NCBI GenBank assembly: GCA_024742285.1
Contig: JANSYR010000015.1
Coordinates: 1 to 64,000 of the forward strand
Direction: 5' to 3'
From: a bacterium
Lineage (GTDB): Bacteria > Myxococcota_A > UBA9160 > UBA4427
DNA length: 64,000 nt
The translations under genes were made by a program, and so were the position numbers. Below the pieces are notes generated by a model. It worked only from the letters and a program-made list of their open reading frames with translations. It was not told the origin of the DNA and made no database searches. Positions 1 to 64,000 of this stretch are shown one piece after another; position 1 is the first letter of the stretch; the number at the start of each line of letters is the position of its first letter.

Positions 1-1063
1 ACCGGTAGTCGATGCCGGAGACCAGGGACAGGCCGTCGCACCAATCCACCAGGTCGCGGTTGTACTGGGTCGAAGCCTGGAAGGTGTAGCTTCGCTCGTC
101 GAGAGACGCTCGACGGTCGACGAGCTCGCCGAAGGTCATGAACTCGAAGCTGCTCTTCTCGTCGATCTGTCGATCGTAGGTGAGCTGGGCGACCCCGCCG
201 CGGTTGCGCTGCTTCACGTCGTTGAAGGAGACCACGGAGAAGAAGACGTCGCGGACGCCGATTCCACGCTGCGAATCGATGTCCCAGAAGTCGAAATGCG
301 TCTCGAGGGTCGCGTTCTCGTCCACCTGGGTGTCGGACCGGATGCCGACGCGCAGGTTGGTCCACTCGTCGTCGCCGTTGTAGTTCTGGTCGAAGTCGTA
401 GTCCTCGGTCTTCTCGCCCTTCACGGTCACGCGGTAGGTCGTGTCGTCGCCGATCGACCCGCCGTGTCGAGCCATTCCGCCGTATTCCTGGGTCCCGCCC
501 CAGAGCGCCAGCAGTTGCCCCTGGGTGTCCTTCGTGTGGCGGGTCATGATGTTGATCACGCCGTTGACTGCGTTGGCGCCCCAGATCGCGCCGCCGGGAC
601 CACGGATCACCTCGATCCGCTCGACGTCCTGCATGGCGAGGTTCTGTTCGGACCACACGGCGCCACCGAAGAGCGGCGTGTAGACCGGGCGGCCGTCGAC
701 GAGCACGAGCAGCTTGTTCGAGAATTCCTGGCGGAAGCCGCGAATCGAGATCGCCCAGCGCGACGCGTCGATGCGCGCGACCTGGACACCCGGGACGACA
801 CGGAGCGCCTCGGGGATGCTCGTGAAGCCACCGCGGCGGATGTCCTCCGCCGTGATCACCGTGATGGCTGCGGCCGTGTCGTTCTTGCTCTCGGCCTTCT
901 TCGAGACCGAGGTCACCTCGATGTTCATGAGTTCTTCGAGACTCATGTCGAGGAGGTCGCCCTCCGCCATCGCGGACGAGGCCACGAGCGTCAGCCCGAG
1001 CGCCCACGCCCCCACGCGCGTACGCGATCCCGTCGAAGCCCATCGACCCTTCGATCGTCCCAT
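1..1063 (-). CDS. TonB-dependent receptor, N-terminal part (cut by window edge)
   Basis: Outer-membrane receptor for TonB-driven uptake of an unknown ligand. The minus-strand frame is open from the ATG at 1063 to the window edge (354 codons). Residues 1-33 form a signal peptide ending in Ala-Met-Ala. Next comes DLLDMSLEELMNIEVTSVSK, the usual lead-in of this receptor class, then a plug domain at about residues 48-165 with VERIEVIRGPGGAIWGANAV and NGVINI. The beginning of the barrel follows. The start is fixed by an AGGAGGGG Shine-Dalgarno just upstream. The barrel is missing, so the substrate cannot be inferred. Neighbouring genes are lipid-catabolic, which makes a hydrophobic or sterol-like ligand conceivable but unproven. 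Confidence 0.93.
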   Translation of the reverse strand, partial: MGRSKGRWASTGSRTRVGAWALGLTLVASSAMAEGDLLDMSLEELMNIEVTSVSKKAESKNDTAAAITVITAEDIRRGGFTSIPEALRVVPGVQVARIDASRWAISIRGFRQEFSNKLLVLVDGRPVYTPLFGGAVWSEQNLAMQDVERIEVIRGPGGAIWGANAVNGVINIMTRHTKDTQGQLLALWGGTQEYGGMARHGGSIGDDTTYRVTVKGEKTEDYDFDQNYNGDDEWTNLRVGIRSDTQVDENATLETHFDFWDIDSQRGIGVRDVFFSVVSFNDVKQRNRGGVAQLTYDRQIDEKSSFEFMTFGELVDRRASLDERSYTFQASTQYNRDLVDWCDGLSLVSGIDYR

Positions 1064-1142
1064 GATCCCCTCCTGCGCGACGGGTGCCCGGGGTCGGGCG
1101 GCCGTCTCGCTAAGGGAATTCATCGGAGGTCGATCAGGGCGA

Positions 1143-1213
1143 CTTGAGGACCCGAGCGGGCACGAGCACCGGCGCTCACCCGGCCCCCGGCATCAGGGGA
1201 GTCCCCCCTCAAG
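1143..1213 (-). promoter_or_regulatory. Possible structured leader upstream of TonB receptor
   Basis: The 249-bp gap between the receptor and the next gene contains an inverted repeat, CTTGAGG (1143-1149) with CCTCAAG (1207-1213). It encloses GC-rich segments that could form internal hairpins. It lies in the 5' leader of the receptor mRNA. I do not recognise a known riboswitch; no cobalamin B12-box is visible. In GC-rich DNA this could be chance. Confidence 0.25.
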
Positions 1214-1312
1214 ATGAAGGGAACGGCGTGGGTAAATGGCTACGACACGCCGGACGATGCACCACGAGAAGAAGATCACGAGACGCCGCGAGAGCGGATG
1301 TCGAAGCGGGTC

Positions 1313-2098
1313 TCAGGCGCGCTGGCTGGAAACCGAGACGACTTCGCCGGTCATGTAGGAGGCGTAGTCGCTCGCCAGGAAGACCATCACGTTCGACACC
1401 TCCCAGGGCGCCGCCCCGCGGCCGAAGGCTTCCTTCGCCTCGAGCTCGTCGAGCAGCTCCTGCGGCGTCGTCTTGACCAGGAAGGGATGGATCGCGATCG
1501 AGGGCGCGACGGCATTGATCCGGATCCCGTACTCGGCGGCCTCGATCGCGGAGCAGCGGGTCACGGCCATCACGCCGGCCTTCGCCGCCGCGTAGTGGGC
1601 CTGTCCCTTCTGCGCACGCCAGCCCAGGACCGACGCGTTGTTCACGATCGCTCCGCTCCTTCGCTCCATCATGTGGGGGAGCACGGCGCGCGTCATGCGG
1701 AAGACGCTGTTGAGCGTGATGTCGAGGACGGAGTCCCACTGGTCGTCGGTCATGTCGACGATGTCGACCTCGCCGCCGAGACCGGCGTTGTTGATCACGA
1801 CGTCGATGTGGCCCATGTCCTCGATCGCAGCCGCCACGAGCGCGCGGACGTCCGCGTCGTCCCGAACGTTGCAGAGCCGGTGGCCGCAGGGCTTGCCGGA
1901 GATCTCCGCCAGCTTCTCGGCCGCGTCGGCGGTCCGCTTCTCGTGGATGTCGCTGATGAAGAGGCGCGCGCCCTCCTCCGCGCAGCGCTGGGCCGTGGCG
2001 AATCCGATCCCTGCGCCCGCGGCGGCGGTCATCAGGACCGTCTTGCCGGCGAGCAGGTCGTGGGGCGGGACGTAGTCGGGGGGCGGCAGCTTGGCCAT
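1313..2098 (-). CDS. ipdF: SDR-family oxidoreductase, IpdF-like
   Basis: Short-chain dehydrogenase/reductase of 261 residues. An unusual nucleotide-binding motif, TAAAGAGIG, lies near residue 24. The catalytic Ser (NNASVLGW) and YAAAK motifs are present, as are INAVAPSIA and an ASDYASYMTGEV C-terminus. These sequences closely recall mycobacterial IpdF (Rv3559c), which reduces a hydroxy-indene-type CoA ester in steroid C/D-ring breakdown; the recall is from memory, not a search. The gene lies 40 bp downstream of a FadE30-like dehydrogenase, the order also found in Mycobacterium. The start chosen is MAKLPPPDY; a longer upstream frame exists but is arginine-rich and not family-like. Confidence 0.78.
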   Translation of the reverse strand: MAKLPPPDYVPPHDLLAGKTVLMTAAAGAGIGFATAQRCAEEGARLFISDIHEKRTADAAEKLAEISGKPCGHRLCNVRDDADVRALVAAAIEDMGHIDVVINNAGLGGEVDIVDMTDDQWDSVLDITLNSVFRMTRAVLPHMMERRSGAIVNNASVLGWRAQKGQAHYAAAKAGVMAVTRCSAIEAAEYGIRINAVAPSIAIHPFLVKTTPQELLDELEAKEAFGRGAAPWEVSNVMVFLASDYASYMTGEVVSVSSQRA

Positions 2099-2138
2099 CG
2101 GTCGGGCGAGCCTCTCGTCGGACGGCGCGAGCCCGGAC

Positions 2139-3326
2139 CTAACGCGGTTCGCGCGGCAGGCCCAGCGTTCGCTCGGAGATGATGTTGCGCTGGATCTGGT
2201 TCGAACCGGCGTAGATGGTGTCGGATCGCGCAAAGAGGAAGAGACGCTGGAGGGCGTTCAAGGCGTAGGGCGCGGCGCCTTCGGCCAGCTCGGCGTCCGG
2301 CCCCATCACGTCCATCGCGAGCTTGCCGAGATCCCGGTGCCACGAGGCCCAGAAGATCTTGGTGATCGCCGAGGACGGCGGCGGCTCGGCGCCTTCGTCG
2401 ACGCCGGCGAGGGTCCTGAGCGCGTGGTAGCGCTGGATGCGCAGGCCGCTCCAGGCATGGGCGATTCGCTGGCGGATCAGCGGATCCTTCGCCTTGCCGT
2501 TCTGCTTGGCCAGCTCGATGACGGCGTCGAGCTCGTTCTGGAAGTTCATCTGCTGGCCGAGGGTCGAGGCGCCCCGCTCGAAGCCGAGGGTCCCCATCGC
2601 GACGGCCCAACCACCGTTGACTTCGCCGACGATGTTCTCCTTCGCGGTCCGCGCGTCGGAGAAGAAGGTCTCGCTGAACTCGGCATCGCCGGTCATCTGG
2701 ACGATCGGCCGGATCTCGACGCCGGGCTGATCCATCGGGACCAGGAGGTAGGAGATGCCGCGATGCTTCGGCTGTGCGTCGGGATCCGTCCGGCAGACGA
2801 CGAAGGACCAGTCGCTCCATTCGGCGCCGGAGGTCCAGACCTTCTGCCCGTTCACGACCCAGTCGTCGCCGTCGAGCTCCGCGCGGGTCTGGACGCTCGC
2901 CAGGTCCGAGCCGGCGCCGGGCTCGGAGTAGCCCTGGCACCAGATCTCGCTGCCGTCGAGGATGCCCGGAAGAAAGCGCTGCTTCTGGTCGTCGGTTCCG
3001 AAGTGGATCACCGTGGGGGCCAGCAGCCCTTCGCCGATGTGTCCCATCCGGCCGGGGCCGCCCGCGCGGGCGTACTCTTCGTAGAAGATCATCTGCTGGG
3101 TCAGCGACAGCTCGCGTCCGCCGACCGACTTGGGCCAGCCGATCCCGATCCAGCCGTGCTCGCCGAGCAGCCGCTCCCAGGCCTTCCGCTCTTCGACCAG
3201 GGAATGCTCGTCCCCGGGACCGCCTCGTCCTCGGACGACCTCGAACTCGCCGCGCAGGTTCTCGTCGAGCCAGCGGGCGATCGTGCCCCGGAAGGTTTCG
3301 TCTTCTTCGGTGAATCGAGCGTCCAT
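2139..3326 (-). CDS. fadE30: Acyl-CoA dehydrogenase, FadE30-like
   Basis: FAD-dependent acyl-CoA dehydrogenase of 395 residues, the usual length. It has the flavin/substrate motif QGYSEPGAGSDLAS, NGQKVWTS and the C-terminal SNQIQRNIISERTLGLPRE. The position that carries catalytic Glu in MCAD is Ala here (YAGSNQIQ). The IVD/LCAD-type Glu in helix G is present (E250 in GFERGAST). The sequence strongly recalls FadE30 (Rv3560c), which oxidises HIP-CoA in cholesterol ring catabolism. It is followed by the IpdF-like SDR, so the two are probably co-transcribed. A dyad and promoter lie about 100 bp upstream (3425-3453). Confidence 0.82.
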   Translation of the reverse strand: MDARFTEEDETFRGTIARWLDENLRGEFEVVRGRGGPGDEHSLVEERKAWERLLGEHGWIGIGWPKSVGGRELSLTQQMIFYEEYARAGGPGRMGHIGEGLLAPTVIHFGTDDQKQRFLPGILDGSEIWCQGYSEPGAGSDLASVQTRAELDGDDWVVNGQKVWTSGAEWSDWSFVVCRTDPDAQPKHRGISYLLVPMDQPGVEIRPIVQMTGDAEFSETFFSDARTAKENIVGEVNGGWAVAMGTLGFERGASTLGQQMNFQNELDAVIELAKQNGKAKDPLIRQRIAHAWSGLRIQRYHALRTLAGVDEGAEPPPSSAITKIFWASWHRDLGKLAMDVMGPDAELAEGAAPYALNALQRLFLFARSDTIYAGSNQIQRNIISERTLGLPREPR

Positions 3327-3424
3327 GCGGGGTCGTCCTCGGGGTCTCGGGCGCGGCTCTCGGACGCGGCACCCACCAATACAGGGGCGGCGACCGCGCC
3401 GGATGGGCTCTCCGGCCGCCCCGG

Positions 3425-3453
3425 ACATTACGATACGCTGCGGCTCGTATCAA
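3425..3453 (-). promoter_or_regulatory. Putative promoter with GATACG/CGTATC operator (fadE30-like operon)
   Basis: A perfect inverted repeat, GATACG-N8-CGTATC, occupies 3432-3451. On the minus strand TTGATA (3453-3448), a 17-bp spacer and TAATGT (3430-3425) form a plausible sigma-70 promoter with the dyad exactly between the hexamers, a typical repressor geometry. Near-identical sequence occurs at 43259-43278. A further CGATACG half-site at 3558-3564 precedes the divergent GNAT gene. Confidence 0.55.
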
Positions 3454-3592
3454 CTGGACGAGCCGGATGCCACCGGATGATGCAGGACCGGCCGGAGGCC
3501 CGCCCCCGGCGTCTTCGCGCTCGCCGATCGGCTTTCACGCGGAGCGTACCCGCGGCACGATACGCTCCGCCCGCCCCTTCTCGGAGTCCCAC

Positions 3593-4585
3593 GTGCAACC
3601 GACGGCCCTCGAGACGCCGCGCTTCCGGCTCCGCCGCTGGCGCACCGCGGACCGTGCTCCCTTCGCGGCGATGAACGCCGACGCCGAGGTGATGCAGTTC
3701 TTCCCTCGTCGTCTCTCCGGGACCGAGAGCGACGCGCTGATCGACCGGATCGAGGGGACCTTCGACCGCGACGGCTTCGGGCTGTGGGCCGTGGAGGACC
3801 GATCCTCGACCGACTTCCTCGGCTTCGTCGGCCTGAACCCGATCCCGCCCGACGTCCCGCCCGCACCCGGGGTCGAGATCGGGTGGCGTCTGCGGCGCGA
3901 GTCCTGGGAGCGAGGCGTCGCAACCGAGACTGGCCGCGTCGTGCTGCGTGACGCGTTCGAGCGGTGCCGGCTCGCCGAGGTCGTGTCGTTCACATCGGCG
4001 ACGAATCGGCGCTCGCAGGGCGTCATGCGCGCCCTCGGACTCCTGCGACGGGCGAGCCGGGACTTCGACCACCCCCGGGTCGAGAAGACCGACCTGCGCG
4101 TCCATGTGCTCCACGCACTCGGCGCCACGACCTGGCGCTGTCAGCAGATCCCGGGCCTTCGCCCCGCGCGGCGCGCCGACCGTCCCTTTCTGGCGGACCT
4201 CCGGCGCGCCGCCTATCACGACTTGATGGTCGCCTCGTTCGGCCACTTCGACGAGCGGACCTACGCCAGGCACGACGCGGCCCAGTGGAACCTGGGCGGA
4301 CTGTGCATCGTGACCGACGGGGCGCACGACATCGGCGTCCTCCAGGTCGGCGAGACCAGCGGTTCGCTCGAGATCCACGAGATCCAGCTCCTTCCGGAGG
4401 CGCAGAACGCGGGCCGCGGCACCGCGCTGGTCCGGGCGATCGCTGCGATCGCGCACACTCGGGGGCAGGACGTCACCCTCTCCACACCGCTCCGCAACGA
4501 CCGCGCACTGCGGCTCTACGAGCGACTCGGCTTCCAGCGCGTCGCGAGCGACACGACGCACCATCACCTGCGCTGGCCGTGTTAG
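3593..4585 (+). CDS. Tandem GNAT-family N-acetyltransferase
   Basis: A 330-residue protein with two GNAT folds. The N-terminal half (about residues 1-165) is RimJ/RimL-like: TPRFRLRRW start, GFVGLNP, VEIGWRLRRESWERGVATE, and EVVSFTSATNRRSQGVMRALG. The C-terminal half (about 185-330) is a second GNAT with EIHEIQLLPEAQNAGRGTAL as the acetyl-CoA site and LRLYERLGFQRV. The GTG start is chosen for a GGAG six bases upstream and because RimJ-like proteins begin just before this motif; a longer upstream frame looks like leader. The gene is divergent from the fadE30-like gene and converges on the TetR gene. Substrate unknown. Confidence 0.8.
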   Translation: MQPTALETPRFRLRRWRTADRAPFAAMNADAEVMQFFPRRLSGTESDALIDRIEGTFDRDGFGLWAVEDRSSTDFLGFVGLNPIPPDVPPAPGVEIGWRLRRESWERGVATETGRVVLRDAFERCRLAEVVSFTSATNRRSQGVMRALGLLRRASRDFDHPRVEKTDLRVHVLHALGATTWRCQQIPGLRPARRADRPFLADLRRAAYHDLMVASFGHFDERTYARHDAAQWNLGGLCIVTDGAHDIGVLQVGETSGSLEIHEIQLLPEAQNAGRGTALVRAIAAIAHTRGQDVTLSTPLRNDRALRLYERLGFQRVASDTTHHHLRWPC

Positions 4586-4591
4586 GCCGGA

Positions 4592-5236
4592 TCAGCCCTT
4601 CGCGAGGATGCCGCCGAGCGCCAGATCGACGATCGGGCCGACCATCTTCGGGGACGGCGTGCCGCCGCGGAAGAAGAGCGTGACGGAGATGGGGCCGACG
4701 ACGAGGTCGGCGGCGAGGTCGATGTCGACCTCCTCGGAGATCTCGCCGCGTTCGCGGGCGCGCTCGAAGATCCGCACGAAGGGTTCGCGACGAGCCCGGG
4801 CGACCGGCTCGAGCAACTTCGAGAGCTCGGGGTTGTGTGCGCGTTCTCCCGCCAGACTCGGGAAGACGGCGCCCAGTGAACTCGAGTTGAAGTTCAGGAG
4901 GTAGGTCTTCAGGGTCTCCTTGAGATCCGTCTCGAGACTCCCCGAATCCACCTCCTCGAAGCCCGGCAGCTGCCCGAACGCCTCGACGACGAGCGGGAGC
5001 TTCGACGGCCAGCGCCGGTAGATGGTGGCCTTGCCGACGCCGGCGCGCTGGGCGACGCCTTCGACGGTCAGCGCCGAGAAGCCGACCTCGACCAGCAGCT
5101 CGAGGGTCGCGTCGAGGATCGCCTGATGGGCTTCCTCGCTTCGCGGGCGCCCGGTGCTCCCCGCGGCACCTCCGCGGCCGGTCTTCGTCGCTCGCTCGGC
5201 TTTCGCAGCGCTCGGGGCGCTCCCGGCCTGGGCCAT
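4592..5236 (-). CDS. TetR/AcrR-family transcriptional regulator
   Basis: A 214-residue regulator. A basic, Ala/Gly-rich N-terminus is followed by a TetR helix-turn-helix at about residues 34-80 (ILDATLELLVEVGFSALTVE, VAQRAGVGKATIYRRWPSK). The C-terminal ligand-binding domain carries RFVRIF-like and LVVGPISVTLFFRGG segments. The ATG at 5236 is chosen because GGGAGG lies 8 bp upstream; the ATG 15 bp earlier lacks this. It is divergent from a P450 operon across a 343-bp region holding a GATAC-N10-GTTAC dyad. It may control itself, the P450 operon and related dehydrogenase promoters. It does not resemble KstR2 as I recall that sequence. Confidence 0.88.
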   Translation of the reverse strand: MAQAGSAPSAAKAERATKTGRGGAAGSTGRPRSEEAHQAILDATLELLVEVGFSALTVEGVAQRAGVGKATIYRRWPSKLPLVVEAFGQLPGFEEVDSGSLETDLKETLKTYLLNFNSSSLGAVFPSLAGERAHNPELSKLLEPVARARREPFVRIFERARERGEISEEVDIDLAADLVVGPISVTLFFRGGTPSPKMVGPIVDLALGGILAKG

Positions 5237-5379
5237 CGCCCCGCCTCCCATCCACTGCCTGCTCTGCACGGGGCGAAACGCCCCGCCCGACCCCCGACCG
5301 GGCCACGGCCGGAGAACGGGGTCACCCGCCCGGAAATCCTGCGCTCGAGGCGCCCTGGCCTCGACAGCGACCCCATTAC

Positions 5380-5399
5380 GATACAATACGTTCCGTTAC
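5380..5399. promoter_or_regulatory. Putative TetR operator (GATAC-N10-GTTAC)
   Basis: GATAC (5380-5384) and GTTAC (5395-5399) are separated by 10 bp, the same spacing as the dyads upstream of the dehydrogenases at 3432 and 43259. The right arm is imperfect. It overlaps the -10-like TACAAT and lies between the TetR and P450 genes, which fits autoregulation. Confidence 0.45.
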
Positions 5400-5502
5400 T
5401 GAACACCCGTCCCGAACGCGCCTGGAGCGTCCCTGGGCTGCCCCGCGTGCGCCCGGCGGGGCGCAGACGACGCGCCCCCGGGCGATCATTCCATTTCCTC
5501 CT

Positions 5503-5517
5503 CGATTCCTGGAATCG
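5503..5517. promoter_or_regulatory. Perfect 15-bp palindrome upstream of P450 operon
   Basis: CGATTCC-T-GGAATCG, 7-bp arms around one base, lies 63 bp before the P450 start codon. It could be a second operator or a leader hairpin. It is unrelated in sequence to the GATAC dyad. Confidence 0.35.
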
Positions 5518-5579
5518 GGCGGGACCGACGAGATCACACGGCTCGCCCTGCGCCCGGCCCCCGAACGGAGACTCCGACC

Positions 5580-6755
5580 ATGGTCCACTACAACCCCTTC
5601 TCCGAAGAGGTCATGAAGGCCGACCCGCTGCCCATCTACAAGCAGCTGCGTGACGAGGCACCCGCCTACTACCTGGAAGAGTTCGACACCTGGGCCCTGT
5701 CCCGATTCGAGGACATCTGGAAGGCGTCCGGGGACATGAAGAACCTGACCGCCGCCAAGGGAACGACGTCGGCCCACCTGCTGACCAAGGTCCAGGAGGT
5801 CACGCCCATGATCAACAACATGGACCACCCGGACCACACGCGGCTCCGCGCTTCGTTCCGCAAGCCCTTCGCGGCGCCGGAGGTCGCGAAGCTCGAGCCG
5901 ATGATCCGGAAGATCGCGAAGGAGAAGCTGGCCGAGGCGAAGGACGCGGGGACCCTCGACGTGATCCAGGACATGACCGCCCACGTCGCGGTGACCGTCG
6001 CCTGCACGATCAGCGGCCTGCCGCCCGAGGACGGCCCCTACCTGAACGACCTCGTCCAGCGCTTCTTCAAGCGCGAAGAGGGGCAGATGGGCGCCACCGA
6101 GGCCGGCCTCCAGGCGATGGGCGAGATGTTCGAGTACTTCAAGAAGCAGATCGCGGTTCGCCGGAACGAAGGCCCCAAGGAGGACGTCCTCCAGACCTTG
6201 CTCGAGTTCGAGCAGGACGGGCACAAGCTCGACGACGACTCCCTCGCCTCCCACGTGGCGATGCTCATCATCGGCGGCAGCGAGACCTTCCCGAAGACCT
6301 TCGCCTCCCTCGTCCGTCGGCTCTGGGAGCACCCGGACCAGCGTCAGATGTGCATCGACGACCCCTCGCTGATCCCCGACGCCTACAACGAGGGGCTCCG
6401 CTATGACATGCCGACGCAGTTCCTGATGCGTCAGGTGAAGCGACCGGTGACCTTCGCGGGGCAGGAGATGACGCCGGGCCAGGGCCTGATGTTCCTCTAC
6501 CACTCGGGCAACCACGACGAGCGCGAGTTCCCCGATCCCGACAAGTTCGACGTCCTGCGCCGTCCGCCTCGGATCCTGTCCTTCGGCTACGGTCCGCACT
6601 CCTGCCTGGGCGTCAACGTGGCGCGGCTCGAGGGGCGCGTCTGCACCGAAGAGCTCCTGCGCCTCCACCCGAACTACGAGGTCGACCTTCCGAATGCCGA
6701 GCGCCTCGTGACCGAGTTCGTGCAGGGCTACTGGAAGCTGCCGATCACCTACTGA
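5580..6755 (+). CDS. Cytochrome P450
   Basis: Soluble bacterial class P450 of 391 residues, a typical length. The I-helix oxygen-activation motif GGSETF, the K-helix EGLR (ExxR) and the heme-binding loop FGYGPHSCLG, with Cys342 as the thiolate ligand, are all intact. It has no N-terminal anchor. The start follows a CGGAG motif. It is first in an operon with an acyl-CoA ligase (8-bp gap) and an MFS transporter. Terminal oxidation followed by CoA activation is therefore a sensible role, but the substrate is unknown. An FAD ferredoxin reductase lies at 9668-10873; no ferredoxin gene is visible nearby. Confidence 0.93.
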   Translation: MVHYNPFSEEVMKADPLPIYKQLRDEAPAYYLEEFDTWALSRFEDIWKASGDMKNLTAAKGTTSAHLLTKVQEVTPMINNMDHPDHTRLRASFRKPFAAPEVAKLEPMIRKIAKEKLAEAKDAGTLDVIQDMTAHVAVTVACTISGLPPEDGPYLNDLVQRFFKREEGQMGATEAGLQAMGEMFEYFKKQIAVRRNEGPKEDVLQTLLEFEQDGHKLDDDSLASHVAMLIIGGSETFPKTFASLVRRLWEHPDQRQMCIDDPSLIPDAYNEGLRYDMPTQFLMRQVKRPVTFAGQEMTPGQGLMFLYHSGNHDEREFPDPDKFDVLRRPPRILSFGYGPHSCLGVNVARLEGRVCTEELLRLHPNYEVDLPNAERLVTEFVQGYWKLPITY

Positions 6756-6763
6756 CGGACGGA

Positions 6764-8404
6764 ATGCAACCCTCGGACTTCCCCGCGTCGCTCGCCGCGC
6801 GGGTGCGCGAGCTGGCCGGCACGCGCCCCGACGATCCCGCCTATTGGATCGAGGACCGGATCCTCACCTGGCGCGGCTACGACGAGGCTTCCGACCGGCT
6901 CGCCCGGGTCTTTCTCGCCCTCGGCCTGCCCCCCGGCGAGTGCGTCGCGGTCTGGCTACCCGATGGCACGGGCTTCCACGTCGCTTTCCAGGCAACGGAG
7001 CGCGCGGGGCTGACGTGTCTCGGCCTCGGCGCCCGCTGTGGGGAGCGGGAGCTGGTCCATCTGCTCGGTCTCTCCGGTGCCAGGACCCTCGTCAGCGCGC
7101 CGACGATGGGCGGCATCGACGCGACGGAGATGGTGCGCACGCTGCGCGCGAAGGGCGTCGATCTCGAGACGCATCTCCTGATCGAGGGAGACGCCTTCGT
7201 CGACGATCCGATCCGGATCGAGGGCGCGGACGCGCCGCTCGCGGACGCCGGCGCGCTCGAGGGCCGCGCGCTCGCCCGCGACGTCGACTGCCTCTACAAC
7301 ACGACGTCGGGGACGACCGGTCTTCCCAAGATCGTGCTGCACGATCAGTTGCGCTGGTTCCATTTCCACCGCTTCGCCGACGACATGGGGAAGTTCCGGG
7401 ACGACGAGGTCTTCCTGAGCGCCCTGCCCGCGCCCTTCGGTTTCGGGCTCTGGACCCAGCACTTCTCACCGACGCTGCTGGGCGCACCCACGGTCCTGCT
7501 GCGAAAATTCGACGCCGCCGCCGCGATCGAGGCGATGCGACGTCACCGCGTGACCGTGCTCGCCGCCGTCTCCACGCAGTTCATCCTGATGCTCGAGTCC
7601 GGAGGCTTCGACGGTGACGATCGCCTGGCGCTGCGGAGCCTCTTCACCGGCGGCGAAGCCGTCCCGGAGAAGCGCGCCCGGGCTTTCGAGGAGAAGACCG
7701 GCGCCTACGTGCTCCAGTTCTACGGCTCGAACGAGACCGGCGCGGTCAGCGCGACCCGCCCCGAGGACCCGCCCCACAAGCGACTCACCACCGCCGGCAA
7801 GCCGATCCCCGAGATGCAGCTCCGCCTCTTCGACGCGGAAGGCCACGACGTGACCGAGACCGGCGTCGGCCAGCCCGCCGTGAAGGGTCCGGTCGTCTCG
7901 CGCGGGTACCTCGGCGCGCCGGAGGCGACCGCCGAGCTGATCCGGCCGGACGGATGGGTCATGCTCGGCGATCTCGTCGAGCTCGACGAGGACGGCTACC
8001 TCCGCGTCGTCGGCCGCACCGACGACATCATCATCCGCGGCGGCAAGAACCTCTCGGCCGCCGCGATCGAAGATGGCGTGAACGCCCACCCCGACGTCGC
8101 CCTCGCCGCTGCGATCGGGATCCCCGACGCCGTCTTCGGCGAGCGGGCCGCCGCCTACGTCGAACTCCGGCCCGGGGCGCAGCTCGACCTCGAGGGACTG
8201 AAGGCCTTCCTCGAGGCGTCCCAGATCGCCCGCGAGCTCTGGCCCGAGGCGCTGGTCGTCTTCGATGCCCTCCCGCACAACGTCGGCGGCAAGGTCGCCA
8301 AGAGCGCCCTCCGCGACGACGCACGGACCCGCTTCGGAGACGGCCTCGACGAGGACGCGGCGACGCGGGCGCAGGCGGCGCAGCGGCGCGGCGACGGCGC
8401 ATGA
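6764..8404 (+). CDS. AMP-dependent acyl-CoA synthetase/ligase
   Basis: ANL-superfamily enzyme of 546 residues that adenylates a carboxylic acid and transfers it to CoA. It has the P-loop TTSGTTGLPKIV, A4/A5 motifs GEAVP and YGSNETGAVS, the hinge GDLVELDEDGYLRVVGRTDD and the lysine-bearing C-terminus NVGGKVAKSAL. It begins 8 bp after the P450 stop and its stop codon overlaps the MFS start (ATGA), so the three genes are translationally linked. This context suggests it activates the acid produced by the P450 or imported by the transporter. Chain type cannot be read from the sequence. Confidence 0.92.
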   Translation: MQPSDFPASLAARVRELAGTRPDDPAYWIEDRILTWRGYDEASDRLARVFLALGLPPGECVAVWLPDGTGFHVAFQATERAGLTCLGLGARCGERELVHLLGLSGARTLVSAPTMGGIDATEMVRTLRAKGVDLETHLLIEGDAFVDDPIRIEGADAPLADAGALEGRALARDVDCLYNTTSGTTGLPKIVLHDQLRWFHFHRFADDMGKFRDDEVFLSALPAPFGFGLWTQHFSPTLLGAPTVLLRKFDAAAAIEAMRRHRVTVLAAVSTQFILMLESGGFDGDDRLALRSLFTGGEAVPEKRARAFEEKTGAYVLQFYGSNETGAVSATRPEDPPHKRLTTAGKPIPEMQLRLFDAEGHDVTETGVGQPAVKGPVVSRGYLGAPEATAELIRPDGWVMLGDLVELDEDGYLRVVGRTDDIIIRGGKNLSAAAIEDGVNAHPDVALAAAIGIPDAVFGERAAAYVELRPGAQLDLEGLKAFLEASQIARELWPEALVVFDALPHNVGGKVAKSALRDDARTRFGDGLDEDAATRAQAAQRRGDGA

Positions 8405-9645
8405 ACGAAGCCTCCTTCTTCGCCCGCGCGTTCGGTGAGTTCCGCGGTCGCGCCTTCTTCGTCGCCCTTGGCTGCCTCATCTGTCAGATGGGCCTCGGCC
8501 TGACCTACATCCGCACGGGCATGGCCCCGGAGCTGATCGAAGGGCTCGGGCTCTCGGGACGCACCGAGCTGTCCGGCGCCGCGACGCCCCAGCTGATCTT
8601 CCAGGCCCTCGCGAGCCCCCTCGTCGGGATCCTCGCCGTCCGCCTCGGCGCTTCCCGCGTGCTCGCGATCTCGGCCGCCCTCTTCGCGTTCGTGTTCTTC
8701 GTCTTCTCGGAGATCCAGACCCTCTCCCACCTCTACTTCGTCGCGGCGGGGATCGGCCTCTGCGCCGCCGGCATGGGCGACATCACGGTCGGCCACGTAG
8801 TGAGCCAGTGGTTCCATCGAAACCGCGGCCTCGCCCTCGGAGTCGCCTATGCGGGATCGAATCTCGGTGGGTCGGTGATGGTCGCGCTGGTGAGCTCCGT
8901 CGCGAGCCAGGCCACCTGGCGCGAGGGCCTTCTCGCGATCGTCCCCGTCGCGCTCTTCGTGCTGCTTCCGACGTCGATCTTCCTGGTGCGCGAGCCCGAC
9001 GAAGCGATCGACCCCCCGGCGGCCCTCGACGAAGCCTTCGCGTCCGCGGCCGACGATCTCGATCTCGCCCATGCGCTCCGCACCCGGAGCTTCTGGATCC
9101 TGACCGCCACGCTCTTCACGTTCTTCTTCTTCTTCACCGGAATCCTGGACGCACTCGTCCTCTTCCTGGTCGACAGTGGCCTGTCGAGCAGCGAAGCCCG
9201 AGACTATTTCCGGCAGGCCGTCGGGCTCGGGGTCGTGAGCAAGATCCTGGGCGGATTCTTCGCCGACCGGATTCCGCAGGTCCGTGCCGTCCAGGTGGTC
9301 TACGGGATCCTCGCGCTCTCGAGTCTGGTCCTGATCGCGCTTCTCTTCCGCCCCGACCCGCTCCTGATCAGCGCCTTCGTCTTCTCCTGGGGTTTCTCCC
9401 AGGCCTGCCGCGACGTGGTCTACCCGCTCGTCCTGAGCCACTGCTTCGGCGATCGGTACCTGGGCGAGATCTACGGCGCGATGACGCTCACGCTCTTCCC
9501 GGGAGGCGCGCTCGGCCCGCTCTTCGCCGCCGCGCTCTATGACTGGCGGAGCGACTACCAGATCGCCTTCGCGGTCTTCGCCGTGCTCAACGTCTTCGCG
9601 TTCCTGGCGCTGCTCTTCGTCCGCAACGAGCGAGCCGCACGCTGA
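8401..9645 (+). CDS. Major facilitator superfamily transporter
   Basis: A 414-residue integral membrane protein with about 12 hydrophobic helices (for example FFVALGCLICQMGLGLTYI, and FSEIQTLSHLYFVAAGIGL). The loop between helices 2 and 3 (LAVRLGASRVLAIS) is the MFS signature region, and the RNRGLALGVAYAGSNLGG segment recalls monocarboxylate/oxalate-type carriers. Its ATG overlaps the ligase stop, making it the third gene of the P450 operon. Import of the acid substrate is the likeliest role; efflux cannot be excluded. Confidence 0.88.
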   Translation: MNEASFFARAFGEFRGRAFFVALGCLICQMGLGLTYIRTGMAPELIEGLGLSGRTELSGAATPQLIFQALASPLVGILAVRLGASRVLAISAALFAFVFFVFSEIQTLSHLYFVAAGIGLCAAGMGDITVGHVVSQWFHRNRGLALGVAYAGSNLGGSVMVALVSSVASQATWREGLLAIVPVALFVLLPTSIFLVREPDEAIDPPAALDEAFASAADDLDLAHALRTRSFWILTATLFTFFFFFTGILDALVLFLVDSGLSSSEARDYFRQAVGLGVVSKILGGFFADRIPQVRAVQVVYGILALSSLVLIALLFRPDPLLISAFVFSWGFSQACRDVVYPLVLSHCFGDRYLGEIYGAMTLTLFPGGALGPLFAAALYDWRSDYQIAFAVFAVLNVFAFLALLFVRNERAAR

Positions 9646-9667
9646 GCGACGCCAGGTGGAAGCGGAC

Positions 9668-10873
9668 TCAGTCCTCGGGCGCGTGCTCCGCGATCGCGTC
9701 GGCGAAGGAGAGACCGCCCGGTTCGGCCATCTTGCGACGCAGGCCGTTCAGCTGGCGCGGCCGCTTGAACCCCACCGCTGCAGCGAGCCGCCCGTCCCGT
9801 CCGAAGAGCGCGAGGAACTGGTCGTCCTCGATGTCCCCGAGGCAGACGTGCATCTCGTCTCCCTCCTGGATCTCTCCGGCGATCGCGATTCGCAGGTGGA
9901 ACTGGTCCGTCCAAACGTAGGGCACCGGCTCGAAGGCCTCGGCCTCGCCGTGGACGATCCGCTTCGCGACCACGTCCGATTGCTCGACGGCGCTGGTCCA
10001 GTGCTCGAAGCGCGGACGCTCGGGATAGCGGGCGTTCTCCCAGCGTGCGCAGTCGCCCAGGGCGAAGACGTTCTCCCGCCCCGTGGCGCCGGTCGCGTCG
10101 CAGAGCACACCGTTGTCGATCTCGAGTCCCGCGCCTTCGAGCCACTCCGTGGCCGGCGCCGCACCGACACCGACGATCACGAGCTCGGCCGGAATCGTCT
10201 CGCCGTCCGAGAGGCGGACGCCCGTGACCGCGCCCTCGCCGTCGAAGCCGTCCACGCCCACGCCGAGACGGAAAGCGACGCCTTCGTCCCGATGGGTCCG
10301 CGCCACGCGCTCTCCGAGTACCGGCCCGAGTCCGCGAATCAGCGGTGCAGGCAGCGGCTCGACGACGGTCACGTCGAGTCCCTTCTTGCGACAGCTCGCG
10401 GCGACCTCCATTCCGATGAAGCCCGCGCCGACGACGACCGCCCGCGGCGACGTCGCGATCGCGGCGCGCAACTTCCGCGCGTCGTCGAGGGTCCGCAGCT
10501 CGAGCACACCATCGAGGTCCTGGCCGAAGGGCAGCCTTCGCGCGCGGGTTCCCGTCGCGAGTACGACCGCGTCCGCCTCCACGGTCGAACCGTCCGCCAG
10601 CGTCACGAGGGGCTTGTTCCGGTCGAGACCCGTCGCGGCGACGCCCAGCTTCCACTCGGCGCCGAGCTCCTCCACCCCGTTCCGGGAGAGGGCCAGCTTC
10701 TCCTCTTCCCAATCGTCGACGAGGAACTGCTTCGAGAGCGGCGGTCGATCGTAGGGCAGCGCGTCCTCGGCGCCGATCACGGTGATCCGACCCTCGAAGC
10801 CCTCGCGGCGAAGGGCCTCCGCGAAACGCAGTCCGGCGAGTGAAGCGCCCACCACGGCGACATGATCCAGCAT
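9668..10873 (-). CDS. FAD-dependent NAD(P)H-ferredoxin/rubredoxin reductase
   Basis: A 401-residue pyridine nucleotide-disulfide-type flavoprotein of the rhodocoxin/putidaredoxin reductase group. The N-terminal FAD dinucleotide fold (VAVVGASLAGLRFAEALRR), the DRPPLSKQFL motif, a second NAD-binding GxGxxG (VVVGAGFIGMEVAASC) and the C-terminal FALGDCARW FAD motif are all present. GAGGAAGAGAG precedes the ATG, which excludes the longer upstream frame. It converges on the P450 operon with a 22-bp gap and may supply electrons to that P450 or to a Rieske oxygenase through an unlinked ferredoxin. Confidence 0.9.
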   Translation of the reverse strand: MLDHVAVVGASLAGLRFAEALRREGFEGRITVIGAEDALPYDRPPLSKQFLVDDWEEEKLALSRNGVEELGAEWKLGVAATGLDRNKPLVTLADGSTVEADAVVLATGTRARRLPFGQDLDGVLELRTLDDARKLRAAIATSPRAVVVGAGFIGMEVAASCRKKGLDVTVVEPLPAPLIRGLGPVLGERVARTHRDEGVAFRLGVGVDGFDGEGAVTGVRLSDGETIPAELVIVGVGAAPATEWLEGAGLEIDNGVLCDATGATGRENVFALGDCARWENARYPERPRFEHWTSAVEQSDVVAKRIVHGEAEAFEPVPYVWTDQFHLRIAIAGEIQEGDEMHVCLGDIEDDQFLALFGRDGRLAAAVGFKRPRQLNGLRRKMAEPGGLSFADAIAEHAPED

Positions 10874-11061
10874 CTCTCTTCCTCGATTGACGATCCGACG
10901 GCGGCCTTCGGGACGCCCGGTCGGACGGGGTCGCGCGCGTTGGGTGCATGCGGCGACGGCGTCGAATCCTAGCCCATCCGGGGATGCACGCGGGCCGTGC
11001 GTGTGGCCCGCTCGGGCGCCCTCTGCCATGCTTCTCCGCCCAACACTGGAGTCTCCGACAC

Positions 11062-11934
11062 ATGCAGTTCTGGCAAGCCCTCGCCTTCACCCACCCCGAC
11101 GACATGCTCGAGCTCGCGCCCGTCTGCGAGGAGGCGGGCTTCGAAGGCATCATGCTCGCCGACCATCTCTTCGCGCCGGAGGAGTACGCCTCCCGCTACC
11201 CCTACGACGACTCCGGCGAGCCGCCCTTCGACGGCGAGACGCCCTTCCCCGAGTCCTTCGCGACGATCTCCGCTCTCTCTCAGGTGACGACGACCCTCCG
11301 CTTCGTGACGAACGTCTACATCCTGCCCCTGCGACACCCGATCGAGATCGCCAAGGACCTCTCGACGGCGGCGATCTTCTCGAAGAACCGGACCGTGCTG
11401 GGCCTGGGCGCCGGCTGGCTCCGCGAGGAGTTCGAGATCATGGGCGTACCCTTCGAGCAGCGTGGCAAGCGCATGGACGAGCAGCTGCCGATCATCCAGA
11501 AGCTGCTCGCCGGCGAGGTCGTGTCCGCGGACGGCGAGTTCTACCAGTTCGATGCCCTGCGGATGCGGCCGCTCCCGACCGAGAAGGTCCCGATGTGGGT
11601 CGGCGGCATGAACAAGGCGGCGCTCCGTCGTGCCGCGCAGTTCGGCGACGGCTGGACCGGCGCCGGAACGACCTTCGAGGAGACGCTCGGGATCCTGCGC
11701 GACCTGCGCGCCCAGCGAGAGCGTTTCGGACGCGCAGACGAGCCCTTCGACTGCCTGATCCCGCTCACCGAGGAGCTCCCGCCCGACCAGATGGGACAGC
11801 TGATCGAGGCCGGGATGACCGGTACCGTGAGCTGGCCTCTCGAATACCAGCTCCCCCCTGGCTGCACCGTCCAGGACAAGAAGGACAAGCTCCGCGAGCT
11901 CGGCGAGACGATGATCAAGCCGGTCAATGGCTAG
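11062..11934 (+). CDS. LLM-class flavin-dependent oxidoreductase
   Basis: Luciferase-like monooxygenase family TIM-barrel protein, 290 residues. It starts with MQFWQALAFTHP, has GFEGIMLADHLF, NVYILPLRHPIEIAKDLST, the VLGLGAGWLREEFE core motif and PMWVGGMNKAALRRAAQFGDGW. Members use reduced F420 or FMN to oxidise or reduce small molecules; the cofactor cannot be told from sequence here. The ATG is preceded by a TGGAG sequence. It is divergent from the ferredoxin reductase and ends 8 bp before the convergent SnoaL-like gene. A second member of the family sits at 42320-43189. Confidence 0.88.
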   Translation: MQFWQALAFTHPDDMLELAPVCEEAGFEGIMLADHLFAPEEYASRYPYDDSGEPPFDGETPFPESFATISALSQVTTTLRFVTNVYILPLRHPIEIAKDLSTAAIFSKNRTVLGLGAGWLREEFEIMGVPFEQRGKRMDEQLPIIQKLLAGEVVSADGEFYQFDALRMRPLPTEKVPMWVGGMNKAALRRAAQFGDGWTGAGTTFEETLGILRDLRAQRERFGRADEPFDCLIPLTEELPPDQMGQLIEAGMTGTVSWPLEYQLPPGCTVQDKKDKLRELGETMIKPVNG

Positions 11935-11942
11935 GACGAGCG

Positions 11943-12467
11943 CTAGTCGGCCCGCTTCGGCCCCCAGCCCCGGTCGTAGGGCGCCATCAGCTGGCTCTCG
12001 AGATGCATCCGCGAGTGGAGCCAGCGCCCGTCCTCGAAGCGATACTCGTCGTGCTCGACGCCGACCATCCACATCGGTCGCGCCTCGGTCGTCGTCATCA
12101 TCGCGAGCACGTCCCAGGTCCCCTTCGCGACGTCGCCGTCGACGTGGATCTCGGGCTTCACGAAGAAGTGCCAGCTGTACTGGAGCGTCGGCGCGCGGAA
12201 GCGCTCCCGCAGTGCAGCATGTCCCTCGGCCGTCCCGAGCGCACCGCCCCCTTCCCAGACGGCGTCCTCGGTGAACAGTCCGACCAGCTGATCGGCGAGC
12301 ACGTCCAGCTCGGCCTGGGGCTTCGGCCCCTTTCGGGTGTATCGTTCGTCCATCAGGGCGCCGTAGCGGCTCTTCAGGTCGAGGATGGCGGCGCGGCCCT
12401 CGAGACCTCGGACACGGGCCTCGAGCGAACGAAGGCGGTCGGCGAGATGCTCGTCGGTCGGACTCAT
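11943..12467 (-). CDS. SnoaL-like/NTF2-fold polyketide-cyclase-type protein
   Basis: A 174-residue NTF2-like protein. A short coiled N-terminus (LADRLRSLEARVRGLEGRA) precedes ILDLKSRYGALMD, VGLFTEDAVWEGGG, GHAALRERF and a beta-rich end, WMVGVEHDEYRFEDGRW. This is the usual layout of nuclear transport factor 2/SnoaL proteins that act as isomerases, dehydratases or binding proteins on hydrophobic ketones. Steroid delta-isomerases share the fold, which is suggestive next to steroid-type genes, but no ketosteroid-isomerase catalytic pattern can be assigned. It is divergent from the CaiB gene. Confidence 0.75.
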   Translation of the reverse strand: MSPTDEHLADRLRSLEARVRGLEGRAAILDLKSRYGALMDERYTRKGPKPQAELDVLADQLVGLFTEDAVWEGGGALGTAEGHAALRERFRAPTLQYSWHFFVKPEIHVDGDVAKGTWDVLAMMTTTEARPMWMVGVEHDEYRFEDGRWLHSRMHLESQLMAPYDRGWGPKRAD

Positions 12468-12536
12468 CCTGGGCTCCCTGCGCCGGCCCCGAAGCGGGGA
12501 CGCGGCTGCTAGCCTCGCGCACTCCGGCGATCTCGC

Positions 12537-12584
12537 GCAAGCTCGCCCAGGCGATCGCTCGCAAGCTCGCCCAGGCGATCGTTC
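12537..12584. repeat. Two-copy 24-bp tandem repeat
   Basis: Two adjacent 24-bp units beginning GCAAGCTCGCCCAGGCGATC, with one mismatch, plus a partial third (GCAAGG), lie in the promoter gap between the SnoaL-like and CaiB genes. Tandem direct units can be regulator sites or a slippage product. Confidence 0.7.
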
Positions 12585-12618
12585 GCAAGGCGCCGCAACC
12601 GCGCAGCCAAGGAAGACC

Positions 12619-13812
12619 ATGCCCGGCCCCCTCGAAGGCGTTCGCATCCTCGACCTCACGACGATGGCCTCCGGCCCGCTCGCCACCTCGATCCTCGCGG
12701 ATCAGGGCGCGGACGTGATCAAGGTCGAAGGGCCCGGTCGCGGAGACGGGCTGCGGAAGATCGGGCCGAGCCGCGGCGGCATGTCGGCGATCTTCACGAG
12801 CTTCAACCGGAGCAAGCGCGCGATCGCGATCGATCTCCGGGACGAGCGCGGCGTCGCCCTCCTCGACCGGCTCGTCGCGGGCGCCGATGTCTTCGTGCAG
12901 AACTTCCGACCCGGGGCGGTCGAGCGGATGGGGATCGGGGCGGAGCGCTACCGCGCGATGCATCCCGAGCTGATCTACGTCTCGGTGAGCGGCTTCGGCG
13001 AGCGCGGACCGATGGCCCAGAGCGCGGTCTACGACTCGGTGATGCAGGCCTACTCCGGGGTCGCGATGCACCAGGCGGACCTCGAGACCGGAGAACCGAC
13101 CTTCGTCCGCAGCGTCGTCTGCGACAAGGGCACCGCGATCCAGACTGCGCAGCTGATCACGGCGTCTCTCTTCGCGCGTGCCCAGGGGCGCGGAGGACAA
13201 CACGTCAAGGTCTCGATGCTCCACGCGAGCCTCGCGTTCCTCTGGCCCGACGGCATGCAGAACCACGCGATCCTCGGCGAAGGCGTGTCGGCGCCGCTCC
13301 AGAAGGGCGCGCTCCCGATGATCCGCGCGACCGCGGACGGCCACCTCGCCATCAGCTTCATCCAGGATCGGGAGTTCGAGGCCCTCTGTCGCGCGATCGG
13401 TCGCGAAGACCTGCTCGGGAGCGAACGCTTCGCGACCGCCGGGCCGCGTGCTGCCCACGCGCGCGAACTCCAGGCCGCCCTCGATCCGACGCTCCGCACC
13501 TTCACCACGCGCGATCTCGTCGAGCGGCTGGTCGAAGCGGACGTCCCCTACGCACCGATCGGCGACCCCGCCACGATCCACGAAGACCCGCAGGTCGTCG
13601 CGAACGACCTGATCTTCGAGATGGACCACCCGATCGTCGGACGGCTCCGACAACCGAAGCCCATCGGCGAATTCGAAGGAACGCCGACCCACGTCGAGCG
13701 CGGCGCGCCGGGGATCGGCGAACACACCCGCGAGATCGCGCGCGAAGCCGGATACGACGCCGCGGAGATCGAGACGCTCCTCGCGGAGGGCGTATTGGCG
13801 GAAGGCGCCTAG
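12619..13812 (+). CDS. CaiB/BaiF-type (family III) CoA-transferase
   Basis: A 397-residue family III CoA-transferase. PLEGVRILDLTTMASGPLAT is the typical N-terminus, followed by LADQGADVIKVEGPGRGD, NRSKRAIAIDL, QNFRPGAVERMGIG and VSVSGFGERGP. Asp169 in VVCDKGTA aligns with the catalytic Asp that forms the aspartyl-CoA anhydride in formyl-CoA transferase. The C-terminal half includes YAPIGDPATIHEDPQV. The ATG follows AAGGAAGACC. It probably moves CoA between carboxylic acids in the surrounding acyl-CoA pathway. Racemase function is less likely, since the GHDINY histidine motif seen in the 16231-17403 protein is absent. Confidence 0.9.
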   Translation: MPGPLEGVRILDLTTMASGPLATSILADQGADVIKVEGPGRGDGLRKIGPSRGGMSAIFTSFNRSKRAIAIDLRDERGVALLDRLVAGADVFVQNFRPGAVERMGIGAERYRAMHPELIYVSVSGFGERGPMAQSAVYDSVMQAYSGVAMHQADLETGEPTFVRSVVCDKGTAIQTAQLITASLFARAQGRGGQHVKVSMLHASLAFLWPDGMQNHAILGEGVSAPLQKGALPMIRATADGHLAISFIQDREFEALCRAIGREDLLGSERFATAGPRAAHARELQAALDPTLRTFTTRDLVERLVEADVPYAPIGDPATIHEDPQVVANDLIFEMDHPIVGRLRQPKPIGEFEGTPTHVERGAPGIGEHTREIAREAGYDAAEIETLLAEGVLAEGA

Positions 13813-13843
13813 CGGCGACGCGATCGCCGCGTGACCGACCCGT

Positions 13844-14971
13844 CTACGCGTCGAGCTCCTGCGCCGCAACGAGCTCACCGAGGTGGCGATCGTCGTACCA
13901 GGACATCTGGAGCTGCTTTGCGCGCCGGAAGTAGAGCTGGATGTCGTATTCGATCGTGAAGCCGACGCCGCCCCAGACCTGCTGACAGGTGGCCGTCACG
14001 TCGCGGAAGGCGTGCGCCATGAAGAGCTTCGCCAACGGAGCGTGGAGCGTGGTCTCCTGCCCGACGGATCGCTTCCACGCCGCCTCGTAGACCAGGGTCG
14101 AGCCACCTTCCACCTGCGTCGCGGCATCGGCCAAGTAGTGGGAGATCGACTGGAACGCGCCCAGGGGCTTGCCGAATTGCTCGCGAGTCTTCGCGTACTC
14201 GACGGTCATCTCGAGCGCCGCCTTCGCCCCGCCCGCCGCCTGGGCCGCTGCGAGGACGATCCCGTCGTTCATCACGGTGGTCCACGTCTCCCACCCGGAG
14301 CCCGCGCCGCCGATCCGATCGGAAGCCGCGACCTGGACGCCGGCGAAGTCCACCCGGAAGGTCGTCTCGGAGCCGAGGTTCTCCCGCTGGGAGAGCGTGA
14401 CGCCCGCGGCCTTCGGATCGACCAGGAAGAGATCGATCGCCTCTTCTTCGTCCCCGGTCCGCGCCACGACGATCAGCCGATCCGCGATCGCCGCATACTG
14501 GACGTGCATCTTCGCGCCGTCGATCACGAAGCCGTCACCCTTCGCCTCGGCACGGACCTGGACGCCCTTCGCGCCGTAGCCGTTTCTCGGCTCGAGCCAG
14601 GCGGGCGTGACGACGAGGTCGCCACCGGCGATTCCGGGAAGCAGGGCCTTCTTCTGCTCTTCGTTCCCCGCGATCACGAGCGCGCCCGCGGACAGCACGG
14701 CGGAGACGAAATGCGGAGAAGGCGCGAGAGCGCGACCGAACTCCTCGTAGACGATCGCCGCCTCGAGGAGGCTCTGCCCCTGCCCGCCGTACTCCTCCGG
14801 AACGAGGATCCCGACCAGGCCGAGCTCGACGAGCTGCTTCCACAGCGCTTCGGGCATGCCCCGCTCGTCGTTCTCGAGCTCGCGAACGACCTCGAGCGGC
14901 GCGTACTCGGCGCAGACGCCGCGCACCATCTCGCGCAGCATCTCGTGTTCTTCGGTGAAGTCGAGATCCAT
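13844..14971 (-). CDS. Acyl-CoA dehydrogenase (possible heterotetramer subunit)
   Basis: A 375-residue acyl-CoA dehydrogenase fold: MDLDFTEEHEMLREMVRGVC N-terminus, GILVPEEYGGQGQSLLEA, a diverged middle domain and the C-terminal YAKTREQFGKPLGAFQSISH plus GGVGFTIEYDIQLYFRRAK. The helix-G Glu is replaced in MNDGIVLAAA and no MCAD-type YEGT is present. Such forms often pair with a second dehydrogenase subunit in alpha2beta2 enzymes, as in mycobacterial ChsE complexes. It is last in the operon 18599-13844, which begins with another dehydrogenase. Partnering is inference. Confidence 0.88.
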   Translation of the reverse strand: MDLDFTEEHEMLREMVRGVCAEYAPLEVVRELENDERGMPEALWKQLVELGLVGILVPEEYGGQGQSLLEAAIVYEEFGRALAPSPHFVSAVLSAGALVIAGNEEQKKALLPGIAGGDLVVTPAWLEPRNGYGAKGVQVRAEAKGDGFVIDGAKMHVQYAAIADRLIVVARTGDEEEAIDLFLVDPKAAGVTLSQRENLGSETTFRVDFAGVQVAASDRIGGAGSGWETWTTVMNDGIVLAAAQAAGGAKAALEMTVEYAKTREQFGKPLGAFQSISHYLADAATQVEGGSTLVYEAAWKRSVGQETTLHAPLAKLFMAHAFRDVTATCQQVWGGVGFTIEYDIQLYFRRAKQLQMSWYDDRHLGELVAAQELDA

Positions 14972-15010
14972 GGTTCCGTTTCTCCGCTCCCTACCGCCGG
15001 ACGGGGCGGC

Positions 15011-15487
15011 TCAGGGCTTCCAGTCGTCGCCCTTGAGCTTCCAGGGATTGGCATCCGCGTTGTCGGGCACGGCGATTCGCGCCTCGCAGCTCACGCAGCT
15101 CTTGTCGCCCGCGGTGAGCTCGATCGTGACGCTCACCCAGGAGATCCCGTCCGTCGCCGGCTCGATGCCGGTGACCTTGCCGGCGAAGTTCATCGTGTCG
15201 CCGGGAAAGACGGAGTCCTTCATGCGGAACTTGATGCGACCCAGGCGGCCCTTGGGCCCGGTCCAGTCCGTCAGGTAGCGCTCGAACCAGGCGGCCAGGT
15301 TCGGCGTGTTCATGAAGATGTCGTCGAGGCCGTTATTCTCGGTCGCGAACTTGTAGTCGTGGTGCTGGGGGCGCCAGTCGCGACTCGCCATCGCGCCGAG
15401 CACCACCGTCACCGGCTTCACGTCCTTCTCGAGGACCGGAAGCTCCGCCCCCTCGCTCACCTCACTCGTCAGCAATTCAGCAGCCAT
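15011..15487 (-). CDS. MaoC-family hot-dog hydratase subunit, ChsH1-like
   Basis: Small hot-dog protein of 158 residues. It carries MASRDWRPQHHDY, DIFMNTPNLAAWFERYLTDW, and later FPGDTMNFAGKVTGIE. These match closely, from memory, the mycobacterial ChsH1 pattern (ATRD..HHD, DIFVN, YVTDW), where the His and Asp act in a heterodimeric enoyl-CoA hydratase for the sterol side chain. A double ATG (15490 and 15487) exists; the second is chosen because GGGAG then sits at optimal distance. It is separated from the other MaoC gene by 148 bp containing a strong hairpin. Confidence 0.82.
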   Translation of the reverse strand: MAAELLTSEVSEGAELPVLEKDVKPVTVVLGAMASRDWRPQHHDYKFATENNGLDDIFMNTPNLAAWFERYLTDWTGPKGRLGRIKFRMKDSVFPGDTMNFAGKVTGIEPATDGISWVSVTIELTAGDKSCVSCEARIAVPDNADANPWKLKGDDWKP

Positions 15488-15582
15488 CATTCTGCTCCCT
15501 CGTCGCGACCCGCGGGCCGCCATTCGATTTGCAGCCAGGGCGCCCGTGCTCGCGGCACGATGGGCGGCCTGTCTGCCCTACA

Positions 15583-15650
15583 GCGCGCGAAGCGCGCAAA
15601 AAAGAGTCCACTACAACCGGGGATGAGCCGAAGGCTCAGTCCCGGTTGTA
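15583..15650 (-). terminator. Strong intra-operon hairpin and U-tract between two MaoC genes
   Basis: TACAACCGGG (15612-15621) pairs perfectly with CCCGGTTGTA (15641-15650). Inside it TGAGCC pairs with GGCTCA, giving a C(UUCG)G tetraloop on the minus-strand RNA. After eight bases a run of six T follows (minus strand 15603-15598), then a second hairpin GCGCGC-TTC-GCGCGC (15597-15583). The first hairpin overlaps the stop codon of the upstream MaoC gene. The spacing to the U-tract is longer than in a classical terminator, so it may attenuate or stabilise the operon mRNA. Confidence 0.55.
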
Positions 15651-16157
15651 CCCGAAGCCGGTGTAGCGTTCTTCCGCGCAGAGCTCGCCGCGCTGGTTCA
15701 CGATCTTGACGCCGAAATCCCAGAAGCGACCGGTGCCGACCTTCGTCTTCTTGAGCGGCGAGACCGAGTACAGGACCTGGGTCGTCGTGAGCTCGTCGCC
15801 CGGCCGAATCGGTTCGCCGAAGACGATCGTGTTGTCGCTCATCACCGCCTCGGGAAGGCCGAGCCGGTCCTTCAGGTCGAAGTGGAGCTGGAGCGGAACC
15901 GCCGGCTCCGTCCGGCCCGGCGACCAGTCGTGGGGCCGGAACCAGACCGACACCATCGTCGGCAGCGTGATCGGTCCGTCGGTCAGGTCGTTCGCGACCT
16001 TCTCGTCCCAGTAGAGCGGGTTGCCGTTCTGGGTCGCCGAGCAAGTGGTCAGCACGTAGCCCATCTCGATCGGGAACTCGGTCTTCTCTTCGTATCGCTC
16101 CTGCCCGATCCAGCCCTTCACCTCTTCGGGCAGATCGTCGGCCGATGCGTCAGCCAT
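15636..16157 (-). CDS. MaoC-family dehydratase/hydratase subunit, ChsH2-type hot-dog domain
   Basis: A 173-residue MaoC N-terminal-type hot-dog domain: IGQERYEEKTEFPIEMGYVL, CSATQNGNPLYWDE and TLPTMVSVWFRPHDWSPG, then FGEPIRPGDELTTTQ and VKIVNQRGELCAEERYT. This domain resembles the MaoC part of mycobacterial ChsH2 but lacks the C-terminal DUF35 extension found there. The start is supported by AGGAGGAAACGAC before the ATG. With the adjacent ChsH1-like gene it probably forms a heterodimeric enoyl-CoA hydratase with a split active site able to accept bulky substrates. Confidence 0.82.
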   Translation of the reverse strand: MADASADDLPEEVKGWIGQERYEEKTEFPIEMGYVLTTCSATQNGNPLYWDEKVANDLTDGPITLPTMVSVWFRPHDWSPGRTEPAVPLQLHFDLKDRLGLPEAVMSDNTIVFGEPIRPGDELTTTQVLYSVSPLKKTKVGTGRFWDFGVKIVNQRGELCAEERYTGFGYNRD

Positions 16158-16230
16158 GTCGTTTCCTCCTGGTCCGCGCGGTGCGCGTCCCGTGTTGGTG
16201 TAACGGCGCCCCGCGAAGGGCAACCTGTTG

Positions 16231-17403
16231 CTATTCGACGGCGCCCTCTTCGAAGAGCTTGCCGATTTCGTCGTCCGAGAGTCCTGCTTCGGCGAGGAGC
16301 ACCCGGGTATCCGTCTCGTCGTCGACACGGACCGTATGCACCGGGTGGTCGCGGTGGCCGCCGGCGAGGATCGGCGAGACCTGGTCGAAGCGACCCTCCT
16401 CCGGGTGCTCCGCCTGCATGAACACGCCGCGCGCGCGCCAGTGTTCGTTCTCGACGACCTCGGGAATCGAGAGGACCGGGGCCACGCACGTATCGTTCGC
16501 CGCCAGCTCTTCCGTCCACTCGTCGCGCGTCTTCGTCTTGAAAGCCGCCCGGAACGCCTCGCGGATCTCGTCCTGCTTGGCGTCGTCGTACTGGTGGCCC
16601 GCGTACTCGGGATGCCCGAGGCGCTCGCAGAGATTCCGATAGAAATGCGGCTCGATCGCGCCCACCGAGACCCAGCCGCCGTCGCTCGCCTCGTAGGTGT
16701 CGTAGAACGCGTAGCGACCCGTCAGCAGGACCTTGCGCGGGCCGGCTTCCTCGCCGGTCGCCAGGTACTGGTCGAGGGAGAGCGCCATCAGCGACAGGAT
16801 CCCCTCGGCGGCGGACACGTCGAGGAAGGTCCCCTCTCCCGTCGTGCCCTTCTTGACGAGAGCGCCCATGATCGAGAGGACGGCGTGCATTCCTCCTCCG
16901 GCGCTGTCCGCGACGGTCGCGCCCGGAATCGGGGGGCCGCCGTCCTCGCGCGGCTCCGTGCACGCGAGATAGCCGGACATCGCGAGATAGTTGATGTCGT
17001 GTCCCGCCCAGGTCGAAGCGGGGCCGTCCTGGCCGTAGCCCGAGGTCGAGCAGTAGACGATCCCCGGATTGCGGGCGCGCATCGCCTCCCAGCCGATCCC
17101 GAGCCGATCGACCACGCCGGGCCGATAGGACTCGATCACGACGTCCGCCTTCTCGGCGAGCTTGAGAAGCGCCTCGACACCGGCTTCGCTCTTCAGGTCC
17201 AGCCGCATCTTCTCGAAGCCGCGACCCGCACCATAGGTGTGATAGACGGGCTTCGTCTGGAGCGCGCCCTTCTTCGACACGGGCGCGATCACCACGCCCC
17301 GCGCGCCGTAGTCGGCGAGCATGCGGCCGGCGCGCGCGGCCGGGCCGACGGCGCCGAGATTCAGGACGGTGACGCCGTCGAGGAGGTGCGTCTGGGGGGA
17401 CAA
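16231..17403 (-). CDS. Alpha-methylacyl-CoA racemase
   Basis: CaiB-superfamily protein of 390 residues that inverts the alpha-methyl stereocentre of branched acyl-CoAs. Diagnostic AMACR features are present: SGYGQDGPASTWAGHDINYL with His135, and TVADSAGGGM with Asp166, matching the His/Asp acid-base pair of mycobacterial MCR, plus FYDTYEASDGGWVSVGAIEP. A TTG start at 17403 is inferred: it lies 17 bp after the upstream dehydrogenase stop, with GCGGAG before it, and begins just before LLDGVTVLNL. Racemases of this type are needed for beta-oxidation of sterol and pristane-type side chains. Confidence 0.88.
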   Translation of the reverse strand: MSPQTHLLDGVTVLNLGAVGPAARAGRMLADYGARGVVIAPVSKKGALQTKPVYHTYGAGRGFEKMRLDLKSEAGVEALLKLAEKADVVIESYRPGVVDRLGIGWEAMRARNPGIVYCSTSGYGQDGPASTWAGHDINYLAMSGYLACTEPREDGGPPIPGATVADSAGGGMHAVLSIMGALVKKGTTGEGTFLDVSAAEGILSLMALSLDQYLATGEEAGPRKVLLTGRYAFYDTYEASDGGWVSVGAIEPHFYRNLCERLGHPEYAGHQYDDAKQDEIREAFRAAFKTKTRDEWTEELAANDTCVAPVLSIPEVVENEHWRARGVFMQAEHPEEGRFDQVSPILAGGHRDHPVHTVRVDDETDTRVLLAEAGLSDDEIGKLFEEGAVE

Positions 17404-17420
17404 GGGGCGAGGCTCCGCGA

Positions 17421-18599
17421 TTAGAAGTTCTTGGGGAGGCCGAGGCCGCGCCCGGCGATGATGTTCTTCTGGACTTCGCTCGTGCCGCCGCCGATCGTGT
17501 CGACGACCGTGTAGCGGTAGGAGCGCTCGTAGCGCCCGTTCACGGGGGCTTCGGGCTGTCCGGGCTTGAGTTGGGCGTCCGGCCCCATCAGGTCGAGGGC
17601 GGCGTTCGCGATCCGCTGGCCGAGCTGCGACTGCCACATCTTGTACATCGCGGCCTCGACCGTCGGGACGCGGTCCTTCAACGCCTCGCTGATCACCTTT
17701 CGCTGGAGCTTGCGCGCGACCTCGAGATCCGCCCGAAGCTTCGCAATCGTCTGGCGCACGACGGGGTCCTTCGCGAGGGGCTCACCATCGAGGGTCTCGG
17801 CCCGGACGTACTCGATCAGACCCTTGAGCTTCATCTCGATCGGCCCGACCGGCAGCATCGCGAAGCGCTCCAGATCGAGCGCCTCGCAGATGTAGGTCCA
17901 ACCCTTGCCGACCTCGCCCACCACGTGGCTGTCGGGAACGAAGACGTCGTTGAAGAAGACCTCGTTCGTCCGCTCGTCCCCGATCGTGTAGGTCGGATGG
18001 ATCTCGAAGCCTTCGTGGTTCATCGGGATCAGGAAGAGCGTGATCCCCTTGTGCTTGTGATCGCCGGTCCGCGCCCCGACCCAGTACCAGTCGGCGAAGT
18101 GCGCGCTCGTGGTCCAGATCTTGTGACCGTTCAGGACCCAACCGCCGCGCGCGGCGTCGTGCTCCGCCTTGAGCTGCATCGACGCGGCATCGGAGCCGGC
18201 CTGCGGCTCCGAATAACCGATCGCGAACTCGATCTCGCCGCGAATGATGCGCGGGAGGAAGTACGTCTTCAGCTCTTCGTTGCCGTGGCGGATGATCGTC
18301 TTCCCGACGATCCCGACCCCCTTGCCCGGCTGCGGGCAGCCGAAGCGGGAGAGCGCCTCGGTCAACAGGAAGTCGTAGATCCCCGACTTCTCCTTGCCGT
18401 CGTACTCGCTGGGCCAGGACATGCCGAGCCAGCCCTGCTCCGCGAGCTTCGCCATGAAGGCGCGCTTCGGCGGCGTCTCGACCGTCTGCGAGAGGTGCTC
18501 CGGATTCGCATCCATCACCTCCTCGTCGTAGTTCGCCTCGAGGAAGGCCACGACCTCCTTCTCGAAGGTCAGCTCGTCGTTGGACAGGTCGAAATCCAT
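17421..18599 (-). CDS. Acyl-CoA dehydrogenase, first gene of side-chain operon
   Basis: A 392-residue acyl-CoA dehydrogenase with GYSEPQAGSDAASMQ, NGHKIWTTSAHFADWYW, the helix-G catalytic Glu candidate E244 in LDLERFAMLPVG (IVD/LCAD-like) and C-terminal IGGGTSEVQKNIIAGRGLGL, where MCAD's catalytic Glu is Gly. GGAGGTGATC, almost full complementarity to the 16S rRNA tail, precedes the ATG and predicts very strong translation. It heads the operon with a racemase, two MaoC proteins and another dehydrogenase, and has a dyad-bearing promoter at 18656-18688. Confidence 0.92.
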   Translation of the reverse strand: MDFDLSNDELTFEKEVVAFLEANYDEEVMDANPEHLSQTVETPPKRAFMAKLAEQGWLGMSWPSEYDGKEKSGIYDFLLTEALSRFGCPQPGKGVGIVGKTIIRHGNEELKTYFLPRIIRGEIEFAIGYSEPQAGSDAASMQLKAEHDAARGGWVLNGHKIWTTSAHFADWYWVGARTGDHKHKGITLFLIPMNHEGFEIHPTYTIGDERTNEVFFNDVFVPDSHVVGEVGKGWTYICEALDLERFAMLPVGPIEMKLKGLIEYVRAETLDGEPLAKDPVVRQTIAKLRADLEVARKLQRKVISEALKDRVPTVEAAMYKMWQSQLGQRIANAALDLMGPDAQLKPGQPEAPVNGRYERSYRYTVVDTIGGGTSEVQKNIIAGRGLGLPKNF

Positions 18600-18655
18600 G
18601 GATCACCTCCAGCGCGTCGATGGGCCGGCGAAGACACGCCGAGGGCCATCCGGAG

Positions 18656-18688
18656 GAATACGATACGCCGCGTATCGGTATTCGTCCA
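18656..18688 (-). promoter_or_regulatory. Promoter and long palindrome upstream of side-chain operon
   Basis: A perfect 17-bp palindrome, CGATACGC-C-GCGTATCG (18661-18677), is extended by GAATAC/GTATTC flanks (18656-18683) with one bulged base. On the minus strand TGGACG (18688-18683), 17 bp and TATCGT (18665-18660) form a sigma-70-like promoter that the palindrome fills. The flank and inner arm also produce the ATAC-N10-GTAT spacing seen at the other dyads, so two dimers could bind. Confidence 0.6.
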
Positions 18689-18817
18689 GCCCCGAAATCC
18701 CCATCGAGGACGGAGGCTTGCGGCGCTCCCACCCTGCTCTCGCGAGACGGATCCAGGACGCTCGAAACGCCGATCGGGGCGCCCCGTAGAGGAAGCGCGA
18801 CGCGGCGGTGACCCGAC

Positions 18818-19609
18818 CTATCGGCCGATCAGCTTCTCCATCTCGGGCAGGAACTGCGCGTTGAGCTTGCGCATGCCCTTGATCCACCGGTCGTAGTCGC
18901 CGGCCTTCCGCTGGAAGTAGGTTCGGACCGCTTCGTGGGGCAGGATCAGGAAGGACTCTGCGGCGAGTCCCTGGATCACCGCCTCGGCGATGTCCGCGGG
19001 CTCGAGCATGCCGTCGACGCCGGCGACGCCTCCGCTCTCGGTCCCGGCGGTCATGTTCGTGTTGACCGCCTGGGGGCAGAGGGCGAAGACCTTGATCCCC
19101 TGGTCGCCGTAGGTGATGGAGAGCCACTCGGCGAAGGCCACGCTGGCGTGTTTGGTGACCGAATAGGGCGCCGAGCCGATCTGGGTGAGGAGCCCCGCCG
19201 CCGAGCACGTATTGAGGAAGGCGCCCTCACCCCGCTCGAGCATCCCGGGAAGGACCGCGTGAGCGGCGTGCACGTGGGCCATCACGTTCACGTCCCAGAT
19301 CTTCTGCCAGGCGTCGACCGGGGCCTCGACGCTCCCGGGCACGAGGATCCCCGCGTTCGACACGAAGAGGTCGATCGGTCCGCGCTCGCCCTCGACCGAA
19401 CGCACCAGGTCCACGATCGAATCGCGGTCTCCGACGTCGGCGCCGCGGGCCGTGCCCCCGATCGCGTCGGCCACGGAACTGGCGTTCGCCTCGTCGAGGT
19501 CGACGACCGTCACGTGACCGGCGCCTGCCTGGGCGAAACGTTCACAGAGCGCGCGTCCGATTCCGTTCCCGCCGCCCGTGACGACGATGTTCTTCCCAGT
19601 GACGTCCAT
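18818..19609 (-). CDS. SDR-family NAD(P)-dependent oxidoreductase
   Basis: Classical short-chain dehydrogenase, 263 residues. It has TGGGNGIGRALCERFAQAG at the cofactor site, VVDLDE (acidic residue favouring NAD), SNAGI, catalytic Ser in NTCSAAG and Tyr/Lys in APYSVTKHA. The C-terminus (YDRWIKGMRKLNAQF) is long and basic. GAGGAGGGATC precedes the ATG. It is divergent from the carboxyltransferase gene. Substrate is probably a hydroxyacyl-CoA or alcohol, unresolved. Confidence 0.9.
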   Translation of the reverse strand: MDVTGKNIVVTGGGNGIGRALCERFAQAGAGHVTVVDLDEANASSVADAIGGTARGADVGDRDSIVDLVRSVEGERGPIDLFVSNAGILVPGSVEAPVDAWQKIWDVNVMAHVHAAHAVLPGMLERGEGAFLNTCSAAGLLTQIGSAPYSVTKHASVAFAEWLSITYGDQGIKVFALCPQAVNTNMTAGTESGGVAGVDGMLEPADIAEAVIQGLAAESFLILPHEAVRTYFQRKAGDYDRWIKGMRKLNAQFLPEMEKLIGR

Positions 19610-19731
19610 GACCGATCCCTCCTCGACCCGCGCGCTCGGCGGGAGGCCCAGCGTACCCCACGGATCGCGGCGAGACGGCGCGCTGGGATGACTCCCGTCC
19701 GCCCGTCCCCATTGTGATAGGGTCCGGCGTC

Positions 19732-21288
19732 ATGAGCTGGAAGCCCGAAGTCGACGAGATCGAACGACGACGCGCCCGTGCCCTCGAGATGGGTGGCAAG
19801 GAGGCCGTCGCCAAGCACCACGATCGAGGCCGCCTGAACGTCCGCGAGCGGATCTCGGCCCTGGTCGACCGGGACAGCTTTCGGGAGTGGGGCCAGATCG
19901 CCGGATCGAGCGAGGCCGAGGACGGTTCGGACTATCAGCCCACGGGCCTGGTCTTCGGGACGGGCAAGGTCGCCGGTCGACCGGTGGTCGTCTGCGGCGA
20001 TGATTTCACGATTCGCGGAGGGGCCTACACCGATGCGGGCATGAAGAAGGGCGTCTATGCCGAGGACCTCGCGGTCAAGCGCCGAATGCCAATCATCCGG
20101 ATGCTCGAAGCCGGAGGCGCCTCGATCGCGGGGACCGGAACCGCGACCCGTGGGCGCTCGGGCTACGACTGGACGGCACCGCCGGTCATGAACATCCGCG
20201 CCCTCGAGAGCCTCCGGAGCGTACCCGTCGTGTGCATGGCCCTCGGTCCCTGCGCCGGCTTCCCGGCTGGACGCCTCGTCGCGTCCCACCTCTCGATCAT
20301 GACGAAGGACACTGCCCAGGTCCTGACCGGGGGGCCCGCCGTGGTCGCCCACGCCATGAAGGAGAACGTGACGAAGGAGGAGCTCGGCTCGGCGCAGATC
20401 CACGGCCGCAACGGCATGGTGGACAACGTCGCCGAGGACGAAGAGGAAGCGCTCCGCATGGCGCAGAACTTCCTCTCCTATCTCCCGAGCCACTGCGGCG
20501 AGGTCCCGCCCTTCTTCGACGTCGGCGACCGACGCGATCGGCGAGAGGAGAAGCTGCTGAGGATCATCCCGCGCGAGCGCCGCCGCGCGTACAAGATGCG
20601 CAAGCTGATCGAGCACGTCGTCGACCAGCGCAGCTTCTTCGAGATCGGCCCGCTCTGGGGTCGCAGCCAGATCACCGGTCTGGCCCGGATCGGTGGCTAC
20701 AGCGTCGGGATCCTCGCCAACGACTGCCACCACGACGGCGGCTCGATGACCGCGGACGGCGCGAACAAGATCCGGCGCTTCGTCGAGATGTGCGACCTCT
20801 TCCACGTCCCGATCGTCTCCTTCGTCGACGAGCCGGGCTTCGCGATCGGCTCACAGGCCGAGAAGGACGGCACGATCCGCGCCGGCATGAACGCCATGTT
20901 CGCGATCATGCAGACGGGCGTCCCCTGGTTCGCGTGCGTGCTGCGGCGCTCCTACGGCGTCGCCCAGGGCATCCACCTCGGCCCCGGCGCGACGACGGTC
21001 GCGTGGCCGTCGGCCATGAGCGGGGCGCTTCCCGTCGAGAGCGGTGTCGCCCTCGCCTTCCGGCGCGAGATCGAGGCGGCGGACGACCCGGACGCGCGTC
21101 GCGCCGAGCTCGAAGACGAGATGGCGAAGGCCCAGTCCGTGATGCCGCGCGCGGCGGACTTCGGCGTCCACGACCTGATCGATCCCCGCGACACGCGGCC
21201 GATCCTCTGCGACTGGGTCGAGGAGATCCAGGGCGCCCTCGCGGATCACGCGCGTCAGGGCGCGCCGGCCTACACGATCCGCCCCTAG
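19732..21288 (+). CDS. Acyl-CoA carboxylase carboxyltransferase (beta) subunit
   Basis: A 518-residue carboxyltransferase of the PccB/MccB family, with two crotonase-like domains. The N-half carries RGRLNVRERISALVD and IRMLEAGGASIAG; the C-half carries GPLWGRSQITGLARIGGYSVG, VSFVDEPGFAIGSQAE and the GATTVAWPSAMSGALPVE region. It transfers carboxyl from carboxybiotin to an acyl-CoA. No biotin carboxylase or carrier gene lies in the window, so its partner must be elsewhere. The start at MSWKPEVDEIERRR is preferred over a GTC-preceded ATG 18 bp upstream because family members begin this way. Confidence 0.9.
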   Translation: MSWKPEVDEIERRRARALEMGGKEAVAKHHDRGRLNVRERISALVDRDSFREWGQIAGSSEAEDGSDYQPTGLVFGTGKVAGRPVVVCGDDFTIRGGAYTDAGMKKGVYAEDLAVKRRMPIIRMLEAGGASIAGTGTATRGRSGYDWTAPPVMNIRALESLRSVPVVCMALGPCAGFPAGRLVASHLSIMTKDTAQVLTGGPAVVAHAMKENVTKEELGSAQIHGRNGMVDNVAEDEEEALRMAQNFLSYLPSHCGEVPPFFDVGDRRDRREEKLLRIIPRERRRAYKMRKLIEHVVDQRSFFEIGPLWGRSQITGLARIGGYSVGILANDCHHDGGSMTADGANKIRRFVEMCDLFHVPIVSFVDEPGFAIGSQAEKDGTIRAGMNAMFAIMQTGVPWFACVLRRSYGVAQGIHLGPGATTVAWPSAMSGALPVESGVALAFRREIEAADDPDARRAELEDEMAKAQSVMPRAADFGVHDLIDPRDTRPILCDWVEEIQGALADHARQGAPAYTIRP

Positions 21289-21332
21289 GTCGGCTCGGCG
21301 AGCGACGGATTCGGCAGGCGTCGCGCGCGTGC

Positions 21333-22145
21333 CTACTTGCCCTTGAACGCGGGCTTGCGCTTCTCGGCGAAGGCCGCGACCGCTTCGACGTAGTCGTCGG
21401 TCAGCGCGCCGCGGACCATGCGGTCCGCCTCGTAGCGGAGGCACGTCTCCAGGTCCTCGGTCAGCGCCCGATTCAGGTTCGCCTTCATCCAGCGCAGCGC
21501 GATCGGCGGGCCGCTCGCGATCTGCGCCGCCAGGGCGAACGTTTCTTCCTGGAGCTGCTCCGCCGGCACGACGCGATTGAAGATCCCGAGCTCGAGTCCC
21601 GTCTGCGCGTCGACGCGCTCGGCGGTGAAGTAGATCTCACGCGCCTTTGCCGGACCGACGAGCTGGGTCAGGAACCAGGTTCCGCCGTAGTCCCCGGAGA
21701 GCCCGAGCCGGGCGAAGGACGTCAGGATGAAGCCCTTCTCCGAGGCGACTCGGAGGTCGCAGGAGAGCGCGATCGAACAGGCGGCGCCCGCCGCCGCGCC
21801 GTGGACCGCGGCGACCGAGGGCTTGCTCGACTGGTGGAGCATGCGCGGCAGCTCGTGCTCCCAGCGGAGCTGGCGCTGTCGCGCCTCCATGACGGGCGGC
21901 TTGCCCTCCTGCTTCATGCGCTTCGTGTCGCCGCCGGCGGAGAACGCGTCACCGGCGCCCGTCAGCAGGAAGCAGCCCACCTCCGGATCCGACTCCAGAT
22001 CCCGAACCAGGACATAGAGCGCCTCCTTCATGTCCATCGTCAGGGCATTCTTCGCGTCGGGCCGGTTCAGCGTGATCTTCGCCACCCGCTCGCGGACCTC
22101 GCAGAGGACCTCGTCCGTTCCCGTCTCTCGTCGTCCGTCCGCCAC
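21333..22145 (-). CDS. Enoyl-CoA hydratase/isomerase (crotonase) A
   Basis: Crotonase-fold protein of 270 residues: VAKITLNRPDAKNALTMDMK, oxyanion-hole loops GDAFSAGGDTKRM and GAAAGAACSIALSCDLRVAS, then LGLSGDYGGTWFLTQLVG. The usual catalytic Glu pair is not obvious: the first position is Ala and the second region reads SGDYGG, which favours an isomerase- or hydrolase-like chemistry over simple hydration. A GTG start at 22145, two bases after the upstream crotonase stop and with AAGGGG before it, indicates translational coupling. Confidence 0.87.
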   Translation of the reverse strand: MADGRRETGTDEVLCEVRERVAKITLNRPDAKNALTMDMKEALYVLVRDLESDPEVGCFLLTGAGDAFSAGGDTKRMKQEGKPPVMEARQRQLRWEHELPRMLHQSSKPSVAAVHGAAAGAACSIALSCDLRVASEKGFILTSFARLGLSGDYGGTWFLTQLVGPAKAREIYFTAERVDAQTGLELGIFNRVVPAEQLQEETFALAAQIASGPPIALRWMKANLNRALTEDLETCLRYEADRMVRGALTDDYVEAVAAFAEKRKPAFKGK

Positions 22146-22147
22146 CC

Positions 22148-22930
22148 TCAGCGCCCCTTGTATTCGGGCTCGCGCCCTTCGGCCCGCGCCGTCTTCATCT
22201 CGGCGTAGTCCTCGGTCTCGTAGATCGCGGTCATGCCCATCGACTCTTCCTGCATCGTCCGCTGCACCTCGGGATTGCCGAGTCGCGAGAGCGTCCGTCG
22301 GAACATCTTGACCGCGAAGGGCGGGTTCGAAGCGATCTCCTGGCAGAGGGTCATCGCCGCGTCGTCGAGCTCCGCATCGGGTACGACCCGCGACACGACG
22401 CCGTGCCGGAACGCCTCCTCGACGTCCATCGTCCGCCCCGTGATCGCCAGATCGGCGACGAGCCCGTGCCCCGCCATCTGGAAGAGCCGCGCCGTCCCCC
22501 CCGAGTCCGGGATCACGCCGTGCTTGATCTCCGGGAGCATCATCTTCGTGCTCTCGCCCGCGATCCGCATGTCCGCGAGCAGCGCGCGCTCGAAGGAGCC
22601 GCCGATCACCCAGCCCTTCATGGCGACCACGATCGGCGCCGGACACGTGAAGAAGGCCTGGGTCCGGCGGTGCCCGCGCTCGACGAACTCGAAGTTCGTG
22701 ATGTCCTCCGAACGCACGCCGATCTCGCTCACGTCGCGCCCCGAGGAAAAGGACTTGCCCTCCCCGCGCCAGAGCACGACACGCACGTCCTTCCGGTCGT
22801 GGATCTCGTCGAGGGCGTCGAAGAGCTGCCGATCCATCTCGTCGTTGGCGGCGTTGTGCTTCTCCGGGCGGTTGTTCGTGATGACGGCGATGCCGTCCTG
22901 GATGTCGAGGGTGGTCAGCGCGTCGGCCAT
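22148..22930 (-). CDS. Enoyl-CoA hydratase/isomerase (crotonase) B
   Basis: A 260-residue crotonase: GIAVITNNRPEKHNAANDEM, GKSFSSGRDVSEIG (oxyanion hole), MKGWVIGGSFERALLADMRIAG and LPEIKHGVIPDSGGTARLFQ. PDSGG carries an acidic residue near the place where delta3,5-delta2,4-dienoyl-CoA isomerases have their second acid. Two crotonases in a row suggest successive or alternative isomer steps on unsaturated ring-derived CoA esters. The start has a modest GGGAG upstream. It is divergent from the dienoyl-CoA-reductase-like SDR. Confidence 0.88.
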   Translation of the reverse strand: MADALTTLDIQDGIAVITNNRPEKHNAANDEMDRQLFDALDEIHDRKDVRVVLWRGEGKSFSSGRDVSEIGVRSEDITNFEFVERGHRRTQAFFTCPAPIVVAMKGWVIGGSFERALLADMRIAGESTKMMLPEIKHGVIPDSGGTARLFQMAGHGLVADLAITGRTMDVEEAFRHGVVSRVVPDAELDDAAMTLCQEIASNPPFAVKMFRRTLSRLGNPEVQRTMQEESMGMTAIYETEDYAEMKTARAEGREPEYKGR

Positions 22931-23071
22931 GGTCGGAGGACTCCCGGTTCGCGCGCCGGACACTCCTTGCCGACGCCTCGCGAACCGCCACGGGAGGCTA
23001 TCATGGCGCGCTCGTTCACGCGGCCCGGGTCGTCCCGGTCCGTTCCTCGATCCTTCCAGGAGAAGTACTGC

Positions 23072-23959
23072 ATGGGCCTCCCCGCTCCCCCCGAAGTCGG
23101 CGCGAACGCGCTCCCGCTCGGCACCTTCGACGGCCAGATCGTGGTCGTGACCGGCGGCGGCACCGGTCTCGGCAAGGCGATCGCCGTCGAGTTCGCCCGC
23201 GTCGGCGCTTCGGTCGCGATTTTGAGCCGCGGCGAGGAGCATCGCGCGGCGGGCCTCGCGGCCGTGAACGCAGTCGGTGGCAAGCACATCGCCGTTCCCT
23301 GCGACATCCGCGACGCCGGCGCAATCGCCGAGGCCTTCGACGCCGTGACCGAGCAGCTCGGCGCACCGGACGTCCTCGTCAACAACGCCGCCGGCAACTT
23401 CCCCGTCCCCGCCGAGGACATGAGTCCGAACGCCTGGAAGACGGTCACGGACATCGTCCTGAACGGGACCTTCTACTGCTCCCGCGAGTTCGGTCGCCGG
23501 CACATCGAGGCCGGCACGCCCGGCTCGATCATCAACATCGGCGCGGCCTACGCCTGGACCGGCGGCCCCGGATTCGCCCATTCCTCGGCGGCGAAGGCCG
23601 GCGTGAAGAACCTGACCGAGACCCTCTCGGTCGAGTGGGGTCCCTACGGCATCCAGGTGAACTGCCTCGTGCCCGGCTTCTTCCCGCACGAGGACATGAC
23701 CGCGGACATCATGTCGGTGCCCGAGCGCCAGAAGGCCGAAGCGCTGCGGTGCCCGGCCCACCGGGTGGGCCAGCCCCACGAGCTCGGCTGGGCCGCGACC
23801 TTCCTCGCGTCCCCCTTCGCGAGCTACATCTCGGGCCACACGATGGTCGTCGACGGGGCGAACTGGCAGCGACGCGCGATGCTCATGCCGGAGTTCGTGC
23901 CGATCCGCGACCAGATGGGCAAGGGGCCCTTCGACCCGAACCCACCGAAGAAGAAGTAG
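23072..23959 (+). CDS. 2,4-dienoyl-CoA reductase-like SDR
   Basis: A 295-residue SDR. It begins TFDGQIVVVTGGGTGLGKAI and contains VNNAAGNFPVPAEDM, the NNAAGNF signature of mammalian-type 2,4-dienoyl-CoA reductases (DECR). In the active site the usual Tyr of YxxxK is Ser (SSAAK), as DECR enzymes have, with the working Tyr earlier. The C-terminus has ISGHTMVVDGANWQRR. AGGAG precedes the ATG. Function: NADPH-dependent reduction of conjugated dienoyl-CoA, a step needed for unsaturated or ring-derived chains. It is followed 34 bp later by a dienoyl-CoA-isomerase-like crotonase. Confidence 0.86.
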   Translation: MGLPAPPEVGANALPLGTFDGQIVVVTGGGTGLGKAIAVEFARVGASVAILSRGEEHRAAGLAAVNAVGGKHIAVPCDIRDAGAIAEAFDAVTEQLGAPDVLVNNAAGNFPVPAEDMSPNAWKTVTDIVLNGTFYCSREFGRRHIEAGTPGSIINIGAAYAWTGGPGFAHSSAAKAGVKNLTETLSVEWGPYGIQVNCLVPGFFPHEDMTADIMSVPERQKAEALRCPAHRVGQPHELGWAATFLASPFASYISGHTMVVDGANWQRRAMLMPEFVPIRDQMGKGPFDPNPPKKK

Positions 23960-23993
23960 ACGAAGCCCGAGACGACCGCCGAAGGAGACCCCG

Positions 23994-24803
23994 ATGACCG
24001 AACGCCCCGAACTCATGCGCCTCGATCGCGATGGCGAGATCGCCACGATCGTCCTGACCAACCCCGACAAGCTGAATGCCTGGAGCTGGGAGTCGGCCCG
24101 CCAGATCTCGGCGCTCGCCGACGAGATCCGCTTCGACGACGGGATTCGCTGCGTGATCATGCGCGCCGAGGGGCGGGCGTTCTGCGCCGGCGTCGACCTC
24201 GGCATGCCCGAGGATCGGATCACCGGCCGCAGCCCCGCGGAGAAGGTCCGCAACTACTACGAGAAGTTCCGCTGGGTCCACGAACGCTTCAAGGTCTTCG
24301 CCCACCTGCCCCAGCCGGTCCTCGTCGCCGTCCACGGCTACTGCCTGGGCGCGGGGCTCGAGGTCGCCATGATGGGCGACATCCGGATCGCTTCGGACGA
24401 CGCGAAGTTCGCGCTCCCGGAGCCGAAGGTCGGCGTCTCGATCGACGCGGGGGGCGACCTCCGCCTCTCCCACGAGATCGGCGCCGGAATGACCAAGCTC
24501 CTCGCCTTCACCGGGCGCCGGATCGACGCCGAGACGGCGCTGCGCGCCGGGATCGTCCAGGAGGTCGTCCCGAAGGACGCGCTCCAGAGCCACGTTCGGT
24601 CCCTCGCGGAGGAGATCTGCAGCAACGCCCCCCTCGCGGTCCAGGGGATCAAGCGGACCATCAACTATCGCGCCGAGCAGGGGCTCCAGGAAGCGATGCA
24701 GTTCGAGGCGTCGAGCGCGGCGGTGCTCTTCACGTCCGACGACATGACCCTCGGCTACAAGGCGATGGCCGCCAAGGAAGACGCCGACTTCGAAGGGAAG
24801 TAG
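23994..24803 (+). CDS. Crotonase C, dienoyl-CoA-isomerase-like
   Basis: A 269-residue crotonase with IVLTNPDKLNAWSWES, GRAFCAGVDLGMP, HGYCLGAGLEVAMMGDIRIAS and LPEPKVGVSIDAGGDLRL. The Glu of PEP and the Asp eight residues later (SIDAGG) reproduce the Glu/Asp spacing of mammalian delta3,5-delta2,4-dienoyl-CoA isomerase, so isomerisation of dienes is plausible. AAGGAGACCCCG precedes the ATG. It pairs with the dienoyl-CoA reductase-like gene just upstream, so the two may process unsaturated intermediates together. Confidence 0.87.
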   Translation: MTERPELMRLDRDGEIATIVLTNPDKLNAWSWESARQISALADEIRFDDGIRCVIMRAEGRAFCAGVDLGMPEDRITGRSPAEKVRNYYEKFRWVHERFKVFAHLPQPVLVAVHGYCLGAGLEVAMMGDIRIASDDAKFALPEPKVGVSIDAGGDLRLSHEIGAGMTKLLAFTGRRIDAETALRAGIVQEVVPKDALQSHVRSLAEEICSNAPLAVQGIKRTINYRAEQGLQEAMQFEASSAAVLFTSDDMTLGYKAMAAKEDADFEGK

Positions 24804-24836
24804 CGCATCCTCGGCGGCCCTCGGCCTCTTCCTCGC

Positions 24837-25193
24837 CTAGCGCCCGGCGCTCGCGAGCGCGGTCGTGCCTTCCTCCGTCCAGACCGGCGCGCCCGGTCGC
24901 TCGCGGACGAGCAGGTAGAGCAGCGTCCCGACCGAGCCGGTCCCGAGGGTCAGGATCAGAAAGGGCCAGGGCGAAACGCCCCGAGCCTTCGCGTCGGCGT
25001 AGACCCAGCCCATCACCATCGACAGGGCGATGAACAGGTCGACCGTCACGAGCGTGCTGACGGGGTTGGCGAAGGCGACGTCGACCCAGCCCATGCCGTA
25101 CTCGAGCAGGACGTAGCCCGTGAAGGCGGTGAATCCGACGAAGTCGACGAGCAGGGCCCAGAAGAGCCAGGGTCGTGTGTCTTCCAGCTTCAT
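24837..25193 (-). CDS. Small membrane protein, three transmembrane segments
   Basis: A 118-residue protein of unknown function. Three hydrophobic stretches are visible: WLFWALLVDFVGFTAFTGYV, LVTVDLFIALSMVMGWVYAD and PFLILTLGTGSVGTLLYLLV. The layout (short N-terminus, conserved Asp in the second helix, charged C-terminal tail RERPGAP) recalls DUF2834-type proteins, but I cannot confirm the family. The start is supported by GGAG eight bases upstream. It is divergent from the two-component system across 265 bp. Confidence 0.7.
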   Translation of the reverse strand: MKLEDTRPWLFWALLVDFVGFTAFTGYVLLEYGMGWVDVAFANPVSTLVTVDLFIALSMVMGWVYADAKARGVSPWPFLILTLGTGSVGTLLYLLVRERPGAPVWTEEGTTALASAGR

Positions 25194-25304
25194 GTGCGTC
25201 TCCAGTTGGCCTCTTGCGAGGCGGATTCGGGTGCGTGCCCTCTCGCCGGTGCAACGCGAGTGCCAACGCGCGCACGCGCTCCAACGGCCGGCTCGTGGCG
25301 GACG

Positions 25305-25322
25305 TGTTGCAGCCGCGCAACA
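25305..25322. promoter_or_regulatory. Inverted repeat, candidate enhancer (UAS) for NtrC-type regulator
   Basis: TGTTGC-N6-GCAACA, a perfect 6-bp inverted repeat, is centred about 100 bp upstream of the predicted sigma-54 start. This is the usual distance for an NtrC-family enhancer. The two-component response regulator downstream is the obvious candidate binder. Confidence 0.5.
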
Positions 25323-25388
25323 TCGACGTCGCGCGCCTGCCTCATCCCGACCCGACGACACGCCGACGCGCGCCTGAAGGCCACGCCG

Positions 25389-25406
25389 TGGGGCACGCGG
25401 CTTGCT
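25389..25406 (+). promoter_or_regulatory. Sigma-54 (-24/-12) promoter
   Basis: GGGCACG-CGGC-TTGCT matches the consensus TGGCACG-N4-TTGCA/T at nearly every position, with the invariant GG (25392-25393) and GC (25404-25405) exactly 10 bases apart. It lies about 55 bp before the histidine kinase start and points into that operon. The product of the second gene is itself a sigma-54 activator with GAFTGA. Confidence 0.72.
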
Positions 25407-25458
25407 TAACGAGAAAGGAGCGACCCGGTACCCTTTCCGCCAAGCCTGGAGGACCGCG

Positions 25459-26462
25459 ATGCAAGCGAGCCCGTCCGTCCCGATTTCCGAACGCTTCCGA
25501 TTGCCCGCGCTGCCGCGGTGGGCGTGGATGACGCTCGGTGCCTCGATCGGTCTCTTCGACTTCGGCGTCCTGGTCCTCCTCGACGCCGACATGCGGATCG
25601 GCCAGACGGACGCGACCTGGATCGTCGCCCTCGCCTTCCTGATCCCCTACGCGATCCTCGGCTGGGCGGTCGGCGGACTCGCCGCAGCCCGCGAGCAGGC
25701 GGACCGAGACGCGGAGACGATCCGGTCCCAGCTTCGCGCCCTCGAGCGGACGCAGCGCGCCCTCGTTCAGGAAGAGAAGCTCGCCGGCATCGGTCGCCTC
25801 GCCGCGGGGGTCGCCCACGAAGTCCGCAACCCGCTCGGGGTGATCCGCGCCTCGGCCTCGATGGCCCGGGAGAGCTTCGACGAAGGCACCGACCCCCACC
25901 GCGCCCTCGGCTTCGTCTGCGAGGAGACCGACCGGCTCGACCGCCTGATCGCGTCGCTCTTGACCTTCGCCAAGCCCCAGCCGGTCGAGCGGGTCGAGGT
26001 CGACGTGACGAAGGTCCTCGACCGCGCGACGGAGCTCGCTCGGAGCGAGGCCCGCGCGGGCGACGTCGCCCTCGAGATCGAGGTCGAGCCGGGGCTCCCG
26101 ACGCTCCGCGTGGACCCGGACCGGCTGGCCCGGTCCCTCTACGGGCTGACGCTCAACGCGATCCAGGCGCTCGCGGAGAGCGATGCGACGACCCGCCGCA
26201 TCCGGATCGTCGCCCGCGGACGGACGAAGGGCGTCGAGCTCCGGGTCGAGGACTCCGGGCCGGGCGTCCTGCCCGAGCTTCACGACTCGATCTTCGAACC
26301 CTTCGTGACCTCGAAGGAGACCGGCACCGGGCTGGGGCTGCCGATGGCACTCCGCATGATCGAGGCTCAGGGGGGGCACCTCACCCTGCTCGACGCACCG
26401 TCCGGACTCGGCGGCGCCTCGTTCTCGATCGAGCTGCCGTCGGCCTCTGCGGAGGCCATCCC

Positions 26463-26466
<4 letters not shown>
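25459..26466 (+). CDS. Membrane sensor histidine kinase
   Basis: A 335-residue NtrB/AtoS-type kinase. Two membrane helices lie at about residues 23-41 and 53-76 with a very short periplasmic loop, then a coiled segment. The HisKA domain has the H-box AAGVAHEVRNPLGVIRA (His120), and the HATPase_c domain has DSGPGV and GTGLGLPMA. The short loop suggests sensing within the membrane or cytoplasm. GGAGGACCGCG precedes the ATG. Its stop overlaps the regulator's GTG start (GTGA). Transcription is predicted from the sigma-54 promoter at 25389-25406. Confidence 0.93.
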
Positions 26467-27812
<1,346 letters not shown>

Positions 27813-27873
27813 GTACGCGCGTGCGCGCGCGGCCCGCTCCGGTACGGTCTCCTCGAAACCACGGAGCCCCAGG

Positions 27874-28500
27874 ATGCCCCTCGACCTCGATGCCCTGCTC
27901 GCCCCTCGAACCTGCGCACTCGTCACCCAGGAATGCCAGAAGGGCGTCTGCGGCCCGCTGTCCGGCCTGCCCGCACTCGCCGAGGCGGCGCAGGGTGGGA
28001 TGATCCAGAACGTGGCCGAGCTGACACGGGTCGGGCGGGACGCGGGCGTGCCGATCCTCCACTGCATCGCGGTCCGACGACGCGACGGCCAGGGCGCCAA
28101 CACGAACGCGCGGCTCTTTCAGTACATGGGCAAGGTCGAACACCCCCTCTTCGAGGGATCCGAAGCCACCGAGCTGATGGACGAGATTCCCGTCGCCGAG
28201 AGCGACGTGATCGTGCCGAGGCTCCACGGCCTCTCCCCCTTCCAGGGAACCGAGCTCGATTCGCTCCTGCGGAACCTGGGAATCAAGACGGTGGTCGGCG
28301 TCGGTGTCTCGGTGAACGTGGCGATCACGAACCTGGCATTCGATGCGGTGAACGCCGCCTATCAGGTCGTGCTACCGCGGGACGCCGTGGCGGGCTTCCC
28401 CGACGACTACGTCGATCAGGTCTTCGAGCATACGCTCGGCGGGATCACGACCGTCCTCGACACGGCGACGGTCCTCGACGTCTGGCGGCGAGCGACCTAG
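27874..28500 (+). CDS. Isochorismatase-like protein with altered catalytic triad
   Basis: A 208-residue cysteine-hydrolase-fold protein. The Asp of the usual Asp-Lys-Cys triad reads Glu20 (TQECQKG). The Lys position reads Arg/Leu (VPRLHGLSPF). The nucleophilic Cys position in the GVxxNVC motif is Ala150 (GVSVNVAITN). The rest of the fold is well kept: GVPILHC, GTELDSLLRNLGIKTVVGVG, VVLPRDAVAGFPDDY. Hydrolysis by the standard mechanism is therefore unlikely; binding or a different chemistry is possible. Start supported by GGAG. It follows the two-component genes by 61 bp and may be co-expressed. Confidence 0.82.
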   Translation: MPLDLDALLAPRTCALVTQECQKGVCGPLSGLPALAEAAQGGMIQNVAELTRVGRDAGVPILHCIAVRRRDGQGANTNARLFQYMGKVEHPLFEGSEATELMDEIPVAESDVIVPRLHGLSPFQGTELDSLLRNLGIKTVVGVGVSVNVAITNLAFDAVNAAYQVVLPRDAVAGFPDDYVDQVFEHTLGGITTVLDTATVLDVWRRAT

Positions 28501-28513
28501 CACCGCGGGTCCG

Positions 28514-29392
28514 TCAGCGCGGCCGCCAGGCGATCGGCGCCTCGAACCCGGCGACCCGCACGTGGTGCATCACGCGGGGGAAGCGCTCATCGAAGCCCTG
28601 GGCACGGTGGAGCATCGAGCGGTTGTCCCAGATCGCGACGTCGCCCACCGACCAGTGGTGGCGATACGTGTTGTCGTCGGCGGTCACGAGGGCGAGCAGC
28701 TTCGTACGGATCGACTCGCTCTCCTCCGGCGAGAGACCCTCGATCTCGGACATGTGCTCGCTCATGTAGAGCCCCGGACGGCCGGACTCCGGATGTTCAC
28801 GCAGGAGTGGATGCCGGAGCGGATCGGAGTCGAAGCCGACGATCCCGCCCTCGTCGTTTCCGCGCGCGCGATACGCGGCGGCGTAGTCGTGGACGCCGGA
28901 CCGGCCGACCAGGCGCTTCCGCGTCACGTCATCGAGGGCGTCGAAGGGCCGCTGGAGATGCGCCCACATCGTGTCGCCGCCCTCCTCCGGTGCGACGACG
29001 CAGCTGAAGACCGAGAAGGAGGCGGGAACCTCACGGAACGAGCTGTCCGTATGCCACCCCTCGTTGATCGTGATCAACTGCATGAAGTGGCTGTCGTTCG
29101 CGCGGACGTTCCCGTCGGCGTCGAGGTTGCTGATCTTGACCATCGAGGGCTCTTCGTCCTCACCCCCGACGACGAGCTGTTCGATCGGCCCGAAGCGCTT
29201 ACCGAGGGCGATCTGGACCTCCGGATCGAGAGGCTGGTCGCGAAAGAGCACGAGCCCCTCCTCGACGACCGTCCTCCGAAGCGCCGCGAAGGTCTCGTCG
29301 GACATCTCCGAGCGGAGCTCGAGCCCCTCGATCTCGACGCCGATCGCGCCGAGCGGCCGTGTCTCGAAAGGTCGATCGGATCCGGCACTCAT
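28514..29392 (-). CDS. TauD/TfdA-family Fe(II)/2-oxoglutarate dioxygenase
   Basis: A 292-residue dioxygenase. The iron ligands HxD (EGWHTDSSF) and distal His (NRSMLHRAQGF) are intact, as is a C-terminal Arg suited to 2-oxoglutarate binding (RVMHHVRVAG). The N-terminus (RPLGAIGVEIEGLEL) and PEEGGDTMWAHL are standard for the family. Of two in-frame ATGs, 29392 has the better-spaced GAGGAG. Members hydroxylate or cleave sulfonates, aryloxyacids and similar compounds; the substrate here is unknown. It converges on the isochorismatase-like gene. Confidence 0.9.
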   Translation of the reverse strand: MSAGSDRPFETRPLGAIGVEIEGLELRSEMSDETFAALRRTVVEEGLVLFRDQPLDPEVQIALGKRFGPIEQLVVGGEDEEPSMVKISNLDADGNVRANDSHFMQLITINEGWHTDSSFREVPASFSVFSCVVAPEEGGDTMWAHLQRPFDALDDVTRKRLVGRSGVHDYAAAYRARGNDEGGIVGFDSDPLRHPLLREHPESGRPGLYMSEHMSEIEGLSPEESESIRTKLLALVTADDNTYRHHWSVGDVAIWDNRSMLHRAQGFDERFPRVMHHVRVAGFEAPIAWRPR

Positions 29393-29512
29393 GGTCATCG
29401 ACTCCTCGCGCACGCGTGGCCCATCGCTTCGCGAATGCTGACAAAGATCCGTAGACTCCTCAACGCATCGTCGCCCCGAACGCTCCGCTGCGCTCCAACC
29501 CGAGGAAGTCCG

Positions 29513-32236
29513 TTGATCGCCGACCCTCTCCGCCTCGCGTCCGTCTCGCTGGTGACGCTCTTCGCCGCGTGCCTCGTCGCCGGCCCGTCCTTCGGCGCAC
29601 CGGCCTCCGGCCGGATCACCGCGGAGAACTTCGCGACCCGCGCCGTCGGCGGACCCGATGCGGACGCCGGAATCGGCGACTATTTCCTGTCGAACGGAAC
29701 GCTCTGCGCCGCCGTCTCGGCTCCGGACCACGAGGGCGCCATCTCTCCGACCGGCGGCGTCCTGATCGATCTCGGCCATTGCGGGCGCGACGACGACCAG
29801 TTCGTCGTCCTGCAGCCGATGCTCAACTTCTCCCAGAGTGCCGTCGTCCCGGTCACCCACGTGGAGACGGGCGAGGCCCCGGGGCGCGCCTGGATCGAGA
29901 CGCGCGCCCGCTTCGCCGGCGCCGAGCTCTCGACCACCTACACCCTGACCGACGAAGCGCCCGAGCAGCTCCAGGTCGTCCAGCGGGCGCGACGCGTCGA
30001 GGAAGGGGAAGCCCTCTTCTCGATCGGACAGCTGCTGCTGCACACGAGCGGACAGACGCCGGTCTTCTCCTCATCGCAGACCCTTCCGGATCTCTCGGTC
30101 GGCTTCGAGTACCCGGAGAGCGACCGGAACTCGATCTTCTCGCTCCTGTCCGCCCTGATCGCGAGCGACCTGACGGTGCTCGTCGGCGCCGAGGGCATGC
30201 CGCCGATCAGCTACGGCCTCCACCGCCAACACGCCGTACGGATCGGCGGCGACGCCCGGGAGCCCCTCGCCGCGTTCAGCGTGAGCGGGACCCATTTCAC
30301 CTTCCTGAACGCGATGACGAATCCGCCCTGGGTCGGCAGCGCCGGCGACGAGCCCGGGGTGGTGGGGCTGGCGCAGCTCCCCTTCATGGATCTCGAAGAC
30401 GATCAGACCTTCGAGGCGGCCTTCGCTCTGTACGTGGGCCACCGCAACGACGTCGCCTCGATCACCGATCGCGTCTTCGCCGAGGCGCCGCGCCTGCGCG
30501 GCCGGATCGACGACCCGACCGCCCGCATCCACGTCCACCGCGCCGACGCCGAGGGCACACCCGGCGCCCCGGTCACCGAGATCCGGCCCGGCGACGACGG
30601 ACGCTTCACGCTCCGGCTGCCGCCCGGGCGCTATGCGGCCCGTGCGCTTGCCCCGGGTGATCGCGACGTGATCGCGCTCTGGGACGTCCCCGCCGACGCG
30701 ACCGAGGTCGACCTGGCCCCCCTCGAAGTCGGTCGTCCGGCCTGGGTCCGCCTGCCCGGAGAGTTCGTCGGACGCCTCACCTTCCTTCCGGAAGGCGCTG
30801 ATTCTCCTCTCGTTTTCGGATCGAATCTCCTGGGCCAGAAGATGGGGACCAAGGCGATTCCCGGCGCCAGCGAATCCCCGTGGCTGAACCTCGCCGCCAG
30901 CCCGATCGACCCGAAGCGCGTCGCGGTTCCGGCCGGGCGCCACCGCGTGATCGCGGTCCGCGGCCCGGAGTACACCTCGGCCGAGGTGACGATCGAGGCA
31001 CGCACAGGAGACGAGGTCACACTCACGCTCCCCTCCCTCGAACGGATCGCCCCGACCCCCGGATGGATCGCCGCCGACTTCCACGTCCACAGCGGGCGGA
31101 GCTTCGACTCCGGGCTTCCCCAGGAGAGCCAGATCGCCGCCTTCGCCGCGAGCGGCGCGGAAGTCCTCGTCGCGACCGAGCACGATCGGATCGTCGATCC
31201 GCGACCCGCCATTGAACGCGCGGCCCTGGGGCACTCCCTCGTCTCGATCACCGGCGTCGAAGCCACCGCCGGCTACGTCGGCGGAGAGACGCCGAACGGA
31301 ACGCTGCATCTGAACGCGTTCCCGATGAAGCCCGAGCCGCGCCGCTATCGCGGCGGCGCCGTCCCCCGTATGGAGGGAGTCCGACTCCGCGACGTCCTCG
31401 CCGAGCTGCGCGCCGGCCCGACCCGGCCCTTCGTCCAGCTGAACCATCCGCGTCAGCTCCATGCCGACGAGGAAGGCGACGGCTTCTTCGAACATCTGAG
31501 CTCTGCAGGACAGCCCTTCGACCCGACCCTCCCCCTCGACGCGACCCCGAACGCGATCCTCCGGCAGGCGAGCCCCGAGCACGGCGGAACCGACCTCGAC
31601 TATCACGGCGTCGAGCTGATGAACGGCGAGAGTCTCGTCCGCTACCGCCGCGTCCGGGCCGACTGGCTCTCGCTTCTGTTGCAGGGCGAGCGCGTGACGG
31701 CGAATGCGAACAGCGACTCCCACACGGCGAGCGTGATCGTCGGCCTCCCGCGCACCTATGTCGCGATGAAGGACGATTCGCTCGCGGGCTTCGACCAGGA
31801 CCAGCTCCTCGAAGCCCTCCGCGCCGGTCGAGCCTGGGGCTCCACCGGGCCGCTCCTTCACGTGCATCTCGAAGATGCCCAGATCGGCGACCTCCACGCG
31901 GGTCGCAAGGGAACGCTGCACGTCGGCGTCGAAGCCGCGCCCTGGGTCCCCGTCTCCGAGTGGCGCGCCTACGTGAACGGCGAGCTGGTCCACCGCGCTC
32001 CGATCACGCCCGGCACCTCTGCGGCCCTGCCCCTCGCCTTCGCGCAGGACGCGTTCGTGACCGTCGAAGTCGAGGGCCCGGCCGAAGGTCGCTACGCAGA
32101 AGCCCTGCCCGGCTTCACCCCCTTCGCCTTCACCAATCCGATCTTCGTCGACGCCGACGGGAACGGCCGTTTCGACGCACCGGGCCTGACGGAAATCCTC
32201 CCGACCTCCATCACGAATCCCGACCGCCCCGACTGA
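29513..32236 (+). CDS. Secreted CehA/McbA-type metallohydrolase
   Basis: A 907-residue exported protein. A TTG start with GAGGA seven bases upstream gives a clean signal peptide (hydrophobic LASVSLVTLFAACLVAGPSFGA). Residues about 30-500 form beta-rich domains including a carboxypeptidase-regulatory-like segment (DGRFTLRLPPGRYAARA). A PHP-type metal-binding hydrolase domain follows: ADFHVHSGRSFDSG (about 523-535), VATEHD (about 554) and NANSDSHTA (about 733). This layout fits CehA/McbA proteins, known for carbaryl ester hydrolysis, but their natural role is unclear. Likely periplasmic ester or amide hydrolase. Confidence 0.82.
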   Translation: MIADPLRLASVSLVTLFAACLVAGPSFGAPASGRITAENFATRAVGGPDADAGIGDYFLSNGTLCAAVSAPDHEGAISPTGGVLIDLGHCGRDDDQFVVLQPMLNFSQSAVVPVTHVETGEAPGRAWIETRARFAGAELSTTYTLTDEAPEQLQVVQRARRVEEGEALFSIGQLLLHTSGQTPVFSSSQTLPDLSVGFEYPESDRNSIFSLLSALIASDLTVLVGAEGMPPISYGLHRQHAVRIGGDAREPLAAFSVSGTHFTFLNAMTNPPWVGSAGDEPGVVGLAQLPFMDLEDDQTFEAAFALYVGHRNDVASITDRVFAEAPRLRGRIDDPTARIHVHRADAEGTPGAPVTEIRPGDDGRFTLRLPPGRYAARALAPGDRDVIALWDVPADATEVDLAPLEVGRPAWVRLPGEFVGRLTFLPEGADSPLVFGSNLLGQKMGTKAIPGASESPWLNLAASPIDPKRVAVPAGRHRVIAVRGPEYTSAEVTIEARTGDEVTLTLPSLERIAPTPGWIAADFHVHSGRSFDSGLPQESQIAAFAASGAEVLVATEHDRIVDPRPAIERAALGHSLVSITGVEATAGYVGGETPNGTLHLNAFPMKPEPRRYRGGAVPRMEGVRLRDVLAELRAGPTRPFVQLNHPRQLHADEEGDGFFEHLSSAGQPFDPTLPLDATPNAILRQASPEHGGTDLDYHGVELMNGESLVRYRRVRADWLSLLLQGERVTANANSDSHTASVIVGLPRTYVAMKDDSLAGFDQDQLLEALRAGRAWGSTGPLLHVHLEDAQIGDLHAGRKGTLHVGVEAAPWVPVSEWRAYVNGELVHRAPITPGTSAALPLAFAQDAFVTVEVEGPAEGRYAEALPGFTPFAFTNPIFVDADGNGRFDAPGLTEILPTSITNPDRPD

Positions 32237-32281
32237 AGGGCGTCGATCCACGAGAGCATCCGAAGAGGGAGGCGCCCAGCG

Positions 32282-32971
32282 ATGGCGAAGACGGAAGGGC
32301 CCCTTTCCGAGCTGCGACTCTGGGGCCTCGGCACGGGGCGAACGCTCCGCCCCATCTGGCTGCTGAACGAGCTCGGCGTCGACTTCGAGCTCGAGAGCGT
32401 CCTCACGCGAACGCCGACGATGGGCGATCCGGCGTTCGCCGCCCTGTCGGGGCGGAAGAAGATCCCGATCCTCGAACACGGCGAGCTCGTGATGGGTGAG
32501 AGCGCTTCGATCTGCCTTTACCTGGCGGACACCTTCCGCGACCGCGGCGTGTTCGTTCCGGCGCCCGGCAGCCTGGACCGTGTCCGCCACGACGAGCTCG
32601 TCTTCTTCGCGATGACCGAGATGGACGCGATCCTCTACACGATCCGGCGTCACGAGGGGCTGCCCGAGGTCTACGGCGCCTCCGAAGTCGCCGTCGCGGC
32701 CGCGCGCGACTATTTCCTCCGGTCCGCCGGCGAGATCGAGCGGCGCCTTGCCGATGGCCGCCCCCACCTGCTCGGCGATGCGTTCACGGTGGCGGATCTG
32801 ATCGTGAAGTCCTGCCTGGATTGGGCGAAGCTGGTGCGGGGCGTCGAGCTTCCCCGGATCCTCTCCGACTACTCCGCACGGATCTCCGAACGTCCTGCGT
32901 TCGGCCCCTCGATGGCCCGGAACTTCCCCCCTGAAGCGATGGCCGCACGCCAAGGAGGCGCCCCCGAATGA
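32282..32971 (+). CDS. Glutathione S-transferase family protein
   Basis: A 229-residue GST. The thioredoxin-fold N-domain shows LRLWGLGTGRTLRPIWLLNE, KIPILEHGELVMGESASIC with cis-Pro and the Glu-Ser glutathione-gamma-glutamyl site, and the all-helical C-domain ends HLLGDAFTVADLIVKSCLDW. GGGAGG precedes the ATG. Its stop overlaps the start of the following lipoprotein (ATGA), so the two are co-translated. Substrate unknown. Confidence 0.9.
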   Translation: MAKTEGPLSELRLWGLGTGRTLRPIWLLNELGVDFELESVLTRTPTMGDPAFAALSGRKKIPILEHGELVMGESASICLYLADTFRDRGVFVPAPGSLDRVRHDELVFFAMTEMDAILYTIRRHEGLPEVYGASEVAVAAARDYFLRSAGEIERRLADGRPHLLGDAFTVADLIVKSCLDWAKLVRGVELPRILSDYSARISERPAFGPSMARNFPPEAMAARQGGAPE

Positions 32972-34260
32972 AGACGATCTTCTCGAGCCTGACCGCGCTC
33001 GCGCTCACCACCCTCGGCTGTGCCGCAAGCCCCCCGCCTCCCGCGCCCGGTGCGCCAGGCCAGCCGACCGTCGTGATCAGCGGCGGAGACCCGCTCGCAT
33101 CGGCGTTCGGCGAGCTCGTCGCGACCCTCCGCGCGGTCGAGTCCGACATCCGGAAGTCGCCGGCCTATGGCGACGAGCAGGAGCGGATCGGCGGCTACCG
33201 CCACATCCTCCGCTCGATCGCGAAGGGTCTCGAGGCCGAGGTCCGCCAGGATCCCGACTACCCCTACTTCCGGATCCTCGACTGGTGGCTCCGCGAGGGG
33301 GGAGACAACCCGGACCAGCGCTACGCGTTCACGCCGATCCGCGGCGGTGAGGCCTACCGCGTCTGGGGCGAGCTCGGCTCTGCCAGCCGCGTCGAGCTCC
33401 AGATCTATGCGGGCCGCCCCTGGGACGGCACGGGGAAGAGCGCAGGCTATCTGACCTTCGAAGAGATCGCGCTCGCCCCCGACGGTTCCTTCGAGATCTG
33501 GGTGACCCCCGAAGAGCGCGAGGGCAACTGGCTGCGCAACCCGCCGGAGGGCACGACGCTCTTCGCCCGCCACGTCTACGCGAACTGGAACGACCAGCCG
33601 ACCGGCGACATCCACATCGACCGGGTCGGATTCGAAGGCAAGCGGCGGCCGCCCGAGACCGACGCGGAGCTCGCCGAGAAGATCCGCGCCGCCAGCGTGA
33701 TGTTCGGCACGACCGCGCGCACCTGGCCGGCCTTCGTCCAGCGCCGCTACGTCCGCGGCGGGCCCAAGAACACCATTCGCCCGCCCTACGACACCTACGC
33801 CCTCGGCGGCGCGCGGGGCCGCTGGATGAGCGGCGGCTATTTCGAGCTGGGGGACGGCGAGGCGCTCCTGATCCGGATGCCCGCGTCGGCGGCCGACTAC
33901 CAGGCGATCCAGCTCGCCGACATGTGGATGGCGTCCCTCGAGCATGGCAACCAGATCTCGAGTCTGACCACCGAACAGTCGGTCCTCTCCGACGACGGGG
34001 CGTACTGGTACGTGATCGCCAACGAGGATCCGGGCCACGCCAACTGGCTCGACGCGGGTGCACTCCGGCGCGGCACGATCATGATCCGGTGGGACGGCGT
34101 GCAGGGAACGCTCCCGGAAGCGCAGTACCCGTCCTCGGAGCGGGTCCAGCTCGAGCGCCTCGCCGAGCGGATTCCCGGGCTCACCCCCGTCAGCAAGGCG
34201 GAACGCGACGCCGCCCGGCGCGCCCGACGAGAACACCTGCAACGCCGGGCGCACCGCTGA
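32968..34260 (+). CDS. DUF1214-domain lipoprotein
   Basis: A 430-residue lipoprotein: signal peptide with lipobox TTLGC (Cys18), then a Pro/Ala linker. The body carries a DUF1214-like C-terminal region with GYWYVIANEDPGHANWLD-like sequence (AYWYVIANEDPGHANWLDAG) and RRGTIMIRWDG. DUF1214/DUF1254 proteins are exported and of unresolved biochemical function. AAGGAGGCGCCC precedes the ATG inside the GST gene. The very basic C-terminal tail (RRARREHLQRRAHR) is unusual for a periplasmic protein. Confidence 0.82.
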   Translation: MKTIFSSLTALALTTLGCAASPPPPAPGAPGQPTVVISGGDPLASAFGELVATLRAVESDIRKSPAYGDEQERIGGYRHILRSIAKGLEAEVRQDPDYPYFRILDWWLREGGDNPDQRYAFTPIRGGEAYRVWGELGSASRVELQIYAGRPWDGTGKSAGYLTFEEIALAPDGSFEIWVTPEEREGNWLRNPPEGTTLFARHVYANWNDQPTGDIHIDRVGFEGKRRPPETDAELAEKIRAASVMFGTTARTWPAFVQRRYVRGGPKNTIRPPYDTYALGGARGRWMSGGYFELGDGEALLIRMPASAADYQAIQLADMWMASLEHGNQISSLTTEQSVLSDDGAYWYVIANEDPGHANWLDAGALRRGTIMIRWDGVQGTLPEAQYPSSERVQLERLAERIPGLTPVSKAERDAARRARREHLQRRAHR

Positions 34261-34276
34261 CGCGTTCCGGTCCCGC

Positions 34277-35338
34277 CTAGCAGCAGCCGCCGCCGCCCGT
34301 CGCGGCGTCGGCCGCGCCCGCTTCCGCGAAGACGTCCGGCGCCTCGCATCCCGGGAAGAGCCCAAGATGCGTCTCCCCGCTTCCGACGACGTCGAAATAC
34401 GGAGCGAACCGCGTGTCGCGCAACATCGCCAGGGTGTTCCCGCAGACGGGAAAGACCCGCCCCGCCTCGATCGCGTGCTCCGCATCGAGCACGAAGACCC
34501 GTTCCATGCCCTCGATCCCGCCGCGGTAGACGACGGCCTGGCCGTAGTCCTCACACGCCGACTCGAGCCCGTCGAGGTTGAAGAGGCGGGTCGTGATCGA
34601 CGCGAAGCGGATCGGATCGACCTTCGCGGCGAGCTCGGGATCCAGGATGCCCAAACGTCGGTGATCCACGACCCGGGCGTCGGCGAAGCCGGCCGCCGCC
34701 GTGAGCCGATGGAAATCCGTCCAGTAGAGGGCGCCAGACAGGCATTCGCCGTAGAGGACGGGGTCCGCGACGAGCGCCTCGGGAACCCGCCGGTCCGCGT
34801 AGACGTCCGAGAAGTAGAGCTCGCCACCCGGCTTCAGCAGCCGATGGGCCGATCGGAAGACCGCGGGCTTGTCGGCGCAGAGGTTGATCACGCAGTTCGA
34901 GATGATCAGGTCGAAGGACGCCGGCTCCAGGTCGAGCCGGTCGAGGTGTTCGAGCTCGCCTTCGATGAAGCGCGTATTCGGCGCGGCGTAGCCAAACTGC
35001 TCGGCATGCCAGCCCTCGTAGCGCCGCGCCACGTCGAGCTGGGCCTTCGTCATGTCCACCCCGACGACTTCGCCTCCGGGCCCCACGAGCTTCGCGAGAG
35101 CGAAGACGTCGCGCCCGGTGCCGCAGCCGAGGTCGAGCACCCGGAGCCCGGCGAGCTCCGTCGGAATCGCGAGCCCGCATCCGTAGTAGCGGCTCATGAC
35201 CTCGTCGTGCACCGCCGAGAGCGCGGCCTTCACGTGTGGGCTCGGCGCCGCGGCCGTCGTGCAGGCGTCGGTCCGCAGATCGGCAGTCGACTGCAGCGTC
35301 TCTCCGTAATAGCTCTGGACGTTGGACGTCACATCCAT
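34277..35338 (-). CDS. arsM: Arsenite S-adenosylmethionine methyltransferase
   Basis: A 353-residue SAM-dependent methyltransferase of the ArsM type. Class I motif VLDLGCGTGRDVFALAKLVG is present. Four cysteines, Cys26, Cys54, Cys149 and Cys199, occur in the ArsM contexts DACTT, YYGCGL, SNCVINLCADK and YGECLSGALY, with the 28- and 50-residue spacings known for the algal enzyme. It methylates As(III) for detoxification. The protein ends in GGGGCC, two extra cysteines that might help hold arsenic. GAGGGAGGGACC precedes the ATG. No ArsR site was identified. Confidence 0.93.
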   Translation of the reverse strand: MDVTSNVQSYYGETLQSTADLRTDACTTAAAPSPHVKAALSAVHDEVMSRYYGCGLAIPTELAGLRVLDLGCGTGRDVFALAKLVGPGGEVVGVDMTKAQLDVARRYEGWHAEQFGYAAPNTRFIEGELEHLDRLDLEPASFDLIISNCVINLCADKPAVFRSAHRLLKPGGELYFSDVYADRRVPEALVADPVLYGECLSGALYWTDFHRLTAAAGFADARVVDHRRLGILDPELAAKVDPIRFASITTRLFNLDGLESACEDYGQAVVYRGGIEGMERVFVLDAEHAIEAGRVFPVCGNTLAMLRDTRFAPYFDVVGSGETHLGLFPGCEAPDVFAEAGAADAATGGGGCC

Positions 35339-35435
35339 CGTGGCTGGTCCCTCCCTCTCCGCTCCGCCTCGACGGGAGGCGGACGGGTCTCACGGGCAAA
35401 CGTACGTCGCGCGCGACGATCCGGTTACGGACCCA

Positions 35436-35474
35436 CGAAAGAAAACGGCCGCCTCCTCTTCCGAGGAGACGGCC
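35436..35474 (-). terminator. Rho-independent terminator of thiolase gene
   Basis: On the minus strand GGCCGTCTCCTC pairs with GAGGAGGCGGCC around a GGAA tetraloop (35474-35447), a 12-bp stem with one G-U pair that becomes a mismatch on the other strand. GTTTTCTTTCG follows. It lies 27 bp after the thiolase stop. Confidence 0.82.
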
Positions 35475-35500
35475 ATCTCGAACGTCGAGCCCGATTCGGC

Positions 35501-36739
35501 TCAGTCGACACCGACCACGAACGAGACGCTCGTGGTGCCGGAGCCGCCGATGTTCAGGGTCTGGAAGTTCTTGGCGCCCTCGACCTGGTAGGCACCGGCC
35601 TGTCCGGTCACCTGCAGGTAGGAGTCGAGGACCTGGCGGCAGCCGGTCGCGCCGACCGGATGGCCCGCGCCGATCAGGCCGCCCGACGGGTTGATCGGGT
35701 GCTTGCCGTCGATCTCGAGCCAGCCTTCTTCGACCGCCTTCCAGGACTCGCCGGGGGCGGTGATCCCGAAATGGTCGATCGCCATGTACTCGGAAGTCGT
35801 GAAGCAGTCGTGGGTCTCGATCCCGTCGACGCCGTCGACGCCCTCGATTCCCGCGCGCTTCATCGCGCTGGTGACCGTGCTCCGAACGTGCGGAAGCACG
35901 TATTGGTCATTGGCGCTCTCCGCGACCTTGTCGTCGAACTTGAGGCGCGCCGTGTTGTGGCCCCAGCCCTTGATGCGCGGGATCTCGGAGAGCTTCTTGC
36001 CCGTGCCCTTCGCCCACTTCTCGGCGTATTCGCGGGAGGCCAGGAAGAGCGTGACGGCGCCGTCGGTCACCTGGGAGCAGTCCGAGATCCGGATGCGTCC
36101 ACCGATCGCCGCGTTGTCGTCCGTCCGGACGAGCGCGTGGTCCTTGTTCATGTACCAGGTCCGCGTCTGGGCGTTCGGGTTGAGCTTGGCGTTCGCGTAG
36201 TTGATCTTCGAGATCTCCGCGAGGTGCTCGTCCTTCAGGCCGTAGCGCTTGTCGTACTCGTCACCGAGGCGACCGAAGAGCTTCGGGAACGGAGCATCGA
36301 TCCCCTCCGCCTCTTCCTCGAACCAGGCCGCGGTTCCGAGGTAGGTCCCGCCCTTGCCCGAGTCGACCGTCTTCATCTGCTCGATGCCGACGACGGCCTG
36401 GAGGTCGTAGCGTCCGGCCTCGATCTCGGCCGAAGCGGCGAGGAGCGCGATCGAGCCCGAGGCGCAGGCGGCCTCGTGGCGGCCGGTCGGGAGACCCGAG
36501 AAGGCCGGGTCGACCTCCGTGAAGAAGGCGCCGAGGTGGCCCTGCATGCAGTAGAGCTCCGCGGCGAAATTGCCGACGTGGGCGCTCTCGACCTCTTCCG
36601 GCGCGATCTCGCACGCTTCGAGGGCGCCGACGACGCTCTCACGCATCAGGGCGGAGAAATGCTTGTTCTCCTTGGTCCAGTTGCGCGCGAAATCCGTCTG
36701 GTAGCCACCGAGCACGTAGACTTCGGATCCAGCAGCCAT
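35501..36739 (-). CDS. Thiolase (acetyl-CoA acetyltransferase family, SCP2-type)
   Basis: A 412-residue thiolase. Catalytic Cys in [16 protein letters not shown], an SCP2-type HDCF loop ([11 protein letters not shown]) and the C-terminal [17 protein letters not shown] are intact. It cleaves 3-ketoacyl-CoAs or lipid-transfer-protein-type substrates. AGGAGGAAATGAC precedes the ATG. It lies 89 bp downstream of a 3-hydroxyacyl-CoA dehydrogenase, giving the last two steps of a beta-oxidation cycle in one unit, and ends at a clear terminator. Confidence 0.92.
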
Positions 36740-36828
36740 GTCATTTCCTCCTGGAGCGTCCGAGACCCATGATCGTCCGGATCGCTTCGTGTGCAAGGGT
36801 CCGCCCGCAAGGGCGGATCCGGAAAGGG

Positions 36829-38175
36829 TTACTCGGCGACGAAGAACTTGCCGACGTTGATGCGGGTGTGGTTGAAGAAGCGCTTCGGTTCGCCGGTCTT
36901 CGCGGCCTCGGCCAGCGCGGCCGGAACCTCGAGACCGGCTTCGGCGATCATGTCGACCGTCGCCTGAGCACCGAGGGCGTCGACCAGCACCGAGGGCGGC
37001 GCCACGTTGAAGCCCATGCCCATGATCCGATCGATCCCGTCGATCGACTCCGTGACCTCACCGACGCGTTGGAACGCGTAGGCGACGTAGCCGGCGATGA
37101 CCTTGCGGGCGATCTTGGCGTGCTCGCCGGAGGCTGAGGCGAAGACCGCCATGCCTTCCTTGTAGCGACCGTCGCGGTGGAGCGCGGCGACCTCGTCGAT
37201 GTAGCCGAGCTCGGGGAGCTTGATCTCGTCGGCGGGCGTGTAGTCTCCACTCGCCGGATCGAGGATCAGCCGCGTCTTGCCGTCCTTCTTGAAGAAGCCG
37301 CCGCCGGATTTGTTGCCGAGGACGCCCTTCTCCATCAGGGTCGCCATGTAGGCGGGGAGCTTGTTGGTTTCGCGGGCCTCGTCGTGAGCCTCCGTGGTAT
37401 TGGCGTAGACGTTGTCGACGATCGCGCGGTGGATGTCCCAACCGACCAGGTCGACCGTCGCGAGCGGGGTCATCGCGCGCCCCGTGTAGGGCCCGACCAG
37501 CTTGTCGGTCAGCGCGACCCCGATCTCCTCGGCGAGCTGGCAGACCTCGTTCATGACCTTGAAGCCGACGCGGTTGCCCGCGAAGGCCGGCGTGTCGGCC
37601 GTGCGGACCATCTCGCGACCGAGGAGCACCGTCGAGTACGCATCGATGAAATCGACGAGCTCGGGATCCGTTTCGTCCCCGGCGATCAACTCGGTCCCGA
37701 CGATCACGTTCGGCGGGTTGAAGAAGTGGAGCCCGAGGAAGTTCTTGCGGAACGAGTCGGAGCGCCCTTCGCAGAGCTTGTTGATCGACAGGCCCGAGGT
37801 CACCGTGGCGACGATCGAGTCGTCCCGACGAGAAGCCTCGACCTTGTCGAAGATGTCCTTCTTCAGGTCGAAGTCTTCGGTCAGCGCCTCGAAGATCAGG
37901 TCGGCGCCGGCGCAGGCGGCCGCGAGATCGTCGTCGTAGCTCCCCGTCTTCGCGCGGTTCGCGACGGTGGGGGAGCGGACCTGCTTGATCGCTGCGGCGA
38001 GGCCGTCCTCGGCCTTCTCCTTCGTGCGGGCCAGGAACGTCACTTCGGGCACGGCCTGGGTGAAGAGCGCAGCGCTCCCGTATCCCATCGTTCCGTTCGC
38101 GCCGAGCACGACGACGCGCTCGATCTTGCGGCTCGCGACGAGCTGCCGCATTTCCTTCGGGCTCAAGGTAGACAT
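36829..38175 (-). CDS. 3-hydroxyacyl-CoA dehydrogenase
   Basis: A 448-residue NAD-dependent dehydrogenase. The Rossmann motif is [18 protein letters not shown]; the catalytic His lies in [22 protein letters not shown] links to the first C-terminal helical domain. A second C-terminal helical region ([17 protein letters not shown]) makes it longer than simple HAD enzymes and like the dehydrogenase half of FadB without its hydratase domain. Enoyl-CoA hydration must be supplied by separate crotonase or MaoC proteins. The Shine-Dalgarno is weak (AGAGAGA). It is followed by a thiolase. Confidence 0.93.
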
Positions 38176-38621
38176 CGGGGGTCTCTCTCTAGGACGAGCC
38201 GATCTGGGGCTCGGTTGTCGGCGGATGCACGCTTCCGGCTGTGAAGCGCGGATCCTCGTTCGTCAGCGTGTCGGCCCGGATCTCCACCGGGTCCGATCGT
38301 GTTCGTTTCCAGGCCACGAGCTCCCTCCGTCCCGACCGAAGCGCCGTCCGGAGCGCCCGTCCGGAGAGCCATCGGTCGGCGGAAGAGAGAGTCGTAGACC
38401 CAGGAAGCGGGACGAGCGCGAGGCTCGGGCAGCGGTCGCGGACCGGTCCTTCGCGGGGGCACAGCTTCCTCTATAACGAGTGGCCGCGCCAGAGGCCCAG
38501 GAGTCACCCGGAGTCAGTCTCCTGCCGCCGGAATTCCCTCTCAGGACGGGGAGTTGCGCGAGAGCTGCAGGTCGCCCGGGGGCCTGGCCGGCCCGGGGGC
38601 CCGCTGCGCCTCGAACGCGCC
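38176..38621. other. 446-bp gap between HAD and indolepyruvate oxidoreductase genes
   Basis: No convincing gene. On the minus strand TTATAG near 38471-38476 could be a -10 for the dehydrogenase-thiolase unit, without a good -35. GC-rich direct repeats GCCCGGGGGCC (38574-38584 and 38591-38601) follow the oxidoreductase stop and could fold, but no U-tract makes them a terminator. Confidence 0.5.
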
Positions 38622-41600
38622 TCAGGCGCGCCGGAAGGCCTCGAGGAGCGCCACTTCCTTCTCCTTCGCCGCCTCGGCCTGGGCATCCTTCACCGTATCG
38701 AAGCCCCGGATGTGCTCCGGAATGCTCGCGATCTCGACGGCGATCTCCCGGTTGCCCGTCGTCAGCTCGCGCAGGAGCTCGTCGAGGGTCGTCTCGTACT
38801 CGGCGAGCAGGGCCCACTCGCGCTTGCGGTGCGCCGTCCGGTTGAAGATGTCCAGGAAGGAGTGGCGCAGGAACTTGAAGTGCCGGAGGACCTTCAGGAC
38901 GGCGAAGACCCGTCGATCGATGTTCAGCTTCCGGACCCGACCGGTGTTCGGGTCGCGCGGAAAGAAGAGCTGCGGCGCCAGATGGAACTGGAGCTTGTAG
39001 TTGCCCTCGAACTCGGCGTCGAGCTGTCGCTGGAACGCCTCGCTCGCCCACAGGCGCATGACCTCGAACTCGTCCTTCACGGCCATCAGCTTGAAGAGGT
39101 AGCGCGCGACCGCTTCCGCGAGCGGATGGTCCTCGGCGCCGATCGCACGCTCGGCGGCGATCACCTGCTCGACCCGCTCGGCGTAGCGCCGCGCGTACTT
39201 CTCGTCCTGGTAGTCGGTCAGGAAGCGCACCCGGCGCGCGATCAGGTCTTCGAGGGTCTCGGCCTTCGGCGTGGTCTGGGAGTCGCGGACCCGAGAGGCC
39301 GCGAGCTCGCGCACGCGCTCGGGATCGTGGGCCGCCAGTCGGCCCCACGACAGCGCGCGCTTGTTCATCTCGATCGACCGGCCGTTCAGCTCGATCGCGC
39401 GCTCGAGCGCCGGCAATCCGACCGGAATCAGCCCCTTCTGGAGCGCATAGCCCACCAGGAAGAGGTTCGCGCCGATCGCATCACCGAGCAGGGCCGTCGC
39501 GAGCTTCGTCGCCGCGACGAAGTCCGCCCGTTCCGCACCGACCGCGGCGGTGATCCGGGACTCCATTCCCGCCGAGGACATGTCGAGATCCGCATTGGTG
39601 GCGAAGTCGGCGGTCGGAGCCACGTGGGTGTTCACGATCGCGGTCGTCCGGGACGGCGACAGCTTCTGCATGCCGTCCTGGCCGGTGGCGACCACGATGT
39701 CGCAGCCGAGGGCGAGATCCGCACCGCCCGCCGGAATGCGCGTCGAGTGCAGCTCCTCGGGCGTGTTCGCGACGCGAACGTGGCTCGCGACGGCCCCGTT
39801 CTTCTGGGCGAGCCCTGTCACGTCGAGGAGCGACACGCCCTTGCCTTCGAGGTGGGCCGCCATCCCGACGAGGGCGCCGATCGTGATCACGCCCGTACCG
39901 CCGATTCCGGCGACGAAGATGTTGAAGGGCTGGTCGAGGGACGCGACCGGCGCGTCCGGCAATCCGGAGAAGAGCGAGTCGGCCCCCTCCCCCGCGTCGA
40001 CCGCGGTCGCCTCGACCTTGCGGATCCTTCCGCCGATCACCGAGGCGAAGCTCGGGCAGTAGCCCTCGAGGCAGGAGTAGTCCTTGTTGCAGGACGACTG
40101 GTTGATCGTTCGCTTGCGACCGAACTCGGTCTCGACCGGCTCGATCGAGATGCAGTTGCTCTGGACCGAGCAGTCTCCGCAGCCCTCGCACACCGATTCG
40201 TTGATCACGATCCGCCGATCGGGATCCGGGAAATCGCCGCGCTTGCGGAGGCGGCGCGCCTCGGCGGCGCAGGTCTGGTCGTAGAGGATCGCCGTCACGC
40301 CGGGGATTTCGCGCAGCTCCTTCTGGACGGCGTCGAGCTCCTTGCGGTCATGGACGGTCACGCCGGTCGGGAACGTGCCCGGGGCGTATTTCTGGATGTC
40401 GTTCGAGAGGACGGCGATCCGCTCGATGCCCTCGCCAGCGAGCTGGCGGGCGATCTCCGGCGTCGTGATCTCGCCGGCCATCTCCTCGCCCTCGATCGGC
40501 TGCCCGCCGGTCATGGCGACCGCCCCGTTCACGAGGATCTTGTACGTGATGTTCACGTCGGCGGCGACGGCCGCCCGGATCGCGAGCAGGCCCGAGTGGA
40601 AGTAGGTGCCGTCGCCCATGTTCTGGAAGATGTGGTCGACTTCGGTGTACGGCGCCTGACCGATCCAGTTGACGCCCTCGGCCCCCATCTGGTTGACCGC
40701 GAGGGTCCGGCGCTCGGGCAGGAAGACGGCCATGCCGTGGCAGCCGATCCCGCCGAGGGCGATCGAGCCCTCGGGCACGACGGTCGAGCGGTTGTGGGGG
40801 CAGCCCGAACAGAACGAAGGCAGGCGCGTGAGCCCGCCCTGAGCGACCTGGAGACCCGGCGCTTCGGGGTCCGGCGTCAGCCGCGCGGCCCACTCCGGCG
40901 CCTCGCGGGCGATCCAGCGACGCAGCACGCCGGCCACGACACCGGGCGTGAGCTCGCCGATCTGGGGCACGAGCGGGCTTCCGTCGAGGTCCTGCTTGCC
41001 GAGCAGCCGCGGCCGCTCGGAGAGGTTGTAGAGCAGGCTCGCGAGCTGCTCCTCGAGGATCGGCTTCTTCTCCTCGATCACGAGCAGGTCGTCGTGGCCC
41101 TGCGCGAAGGCCCGAGCGCCCTCGCCCTCGATCGGCCACGTCAGGCCGATCTTGTAGATCGAGATCCCGAGGTCCCTGGCCTTCTCGTCGTCGAGCCCGA
41201 GGTCCTCGAGGGCCTGACGAAGATCCCCGTAGGCCTTCCCCGTCGTCACGATCCCCAACCGCCGCTTCGGCGACTCGAGCGCGACGCGATCGATCGGGTT
41301 CGCGCGAAGGAAGGCCTGCAGGGCGACGAGGCGCTGCTCGAAGAGACGCTCTTCGACCATCTGGGGGATGTTCGCCCAGCCGATGTGGATGCCGCCGGGC
41401 GGCGGCTCCCAGTCGGTCGGCTCGACGAGTCGGACACGGTCCGGCGAGACCGCGACCGAGCCGCTGCTCTCGATCGTGTCGGTCAGACACTTGAAGCCGA
41501 TCCAGCAGCCCGAATAGCGCGAGAGTGCCCAGCCGTAGATCCCGAAGTCGACGTAGTCCTGAACGCTCGACGGGTTCAGCACCGGGATGCCGCAGTGGAT

Positions 41601-42107
41601 CATCGCCGGCTCGCTCTGGTGCGCGATCGAGGAGCTCTTGGCGCCGGGATCGTCGCCCATGAGCGCGAGGACGCCGCCGTACTTCGACGTCCCCGCGTAG
41701 TTCGCGTGCTTGAGCGCATCGCACGCACGATCCACGCCGGGTCCCTTGCCGTACCACATGCCGAACACGCCATCGACCTTCGGCCCGTCCATCAGGACCG
41801 CCTGCTGCGTTCCGAAGATCGTCGTCGCGGCGAGGTCTTCGTTCAGCCCGGGCTCGAAGTGGATCGCATGCTCTTCGAGCTCGCGCTTCGCCTGCCACAG
41901 GTTCATGTCGAAGATGCCGAGCGGCGATCCCCGGTAGCCGGAGATGAAGCCCGCCGTGTTCAGCCCGGCGGCGAGATCGCGCTGGCGCTGCATCAAGGGC
42001 AGGCGAACGAGCGCCTGGTTGCCGGTCAGGAAGACGCGGCCGTCCTGGATGCGGTAGCGATCGGCGAGCTCGTAGCTCGCGTCGAAGTCGGGGGCGGCAG
42101 TGGCCAA
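38622..42107 (-). CDS. Fused indolepyruvate:ferredoxin oxidoreductase family protein
   Basis: A 1161-residue multidomain 2-oxoacid oxidoreductase, alpha and beta subunits fused as in proteobacterial types. Order: N-terminal pyrimidine-binding domain (FLTGNQALVRLPLMQRQRD, GYRGSPLGIFDMNLW), thiamine-diphosphate domain (SFCSGCPHNRST, GGIGCHG, MGDGTYFHSG), iron-sulfur cysteines (CEGCGDCSVQSNC; CNKDYSCLEGYC), gamma domain (GIGGTGVITIGALVG) and a C-terminal DUF6537-like region. A TTG start at 42107 follows CAGGAG; the upstream frame is proline/arginine-rich. It oxidatively decarboxylates an aryl- or branched 2-oxoacid to a CoA ester. A GATACG half-site lies 70 bp upstream. Confidence 0.92.
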   Translation of the reverse strand: MATAAPDFDASYELADRYRIQDGRVFLTGNQALVRLPLMQRQRDLAAGLNTAGFISGYRGSPLGIFDMNLWQAKRELEEHAIHFEPGLNEDLAATTIFGTQQAVLMDGPKVDGVFGMWYGKGPGVDRACDALKHANYAGTSKYGGVLALMGDDPGAKSSSIAHQSEPAMIHCGIPVLNPSSVQDYVDFGIYGWALSRYSGCWIGFKCLTDTIESSGSVAVSPDRVRLVEPTDWEPPPGGIHIGWANIPQMVEERLFEQRLVALQAFLRANPIDRVALESPKRRLGIVTTGKAYGDLRQALEDLGLDDEKARDLGISIYKIGLTWPIEGEGARAFAQGHDDLLVIEEKKPILEEQLASLLYNLSERPRLLGKQDLDGSPLVPQIGELTPGVVAGVLRRWIAREAPEWAARLTPDPEAPGLQVAQGGLTRLPSFCSGCPHNRSTVVPEGSIALGGIGCHGMAVFLPERRTLAVNQMGAEGVNWIGQAPYTEVDHIFQNMGDGTYFHSGLLAIRAAVAADVNITYKILVNGAVAMTGGQPIEGEEMAGEITTPEIARQLAGEGIERIAVLSNDIQKYAPGTFPTGVTVHDRKELDAVQKELREIPGVTAILYDQTCAAEARRLRKRGDFPDPDRRIVINESVCEGCGDCSVQSNCISIEPVETEFGRKRTINQSSCNKDYSCLEGYCPSFASVIGGRIRKVEATAVDAGEGADSLFSGLPDAPVASLDQPFNIFVAGIGGTGVITIGALVGMAAHLEGKGVSLLDVTGLAQKNGAVASHVRVANTPEELHSTRIPAGGADLALGCDIVVATGQDGMQKLSPSRTTAIVNTHVAPTADFATNADLDMSSAGMESRITAAVGAERADFVAATKLATALLGDAIGANLFLVGYALQKGLIPVGLPALERAIELNGRSIEMNKRALSWGRLAAHDPERVRELAASRVRDSQTTPKAETLEDLIARRVRFLTDYQDEKYARRYAERVEQVIAAERAIGAEDHPLAEAVARYLFKLMAVKDEFEVMRLWASEAFQRQLDAEFEGNYKLQFHLAPQLFFPRDPNTGRVRKLNIDRRVFAVLKVLRHFKFLRHSFLDIFNRTAHRKREWALLAEYETTLDELLRELTTGNREIAVEIASIPEHIRGFDTVKDAQAEAAKEKEVALLEAFRRA

Positions 42108-42176
42108 GAGGGCTCCTGGTCTCGGGCGGGGACGGGGGTTCGTCGAAGGGGTCCGGGGATTCGTGCTGGACCGACA

Positions 42177-42189
42177 CTTCGTATCGTAA
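42177..42189 (-). promoter_or_regulatory. TTACGATACG half-site upstream of indolepyruvate oxidoreductase
   Basis: On the minus strand TTACGATACGAAG resembles the left arm of the dyads at 3432 and 5380, but the second arm at N10 spacing is absent. It could be a degenerate operator in the 212-bp divergent region with the LLM gene. Confidence 0.25.
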
Positions 42190-42319
42190 GTCAGCGTCCC
42201 GGCACCGCAATCCAACCGTCCGACCCATCGCCGATCGGGCACCGGCATTCGACGCGCGCCGGCATTCGATCTATACGAACGCTCGGCGTGTTCGTGCCTC
42301 GAGCGATCAGGAGGAAGCG

Positions 42320-43189
42320 ATGAGTGAGTTCCCGGCGGATGGCCCCATGAAGATCGGCGTGGCCTTCCACTCGACGGACGTCGCGATGCACCCCGTCGAG
42401 GTGGCCCGTGAGGTGGAGGCCCGAGGCTTCCACTCGCTCTACATCCCCGAGCACACCCACATCCCCACGAGCCGCCGCACGCCCGCGCCGACCGGGACCC
42501 CGGAGCTCGGCGAGGAGTACAAGCGCAGCCCCGATCCCTACATCGCCCTCGCCGCGGCCGCCTCGGTCACGGAGAAGATCCTCCTCGGGACCGGCATCGG
42601 TCTCCCCGCCCAACACGACCCCATCACCTTCGCCAAGGAGCTCGCCACCCTCGACTGGATGTGTGAGGGTCGCTTCGTCTTCGGGATCGGCTACGGCTGG
42701 AACCATGAAGAAATGGAGAACCACGGGATCGACGTGAAGCGGCGACGGGAGCACGCCCGCGAGGTCATGTTGGCGATGCAGGCGCTCTGGACGAAGGACG
42801 TCGCGGCCTTCTCGGGAGAGTTCGTCGATTTCGAGCCCTCCTGGCAGTGGCCGAAGCCGGTGCAGGCGGGCGGGCCGCGCGTCCTGATCGGCGGCGGCGC
42901 CGGGCCGAAGATCTTCGCGCAGATCGCCGAGTACGCGCACGGCTGGATGCCGATCGGGGGCGCGGGCATGGCGGCCGAGCTCGAGAAGCTGCGCGGCCTC
43001 CTCGAGGAGCGCGGACGGGACCCGCGCGCGCTCCACGTCGTCCCGATGGGCGTCTTCCCGACCGACGAGAAGCTCGGGTACTACAAGACGTCGGGCGTCA
43101 CCGAGTGCGTCCTGCGGATCCCCTCGGCGCCCCGCGACGAGGTGCTGCCCGTGCTCGACGACTACGTCCAGTATCTCGACCGGTTCTGA
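42320..43189 (+). CDS. LLM-class flavin/F420-dependent oxidoreductase
   Basis: A 289-residue luciferase-like protein: MKIGVAFHSTDVAMHPVEVA, GFHSLYIPEHTHIPTSR, GTGIGLPAQHDPITFAKELAT, FVFGIGYGWNHEEMENHGID and PRVLIGGGAGPKIFAQIAEY. The GYGWNxEE motif and the IPEHTHIP segment match F420-associated groups found in actinobacteria, although the cofactor is not proven. AGGAGGAAGCG precedes the ATG. It is divergent from the oxidoreductase and just upstream of the dehydrogenase operon with its own promoter. Confidence 0.9.
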   Translation: MSEFPADGPMKIGVAFHSTDVAMHPVEVAREVEARGFHSLYIPEHTHIPTSRRTPAPTGTPELGEEYKRSPDPYIALAAAASVTEKILLGTGIGLPAQHDPITFAKELATLDWMCEGRFVFGIGYGWNHEEMENHGIDVKRRREHAREVMLAMQALWTKDVAAFSGEFVDFEPSWQWPKPVQAGGPRVLIGGGAGPKIFAQIAEYAHGWMPIGGAGMAAELEKLRGLLEERGRDPRALHVVPMGVFPTDEKLGYYKTSGVTECVLRIPSAPRDEVLPVLDDYVQYLDRF

Positions 43190-43237
43190 GACCGCAGAAC
43201 CGTCGCTATCGCCCGCTTTCGATGGGCCCAGGGGCCT

Positions 43238-43278
43238 TTGACGCCCCTCCGGGGTTTCGATACGCTCCGGCTCGTAAT
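43238..43278 (+). promoter_or_regulatory. Promoter and operator-like dyad upstream of dehydrogenase operon
   Basis: TTGACG (43238-43243), 17 bp and TACGCT (43261-43266) form a sigma-70-like promoter. A dyad GATACG-CTCCGGCT-CGTAAT (43259-43278) overlaps the -10. It differs from the site at 3432-3451 at one spacer base and in the last arm bases, which is striking for positions 40 kb apart. Confidence 0.55.
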
Positions 43279-43331
43279 TCGCGCGAGCCGCGATCCGCAC
43301 GCCGCGGGATCGAACGCGCGGAGGCCCCGCC

Positions 43332-44534
43332 TTGGATCTCCGAACCACCCCCGAAGAGCAGAAGTTCCGCGACGACCTCGCCGCCTGGCTCGCGAGCGAA
43401 GTCCCGGCCTACGGGCCGCCGCCGTCGACCCACGACTGGGACGCGCGCCGGGCCTACGACACGGGCTGGCAGCGGAAGCTCTTCGAGGCGGGCTACGCGG
43501 GCATCAACTGGCCGAAAGAGTACGGCGGCCTCGACGCGAGCGGCGTCGAGCAGCTGATCTACTTCGAGGAGATCGCGAAGGCGAACGCGCCCTACATCGG
43601 CGTGAACTTCGTCGGCATGCTCCACGGCGGCCCGACGATCATGGTCGAGGGCACCGAGGCTCAGAAGGCCGCCCACATCCCGCGGATCATCTCCGGCGAG
43701 GAGGTGTGGTGCCAGGGCTTCTCCGAGCCGGTCGCCGGATCGGATCTCGCGAACCTGCAGACCCGCGCCGAACGCGACGGCGACCACTACGTCGTCAACG
43801 GCCACAAGATCTGGACCTCGTTCGCTCACGTCGCCGACTACTGCGAGATGCTCGTCCGAACGGACCCGGACTCGTCGAAGCACGGCGGGATCTCGTGGCT
43901 CATCATGCCGATGGACCTCGACGGGATCGACATCCGCCCCCTCCCCACCCTCGAAGGCGAAGGCGAGTTCTCGGAGGTCTTCCTCGAAGACGTCCGGATC
44001 CCGGTCTCGAATCTCGTCGGCAAGGAGAACGACGGCTGGCGCGTCACGAACGTGACGCTCCGCTTCGAGCGCGGCACCGCCTTCGCCAGCGACATGATCC
44101 AGCTCCAGGCCTTCGTCGCGAAGATGGTCGAGACGGCCAAGAAGATCACGAGCGACGGCGCGACCGCCTGGGACGACAAGGCCCTGCGCCGCGAGATCGG
44201 TCATCTCTCGGGGGAGCTCGAGAGTCTCTGGGCCATGGTGAAGCTCTCGGTCTGCGAAGCGAAGGAGACCGGCGTCCCCGGCGTCGGCGCCTCGGCCGTC
44301 AAGCTCTACTACACCGACATCTTCCAGCGGACGACGGAGCTCGCCGTGCGTCTCCTCGGGCGTGCCGGCATCTCGCGCTCGGACGTGATGGACCTCCCGG
44401 CCCAGCATTTCTTCGCCCGCCACTTCAACGCGATCTCGACCGCGATCGCGGCGGGCACGAGCCAGATCCAGAAGAACATCATCGGCGAGCGCATCCTGGG
44501 CCAGGTGAAGGAACCGAAGCCGAACCCGGCCTAG
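43332..44534 (+). CDS. Acyl-CoA dehydrogenase, long subunit of adjacent pair
   Basis: A 400-residue acyl-CoA dehydrogenase starting at TTG with GGAGG seven bases upstream. Motifs: QGFSEPVAGSDLANLQ, NGHKIWTSFAHVADYCE, helix-G Glu candidate E246 in LRFERGTAF, and AAGTSQIQKNIIGERILG, in which the MCAD-type Glu is Ala. It is followed 53 bp later by a 327-residue dehydrogenase. Such long/short pairs form alpha2beta2 enzymes in mycobacterial sterol side-chain degradation (FadE28/FadE29 type). The operon continues to a CoA ligase. Confidence 0.9.
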   Translation: MDLRTTPEEQKFRDDLAAWLASEVPAYGPPPSTHDWDARRAYDTGWQRKLFEAGYAGINWPKEYGGLDASGVEQLIYFEEIAKANAPYIGVNFVGMLHGGPTIMVEGTEAQKAAHIPRIISGEEVWCQGFSEPVAGSDLANLQTRAERDGDHYVVNGHKIWTSFAHVADYCEMLVRTDPDSSKHGGISWLIMPMDLDGIDIRPLPTLEGEGEFSEVFLEDVRIPVSNLVGKENDGWRVTNVTLRFERGTAFASDMIQLQAFVAKMVETAKKITSDGATAWDDKALRREIGHLSGELESLWAMVKLSVCEAKETGVPGVGASAVKLYYTDIFQRTTELAVRLLGRAGISRSDVMDLPAQHFFARHFNAISTAIAAGTSQIQKNIIGERILGQVKEPKPNPA

Positions 44535-44587
44535 GCTTCTTCGCCCGGCTCTCGCCCCCTCATCGCCCCTCACGAGCGGAGACCGAA

Positions 44588-45571
44588 GTGGACTTCCAAC
44601 CGACCGAAGATCAGAAGGCGCTGCGCGAAGGCATCCGCTCCTTCGTGGAGGGCCAGCTGCCCTTCGACCGGATCCCCGAGATCGAGAAGGCGGGCGGCTT
44701 CGACCGCGACCTGTGGAACGAGGTCGCCGAGATGGGCGTCTTCGCCCTCCGCCTCTCCGAGAACGAGGGAGGCGTGGGCCTCGGCTTCTCGGACGCGGTG
44801 CTCGTCTTCGCGGAGCTCGGCCGTCGTCTCGTCCCCGGCCCGGTCGTCTGGACCCATCTCGCAGCCGGTCTCGTCGACGGCGCGGCCACCGGCGAGACCG
44901 TCGTCGGCGGCGTCGATCTGATGGGACCGACGCCCGAGCCCGTCGTCGTCGAGTACTTCGATACCCTGGACGTGCTCCTCGTGCTCCGAAGCGACGGTGT
45001 CTACCGCGTCGACCCGGCGACCTGCGAGGCGAAGCCGGTCGATGTTCCCCTCGACCCGCTCACGCCGATCCACCATGTCACCGCGCTGCCGGAAGGCGAC
45101 AAGATCGGGGACGCCGACGCCGCGGCTCGGCTCCGCCTCGAAGGCGCGGCGATCATCTCGGGCGTTCAGCTCGGTCTCTCGGAAGGCGCCCTCGAGCTCG
45201 CCAACGACTACGCCAAGGAGCGCCAGCAGTTCGGACGACCGATCGGCGGGTTCCAGGCGGTCAAGCACATGCTCGCGGAGATGTTCGTGAAGCAGGAGGC
45301 CGCGCGCGCCGGGGCCTACAACGCCGGCGCGACCCTCGATGCGCCCGAGGTCGCCGACGTGCAGAAGGCGGTCTCCGCCGCGAAGGTCACCGCCGGCGAG
45401 AGCGCGATCCGCAACGCCCGGACCGGCATCCAGGTCCACGGCGGCATGGGCTTCACCTGGGAGGTGATGGCCCACTACTACCTGAAGCGCGCCTGGGTCT
45501 GCGAGAACATGTTCGGCACCCAGGACGAACACGCCGAGAAGATCGCGACGATCCTCGAGGCGGCGAACTAG
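44588..45571 (+). CDS. Acyl-CoA dehydrogenase, short subunit of adjacent pair
   Basis: A 327-residue dehydrogenase, shorter than usual, with a reduced middle domain. It keeps FQPTEDQKALREGIRSFVE, the C-terminal YAKERQQFGRPIGGFQAVKH and IQVHGGMGFTWEVMAHYYLK. GTG start with CGGAGACCGAA upstream. The size and the HGGMGFTWE end resemble FadE28-like subunits that work only with a partner, here presumably the preceding gene. Cofactor placement between subunits is inferred. Confidence 0.88.
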   Translation: MDFQPTEDQKALREGIRSFVEGQLPFDRIPEIEKAGGFDRDLWNEVAEMGVFALRLSENEGGVGLGFSDAVLVFAELGRRLVPGPVVWTHLAAGLVDGAATGETVVGGVDLMGPTPEPVVVEYFDTLDVLLVLRSDGVYRVDPATCEAKPVDVPLDPLTPIHHVTALPEGDKIGDADAAARLRLEGAAIISGVQLGLSEGALELANDYAKERQQFGRPIGGFQAVKHMLAEMFVKQEAARAGAYNAGATLDAPEVADVQKAVSAAKVTAGESAIRNARTGIQVHGGMGFTWEVMAHYYLKRAWVCENMFGTQDEHAEKIATILEAAN

Positions 45572-45625
45572 CACCTCCCCTCACCGCGCCGTCGCGGAAC
45601 GGGCACCTGCCCGATCGGAGTTTCG

Positions 45626-47035
45626 ATGATCGGAATCACTTCCTACGGGGCCTACGTCCCGCGCACGCGCCTGCCCTTCGCCGTGATCGGCGGACGCCCT
45701 CCGAAGGAAGGCGGCCCCGAGCGCTCGGTCGCGTGGAACGACGAAGATGCGATCACGCAGGGCGTGACGGCAGCGATCCACTGCCTCGAGGGCCTCGACC
45801 GCAGCCAGGTCGACCTGCTGCTCTTCGCCTCGACGACCCTGCCCTTCCAGGAGAAGCAGGCCGCGGCGCTCGTCGCCCGCGTCCTCGATCTCGGGCGCGA
45901 CGTGCAGACCGCCGACCATGCGGGCTCGACCCGCGCCGGGACCGCCGCCCTTCGCGCAGCGACCGACGCAGTCAAGGCGGGCTCCGCGCGGTGCGCCCTC
46001 GTGATCGCGAGCGACGCCCGGATGGCCGCCCCGAAGAGCGGGATGGAAGCCAACTTCGGCGACGGCGCCGCCGCCTTCCTGATCACCGACGGCGATGCGA
46101 TCGCCAGCGTCGACGACTTCCACGCCGTGACCGACGAAGTGACCGACGTCTGGCGTCCTGCCGGCCACGAATTCGTCCACACCTGGGAGGACCGCTTCGT
46201 CATCCAGGAGTCCTACACGCCGAACATGGCCGCAGCCCTCTCGGGCTTCTTCGAGAAGACGGGGACCGGGATCGGCGACTACGACCGGGTCGCCTTCTAC
46301 GGACCCGACGCGCGCTCCCACGGCGGCGCGCTCAAGGCCGCCGGCGTCACCGGCGACGCGATCCAGTCCCCGCTCTTCGGGCGGCTGGGCAACGCCGGCG
46401 CCGCGTTCGCGCCACTCCAGCTGATCGCGGCCCTCGAAGCCGCCACGCCCGGGCAGAAGATCCTGCTCGCCAACTTCGGCAACGGTGCCGACGTGACGTC
46501 CTTCTCGACCACGGACCAGATCGAGAAGCTCGCTCCGCGCCGCGGCGTCGAGTGGAACCTCGCCCGCCGCCGGGTGGTCACGAGCTATGACGACTACGTG
46601 AAGGCCAAGGGGCTCGCGGCGACCGAGTGGGACGCGGGCACCAATCCGGGTCTGTCCGCCACGATCCTCTTCCGGGAGCGCGACGACGACCTTTCCCTCC
46701 TGGGCCAGCAATGCAACGCCTGCGGCGCCATCCAGTTCCCGGCCCAGCGGATCTGCGAGTCCTGCTTCGCCAAGGACGACTACTCGAAGGTCCGGCTCTC
46801 CGACCGGACCGGCAAGGTCGTGACCTACACCTTCGACTTCTTCTTCCCCACGCCGAACCCGCCGACGGTCGTGACCGTGACCGACGTCGACGGCGCGCGG
46901 ATCCACCTCCAGGTGGTCGAGATCGCGCCCGAGGACATGAAGATCGGCCAGGAGGTCGAGTTCGTGTTCCGGCGGATCCACGAGTCCGGCGGTCGCCCCA
47001 ACTACTACTGGAAGGGCATCCCGAAGCCCGAGTAG
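45626..47035 (+). CDS. HMG-CoA-synthase-like/DUF35 fusion protein
   Basis: A 469-residue fusion. Residues about 1-340 have a ketoacyl-synthase/HMG-CoA-synthase fold (GITSYGAYVPRTRLPF, FASTTLPFQEKQ, ANFGDGAAAFLIT). At the catalytic Cys position the sequence reads HAGSTRAGT, giving Thr102 instead of Cys. Residues about 355-469 are a DUF35 zinc ribbon (CNACG, CESC) plus OB-fold. In archaea HMG-CoA synthase, DUF35 and thiolase form one complex; DUF35 also supports Ltp2 aldolase in sterol catabolism. CGGAG precedes the ATG. The thiolase gene follows, so a scaffold for that enzyme is likely. Confidence 0.87.
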   Translation: MIGITSYGAYVPRTRLPFAVIGGRPPKEGGPERSVAWNDEDAITQGVTAAIHCLEGLDRSQVDLLLFASTTLPFQEKQAAALVARVLDLGRDVQTADHAGSTRAGTAALRAATDAVKAGSARCALVIASDARMAAPKSGMEANFGDGAAAFLITDGDAIASVDDFHAVTDEVTDVWRPAGHEFVHTWEDRFVIQESYTPNMAAALSGFFEKTGTGIGDYDRVAFYGPDARSHGGALKAAGVTGDAIQSPLFGRLGNAGAAFAPLQLIAALEAATPGQKILLANFGNGADVTSFSTTDQIEKLAPRRGVEWNLARRRVVTSYDDYVKAKGLAATEWDAGTNPGLSATILFRERDDDLSLLGQQCNACGAIQFPAQRICESCFAKDDYSKVRLSDRTGKVVTYTFDFFFPTPNPPTVVTVTDVDGARIHLQVVEIAPEDMKIGQEVEFVFRRIHESGGRPNYYWKGIPKPE

Positions 47036-47100
47036 GCCGCCGTCGGCCCTCCCCACCCTCTCTTCATCCGGGTCACGCACCCGTACCAAGGAAACGAGTC

Positions 47101-48267
47101 ATGGCGAACAAGGAATCGATCCGCGACAAGGTCTCGATCGTCGGCGTCGGCTGCTGCCAGTTCGGCGAGAACTGGGACCAGTCCCCGTCGGACATGATCG
47201 TCGACGCGGCCTACGAGGCCTATGCCGACGCGGGGATCGAGAAGCCCCAGGAGCAGATCGACGCCGTCTTCACCGGCTCGATCTACTCGAACAAGGGCCC
47301 GCACGAGTGCGGGGACGCCCTCAAGCTCTTCAACAAGCCGATCAGCTTCGCGACGAACTACTGCGCGACGGGCACCGACCTCGTGCGACTCGGTGTCATG
47401 TCGATCGCCGCCGGCCTCTACGACACCGTGCTGGTCGTCGGCTACGACAAGCCGAAGGATCGCGGCGTCTCGGGCCCGTCCGTCGTCGTCGACCGGGTCC
47501 GCGACCTGCCCCAGACGCCCGCGGGCTGGTTCTCCCTCGCTGCCGCGACCTACTTCGACAAGTTCGGCGCGAGCCGCGAGGACCTCGCCAAGATCGCGAT
47601 CAAGAACCACGCGAACGGCTGCCTCGCCCCGAAGAGCTTCCTCAAGCGGCAGATCACGGAGGAGGACTACTTCAAGGCCCGGATCATCTCCTGGCCCTTC
47701 GGCCTCTACGACTCCGCCGCCCAGACCGACGGCGCCGCGGCCTGCGTCCTCACGCGAAGCGATCTCGCGAGCTCCTTCTCGAGCGACCCGATCCTCGTGA
47801 AGGGCGTCACGGTTCGGGCGGGACCGAACCCGCAGAAGGACCCGGGCAACGACTTCCTCTCCTGGAAGCCCACCGCCTGGGCCCGCGACGACGTCTACGA
47901 GATGGCCGGGATCACCGACCCGAGGGGCGAGATCGGCGTCGCCCAGGTCCACGACTGCTTCTCCCTGACGGAGCTACTGACCTACGAAGACCTTGGCTTC
48001 TGCGAGAAGGGATCGGCGAAGGAGCACATCGCCGACGGAGCCTTCGAGCTCGGCGGCGACCTGCCGGTCAACACCGACGGCGGCCTCAAGACCTTCGGCC
48101 ATCCGACCGGCGCCACCGGCGTCCGTATGGTCTACGAGAACGTGCTGCAGCTGCGCGGCCAGGCCGGCGATCGCCAGGTCGCGGGAGTCGATGGCAAGTT
48201 CGCCGTCTCCCACAACATCGGCGGTCACCCGACGGCCTGCGGCATCGCCGTCCTCGGTCGCCAGTAG
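47101..48267 (+). CDS. SCP2/archaeal-type thiolase
   Basis: A 388-residue thiolase-fold enzyme: VSIVGVGCCQFGENWDQSP, the catalytic-Cys region NYCATGTDLVRLG, AQTDGAAACVLT, VHDCFSLTELL, GGLKTFGHPTGATG and NIGGHPTACG. The HDCF and HPTGATG motifs place it with sterol-carrier-type thiolases and archaeal acetoacetyl-CoA thiolases that need a DUF35 partner. The preceding gene supplies that partner. The reaction could be thiolysis or retro-aldol chain cleavage; sequence alone does not decide. AAGGAAACGAG precedes the ATG. Confidence 0.9.
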   Translation: MANKESIRDKVSIVGVGCCQFGENWDQSPSDMIVDAAYEAYADAGIEKPQEQIDAVFTGSIYSNKGPHECGDALKLFNKPISFATNYCATGTDLVRLGVMSIAAGLYDTVLVVGYDKPKDRGVSGPSVVVDRVRDLPQTPAGWFSLAAATYFDKFGASREDLAKIAIKNHANGCLAPKSFLKRQITEEDYFKARIISWPFGLYDSAAQTDGAAACVLTRSDLASSFSSDPILVKGVTVRAGPNPQKDPGNDFLSWKPTAWARDDVYEMAGITDPRGEIGVAQVHDCFSLTELLTYEDLGFCEKGSAKEHIADGAFELGGDLPVNTDGGLKTFGHPTGATGVRMVYENVLQLRGQAGDRQVAGVDGKFAVSHNIGGHPTACGIAVLGRQ

Positions 48268-48339
48268 TCGCCTACCCGCCCACTCGCCCACCTCCACCCG
48301 ATCCCGACGCGAACGACGAGCACGAGGAGAACACCCGCC

Positions 48340-49938
48340 ATGGCCGATCTGCCGACCGACCAGGTCCAGTGGGACACGATGACCATCCCGTCCACCCTCG
48401 CCCGCGCGGCGCGGATGTGGCCGGACGTGTCCGCCCTCGAGGACGATGGAAAGACCTTCACCTTCACGGAGCTCGAAGCCGCGGCGCAGGAAGCCTGTCG
48501 CGCCTTCATCGCCTCCGGTGTCGAGCGTGGCGACCGCGTCGCCATCTGGGCCCCGAACGGCTGGCGCTGGGAGATCGCCGCGCTCGGCCTGCAGAGTGCG
48601 GGCGCCGTGCTCGTCACCCTGAACACCCGCTTCAAGGCGAGCGAGGCGGCGTACGTGCTCGAGAAGAGTGGCGCCAAGCTGCTCTTCACGGTGGGCGACT
48701 TCCTCGGGATGAACTACGCCGACGCGATCGCCTCCCAGGACCTGCCCGACCTCGAAGGCACGATCCTGATCGAAGGCGAGAGCAGCCACGCCGCTCCCTG
48801 GGAAGACTTCCTCGCTCGAGGCGTCTCCGTCGAACCGGGCGCAGCCCGCGAGCGCGCGGATTCCGTCGAGCCGGACGACCTCTCGGACTTCATCTTCACG
48901 TCGGGTACGACCGGCAACCCCAAGGCCGTGACGACCGCCCACGGCCAGAACCTGAAGGTGTTCGACGTCTGGGGCCGCTCGGTCGGTCTCTCCCCGGGCG
49001 ACCGGTACCTGATCGTGATGCCCTTCTTCCATTCGTTCGGCTACAAGAGCGGATGGCTCGCCTGCATCATCCATGGCGCCACCGCGATGCCGGAAGCCGT
49101 CTTCGACGTCGAGCCCGCCCTCGCACGCATCGAGCGCGACAAGGTCACGGTCATGCCGGGCACGCCTACGATCTATCAGTCCCTGCTGACCTTCCCCGAT
49201 CGGGACAAGTACGACACCTCCTCGCTCCGTCTGGCCGTCACCGGCGGCGCCGCCGTCCCCGTCGAGCTCGTCCGGCAGATGCGGAGCGAGCTCGGCTTCC
49301 GCGAAGTGATCACCGCGTACGGGCTGACCGAGAGCTCGGGAACGGTGACCGCCTGCCGGCTCGGCGACGACGACGAGACGATCGCCACCACCTGCGGTCG
49401 ACCGATCCCCGACACCGAGACGAAGATCGTCGACCCGGATGGCAAGGAGGTCCCCGCCGGCGAGCCCGGTGAGATCTGGACGCGGGGCTACCACGTCATG
49501 AAGGGCTACTGGAACGATCCCGCCGAGACGGCGAAGGCGATCGACGCCGACGGCTGGCTCCACACCGGCGACATCGGCGTCATGGACGAGCGCGGCTACC
49601 TCCGGATCACCGACCGGATCAAGGACATGTTCATCATGGGCGGGTTCAACGTCTACCCGGCCGAGGTCGAGAACCTGCTGTTCCAGCACGAGGGAATCGC
49701 CGCCGCGGCGGTGATCGGCGTCCCCGACGACCGCATGGGCGAGGTCGGCATGGCCTTCGTCGTTCCGACGCCGGGCACGACCCTAGACGCCGAGGCGCTG
49801 GTGGCCTGGAGCCGCGACAACATGGCCAACTACAAGGTCCCGCGCTTCTTCGAGGTCGTCGACGAGCTGCCGGCGAACGCCTCCGGCAAGGTGCTCAAGA
49901 ACGATCTTCGAGATCGTGCGAAGGCGATCCTCGCCTAG
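48340..49938 (+). CDS. fadD3: Acyl-CoA ligase, FadD3-like (HIP-CoA synthetase candidate)
   Basis: A 532-residue ANL ligase. General motifs: FIFTSGTTGNPKAV, TAYGLTESSG, GWLHTGDIG, ITDRIKDMFIMGGFNVYPAEVE, and ANASGKVLKNDL. Several stretches match mycobacterial FadD3 as I remember it: RVAIWAPNGWRWEIA, VTLNTRFKASEA, MPFFHSFGYKSGWLACI and TIYQSLLTFPDR. FadD3 activates HIP, the C/D-ring propanoate left after steroid A/B-ring removal. It is last in the dehydrogenase/thiolase operon. With FadE30-like and IpdF-like genes in the same window this supports steroid-ring catabolism. Confidence 0.82.
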   Translation: MADLPTDQVQWDTMTIPSTLARAARMWPDVSALEDDGKTFTFTELEAAAQEACRAFIASGVERGDRVAIWAPNGWRWEIAALGLQSAGAVLVTLNTRFKASEAAYVLEKSGAKLLFTVGDFLGMNYADAIASQDLPDLEGTILIEGESSHAAPWEDFLARGVSVEPGAARERADSVEPDDLSDFIFTSGTTGNPKAVTTAHGQNLKVFDVWGRSVGLSPGDRYLIVMPFFHSFGYKSGWLACIIHGATAMPEAVFDVEPALARIERDKVTVMPGTPTIYQSLLTFPDRDKYDTSSLRLAVTGGAAVPVELVRQMRSELGFREVITAYGLTESSGTVTACRLGDDDETIATTCGRPIPDTETKIVDPDGKEVPAGEPGEIWTRGYHVMKGYWNDPAETAKAIDADGWLHTGDIGVMDERGYLRITDRIKDMFIMGGFNVYPAEVENLLFQHEGIAAAAVIGVPDDRMGEVGMAFVVPTPGTTLDAEALVAWSRDNMANYKVPRFFEVVDELPANASGKVLKNDLRDRAKAILA

Positions 49939-49968
49939 CGCGACCTCGCGGGTGCAGGCGAGCCCGAC

Positions 49969-51975
49969 CTACTCGGGAAGCGCGAACGCGATGATCGCGT
50001 CGCCCATGTCGCCGAGCGGATTGCCGCCCGCCGCCATCACGACGAACTGACGGCCATCCTTGCCGAGCCGGTAGGACATGGGGACCGCGTGCCCGGCGAA
50101 GGGCATGCGGTGGCTCCAGAGCTCGTCGCCCGTCTCCACGTCGAAGGCCCGCATGAACTTGTCCGAGGCCGCGCCCGTGAAGTAGAGGCCGCTGTCGGTC
50201 GAGATCCCGCCCCCGAAGGCCGGCGCGCCGTAGCGATCGCCGTAGAGCCACCAGACCGGCCACGGAGCGACCTCACGCATCGTCCCGAGCGGACGGTTCC
50301 AGAGCACCTCGCCACTCTTCAGATCGACGGCCGTGAGGCTCGCCCAGGGCGGCGGATTGCAGGGGGCACCGAAGGGCGAAGCCAGCATGTAGCGATGCAC
50401 CGCATAGGGCGTGCCCTTCATGGCGTAGAACTCGTTCGGATAGACGAAGCTCGACTCGTCCAGCAGATCCGCCTCGGCGCGCGGGATCATGAAGTTGACG
50501 ATCGCCAGGTGGATCTGGCTCACGATCATGACGCCCGTGGAGGGGTTGATCGCCACACCGCCCCAGTTCATGCCGCCCGTGGTGTGGGGGTACTGGATCG
50601 ACCCTTCGATCGTCGGCGGCGTGTAGATCCCGTCGTAGCGGTACTTCTCGATCTCGCTCCGGCACATCGCCCGGTCGAGCGGCGTGAAGCCGAAGGCATC
50701 GTCGGGCGAGAGGTCGAGGGGATGGAGCGGCGCTGGATGGGTCGGGAAGGGCTGGGTCGCGGACAGCGTCTCCTCCGGCACGCCCCCCTGCGGCACCCGC
50801 CGCTCCTCCACCGGATAGAGCGGCTCCCCCGTCTCGCGGTCGAGCAGGTACACGTGCCCCATCTTCGTCGTCTGGAGCAGACCGGGCCGCCCATCGCCCA
50901 CGCCATCGACCTGGAAGAGCGTGGGCGGACTCGGCGTGTCGAAGTCCCAGACGTCGTTGTGGACGTACTGGTAGTTCCACACGACCTCGCCGGTCTCCGC
51001 GTCGAGGGCGACGGTCGAGCTGCCGTAGTGGTCGAGCCCGTTTCGCATGCCGCCGAAGAGATCCGGGGACGGGTTCCCGGTCGGAACGTAGATCAGGCCC
51101 CGCTCGGCATCGCCGGTCATGATCGACCAGATGTTCGGCGTCCCGCTCGTGAAGCGGCGTCCGGTCTCGGGGTCCGGCTCCGTCGGGTAGCCGGGCGGCA
51201 CGGGATCCCACGCCCACTCGAGCTCGCCGGTCCGCGCATCGAACGCGCGCACCACCCCGCCCGGGGCGTCGACCCGGACGTTGTCCGCCACGAGCGCCCC
51301 GATCACGACGCGATCCCGGATCACCTGCGGCGGCGACGTCGGGTGGTACTCCCAGGGCGGCGCGTCCCCGATTCCTTCGCGGAGCGCCACGCGCCCGTTC
51401 TCGCCGAATCCTTCACAGGGCTTGCCCGTGTCCGCGTCGAGGGCGTGGAGCTCGGAGTCGGCGGTCCCGTAGAAGATCCGCTTCTTGCACACGGTCCCGG
51501 GGGCGACGTCCGTGTCCTCCCAGTAGGAGACGCCCCGACAGATGAGCGGGTACGGCCCTTCCCCGTGACGCTCCTCGAACTCGGGGTCGAACTGCCAGAC
51601 TTCTTCGCCGGTCTCCGGGTCGAGCGCGAAGACCCGCATGAAGGGCGTGCAGTAGTAGAGGAGATCGTTCACGACGAGCGGCGTCGTCTGGAGCGCCGTG
51701 ACCTTCGAGTAGCCGGAGGCGTCGAAGAAGTCGCCGCTGCGATGCATCCAGGCGACCTCGAGCTCGCCGACGTTCTCCTTCGTGATCTGCGTGAGCCGCG
51801 AGTGGTGGTCGGCACCACGGGTCCCGCCCCAGTGCCGCCACTCGGCGACCGGCCCCGACGTGTCGAGCTCGTTCTCTCCACCACAGGCGATCAGCCCGGC
51901 CACGGAAAGCGCGCTCGCGAGGAGCAGAAGAAGACGGACACGCGAGCGATGGTTGCGCGGCATCGGAATGGACAA
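49969..51975 (-). CDS. PQQ-dependent dehydrogenase, lipoprotein
   Basis: A 668-residue quinoprotein of the membrane glucose dehydrogenase-like group. A TTG start at 51975 is chosen because GGAG sits 8 bp upstream; the ATG 12 bp later has none in range. The signal peptide ends in lipobox GLIAC. Repeated propeller motifs include FALDPETGEEVWQFDP, VYLLDRETGEPLY, FDVETGDELWSHR and DHYGSSTVALDAETGEVVW. No N-terminal five-helix domain, so the enzyme is anchored by lipid in the periplasm. It probably oxidises an alcohol or sugar with quinone or cytochrome as acceptor. Confidence 0.9.
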   Translation of the reverse strand: MSIPMPRNHRSRVRLLLLLASALSVAGLIACGGENELDTSGPVAEWRHWGGTRGADHHSRLTQITKENVGELEVAWMHRSGDFFDASGYSKVTALQTTPLVVNDLLYYCTPFMRVFALDPETGEEVWQFDPEFEERHGEGPYPLICRGVSYWEDTDVAPGTVCKKRIFYGTADSELHALDADTGKPCEGFGENGRVALREGIGDAPPWEYHPTSPPQVIRDRVVIGALVADNVRVDAPGGVVRAFDARTGELEWAWDPVPPGYPTEPDPETGRRFTSGTPNIWSIMTGDAERGLIYVPTGNPSPDLFGGMRNGLDHYGSSTVALDAETGEVVWNYQYVHNDVWDFDTPSPPTLFQVDGVGDGRPGLLQTTKMGHVYLLDRETGEPLYPVEERRVPQGGVPEETLSATQPFPTHPAPLHPLDLSPDDAFGFTPLDRAMCRSEIEKYRYDGIYTPPTIEGSIQYPHTTGGMNWGGVAINPSTGVMIVSQIHLAIVNFMIPRAEADLLDESSFVYPNEFYAMKGTPYAVHRYMLASPFGAPCNPPPWASLTAVDLKSGEVLWNRPLGTMREVAPWPVWWLYGDRYGAPAFGGGISTDSGLYFTGAASDKFMRAFDVETGDELWSHRMPFAGHAVPMSYRLGKDGRQFVVMAAGGNPLGDMGDAIIAFALPE

Positions 51976-52113
51976 GACTCGAACTCCCTCCCAAAGGTCG
52001 CGATCGACGATACCGCCCCCCTTGTGAGGGCACACCCCGCCGTGGGAGAATCCGAAGCGCGCGCACGGAGGCTCCGGCGCGAGAGAATCCGCCACGAATC
52101 CACGGAGCGCCCC

Positions 52114-52779
52114 ATGAGCGAATCGCCTTCGCCGCCTCTCTCCGAGGCCGGCTTCGACCTCGAAACCGTCGATCGTCTGCTCTCGACCACCCGCGCGGTC
52201 CGACGCCGACTCGACTTCGACCGACCGGTCCCGCGAGCCGTCCTCCTCGACTGCATCCGCCTCTCCCAGCAGGCCCCGACCGGCACCAACGCGCAACACT
52301 GGCGCTGGATCGTCGTCGACGAGCCCGGGAAGAAGAAGGCCCTCGGCGAGATCTACGCCCGCGGCCTGCCGCTCCTCGACGAGTCCGCGAAGACGGCGAA
52401 CGACGCGCAGACCGCCGACGTCTACCGCCACGCGCGAACCCTCGCCGAGCGCATGGGCGACGTGCCGGCGCTCGTCATTCCCTGCCTCGAGGGCCGGCTC
52501 GTCGATCCCGAGTCCCTCGTGCTCGCGACGACGTACTACGGCTCGATCTATCCCGCGGTCTGGAGCTTCCAGCTCGCCCTGCGCAGCCGTGGACTCGGAT
52601 CGACGTTCACGACCATGCACCTGGCCTTCGAGGAGGACGCGCGGGCCGTGCTCGGGCTCCCGGAAGACGTGGTGCAGATGGCGCTGCTCCCGGTCGCCTA
52701 CACGCTCGGGACCGACTTCAAGCCAACCGAGCGACCGGCCCCCGAGACGATCACCCACTGGAACGGCTGGGGCGCCTGA
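52114..52779 (+). CDS. Nitroreductase-family flavoprotein
   Basis: A 221-residue nitroreductase fold: STTRAVRRRLDFDRPV (FMN phosphate-binding Arg cluster), SQQAPTGTNAQHWRW, YYGSIYPAVWSFQLALRSRG and LGLPEDVVQMALLPVAYTLG. FMN-dependent NAD(P)H reductase, substrate unknown. CGGAG precedes the ATG. It is divergent from the PQQ dehydrogenase and ends 75 bp before a crotonase gene. It may reduce a quinone or an activated alkene in the catabolic pathway. Confidence 0.9.
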   Translation: MSESPSPPLSEAGFDLETVDRLLSTTRAVRRRLDFDRPVPRAVLLDCIRLSQQAPTGTNAQHWRWIVVDEPGKKKALGEIYARGLPLLDESAKTANDAQTADVYRHARTLAERMGDVPALVIPCLEGRLVDPESLVLATTYYGSIYPAVWSFQLALRSRGLGSTFTTMHLAFEEDARAVLGLPEDVVQMALLPVAYTLGTDFKPTERPAPETITHWNGWGA

Positions 52780-52854
52780 GCGGCCCGGATGCTAGACCCT
52801 GCACCGCCTTCCGCGGTGCGGACCCCCTTCCCCCTTGCGACCAGGAACGAATTC

Positions 52855-53613
52855 ATGAGCTACGACGACATCCTCCTCGATCTCGACGACGGCATCGCCA
52901 CGATCACGATGAACCGTCCCGACAAGCTGAACGCGTACACCGCAGACATGGGAGAGGAGATCACCCAGGCCTTCCGCGCGCTCCAGCGCGACGACGCGGT
53001 CCGCGCGGTGGTGCTGACCGGCGCCGGCAAGGCCTTCTGTGCCGGGGTCGACCTCGAGCATCTGAAGGCCCACGAGGCGGGTCAGAGCAAGTCGAAGGGC
53101 GTGCGCCTCGGCGAGGAGGATTTCCTCCGCAAGCTGCCCCTCGAGATCTGCGATTTCCCGAAGCCCGTGATCGCGGCGATGAACGGCCATGCGGTCGGCG
53201 TCGGGATCACGATGGCGATGCCCTGCGACATCCGGATCGCCGCGGACGACGCGAAGATCGGCTTCGTGTTCGGCAAGCTCGGGATCCTGCCGGGCCTGGG
53301 CTCCACCCACCTGCTCCCGCAGATCGTGGGCATGGCGAAGGCCCAGGAGCTCGTGCTGACCGCGAAGAAGATCCTCGGCCCGGAGGCCGAGCAGATCGGC
53401 CTCGTGAACAGGTCGGTCCCCAAGGAGGAGGTCCTCCCGACGGCCCAGGCGATGGCCCGCGAGATGGCGGAGATCAATCCAATCGTGCTGCGCCACGCGA
53501 AGGCTGCGCTCTACTACGGCGGCGCCCACTCGATGGCCGAAGCCATGAAGAACGAGCAGAAGCAGAGCGCCGTCATGAAATCCGAACGCGAAGCGGCGAA
53601 GGTCGGGAAGTGA
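52855..53613 (+). CDS. Enoyl-CoA hydratase/isomerase (crotonase) D
   Basis: A 252-residue crotonase: GIATITMNRPDKLNAYTADM, GKAFCAGVDLEHL, NGHAVGVGITMAMPCDIRIAA, and LGILPGLGSTHLLPQIVGMA. The first Glu region is GHAVGVG and the second GILPGLG, so the canonical hydratase acids are not clearly both present. AGGAACG precedes the chosen ATG; an upstream in-frame stretch lacks family sequence. Its stop overlaps the GTG of the thioesterase (GTGA), so hydratase/isomerase and thioesterase are co-translated. Confidence 0.88.
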   Translation: MSYDDILLDLDDGIATITMNRPDKLNAYTADMGEEITQAFRALQRDDAVRAVVLTGAGKAFCAGVDLEHLKAHEAGQSKSKGVRLGEEDFLRKLPLEICDFPKPVIAAMNGHAVGVGITMAMPCDIRIAADDAKIGFVFGKLGILPGLGSTHLLPQIVGMAKAQELVLTAKKILGPEAEQIGLVNRSVPKEEVLPTAQAMAREMAEINPIVLRHAKAALYYGGAHSMAEAMKNEQKQSAVMKSEREAAKVGK

Positions 53614-54065
53614 GCGAGACCCCCACGTTCGCGAACGTCCCGGAAGCGGACCGCTGGGCGACCTACCTCGGAATCGAGGTCGTCGAGATCTCGCCGGGCC
53701 GGGTCCGCATGCGCCTCGAGACGAGCGAGAAGCACCATCAGCCGATGGGCATCCTCCACGGGGGCGTCTGGGCCTCGATCGTCGAGACCGCGGCGAGCTA
53801 CGGCGCGGGATTTCTGGCGCGCGAGAAAGGCGCCGTCGGTGTCGTCGGCGTCTCCAACCAGACCGACTTCCTGCGGAGCCACTCGGAAGGCCTGCTCGAG
53901 ATCGAAGCCGAGCCGCTCCACGCGGGCCGCCGCCAGCACGTCTGGGAGGTCCGCATCCAGCGCCCCTCCGACGACGTCCTCGTCGCCCGCGGCCAGGTCC
54001 GATTCCAGGTCCTGGACGAGCTGCCCCGCGATCGCGACAGCGCGAACGCGCCGAAACCGGTCTGA
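53610..54065 (+). CDS. PaaI-type hot-dog thioesterase
   Basis: A 151-residue hot-dog thioesterase. The GILHGGVWASIVETAAS segment is the PaaI/YbgC-II catalytic region, with HGG and a Glu in the following helix. The rest reads VGVVGVSNQTDFLRSHSEG and QHVWEVRIQRPSDDVLVARG. It hydrolyses a CoA ester, probably to relieve dead-end acyl-CoAs. Starts at GTG overlapping the crotonase stop. Confidence 0.9.
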   Translation: MSETPTFANVPEADRWATYLGIEVVEISPGRVRMRLETSEKHHQPMGILHGGVWASIVETAASYGAGFLAREKGAVGVVGVSNQTDFLRSHSEGLLEIEAEPLHAGRRQHVWEVRIQRPSDDVLVARGQVRFQVLDELPRDRDSANAPKPV

Positions 54066-54089
54066 CCCGAGCGCCGAGGTCGATGGCCC

Positions 54090-54725
54090 CTACCGATCCC
54101 CCATCGACGCGCCCTGGTCGCCCTCTTCCCAGGGCATGAACGGGATCGGCCGACCGATGGCGCCCATGAAGTCGTCCATGAACTTGTACGTGATGCCCCA
54201 CAGTACGGGCGCGCGGGGATCGTCCAGCAGCCGGATCGTGGGCATCGCCGCGGTCTGATCCATGTAGGTGAAGTCGCGCATCTCCTGACGCGCCGGGTCG
54301 TCGCTGTGGGAGAGCGGGGACCAGAAAGCCTCCCGGATCTCGTAGTTCGGCACGAGCGGCGGATCGCCCTGGATCGCATACACGTAGGCCGAGACCCGGA
54401 TCGACTCGGCGAAGCCGAGGACGTCGCTGATCCGGCCGATCGGGCGCCCGGAGGAGAGGTCGAGGGAGAGCTCCTCCAACGTCTCCCGAACCGCCGCGGC
54501 GCGTCCGTCCGCATCTCCCGGATCGATCCGGCCGCCGGGGAACGCCAGATCTCCCGACCAGGGATCGTCTTCGTGCTCGGCGCGACGGATGAAGAGCGCC
54601 TCGAGGTCGTCCTCGACTTCCCGCAGCACCAGGGCGACGGCCGCCTCCACCTTCACAGGGTTCGGATCGAACCACGGGGACGCCACCGCGAGACGAGCTT
54701 CGACTTCATCGATCGTACGCGCCAC
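54090..54725 (-). CDS. Nudix hydrolase, CoA-pyrophosphatase-like
   Basis: A 211-residue Nudix protein with FPGGRIDPGDADGRAAAVRE and ETLEELSLDL. The REx2EE core is intact, and the GGRxxxxD variant is typical of NudL/CoA diphosphatases that trim CoA or acyl-CoA. Adjacent AVALVLREVEDDLEALFIRR and DPWSGDLAFPGG fit that group. GTG start with GGAGGAGCCC upstream. It lies 13 bp after an acyl-CoA ligase in the same operon, consistent with CoA turnover. Confidence 0.85.
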   Translation of the reverse strand: MARTIDEVEARLAVASPWFDPNPVKVEAAVALVLREVEDDLEALFIRRAEHEDDPWSGDLAFPGGRIDPGDADGRAAAVRETLEELSLDLSSGRPIGRISDVLGFAESIRVSAYVYAIQGDPPLVPNYEIREAFWSPLSHSDDPARQEMRDFTYMDQTAAMPTIRLLDDPRAPVLWGITYKFMDDFMGAIGRPIPFMPWEEGDQGASMGDR

Positions 54726-54738
54726 GGGCTCCTCCGTT

Positions 54739-56262
54739 CTAGATGTTGCGGCCCTGATCGGCCCAGTAGCGGTCGCGCAGACGACGGATGTAGAGCTTGC
54801 CGCTCGGGTGACGCGGCAGCTCGTCCTCGAAATCGATCGACCGGGGCACCTTGTAGCCGGCGAGGTGTTCTCGGGCGAAGGCGAGGATCTCGGTCTCCAG
54901 ATCGCCGCTCGCCTCGAATCCCGCACGCAGCTCCACGGCGGCCTTCACCTGTTCGCCCCACTCGTCGTCCGGAATCCCGAAGACGCCGACGTCGCCGATG
55001 GCCGGATGCTCCTGGAGGACTTGCTCGATCTCCATCGGGTAGATGTTCACGCCGCCCGAGATGATCATGTTCGACTTCCGATCGGCCAGATGGACGTAGC
55101 CCTCCTCGTCGAGGTAGCCCACGTCGCCGATCGTGAAGACCCCCGGCTCGAGGTAGGCCGACTCGGTCTTCTCGTCATCGCCGTGATACTCGAAGGGACG
55201 ATCCGACGAACGGTTGCGACAATAGAGGTCGCCGACCTCGCCGGGGGGAAGCCGCGCGCCCGCGTCGTCGACGGCGAAGACATCGAAGTTCGGGAGCGCG
55301 CGGCCGACCGTGCCGGGATGCGCGAGCCACTCCTCCGAGTCGATCAGGGTGTTGACCCCGCCCTCGGTCCCGCCCCAGTACTCGCGCAGGATCGGGCCCC
55401 ACCATTCGATCATCCGCCGCTTGACCGGTGCCGAGATCGGCGCGGCTCCGTGGAGCGCGAGCGTCAGCTTCGGCGCCGAGAAGGCGGCGCGTTCCTCGTC
55501 GGGCAGCCGCAGCAGGCGGACGAACATCGTCGGGACGAGATGAACGTGGGCGACCTCCCGGCGCATGATCCAGTCGAGGCAGGCGGACTCGTCCCAGCGC
55601 TGCATGATGTGGATGGGCGCACCGTTCGCGTTGTCGTAGATCGAGAACATGAGCGGCGCCGCGTGGTACATCGGTCCCGTGATCAGATGCGGACCGGAGC
55701 CGTCGAGCCCGACCGGCGCCCCGATCCCGCCGAGGCCGACCAACGCTTCGCCCACGGTCGGAGGGGCCGCCCGCTTCACGCCTTTCGGCCGACCCGTCGT
55801 CCCGCTCGTGTAGATCATGTTCCCGCCGCCGGGCGCTTCGAGATCGAGCGACCCGGGCGAGACCGCATCGAGCAGTCCATCGAGCTCGTCACCGACCTCG
55901 ATCACGCGAAGACCCGGGCGCGTCGAGGCGATCCGTCGGGCGGACTCCGCGTAGCGGGCGTCGGTGAAGAGCAGCCGCGACTGCGAATCGTCGACGACGT
56001 ACTCGATCTCCTCTTCGGCGAGGTGCCAGTTGATCGGCGTCACCCACTGACTCGAGGCGATCCCGCCGAGGATCAGCTCGGCGGCCTCGAGACAGTTGCC
56101 CATCAGGAGCGAATAGTGCTCGCGCGGTCCGAGGCCCACGTCGTGACGCAGAAAATGCGCAAAACGGAGCACGCGATCCGCGAGCTCGCCGAAAGTGCGC
56201 GTCCGCCCGCCCTCGTCGATCGCGACGTCGTCTCTCCGTTCCCGGGCCAGCTCGAGCAGCAT
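54739..56262 (-). CDS. AMP-dependent acyl-CoA ligase (medium/bile-acid type)
   Basis: A 507-residue ANL ligase: MIYTSGTTGRPKGVKR, LHGAAPISAPVKRRMIEWWG, EYWGGTEGG, FTIGDVGYLDEEGYVHLADR, GGVNIYPMEIEQVL, and the Lys-containing RHPSGKLYIRRLRDRYW. The YWGGTEGG and WHLAEEEIEYVVDDS segments are shared with FadD-type enzymes acting on bulky substrates such as bile acids, but the assignment is tentative. AAGGAAGACG precedes the ATG. It is followed by a Nudix hydrolase. Confidence 0.9.
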   Translation of the reverse strand: MLLELARERRDDVAIDEGGRTRTFGELADRVLRFAHFLRHDVGLGPREHYSLLMGNCLEAAELILGGIASSQWVTPINWHLAEEEIEYVVDDSQSRLLFTDARYAESARRIASTRPGLRVIEVGDELDGLLDAVSPGSLDLEAPGGGNMIYTSGTTGRPKGVKRAAPPTVGEALVGLGGIGAPVGLDGSGPHLITGPMYHAAPLMFSIYDNANGAPIHIMQRWDESACLDWIMRREVAHVHLVPTMFVRLLRLPDEERAAFSAPKLTLALHGAAPISAPVKRRMIEWWGPILREYWGGTEGGVNTLIDSEEWLAHPGTVGRALPNFDVFAVDDAGARLPPGEVGDLYCRNRSSDRPFEYHGDDEKTESAYLEPGVFTIGDVGYLDEEGYVHLADRKSNMIISGGVNIYPMEIEQVLQEHPAIGDVGVFGIPDDEWGEQVKAAVELRAGFEASGDLETEILAFAREHLAGYKVPRSIDFEDELPRHPSGKLYIRRLRDRYWADQGRNI

Positions 56263-56411
56263 CGTCTTCCTTCATCAGGCGTCTTCGTTCGGTGGCGCCG
56301 TCGGCGGCGCCCCGCGGCGCGCGAGTATAGAGGCCCGGTCGCGGGATCGCGGCGCCCTGCGTCCGTAACGCGACCCGCTCTCCCGGGCACTGAGTTGCTA
56401 AGCTGGAACCG

Positions 56412-57437
56412 ATGTTGCCCCTCACCCCCCGGATCGTCGCGACGGCCTGCCTCGCGGGCCTGCTGGTGGCCTGCGCGAGCACGCCGACGGTGCCCCGCCT
56501 GCCCGCCGTCGCTGCCGCGCCACCGCCGACGCTCTCGAGCGTCCCCGAGTGGGCGCTGGCGGACCCGAGCCGGGAGACGCAGATCGAGATCGGCGTCGGC
56601 TCGGGGGCGAGCCTGGAGGAGGCCACACGACACGCCCTCCAGGACGTGGCCTCCCGGCTCTCCGTCTCGGTCGAGAGCGCCCTCACGGATCGCTACGAGG
56701 AGACCGACGGCCGCACGATCGAATCCCTCGAGCAGGTGATCGAGACGCGCGTGGCCGGCACGCGCTTCACGGGCTGGCGACGAACCCGCTCCGCCGAAAG
56801 CAACGGGACGTACTGGGCGGAGGTCCGCATCGACCGCCGACGCCTGGCCTCCGAGACCCGCGCCGAGCTCGTCCGGACCGCCGACGAGATCGACCTCGAG
56901 CTCGAGACCGCGAAGGGCTCGGCCCTCCGCCGCTTGATCGCCCTCGAGCACACGGCGGTGCGCCGCGAACGGGTGAGCCATCTCGTCTCCCTCGTCGATG
57001 TCCTGGTCGTCGATTTCGATCGCGGCGCCTGGGAAGCGCGCCGCGCAGACTGGCGCGCCGTCGACGAGGCCGCGCGCCGGGCCCTGGTCTTCGAGGTCCG
57101 GGCCGATCCCGCCTCTCGTGAGATCGCGAGCTGGGTCGAGTCGCGGCTCGTCGCCGACCGTCTCCGCACGCGGAACGGCGAGTGCCGAAGCCCCGACGCC
57201 GTCTGCATCGACATCCGCTCCGAGCTGACCGAAGCCGACGTCGCGAGCCGTCACGTCGCCAAGATACGCTCGACCTTCGCGGTCCTCGAGCCCGGCGGGA
57301 CGGTGGTCCGGGAGAGCGAGCGTGTGGGACGCGGCCACTCGAAGTCCGACCCGGATCGCGCGCGTCGCCAGGCCCTCAACGATCTACGCGAGACCCTCGC
57401 CGCCTTCAGCGTCCTCGACGAGGCCGCCGGCCGCTAG
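56412..57437 (+). CDS. LPP20-like lipoprotein
   Basis: A 341-residue lipoprotein. The signal peptide has lipobox LVAC (Cys21), then an Ala/Pro linker. PEWALADPS and IGVGSGASLEEATRHALQDV recall LPP20-type domains, which carry an Ala-rich helix and a VSVES strand. A second half of charged helices follows (RRLIALEHTAVRRERVSHLV). Shine-Dalgarno TGGA is weak. It converges on another lipoprotein gene with a 13-bp gap. Function unknown; cell-envelope role likely. Confidence 0.75.
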   Translation: MLPLTPRIVATACLAGLLVACASTPTVPRLPAVAAAPPPTLSSVPEWALADPSRETQIEIGVGSGASLEEATRHALQDVASRLSVSVESALTDRYEETDGRTIESLEQVIETRVAGTRFTGWRRTRSAESNGTYWAEVRIDRRRLASETRAELVRTADEIDLELETAKGSALRRLIALEHTAVRRERVSHLVSLVDVLVVDFDRGAWEARRADWRAVDEAARRALVFEVRADPASREIASWVESRLVADRLRTRNGECRSPDAVCIDIRSELTEADVASRHVAKIRSTFAVLEPGGTVVRESERVGRGHSKSDPDRARRQALNDLRETLAAFSVLDEAAGR

Positions 57438-57450
57438 TCGCGCGGCACGC

Positions 57451-58527
57451 CTAGCGCTCGGTCAGGATCTCGTCACAGTCCGGTCCGGTCATCCGCGAGA
57501 GCAACCCCTCGGAGAAGACCGGCCGCACGAGATCACCATCGAGGATCGAGTCCGACGCCTTCGACGGATCGATCGCGACCCACGACTGCTGGGGCCGCAC
57601 CTGGTCGGTGACTTCCCCGGTCGCGATCACCCGCTCCTCCCGCGTCTCCGCGCCGGTCGGGCTCATCGATCGCTGCTCCCGCCGGACCTCGATCCCGTCG
57701 CCGGGCTCGATCCCCTGCCCCGAACCGAGGGTGATGCGGTAGATGTGGCGATCGGCGCCGGGCGCCTTGCGGTGGCCGGTCAGGTGGCCCCGCGGCGCGA
57801 GCGCGGCGCCCAGCGGCAGGTCGAGACACGACAGCGCCTCGTCGAGGGCCTTCTCGAAGAGCACGGAGAGGGTGACCGGCGGGAGCGCGCACGCCGGGTC
57901 GAGATCCTTCGTCTCCTGCTGTGCCTGGTGTTCGAGGGCGAAGGTGCGCGCGACCGTGTCGTTGCTCCCGACCTCGATCATCTGGATGTCGAGCTCGACC
58001 GCCGCCGTGTGTTCACAGGTCCCGGGCTTCGAGGCGACCTCCTCGTCGGACTGCCACGGGAGCTTGAAGGGCTTCTTCCAGCTCGCCGCGTACTGGTACT
58101 TCGAGAAGCGGGTCGCGAGCGCGTAGTCGGCGCCGGTCACCTCCTCGGTCTCGCGTCCCTCGAGTTCACCGAGGACGCCCTCGGTCCGGAGCGCACCGAG
58201 CTCGCTCAGGGAACGATCGATCACCGTGGCGCCGGCATCGGCCGCCACCCCCTCGAGCGCGCGTCGGACCTGCGCGCGCGGCCGATCGAGCAGCCCCTCC
58301 TCGATCCCGACCGCGGGCCGGTCGACGATCACCAGCTCGAAGGCGCGCTTGCGCAGCTCCTCCTGGGACGGATACGGAACGACCCGGTTCATCGGCACGT
58401 CGTCATAGGCATCGACGTTCGACACCCGCCCGGTCGCGCAGCCCACGCTCGTCGCGACGACGGCGACGGCCAGTCCTCCCGCGATGCGTTCGACCCGCTT
58501 CTTCGACGTGATCCCGCGGTCCTTCAT
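57451..58527 (-). CDS. Outer-membrane-type lipoprotein of unknown function
   Basis: A 358-residue lipoprotein: KKRVERIAGGLAVAVVATSV then lipobox SVGC. The mature part has VIDRSLSELGALRTEG, ADYALATRFSKYQYAASWKK and VFSEGLLSRMTGPDCDEI. The N-terminal half, with an SLSELG-like segment, faintly resembles CsgG/FlgO-style envelope proteins, but I cannot assign a family. The region IYRITLGSGQGIEPGDGIEV looks like an SH3/flagellar-assembly-type beta domain. AGGAGGTGGAC precedes the ATG. Confidence 0.7.
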   Translation of the reverse strand: MKDRGITSKKRVERIAGGLAVAVVATSVGCATGRVSNVDAYDDVPMNRVVPYPSQEELRKRAFELVIVDRPAVGIEEGLLDRPRAQVRRALEGVAADAGATVIDRSLSELGALRTEGVLGELEGRETEEVTGADYALATRFSKYQYAASWKKPFKLPWQSDEEVASKPGTCEHTAAVELDIQMIEVGSNDTVARTFALEHQAQQETKDLDPACALPPVTLSVLFEKALDEALSCLDLPLGAALAPRGHLTGHRKAPGADRHIYRITLGSGQGIEPGDGIEVRREQRSMSPTGAETREERVIATGEVTDQVRPQQSWVAIDPSKASDSILDGDLVRPVFSEGLLSRMTGPDCDEILTER

Positions 58528-58737
58528 GTCCACCTCCTGCTGGTCCCCTGCCCGCCTCTCGACGGCATCGGGGCGCCGAGGAGCGTACCGCCCGCGGGGC
58601 TCGCGGGCCCGTGCGATCCCGCCGCGGTGCTTCGTTCGGCGCCCCCTGATCGTGCCGCGAGCCGACGCCCCGGTTCCGCGTAGAACGACGTCTCGAACTC
58701 GATGCATCTCCCTGTTTTTGCTAATGAACCCGCCATC

Positions 58738-59877
58738 ATGAGCATCGAAAACGTCGGAATCGTCGGTTGGCGGGGAATGGTTGGATCCGTACTCCTCGAG
58801 CGCATGCGCGCCGAGGGAGATTTCGCCGGGCTGACGACGACGTTCTACTCGACGAGCCAGGTGGGCGAGGACGGCCCGGACTTGTCACAAGGAGGGGGCA
58901 GCGGCTCCCTGCCCCTCGGCGACGCCTACGACGTGTCCGCCCTCTCGAAGCACCAGGTCGTACTCACCTGCCAGGGCGGCGACTACACCAAGCAGGTCCT
59001 ACCCCAGCTGCGCGAGCAGGGGTGGAACGGGTTCTGGATCGACGCCGCGAGCGCCAAGCGCATGGACGAGGACTCGATCATCGTCCTCGATCCGCTGAAC
59101 CGCGACCTGATCGACCAGGGCATCGCCGAAGGCTACAAGAACTTCGTCGGCGGCAACTGCACGGTGTCGCTCATGCTGCTCGCCCTCCACGGGCTCTTCC
59201 GCGAAGACCTTGTCGAGTGGATGACCTGCATGACCTATCAGGCGGCCAGCGGTGGCGGCGCGCGCCACATGCGCGAGCTCGTTTCGCAGATGGGCACGCT
59301 CCACGCGGGCGCGGCCGAGCTCCTCGCCGACCCGGCGACGAACATCATCCCGGTCGACACGCAGGTAACCGAGACCCTGCGCAGCGACGCGATGCCGACC
59401 GAGAATTTCGGCGCCCCCCTCGCGGCGAGCCTGCTCCCGTGGATCGACTCGGCGCAGCCGTTCGGCGACACCCGCGAAGAGTGGAAGGCGTTCGCGGAGG
59501 GCAACAAGATCCTCGGTCGGCCGGCCGACGCACAGATTCCGATCGACTCGATCTGCGTGCGCGTGGGCGCCATGCGCTGCCACTCGCAGGCGTTCACGAT
59601 CAAGCTTCGCACGGACGTCCCCCTCGACGAGATCGAGCCGATGCTCGACGAGGCCAATGAATGGGTGCGCCTCGTGCCGAACGACAAGGAATCGACGCTC
59701 GCGCAGCTGACCCCGACGGCGGTCACCGGCACCCTCGACATCCCGGTGGGCCGCGTCCGCAAGATGCGTCTCGGCGACCACTATCTGGCCGCGTTCACGG
59801 TCGGCGACCAGCTCCTCTGGGGCGCCGCGGAACCGCTGCGACGGATCCTGGCGATCCTGCGCGAGAGCGGGGTCTGA
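58738..59877 (+). CDS. asd: Aspartate-semialdehyde dehydrogenase
   Basis: A 379-residue Asd of the gamma-proteobacterial type. ENVGIVGWRGMVGSVLLERM gives the NADP-binding motif; the nucleophile is Cys141 in GGNCTVSLML; RCHSQAFTIKL carries the catalytic His. It makes L-aspartate-4-semialdehyde for lysine, threonine, methionine and peptidoglycan. MSIENVG is chosen as start because the enzyme normally begins there; neither this ATG nor the one 36 bp upstream has a good Shine-Dalgarno. It is the one clear core-metabolism gene in a catabolic neighbourhood. Confidence 0.95.
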   Translation: MSIENVGIVGWRGMVGSVLLERMRAEGDFAGLTTTFYSTSQVGEDGPDLSQGGGSGSLPLGDAYDVSALSKHQVVLTCQGGDYTKQVLPQLREQGWNGFWIDAASAKRMDEDSIIVLDPLNRDLIDQGIAEGYKNFVGGNCTVSLMLLALHGLFREDLVEWMTCMTYQAASGGGARHMRELVSQMGTLHAGAAELLADPATNIIPVDTQVTETLRSDAMPTENFGAPLAASLLPWIDSAQPFGDTREEWKAFAEGNKILGRPADAQIPIDSICVRVGAMRCHSQAFTIKLRTDVPLDEIEPMLDEANEWVRLVPNDKESTLAQLTPTAVTGTLDIPVGRVRKMRLGDHYLAAFTVGDQLLWGAAEPLRRILAILRESGV

Positions 59878-59920
59878 TCGAGCGGCCTATCGTCTCTTCT
59901 TCTGCAGAGGAGTCGATGCC

Positions 59921-60757
59921 ATGTCCGCTTCCATCGAACGGTTCGCCGCCGACCTCCCGCACGAGAAGCTGATCGAGACCCTCGACCGCGACGGCTGCGC
60001 GATCGTCGAAGGCGCGCTCTCGGACGAACGGCTCGCCAGCCTGAACGCGGACCTCGACGGACTCATCGCCGAGACCGCGCCGGGCGTCCCGAACCACATC
60101 GAGTTCATGCAGCCGTTCTATGGCTTCGAGACGATCCGGATCGACGGTCTGCCGGGCAAGTCGAAGACCTTCGTCGACGTGGTCCAGGACGAGCGCCTGC
60201 TCGGCGTCGCCGACCACTATCTGAAGCCCCACTGCGTGCACTACCTGTTGAATACGGCGCAGCTGATCCAGATCGGTCCCGGCGAGACCGTTCAGGACCT
60301 CCACCGGGACGACCAGGCGTGGATGCACCATCCGAAGCACGCCCACCCGGATCCCTTCAGCCAGCCCCAGCTCGAGATCGAGGCGATCTTCGCCCTGTCC
60401 GACTTCACCCGGGACAACGGCGCCACGCGGGTCGTCCCCGGCAGTCATCGCTGGCCCCTCGACCGCATCGCCAAGGAAGAGGAGATCGCCTACGCGGAGA
60501 TGCCGGCAGGCTCGGCGGTCTTCTACCTCGGGTCGACCCTGCACAGCGGCGGCGCGAATACGACGACCGACCGGTCCCGCCGCGGCCTGTTCACCGGCTT
60601 CGTGGTCGGCTGGCTCCGGACGGAGGAGAACTTCTTCCTGAGCACGCCGATCGAGGCGGTGCGCGAGATGCCCGAACGCGTCCAGGGACTGCTCGGCTAC
60701 GACAGCTATCTGGGGATCGGCGTCGTCGACGTCGGCAGCCCGCGCGCGCGGCTCTAG
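59921..60757 (+). CDS. Phytanoyl-CoA dioxygenase (PhyH) family protein
   Basis: A 278-residue Fe(II)/2-oxoglutarate dioxygenase. Iron ligands are HRD in VQDLHRDDQAW and the distal His in GSTLHSGGANTT; RRGLFTGFVVGWL supplies the Arg. PhyH enzymes hydroxylate branched acyl-CoAs or secondary metabolites, here plausibly a methyl-branched chain. GAGGAG is well placed before the second of two overlapping ATGs. It follows asd by 43 bp. Confidence 0.9.
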   Translation: MSASIERFAADLPHEKLIETLDRDGCAIVEGALSDERLASLNADLDGLIAETAPGVPNHIEFMQPFYGFETIRIDGLPGKSKTFVDVVQDERLLGVADHYLKPHCVHYLLNTAQLIQIGPGETVQDLHRDDQAWMHHPKHAHPDPFSQPQLEIEAIFALSDFTRDNGATRVVPGSHRWPLDRIAKEEEIAYAEMPAGSAVFYLGSTLHSGGANTTTDRSRRGLFTGFVVGWLRTEENFFLSTPIEAVREMPERVQGLLGYDSYLGIGVVDVGSPRARL

Positions 60758-60764
60758 TCGAGTC

Positions 60765-60804
60765 CGTCCCGTCCCGTCCCGCCCCCCCGCCCCGCCCCGC
60801 CCCG
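60765..60804 (-). repeat. G-rich tandem tract with G-quadruplex potential
   Basis: On the plus strand repeated CCCGT units pass into repeated CCCCG units, so the minus strand carries at least seven closely spaced G3-G7 runs. It lies directly beyond the terminator of the decarboxylase-like gene and between convergent genes. Folding into a G-quadruplex is predicted, not shown. Confidence 0.5.
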
Positions 60805-60841
60805 AAACGACGACGCGGGCGCTCCGAAGAGCACCCGCGTC
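60802..60841 (-). terminator. Rho-independent terminator-like hairpin
   Basis: On the minus strand GACGCGGGTGCTC pairs with GAGCGCCCGCGTC around TTCG (60841-60812), a 13-bp stem with one G-U pair, followed by GTCGTTTCGG. It lies 30 bp after the stop of the decarboxylase-like gene. The tail is a poor U-tract, so the strength is moderate. Confidence 0.6.
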
Positions 60842-60871
60842 TCGAATCGCTGGTCGTCGAATCCGCCGCGA

Positions 60872-61633
60872 TCAGGCCGGCTTCGGACCGCCCATGAAGC
60901 CCGGCCAGCGCGAGCCGCTGATCGTGTCCACGAAGGGCCAGTAGGCCTCGGGATCGAGCGGGCCTTCGAGGGTGATCTCGCGACCGAGGAACTCGGGCCA
61001 CCAGAGTCGCGCGCCCTGGTAGTCGCGGACCGGCAGGAGCGACGCGATCGGATCCCAGGGGCTGTCGAGGAGCGCGACGGTTCCTTCGACGGCGAGCTCG
61101 GCCTTGGTCGCGTAGGTGCTCTTCACCTGGACGACGTGGGGCGGGAAGTCGTACGCCTTCTCCGCGCCACCGACCGCGCGCAGGACCTTGATCCACCACT
61201 CGTACTCGACGTGGTTCTCGCGCTGCGGGAGCGCCTCGCCGGCCTCGCCCTCGAACTCGATGAACGTATAGCCCTGGTGGGTGCAGCGGGCGCTGACCGA
61301 GTCCTGGAAGCGGTAGAAGTCGATGTCGCAGGGGTACTTCGGCTGCCCGTTCATGTCGCGCGAGATGAAGACGGCGCTCTCCTGGTCGATCCCGTAGCCG
61401 AGGGTGTAGACGCCTTCCGTTCCGCGGTAGTCCGCGTCGACGGTCATGAAGACGCCATACTCCGGGACGTTGGGAACGGCGACCTGGTAGATCGAGAGCT
61501 GGACGTGGGGCTCGGCTCCGGGCTCGATGCCCGGCGGCAGGAGCGCGGCGACCTTGTCGGGGTCGGTCAGGTAGTCGACTTTGAGGATCGGCCAGTCGGC
61601 GATCTCGCCGGCGTTGATCTGGGGTCCGGACAT
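60872..61633 (-). CDS. Acetoacetate-decarboxylase-like protein
   Basis: A 253-residue ADC-fold protein. SRDMNGQPKYP contains Lys99 at the Schiff-base position of acetoacetate decarboxylase, but the neighbouring Lys that lowers its pKa in the clostridial enzyme is Tyr here. Other parts, AALLPPGIEPGAEPHVQLS and EYGVFMTVDADYRGTEG, are typical for the superfamily. Such variants may be decarboxylases, aldolases or dehydratases of other keto acids. AAGGAGCCCACG precedes the ATG. Confidence 0.8.
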   Translation of the reverse strand: MSGPQINAGEIADWPILKVDYLTDPDKVAALLPPGIEPGAEPHVQLSIYQVAVPNVPEYGVFMTVDADYRGTEGVYTLGYGIDQESAVFISRDMNGQPKYPCDIDFYRFQDSVSARCTHQGYTFIEFEGEAGEALPQRENHVEYEWWIKVLRAVGGAEKAYDFPPHVVQVKSTYATKAELAVEGTVALLDSPWDPIASLLPVRDYQGARLWWPEFLGREITLEGPLDPEAYWPFVDTISGSRWPGFMGGPKPA

Positions 61634-61772
61634 CGTGGGCTCCTTCGAGAGGGGGCGCGCTTCGCGCGGAATGGGTCCGGAGAGCCTAGAGCGCTCGAAA
61701 GGCGCTCGCAGGCCCCGTCTCGGCCGGATCGATCGGCCGAGAAGGCCGCCCGTGAGTCGCTACGATGTCCGG

Positions 61773-63185
61773 ATGAACAAGACGCCCGCCGAGCTCCGCG
61801 CCTCCCTCGACCACCCCGTCCTCGATGCCGATGGTCACCTGATCGAGTACGCCCCGACCTTCGATCGCTACCTCAAGGAGGAGGGGATCGAGGGCGGCTT
61901 CATGGCCTACAGCCAGGGCGCCAACTTCGACGGGAGCGCGCCCTGGCAGATGCAATCCCCCGAAGAGCGCGAACGGGGACGGGCCTACCGCAGCCCCTGG
62001 TGGGGCTTCCCGAACGACGCGAAGGATCTCGCGACGTCGACGGCGATGCGTCTCCTCTACGACCGCCTGGACGAGCTCGGCATCGATCTCGCCGTCGTCT
62101 ACCCGAGCGTCGGCCTGAACTGTCCCGCCCAGCGCGACGAGAAGATGCGCCGCGCTTCCTGTCGCGCGTACAACCGCTACGCGAAGGACCAGTGCGAGGG
62201 CATGGGCGATCGGCTGATCCCGGTCGCCGTGATCCCGACCTTCACGCCCGAGGAGGCCCTCGAAGAGCTCGACTACGCGACCGGTGAGCTCGGGATGAAG
62301 GCCGCAGTCCTCGGCGGCTTCGCGCGCCGCACCTTCGAGGACGGGAACGATCACGCGTTCTGGATCGACGGGCTCGGTCTGGACAGCCCCTACGACTACG
62401 ACCCGGTCTGGGCGAAGCTCGTCGCGCTCGGGATCGCCCCGACCTTCCACTCCTCGTCGATGGGCTGGAGCGGCCGGCGCTCGACCACGAACTTCTCCTT
62501 CAACCACATGGGCGCCTTCGCCGGCGCGAACGACACGACCGCCAAGTCGATGTTCTTCGGCGGCGTCTTCCACCGCTTCCCCGAGCTGCGCGTCGGCTTC
62601 CTCGAGGGCGGCGTCGCCTGGGCGCTCCAGATGTACACCGGCCTCGTCGAGCACTTCGAGAAGCGCGCGCCGAAGGGTCTCGAGGATCGCGACCCGTCGA
62701 AGATGGACGGCGACCGCTTCGATGCGCTCGTCGCCGAACACCGGGGCGCCCTCGAACCGGTCGTCGACGGCTGGGGCAACCTCTTCGCGACGTCGACGAA
62801 CACGCCCCATGTCGTGAACGACTTCGGGGCGGCGGGGATCGAGTCGAAGGAAGACATCTACCGGCAGGTCACGACGAACTGCTTCTTCGGCTGCGAGGCG
62901 GACGACCGCCTGGCGGGCATCGCCTTCGACACGAAGCGGCTGCCCGGCGACCGGCCGATGCGTCCGATCTTCTCCTCGGACATCGGCCACTGGGACGTGG
63001 CCCACATGGACGAGGTCCTGCCGGAGGCGTTCGAGCACGTCGAGTACGGCTGGATGGATCCGGCGCAGTTCCGGGACTTCATGTGCGACAACGCGATCCG
63101 TCTCTTCGCCGGCGCGAACCCGGACTTCTTCGCGGGCACCGTCCTGGCAGACTACGCGAAGACGGTCGACCTGGACCCGAGCTGA
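61773..63185 (+). CDS. Amidohydrolase-2-family metal-dependent hydrolase
   Basis: A 470-residue TIM-barrel amidohydrolase. The first metal motif is LDADGHLIEY, followed by RLIPVAVIPTFTPEEALEEL, the metal His in PTFHSSSMGW, FLEGGVAWALQM, and the metal Asp in FSSDIGHWDV. The family includes decarboxylases and hydrolases of carboxylated aromatic or cyclic substrates. Start is the ATG before NKTPAELRAS; no good Shine-Dalgarno. Its TGA overlaps the next gene's ATG (TGATG), so the two are coupled. Confidence 0.9.
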   Translation: MNKTPAELRASLDHPVLDADGHLIEYAPTFDRYLKEEGIEGGFMAYSQGANFDGSAPWQMQSPEERERGRAYRSPWWGFPNDAKDLATSTAMRLLYDRLDELGIDLAVVYPSVGLNCPAQRDEKMRRASCRAYNRYAKDQCEGMGDRLIPVAVIPTFTPEEALEELDYATGELGMKAAVLGGFARRTFEDGNDHAFWIDGLGLDSPYDYDPVWAKLVALGIAPTFHSSSMGWSGRRSTTNFSFNHMGAFAGANDTTAKSMFFGGVFHRFPELRVGFLEGGVAWALQMYTGLVEHFEKRAPKGLEDRDPSKMDGDRFDALVAEHRGALEPVVDGWGNLFATSTNTPHVVNDFGAAGIESKEDIYRQVTTNCFFGCEADDRLAGIAFDTKRLPGDRPMRPIFSSDIGHWDVAHMDEVLPEAFEHVEYGWMDPAQFRDFMCDNAIRLFAGANPDFFAGTVLADYAKTVDLDPS

Positions 63186-64000
63186 TGGCGGCCGCCGACG
63201 CGGCGCCCCGCGCCTACCGCAGCTTCGGCGAACAGTCGCTCAAGTACTTCATCCGGGACCACACGGAAATCCCTGCCGCGCCGATCGAAACGCCCTCCGC
63301 CTGGCTTGGTCGGGAGCTCCGCGCTGACCCGGATGCGTGGCGAGAAGCGCTTCAGCCGGACGAGATCGCCGAGCTGGACGCCGCGCTCGACCGGATCGAG
63401 GCCGACGGGCTTTCCCTCGCCGAGCTCGACGGCCGCGGGCTCCCCACCCTCGAGAAGCGGGCCGCGGCCTGGCGTCGGGCACTCTGCACGGGACGGGGCT
63501 TCGTCGTCCTCACGGGCCTGCCGGTCGACCGCTGGGGCGAAGCGCGATCGAGCCGCGCGTACTGGCTGCTCGGCCACCTCGTCGGAATCCCGGGCGCCCA
63601 GAACGCGAGGGACGAGCTCCTCGGTCACGTGATCGACTACGGCGAGCAGGCGGACCAGCCGAACGTCCGGCTCTACCGGACGACCGCCGACATCGGCTAC
63701 CACTGCGACGCCGCCGACGTCGTCGGGCTGCTCTGCCTGGTCGACGCGGCCGAGGGCGGCGCGAGCCGGATCGCCAGCTCGGTCACGATCTGGAACCGGC
63801 TCTTCGAAGCGGATCCCGAGGCGGCGCGGCTGCTCTTCGAGCCCTTCGCCGTCGATCGTCGGGACGAGCAGCCGGAAGGCGACCGCCCCTTCTTCGAGAT
63901 GCCTCCCTGCCGCTTCGGCGCGGACGGCGTTCTCCGCACGTTCTTCCACGGGGCGTACTTCCGGTCCGCCCAACGCCTCGCCGAGATCGGCCCCCTCTCT
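63185..64000 (+). CDS. TauD/TfdA-like dioxygenase, N-terminal part (cut by window end)
   Basis: Open frame of 272 codons from the ATG at 63185 to the window edge. HCD in IGYHCDAADVVGLLCLVD is the HxD iron-binding pair; GRGFVVLTGLPVDRWGEARS and GGASRIASSVTIWNRLF are typical of clavaminate-synthase-like/TauD proteins. The distal His lies beyond the end. The start overlaps the amidohydrolase stop by one base, indicating co-translation; a dioxygenase plus amidohydrolase pair could form consecutive steps on one compound. Confidence 0.88.
   Translation, partial: MAAADAAPRAYRSFGEQSLKYFIRDHTEIPAAPIETPSAWLGRELRADPDAWREALQPDEIAELDAALDRIEADGLSLAELDGRGLPTLEKRAAAWRRALCTGRGFVVLTGLPVDRWGEARSSRAYWLLGHLVGIPGAQNARDELLGHVIDYGEQADQPNVRLYRTTADIGYHCDAADVVGLLCLVDAAEGGASRIASSVTIWNRLFEADPEAARLLFEPFAVDRRDEQPEGDRPFFEMPPCRFGADGVLRTFFHGAYFRSAQRLAEIGPLS

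Follow-up and report, generated by a model that had tools for sequence, protein, structure and literature searches.

The closest described arrangement to the one considered here is that of ZraP and ZraSR in Escherichia coli, in which the regulator has a single high-affinity target, the stretch separating zraP from zraSR, and the system autoregulates (PMC8249747). A layout of the same type, with a kinase and NtrC-type regulator pair divergent from a small target gene and a predicted regulator site between them, is found at positions 24837-27812 of the window (the whole 64,000-nucleotide stretch of bacterial DNA that was analysed) and in the orthologous loci. The predicted target here, however, is a membrane protein of the DUF2834 family, whereas ZraP of E. 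coli is periplasmic and binds zinc, and the kinase of the window has no periplasmic part for sensing. The scores of the two proteins are also well below the cut-offs of the corresponding models (178 bits for the kinase vs a cut-off of 479 for ZraS; 392 for the regulator vs 760 for ZraR). Because of these three differences, we do not place the system in the ZraPSR family. By score, the closest named models for kinase and regulator are AtoS and AtoC, but again the values are far below the cut-offs (183 vs 646 and 462 vs 714, respectively), and no ato-type target genes adjoin the palindrome that we predict to be the regulator site. A very similar palindrome followed by a -24/-12 element is seen in what appears to be PrpR-type control of prpB in Xanthomonas, where four of the six loci also have a gene for a sigma-54 activator next to it; the target there, however, reads as methylisocitrate lyase. 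PrpR is an activator and not a response regulator.

We propose, with a probability of about 0.8, that the locus encodes a self-contained sigma-54 circuit consisting of a kinase, a regulator, a shared enhancer, and divergent promoters for the DUF2834 gene (output) and for the kinase-regulator operon (feedback) (Table 1). The membrane kinase would respond to a change within or at the inner membrane by phosphorylating the NtrC-type regulator, which would then bind the palindrome and activate RpoN-polymerase at both promoters. Transcription from the minus-strand promoter would supply the DUF2834 membrane protein, and transcription from the plus-strand promoter would supply more kinase and regulator, amounting to positive autoregulation.

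Table 1. Features of the predicted circuit, in window coordinates.
Feature	Position	Strand	Remarks
DUF2834 gene	24837..25193	-	118 codons; small membrane protein; predicted main target
Second -24/-12 element TGGCACTCGCGTTGCA	25265-25250	-	1 mismatch to consensus; for DUF2834 gene
Palindrome TGTTGCAGCCGCGCAACA (TGTTGC-AGCCGC-GCAACA)	25305..25322	.	exact repeat; predicted enhancer common to both promoters
-24/-12 element GGGCACGCGGCTTGCT	25391-25406	+	1 mismatch to consensus; for kinase-regulator operon
Ribosome binding site GGAGG	25448..25452	+	before kinase ATG; read from sequence
Membrane histidine kinase	25459..26466	+	335 aa; HisKA and HATPase_c (Pfam)
NtrC-type response regulator	26463..27812	+	449 aa; GTG start; 4-bp overlap with kinase

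The domains and motifs of the two proteins confirm the kinase/NtrC-type pair that the sequence-only reading had recognised. The regulator contains receiver, Sigma54_activat, AAA lid, and HTH_8 domains by Pfam, with Asp53 as phospho-acceptor, a Walker A motif (GESGTGKE) at 171, GAFTGA at 218, and a DRTTLYR recognition helix at 434. It thus has the NtrC-family set of a receiver aspartate, an AAA+ domain carrying both the Walker A and GAFTGA motifs, and a Fis-type helix-turn-helix; defence-system models gave only generic matches to it. The recognition helix is kept, as [I/V][D/E]RTTLYR, in every orthologue for which the C terminus is in hand. In the kinase, a short loop connects two hydrophobic stretches at the N terminus, and Pfam recognises no sensor domain besides HisKA and HATPase_c; the earlier description was of a kinase with almost no periplasmic loop. 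All 19 orthologues compared keep Asp34 in the first stretch and Gly68 in the second, but they differ in the length of the loop. Sensing by the kinase probably takes place within or at the membrane. A more specific and rather doubtful idea is that the system mounts an undescribed response to membrane state, in which the kinase would sense within the bilayer (Asp34 and Gly68) and the DUF2834 protein would be both the output and a feedback partner of the kinase.

The genome encodes RpoN (RpoN DNA-binding domain, E 6.6e-65) and 21 strong sigma-54 activator domains. Exact GGCACG-N4-TTGC sites occur 16 times in forward and 14 times in reverse orientation, whereas the reversed control gives 7 and 5, and several of the exact sites precede genes that by eye appear to be flagellar, type IV pilin, and ammonium transporter genes. 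Such genes are classic sigma-54 targets, so the consensus is meaningful in this genome. Using TGGCACG-N4-TTGCW as the consensus, we find one element on each side of the palindrome, both with the GG and GC dinucleotides at the fixed spacing of sigma-54 promoters. In the kinase-side element, GG lies at 25392-25393 and GC at 25404-25405; the near-consensus element reported earlier at 25389-25406 is therefore real, but its left edge had been set 2 bp too early. From its position, transcription of the kinase operon is predicted to begin at about 25417, in agreement with the earlier prediction. The second element, which the sequence-only reading had overlooked, is oriented toward the DUF2834 gene, with a predicted transcript start at about 25239 and the start codon 58 bp past the -12 element. 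If GG and GC are held fixed, the window contains no other site with at most one mismatch. When the 265-bp intergenic region was dinucleotide-shuffled 20,000 times, a plus-strand element of this quality turned up in 29 cases and elements on both strands in none.

The palindrome sits between the two divergent elements; measured from its center, the -24 position is 79.5 bp away in the kinase promoter and 50.5 bp away in the DUF2834 promoter. An inverted repeat TGTTGC-N6-GCAACA had been noted about 100 bp upstream of the kinase operon; the repeat is exact, and its center lies about 103 bp before the predicted start. None of 20,000 dinucleotide shuffles of the intergenic region contained it. It had also been suggested that a genome search for paired enhancers and -24/-12 sites would lead to further targets. 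The search gave none: the 6.5-Mb genome has no second copy of the exact palindrome, and no palindrome with one mismatch has a -24/-12 element (two mismatches or fewer) within 350 bp. Because the exact palindrome is single, the regulon of this NtrC-type regulator is probably local. Across loci, the distances from the enhancer center to the DUF2834 -24 cluster at 48.5-52.5, 60.5-63.5, and 73.5-76.5 bp; because the loci are related, we make no claim of helical phasing.

The DUF2834 protein matches Pfam PF11196 (E 1.7e-8; 35.1 bits, above the gathering cut-off of 22.9); all 21 linked homologues match the family as well, at E up to 0.1. An AlphaFold2 model (mean pLDDT 78.5) has three predicted membrane helices. 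Weak matches to ABA4-like were obtained for 11 of the 21 linked homologues (best E 3.7e-5), and neither sequence nor fold comparison gave a meaningful solved relative. Homology to the membrane part of the kinase was considered and rejected, as no similarity was found. The family is scarcely mentioned in the literature searched. In Nannocystis exedens, two tandem DUF2834 genes encoding identical protein sequences lie behind the enhancer (L140:1725-2402, minus strand).

Orthologues of the kinase (37-55% identity) are encoded by six further genomes within the class. In the 379-genome phylum sample, 16 genomes besides that of the window have one, of which G373 is doubtful, its match covering the catalytic part only. 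Within the genus, eight further genomes were compared and none gave an orthologue at the threshold used, so the module at 24837-27812 is patchy. The design is mostly kept in the orthologous loci of the phylum sample and in Nannocystis, and thus recurs among distantly related organisms, cultured strains included. The DUF2834 gene is divergent with the palindrome between in loci L035, L067, L068, L069, L071, L074, L077, and L078; in L075 and L076 the order along one strand is palindrome, DUF2834, kinase. Nearly all orthologous loci have an element equivalent to the second -24/-12 element of the window. On the kinase side, an element with at most two mismatches occurs in the upstream 320 bp of 13 of 20 kinase loci, compared with 1 of 24 paralogous kinase loci within 1 kb, and the palindrome is in none of these 24 controls. 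The kinase-side element is weaker, with three mismatches, in G075, G078, and G165 (loci L067, L069, and L077), and the full palindrome is missing near the kinase in G049, G315, G093, and G290. The missing palindromes and the three-mismatch promoters together indicate weaker conservation of autoregulation than of the control exerted on DUF2834.

This uneven conservation raises the possibility that the DUF2834 gene is the sole sigma-54 target and that the kinase operon is transcribed mainly from another promoter, with no meaningful autoregulation. The better conservation of the DUF2834-side element and palindrome, and the three-mismatch elements of the three genomes above, fit this alternative. 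Nevertheless, we consider it unlikely, as the kinase-side element of the window has a single mismatch and correct spacing, and as such elements are frequent in front of the kinase and rare in front of its paralogues. The earlier prediction of positive autoregulation is thus supported as a part of the self-contained circuit, probably as its feedback arm only, but not as the whole story: across genomes, the output tied most consistently to the enhancer is the DUF2834 gene and not the operon of the activator.

That tie is seen most clearly where the genes are separated. In G049, G315, and G084, the DUF2834 gene is on a different contig from the kinase, and in G290 it is downstream of the kinase-regulator pair; in each case, the palindrome precedes DUF2834. 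The accompanying -24/-12 element is perfect in G049, has one mismatch in G315 and G290, and is weak in G084. We searched the 379 genomes with a DUF2834 profile and inspected 30 fetched loci; the profile was made from enhancer-linked members, and its ranking favors these. GTTGC-N6-GCAAC precedes DUF2834 in 15 of 16 kinase-bearing genomes and in 1 of 14 genomes without the kinase, and palindrome and promoter together precede it in 13 of 16 vs 0 of 14, counts that are not independent trials as the genomes share descent. The exception is G093, a kinase-bearing genome in which the palindrome does not precede DUF2834. We predict from these patterns that the DUF2834 family has a dedicated and conserved sigma-54 two-component regulator. 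A family of unknown function would thereby be given a context, along with a predicted regulator and control site. The predicted circuit, compact and probably membrane-sensing, is testable in cultured Nannocystis strains such as N. exedens or N. pusilla.

When about 85,000 genomes (species) were scanned blind for the palindrome and a -24/-12 element 33-63 bp apart, 52 stretches were returned, nine of which lie before a DUF2834 gene: five in Nannocystis strains, one in a Polyangia MAG, and three in deltaproteobacterial MAGs that were already in the orthologue comparison. Among the remaining stretches are clostridial genes with other sigma-54 activators nearby. In six Xanthomonas species (L127, L142, L144, L161, L164, and L173), a near-identical palindrome and a -24/-12 element precede an apparent prpB at a constant gap of 42 bp, and it seems that a different activator uses the same half-site there. 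We therefore rejected the notion that the palindrome is a unique signature of this regulator; as it also precedes unrelated sigma-54 genes, the palindrome alone cannot identify the regulator. It nevertheless gives an enhancer sequence for this NtrC-type lineage that is usable for target finding in other genomes. In kinase-bearing G049, the palindrome and a perfect -24/-12 element precede an apparent glutathione S-transferase gene (L114, about 1430-1520, minus strand; same place in L163, isolate OFTM280). This gene is the only other likely target seen and is possibly a second target.

The finding of near-identical palindromes at sigma-54 promoters beside unrelated activators, together with the number of strong activator domains in the genome, also allows for a reading in which another of the roughly 20 encoded activators binds the palindrome and the adjacent regulator acts elsewhere. 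We regard this as very unlikely, as the palindrome adjoins the kinase-regulator pair in most loci and its presence before DUF2834 tracks the kinase lineage in the 30 inspected loci. Chance occurrence of the motifs in a GC-rich intergenic region can practically be discounted: two-mismatch -24/-12 matches are common in the window (4.3 expected, 3 seen), but the shuffle controls, the paralogue controls, and recurrence in many genera argue against it. The self-contained circuit remains the reading that we prefer.

Two further arrangements were observed. In two Archangium MAGs, the palindrome and a -24/-12 element precede a predicted lipoprotein with repeats (L138:7385-7466; L167:918-1000, minus strand). 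The genome of the window itself has, at C26:36463-36646 (L032 and L033), two more -24/-12 elements that face away from each other at a distance of about 170 bp; on one side they precede a small membrane protein, and a different sigma-54 activator gene is nearby (C26:37340-37843).
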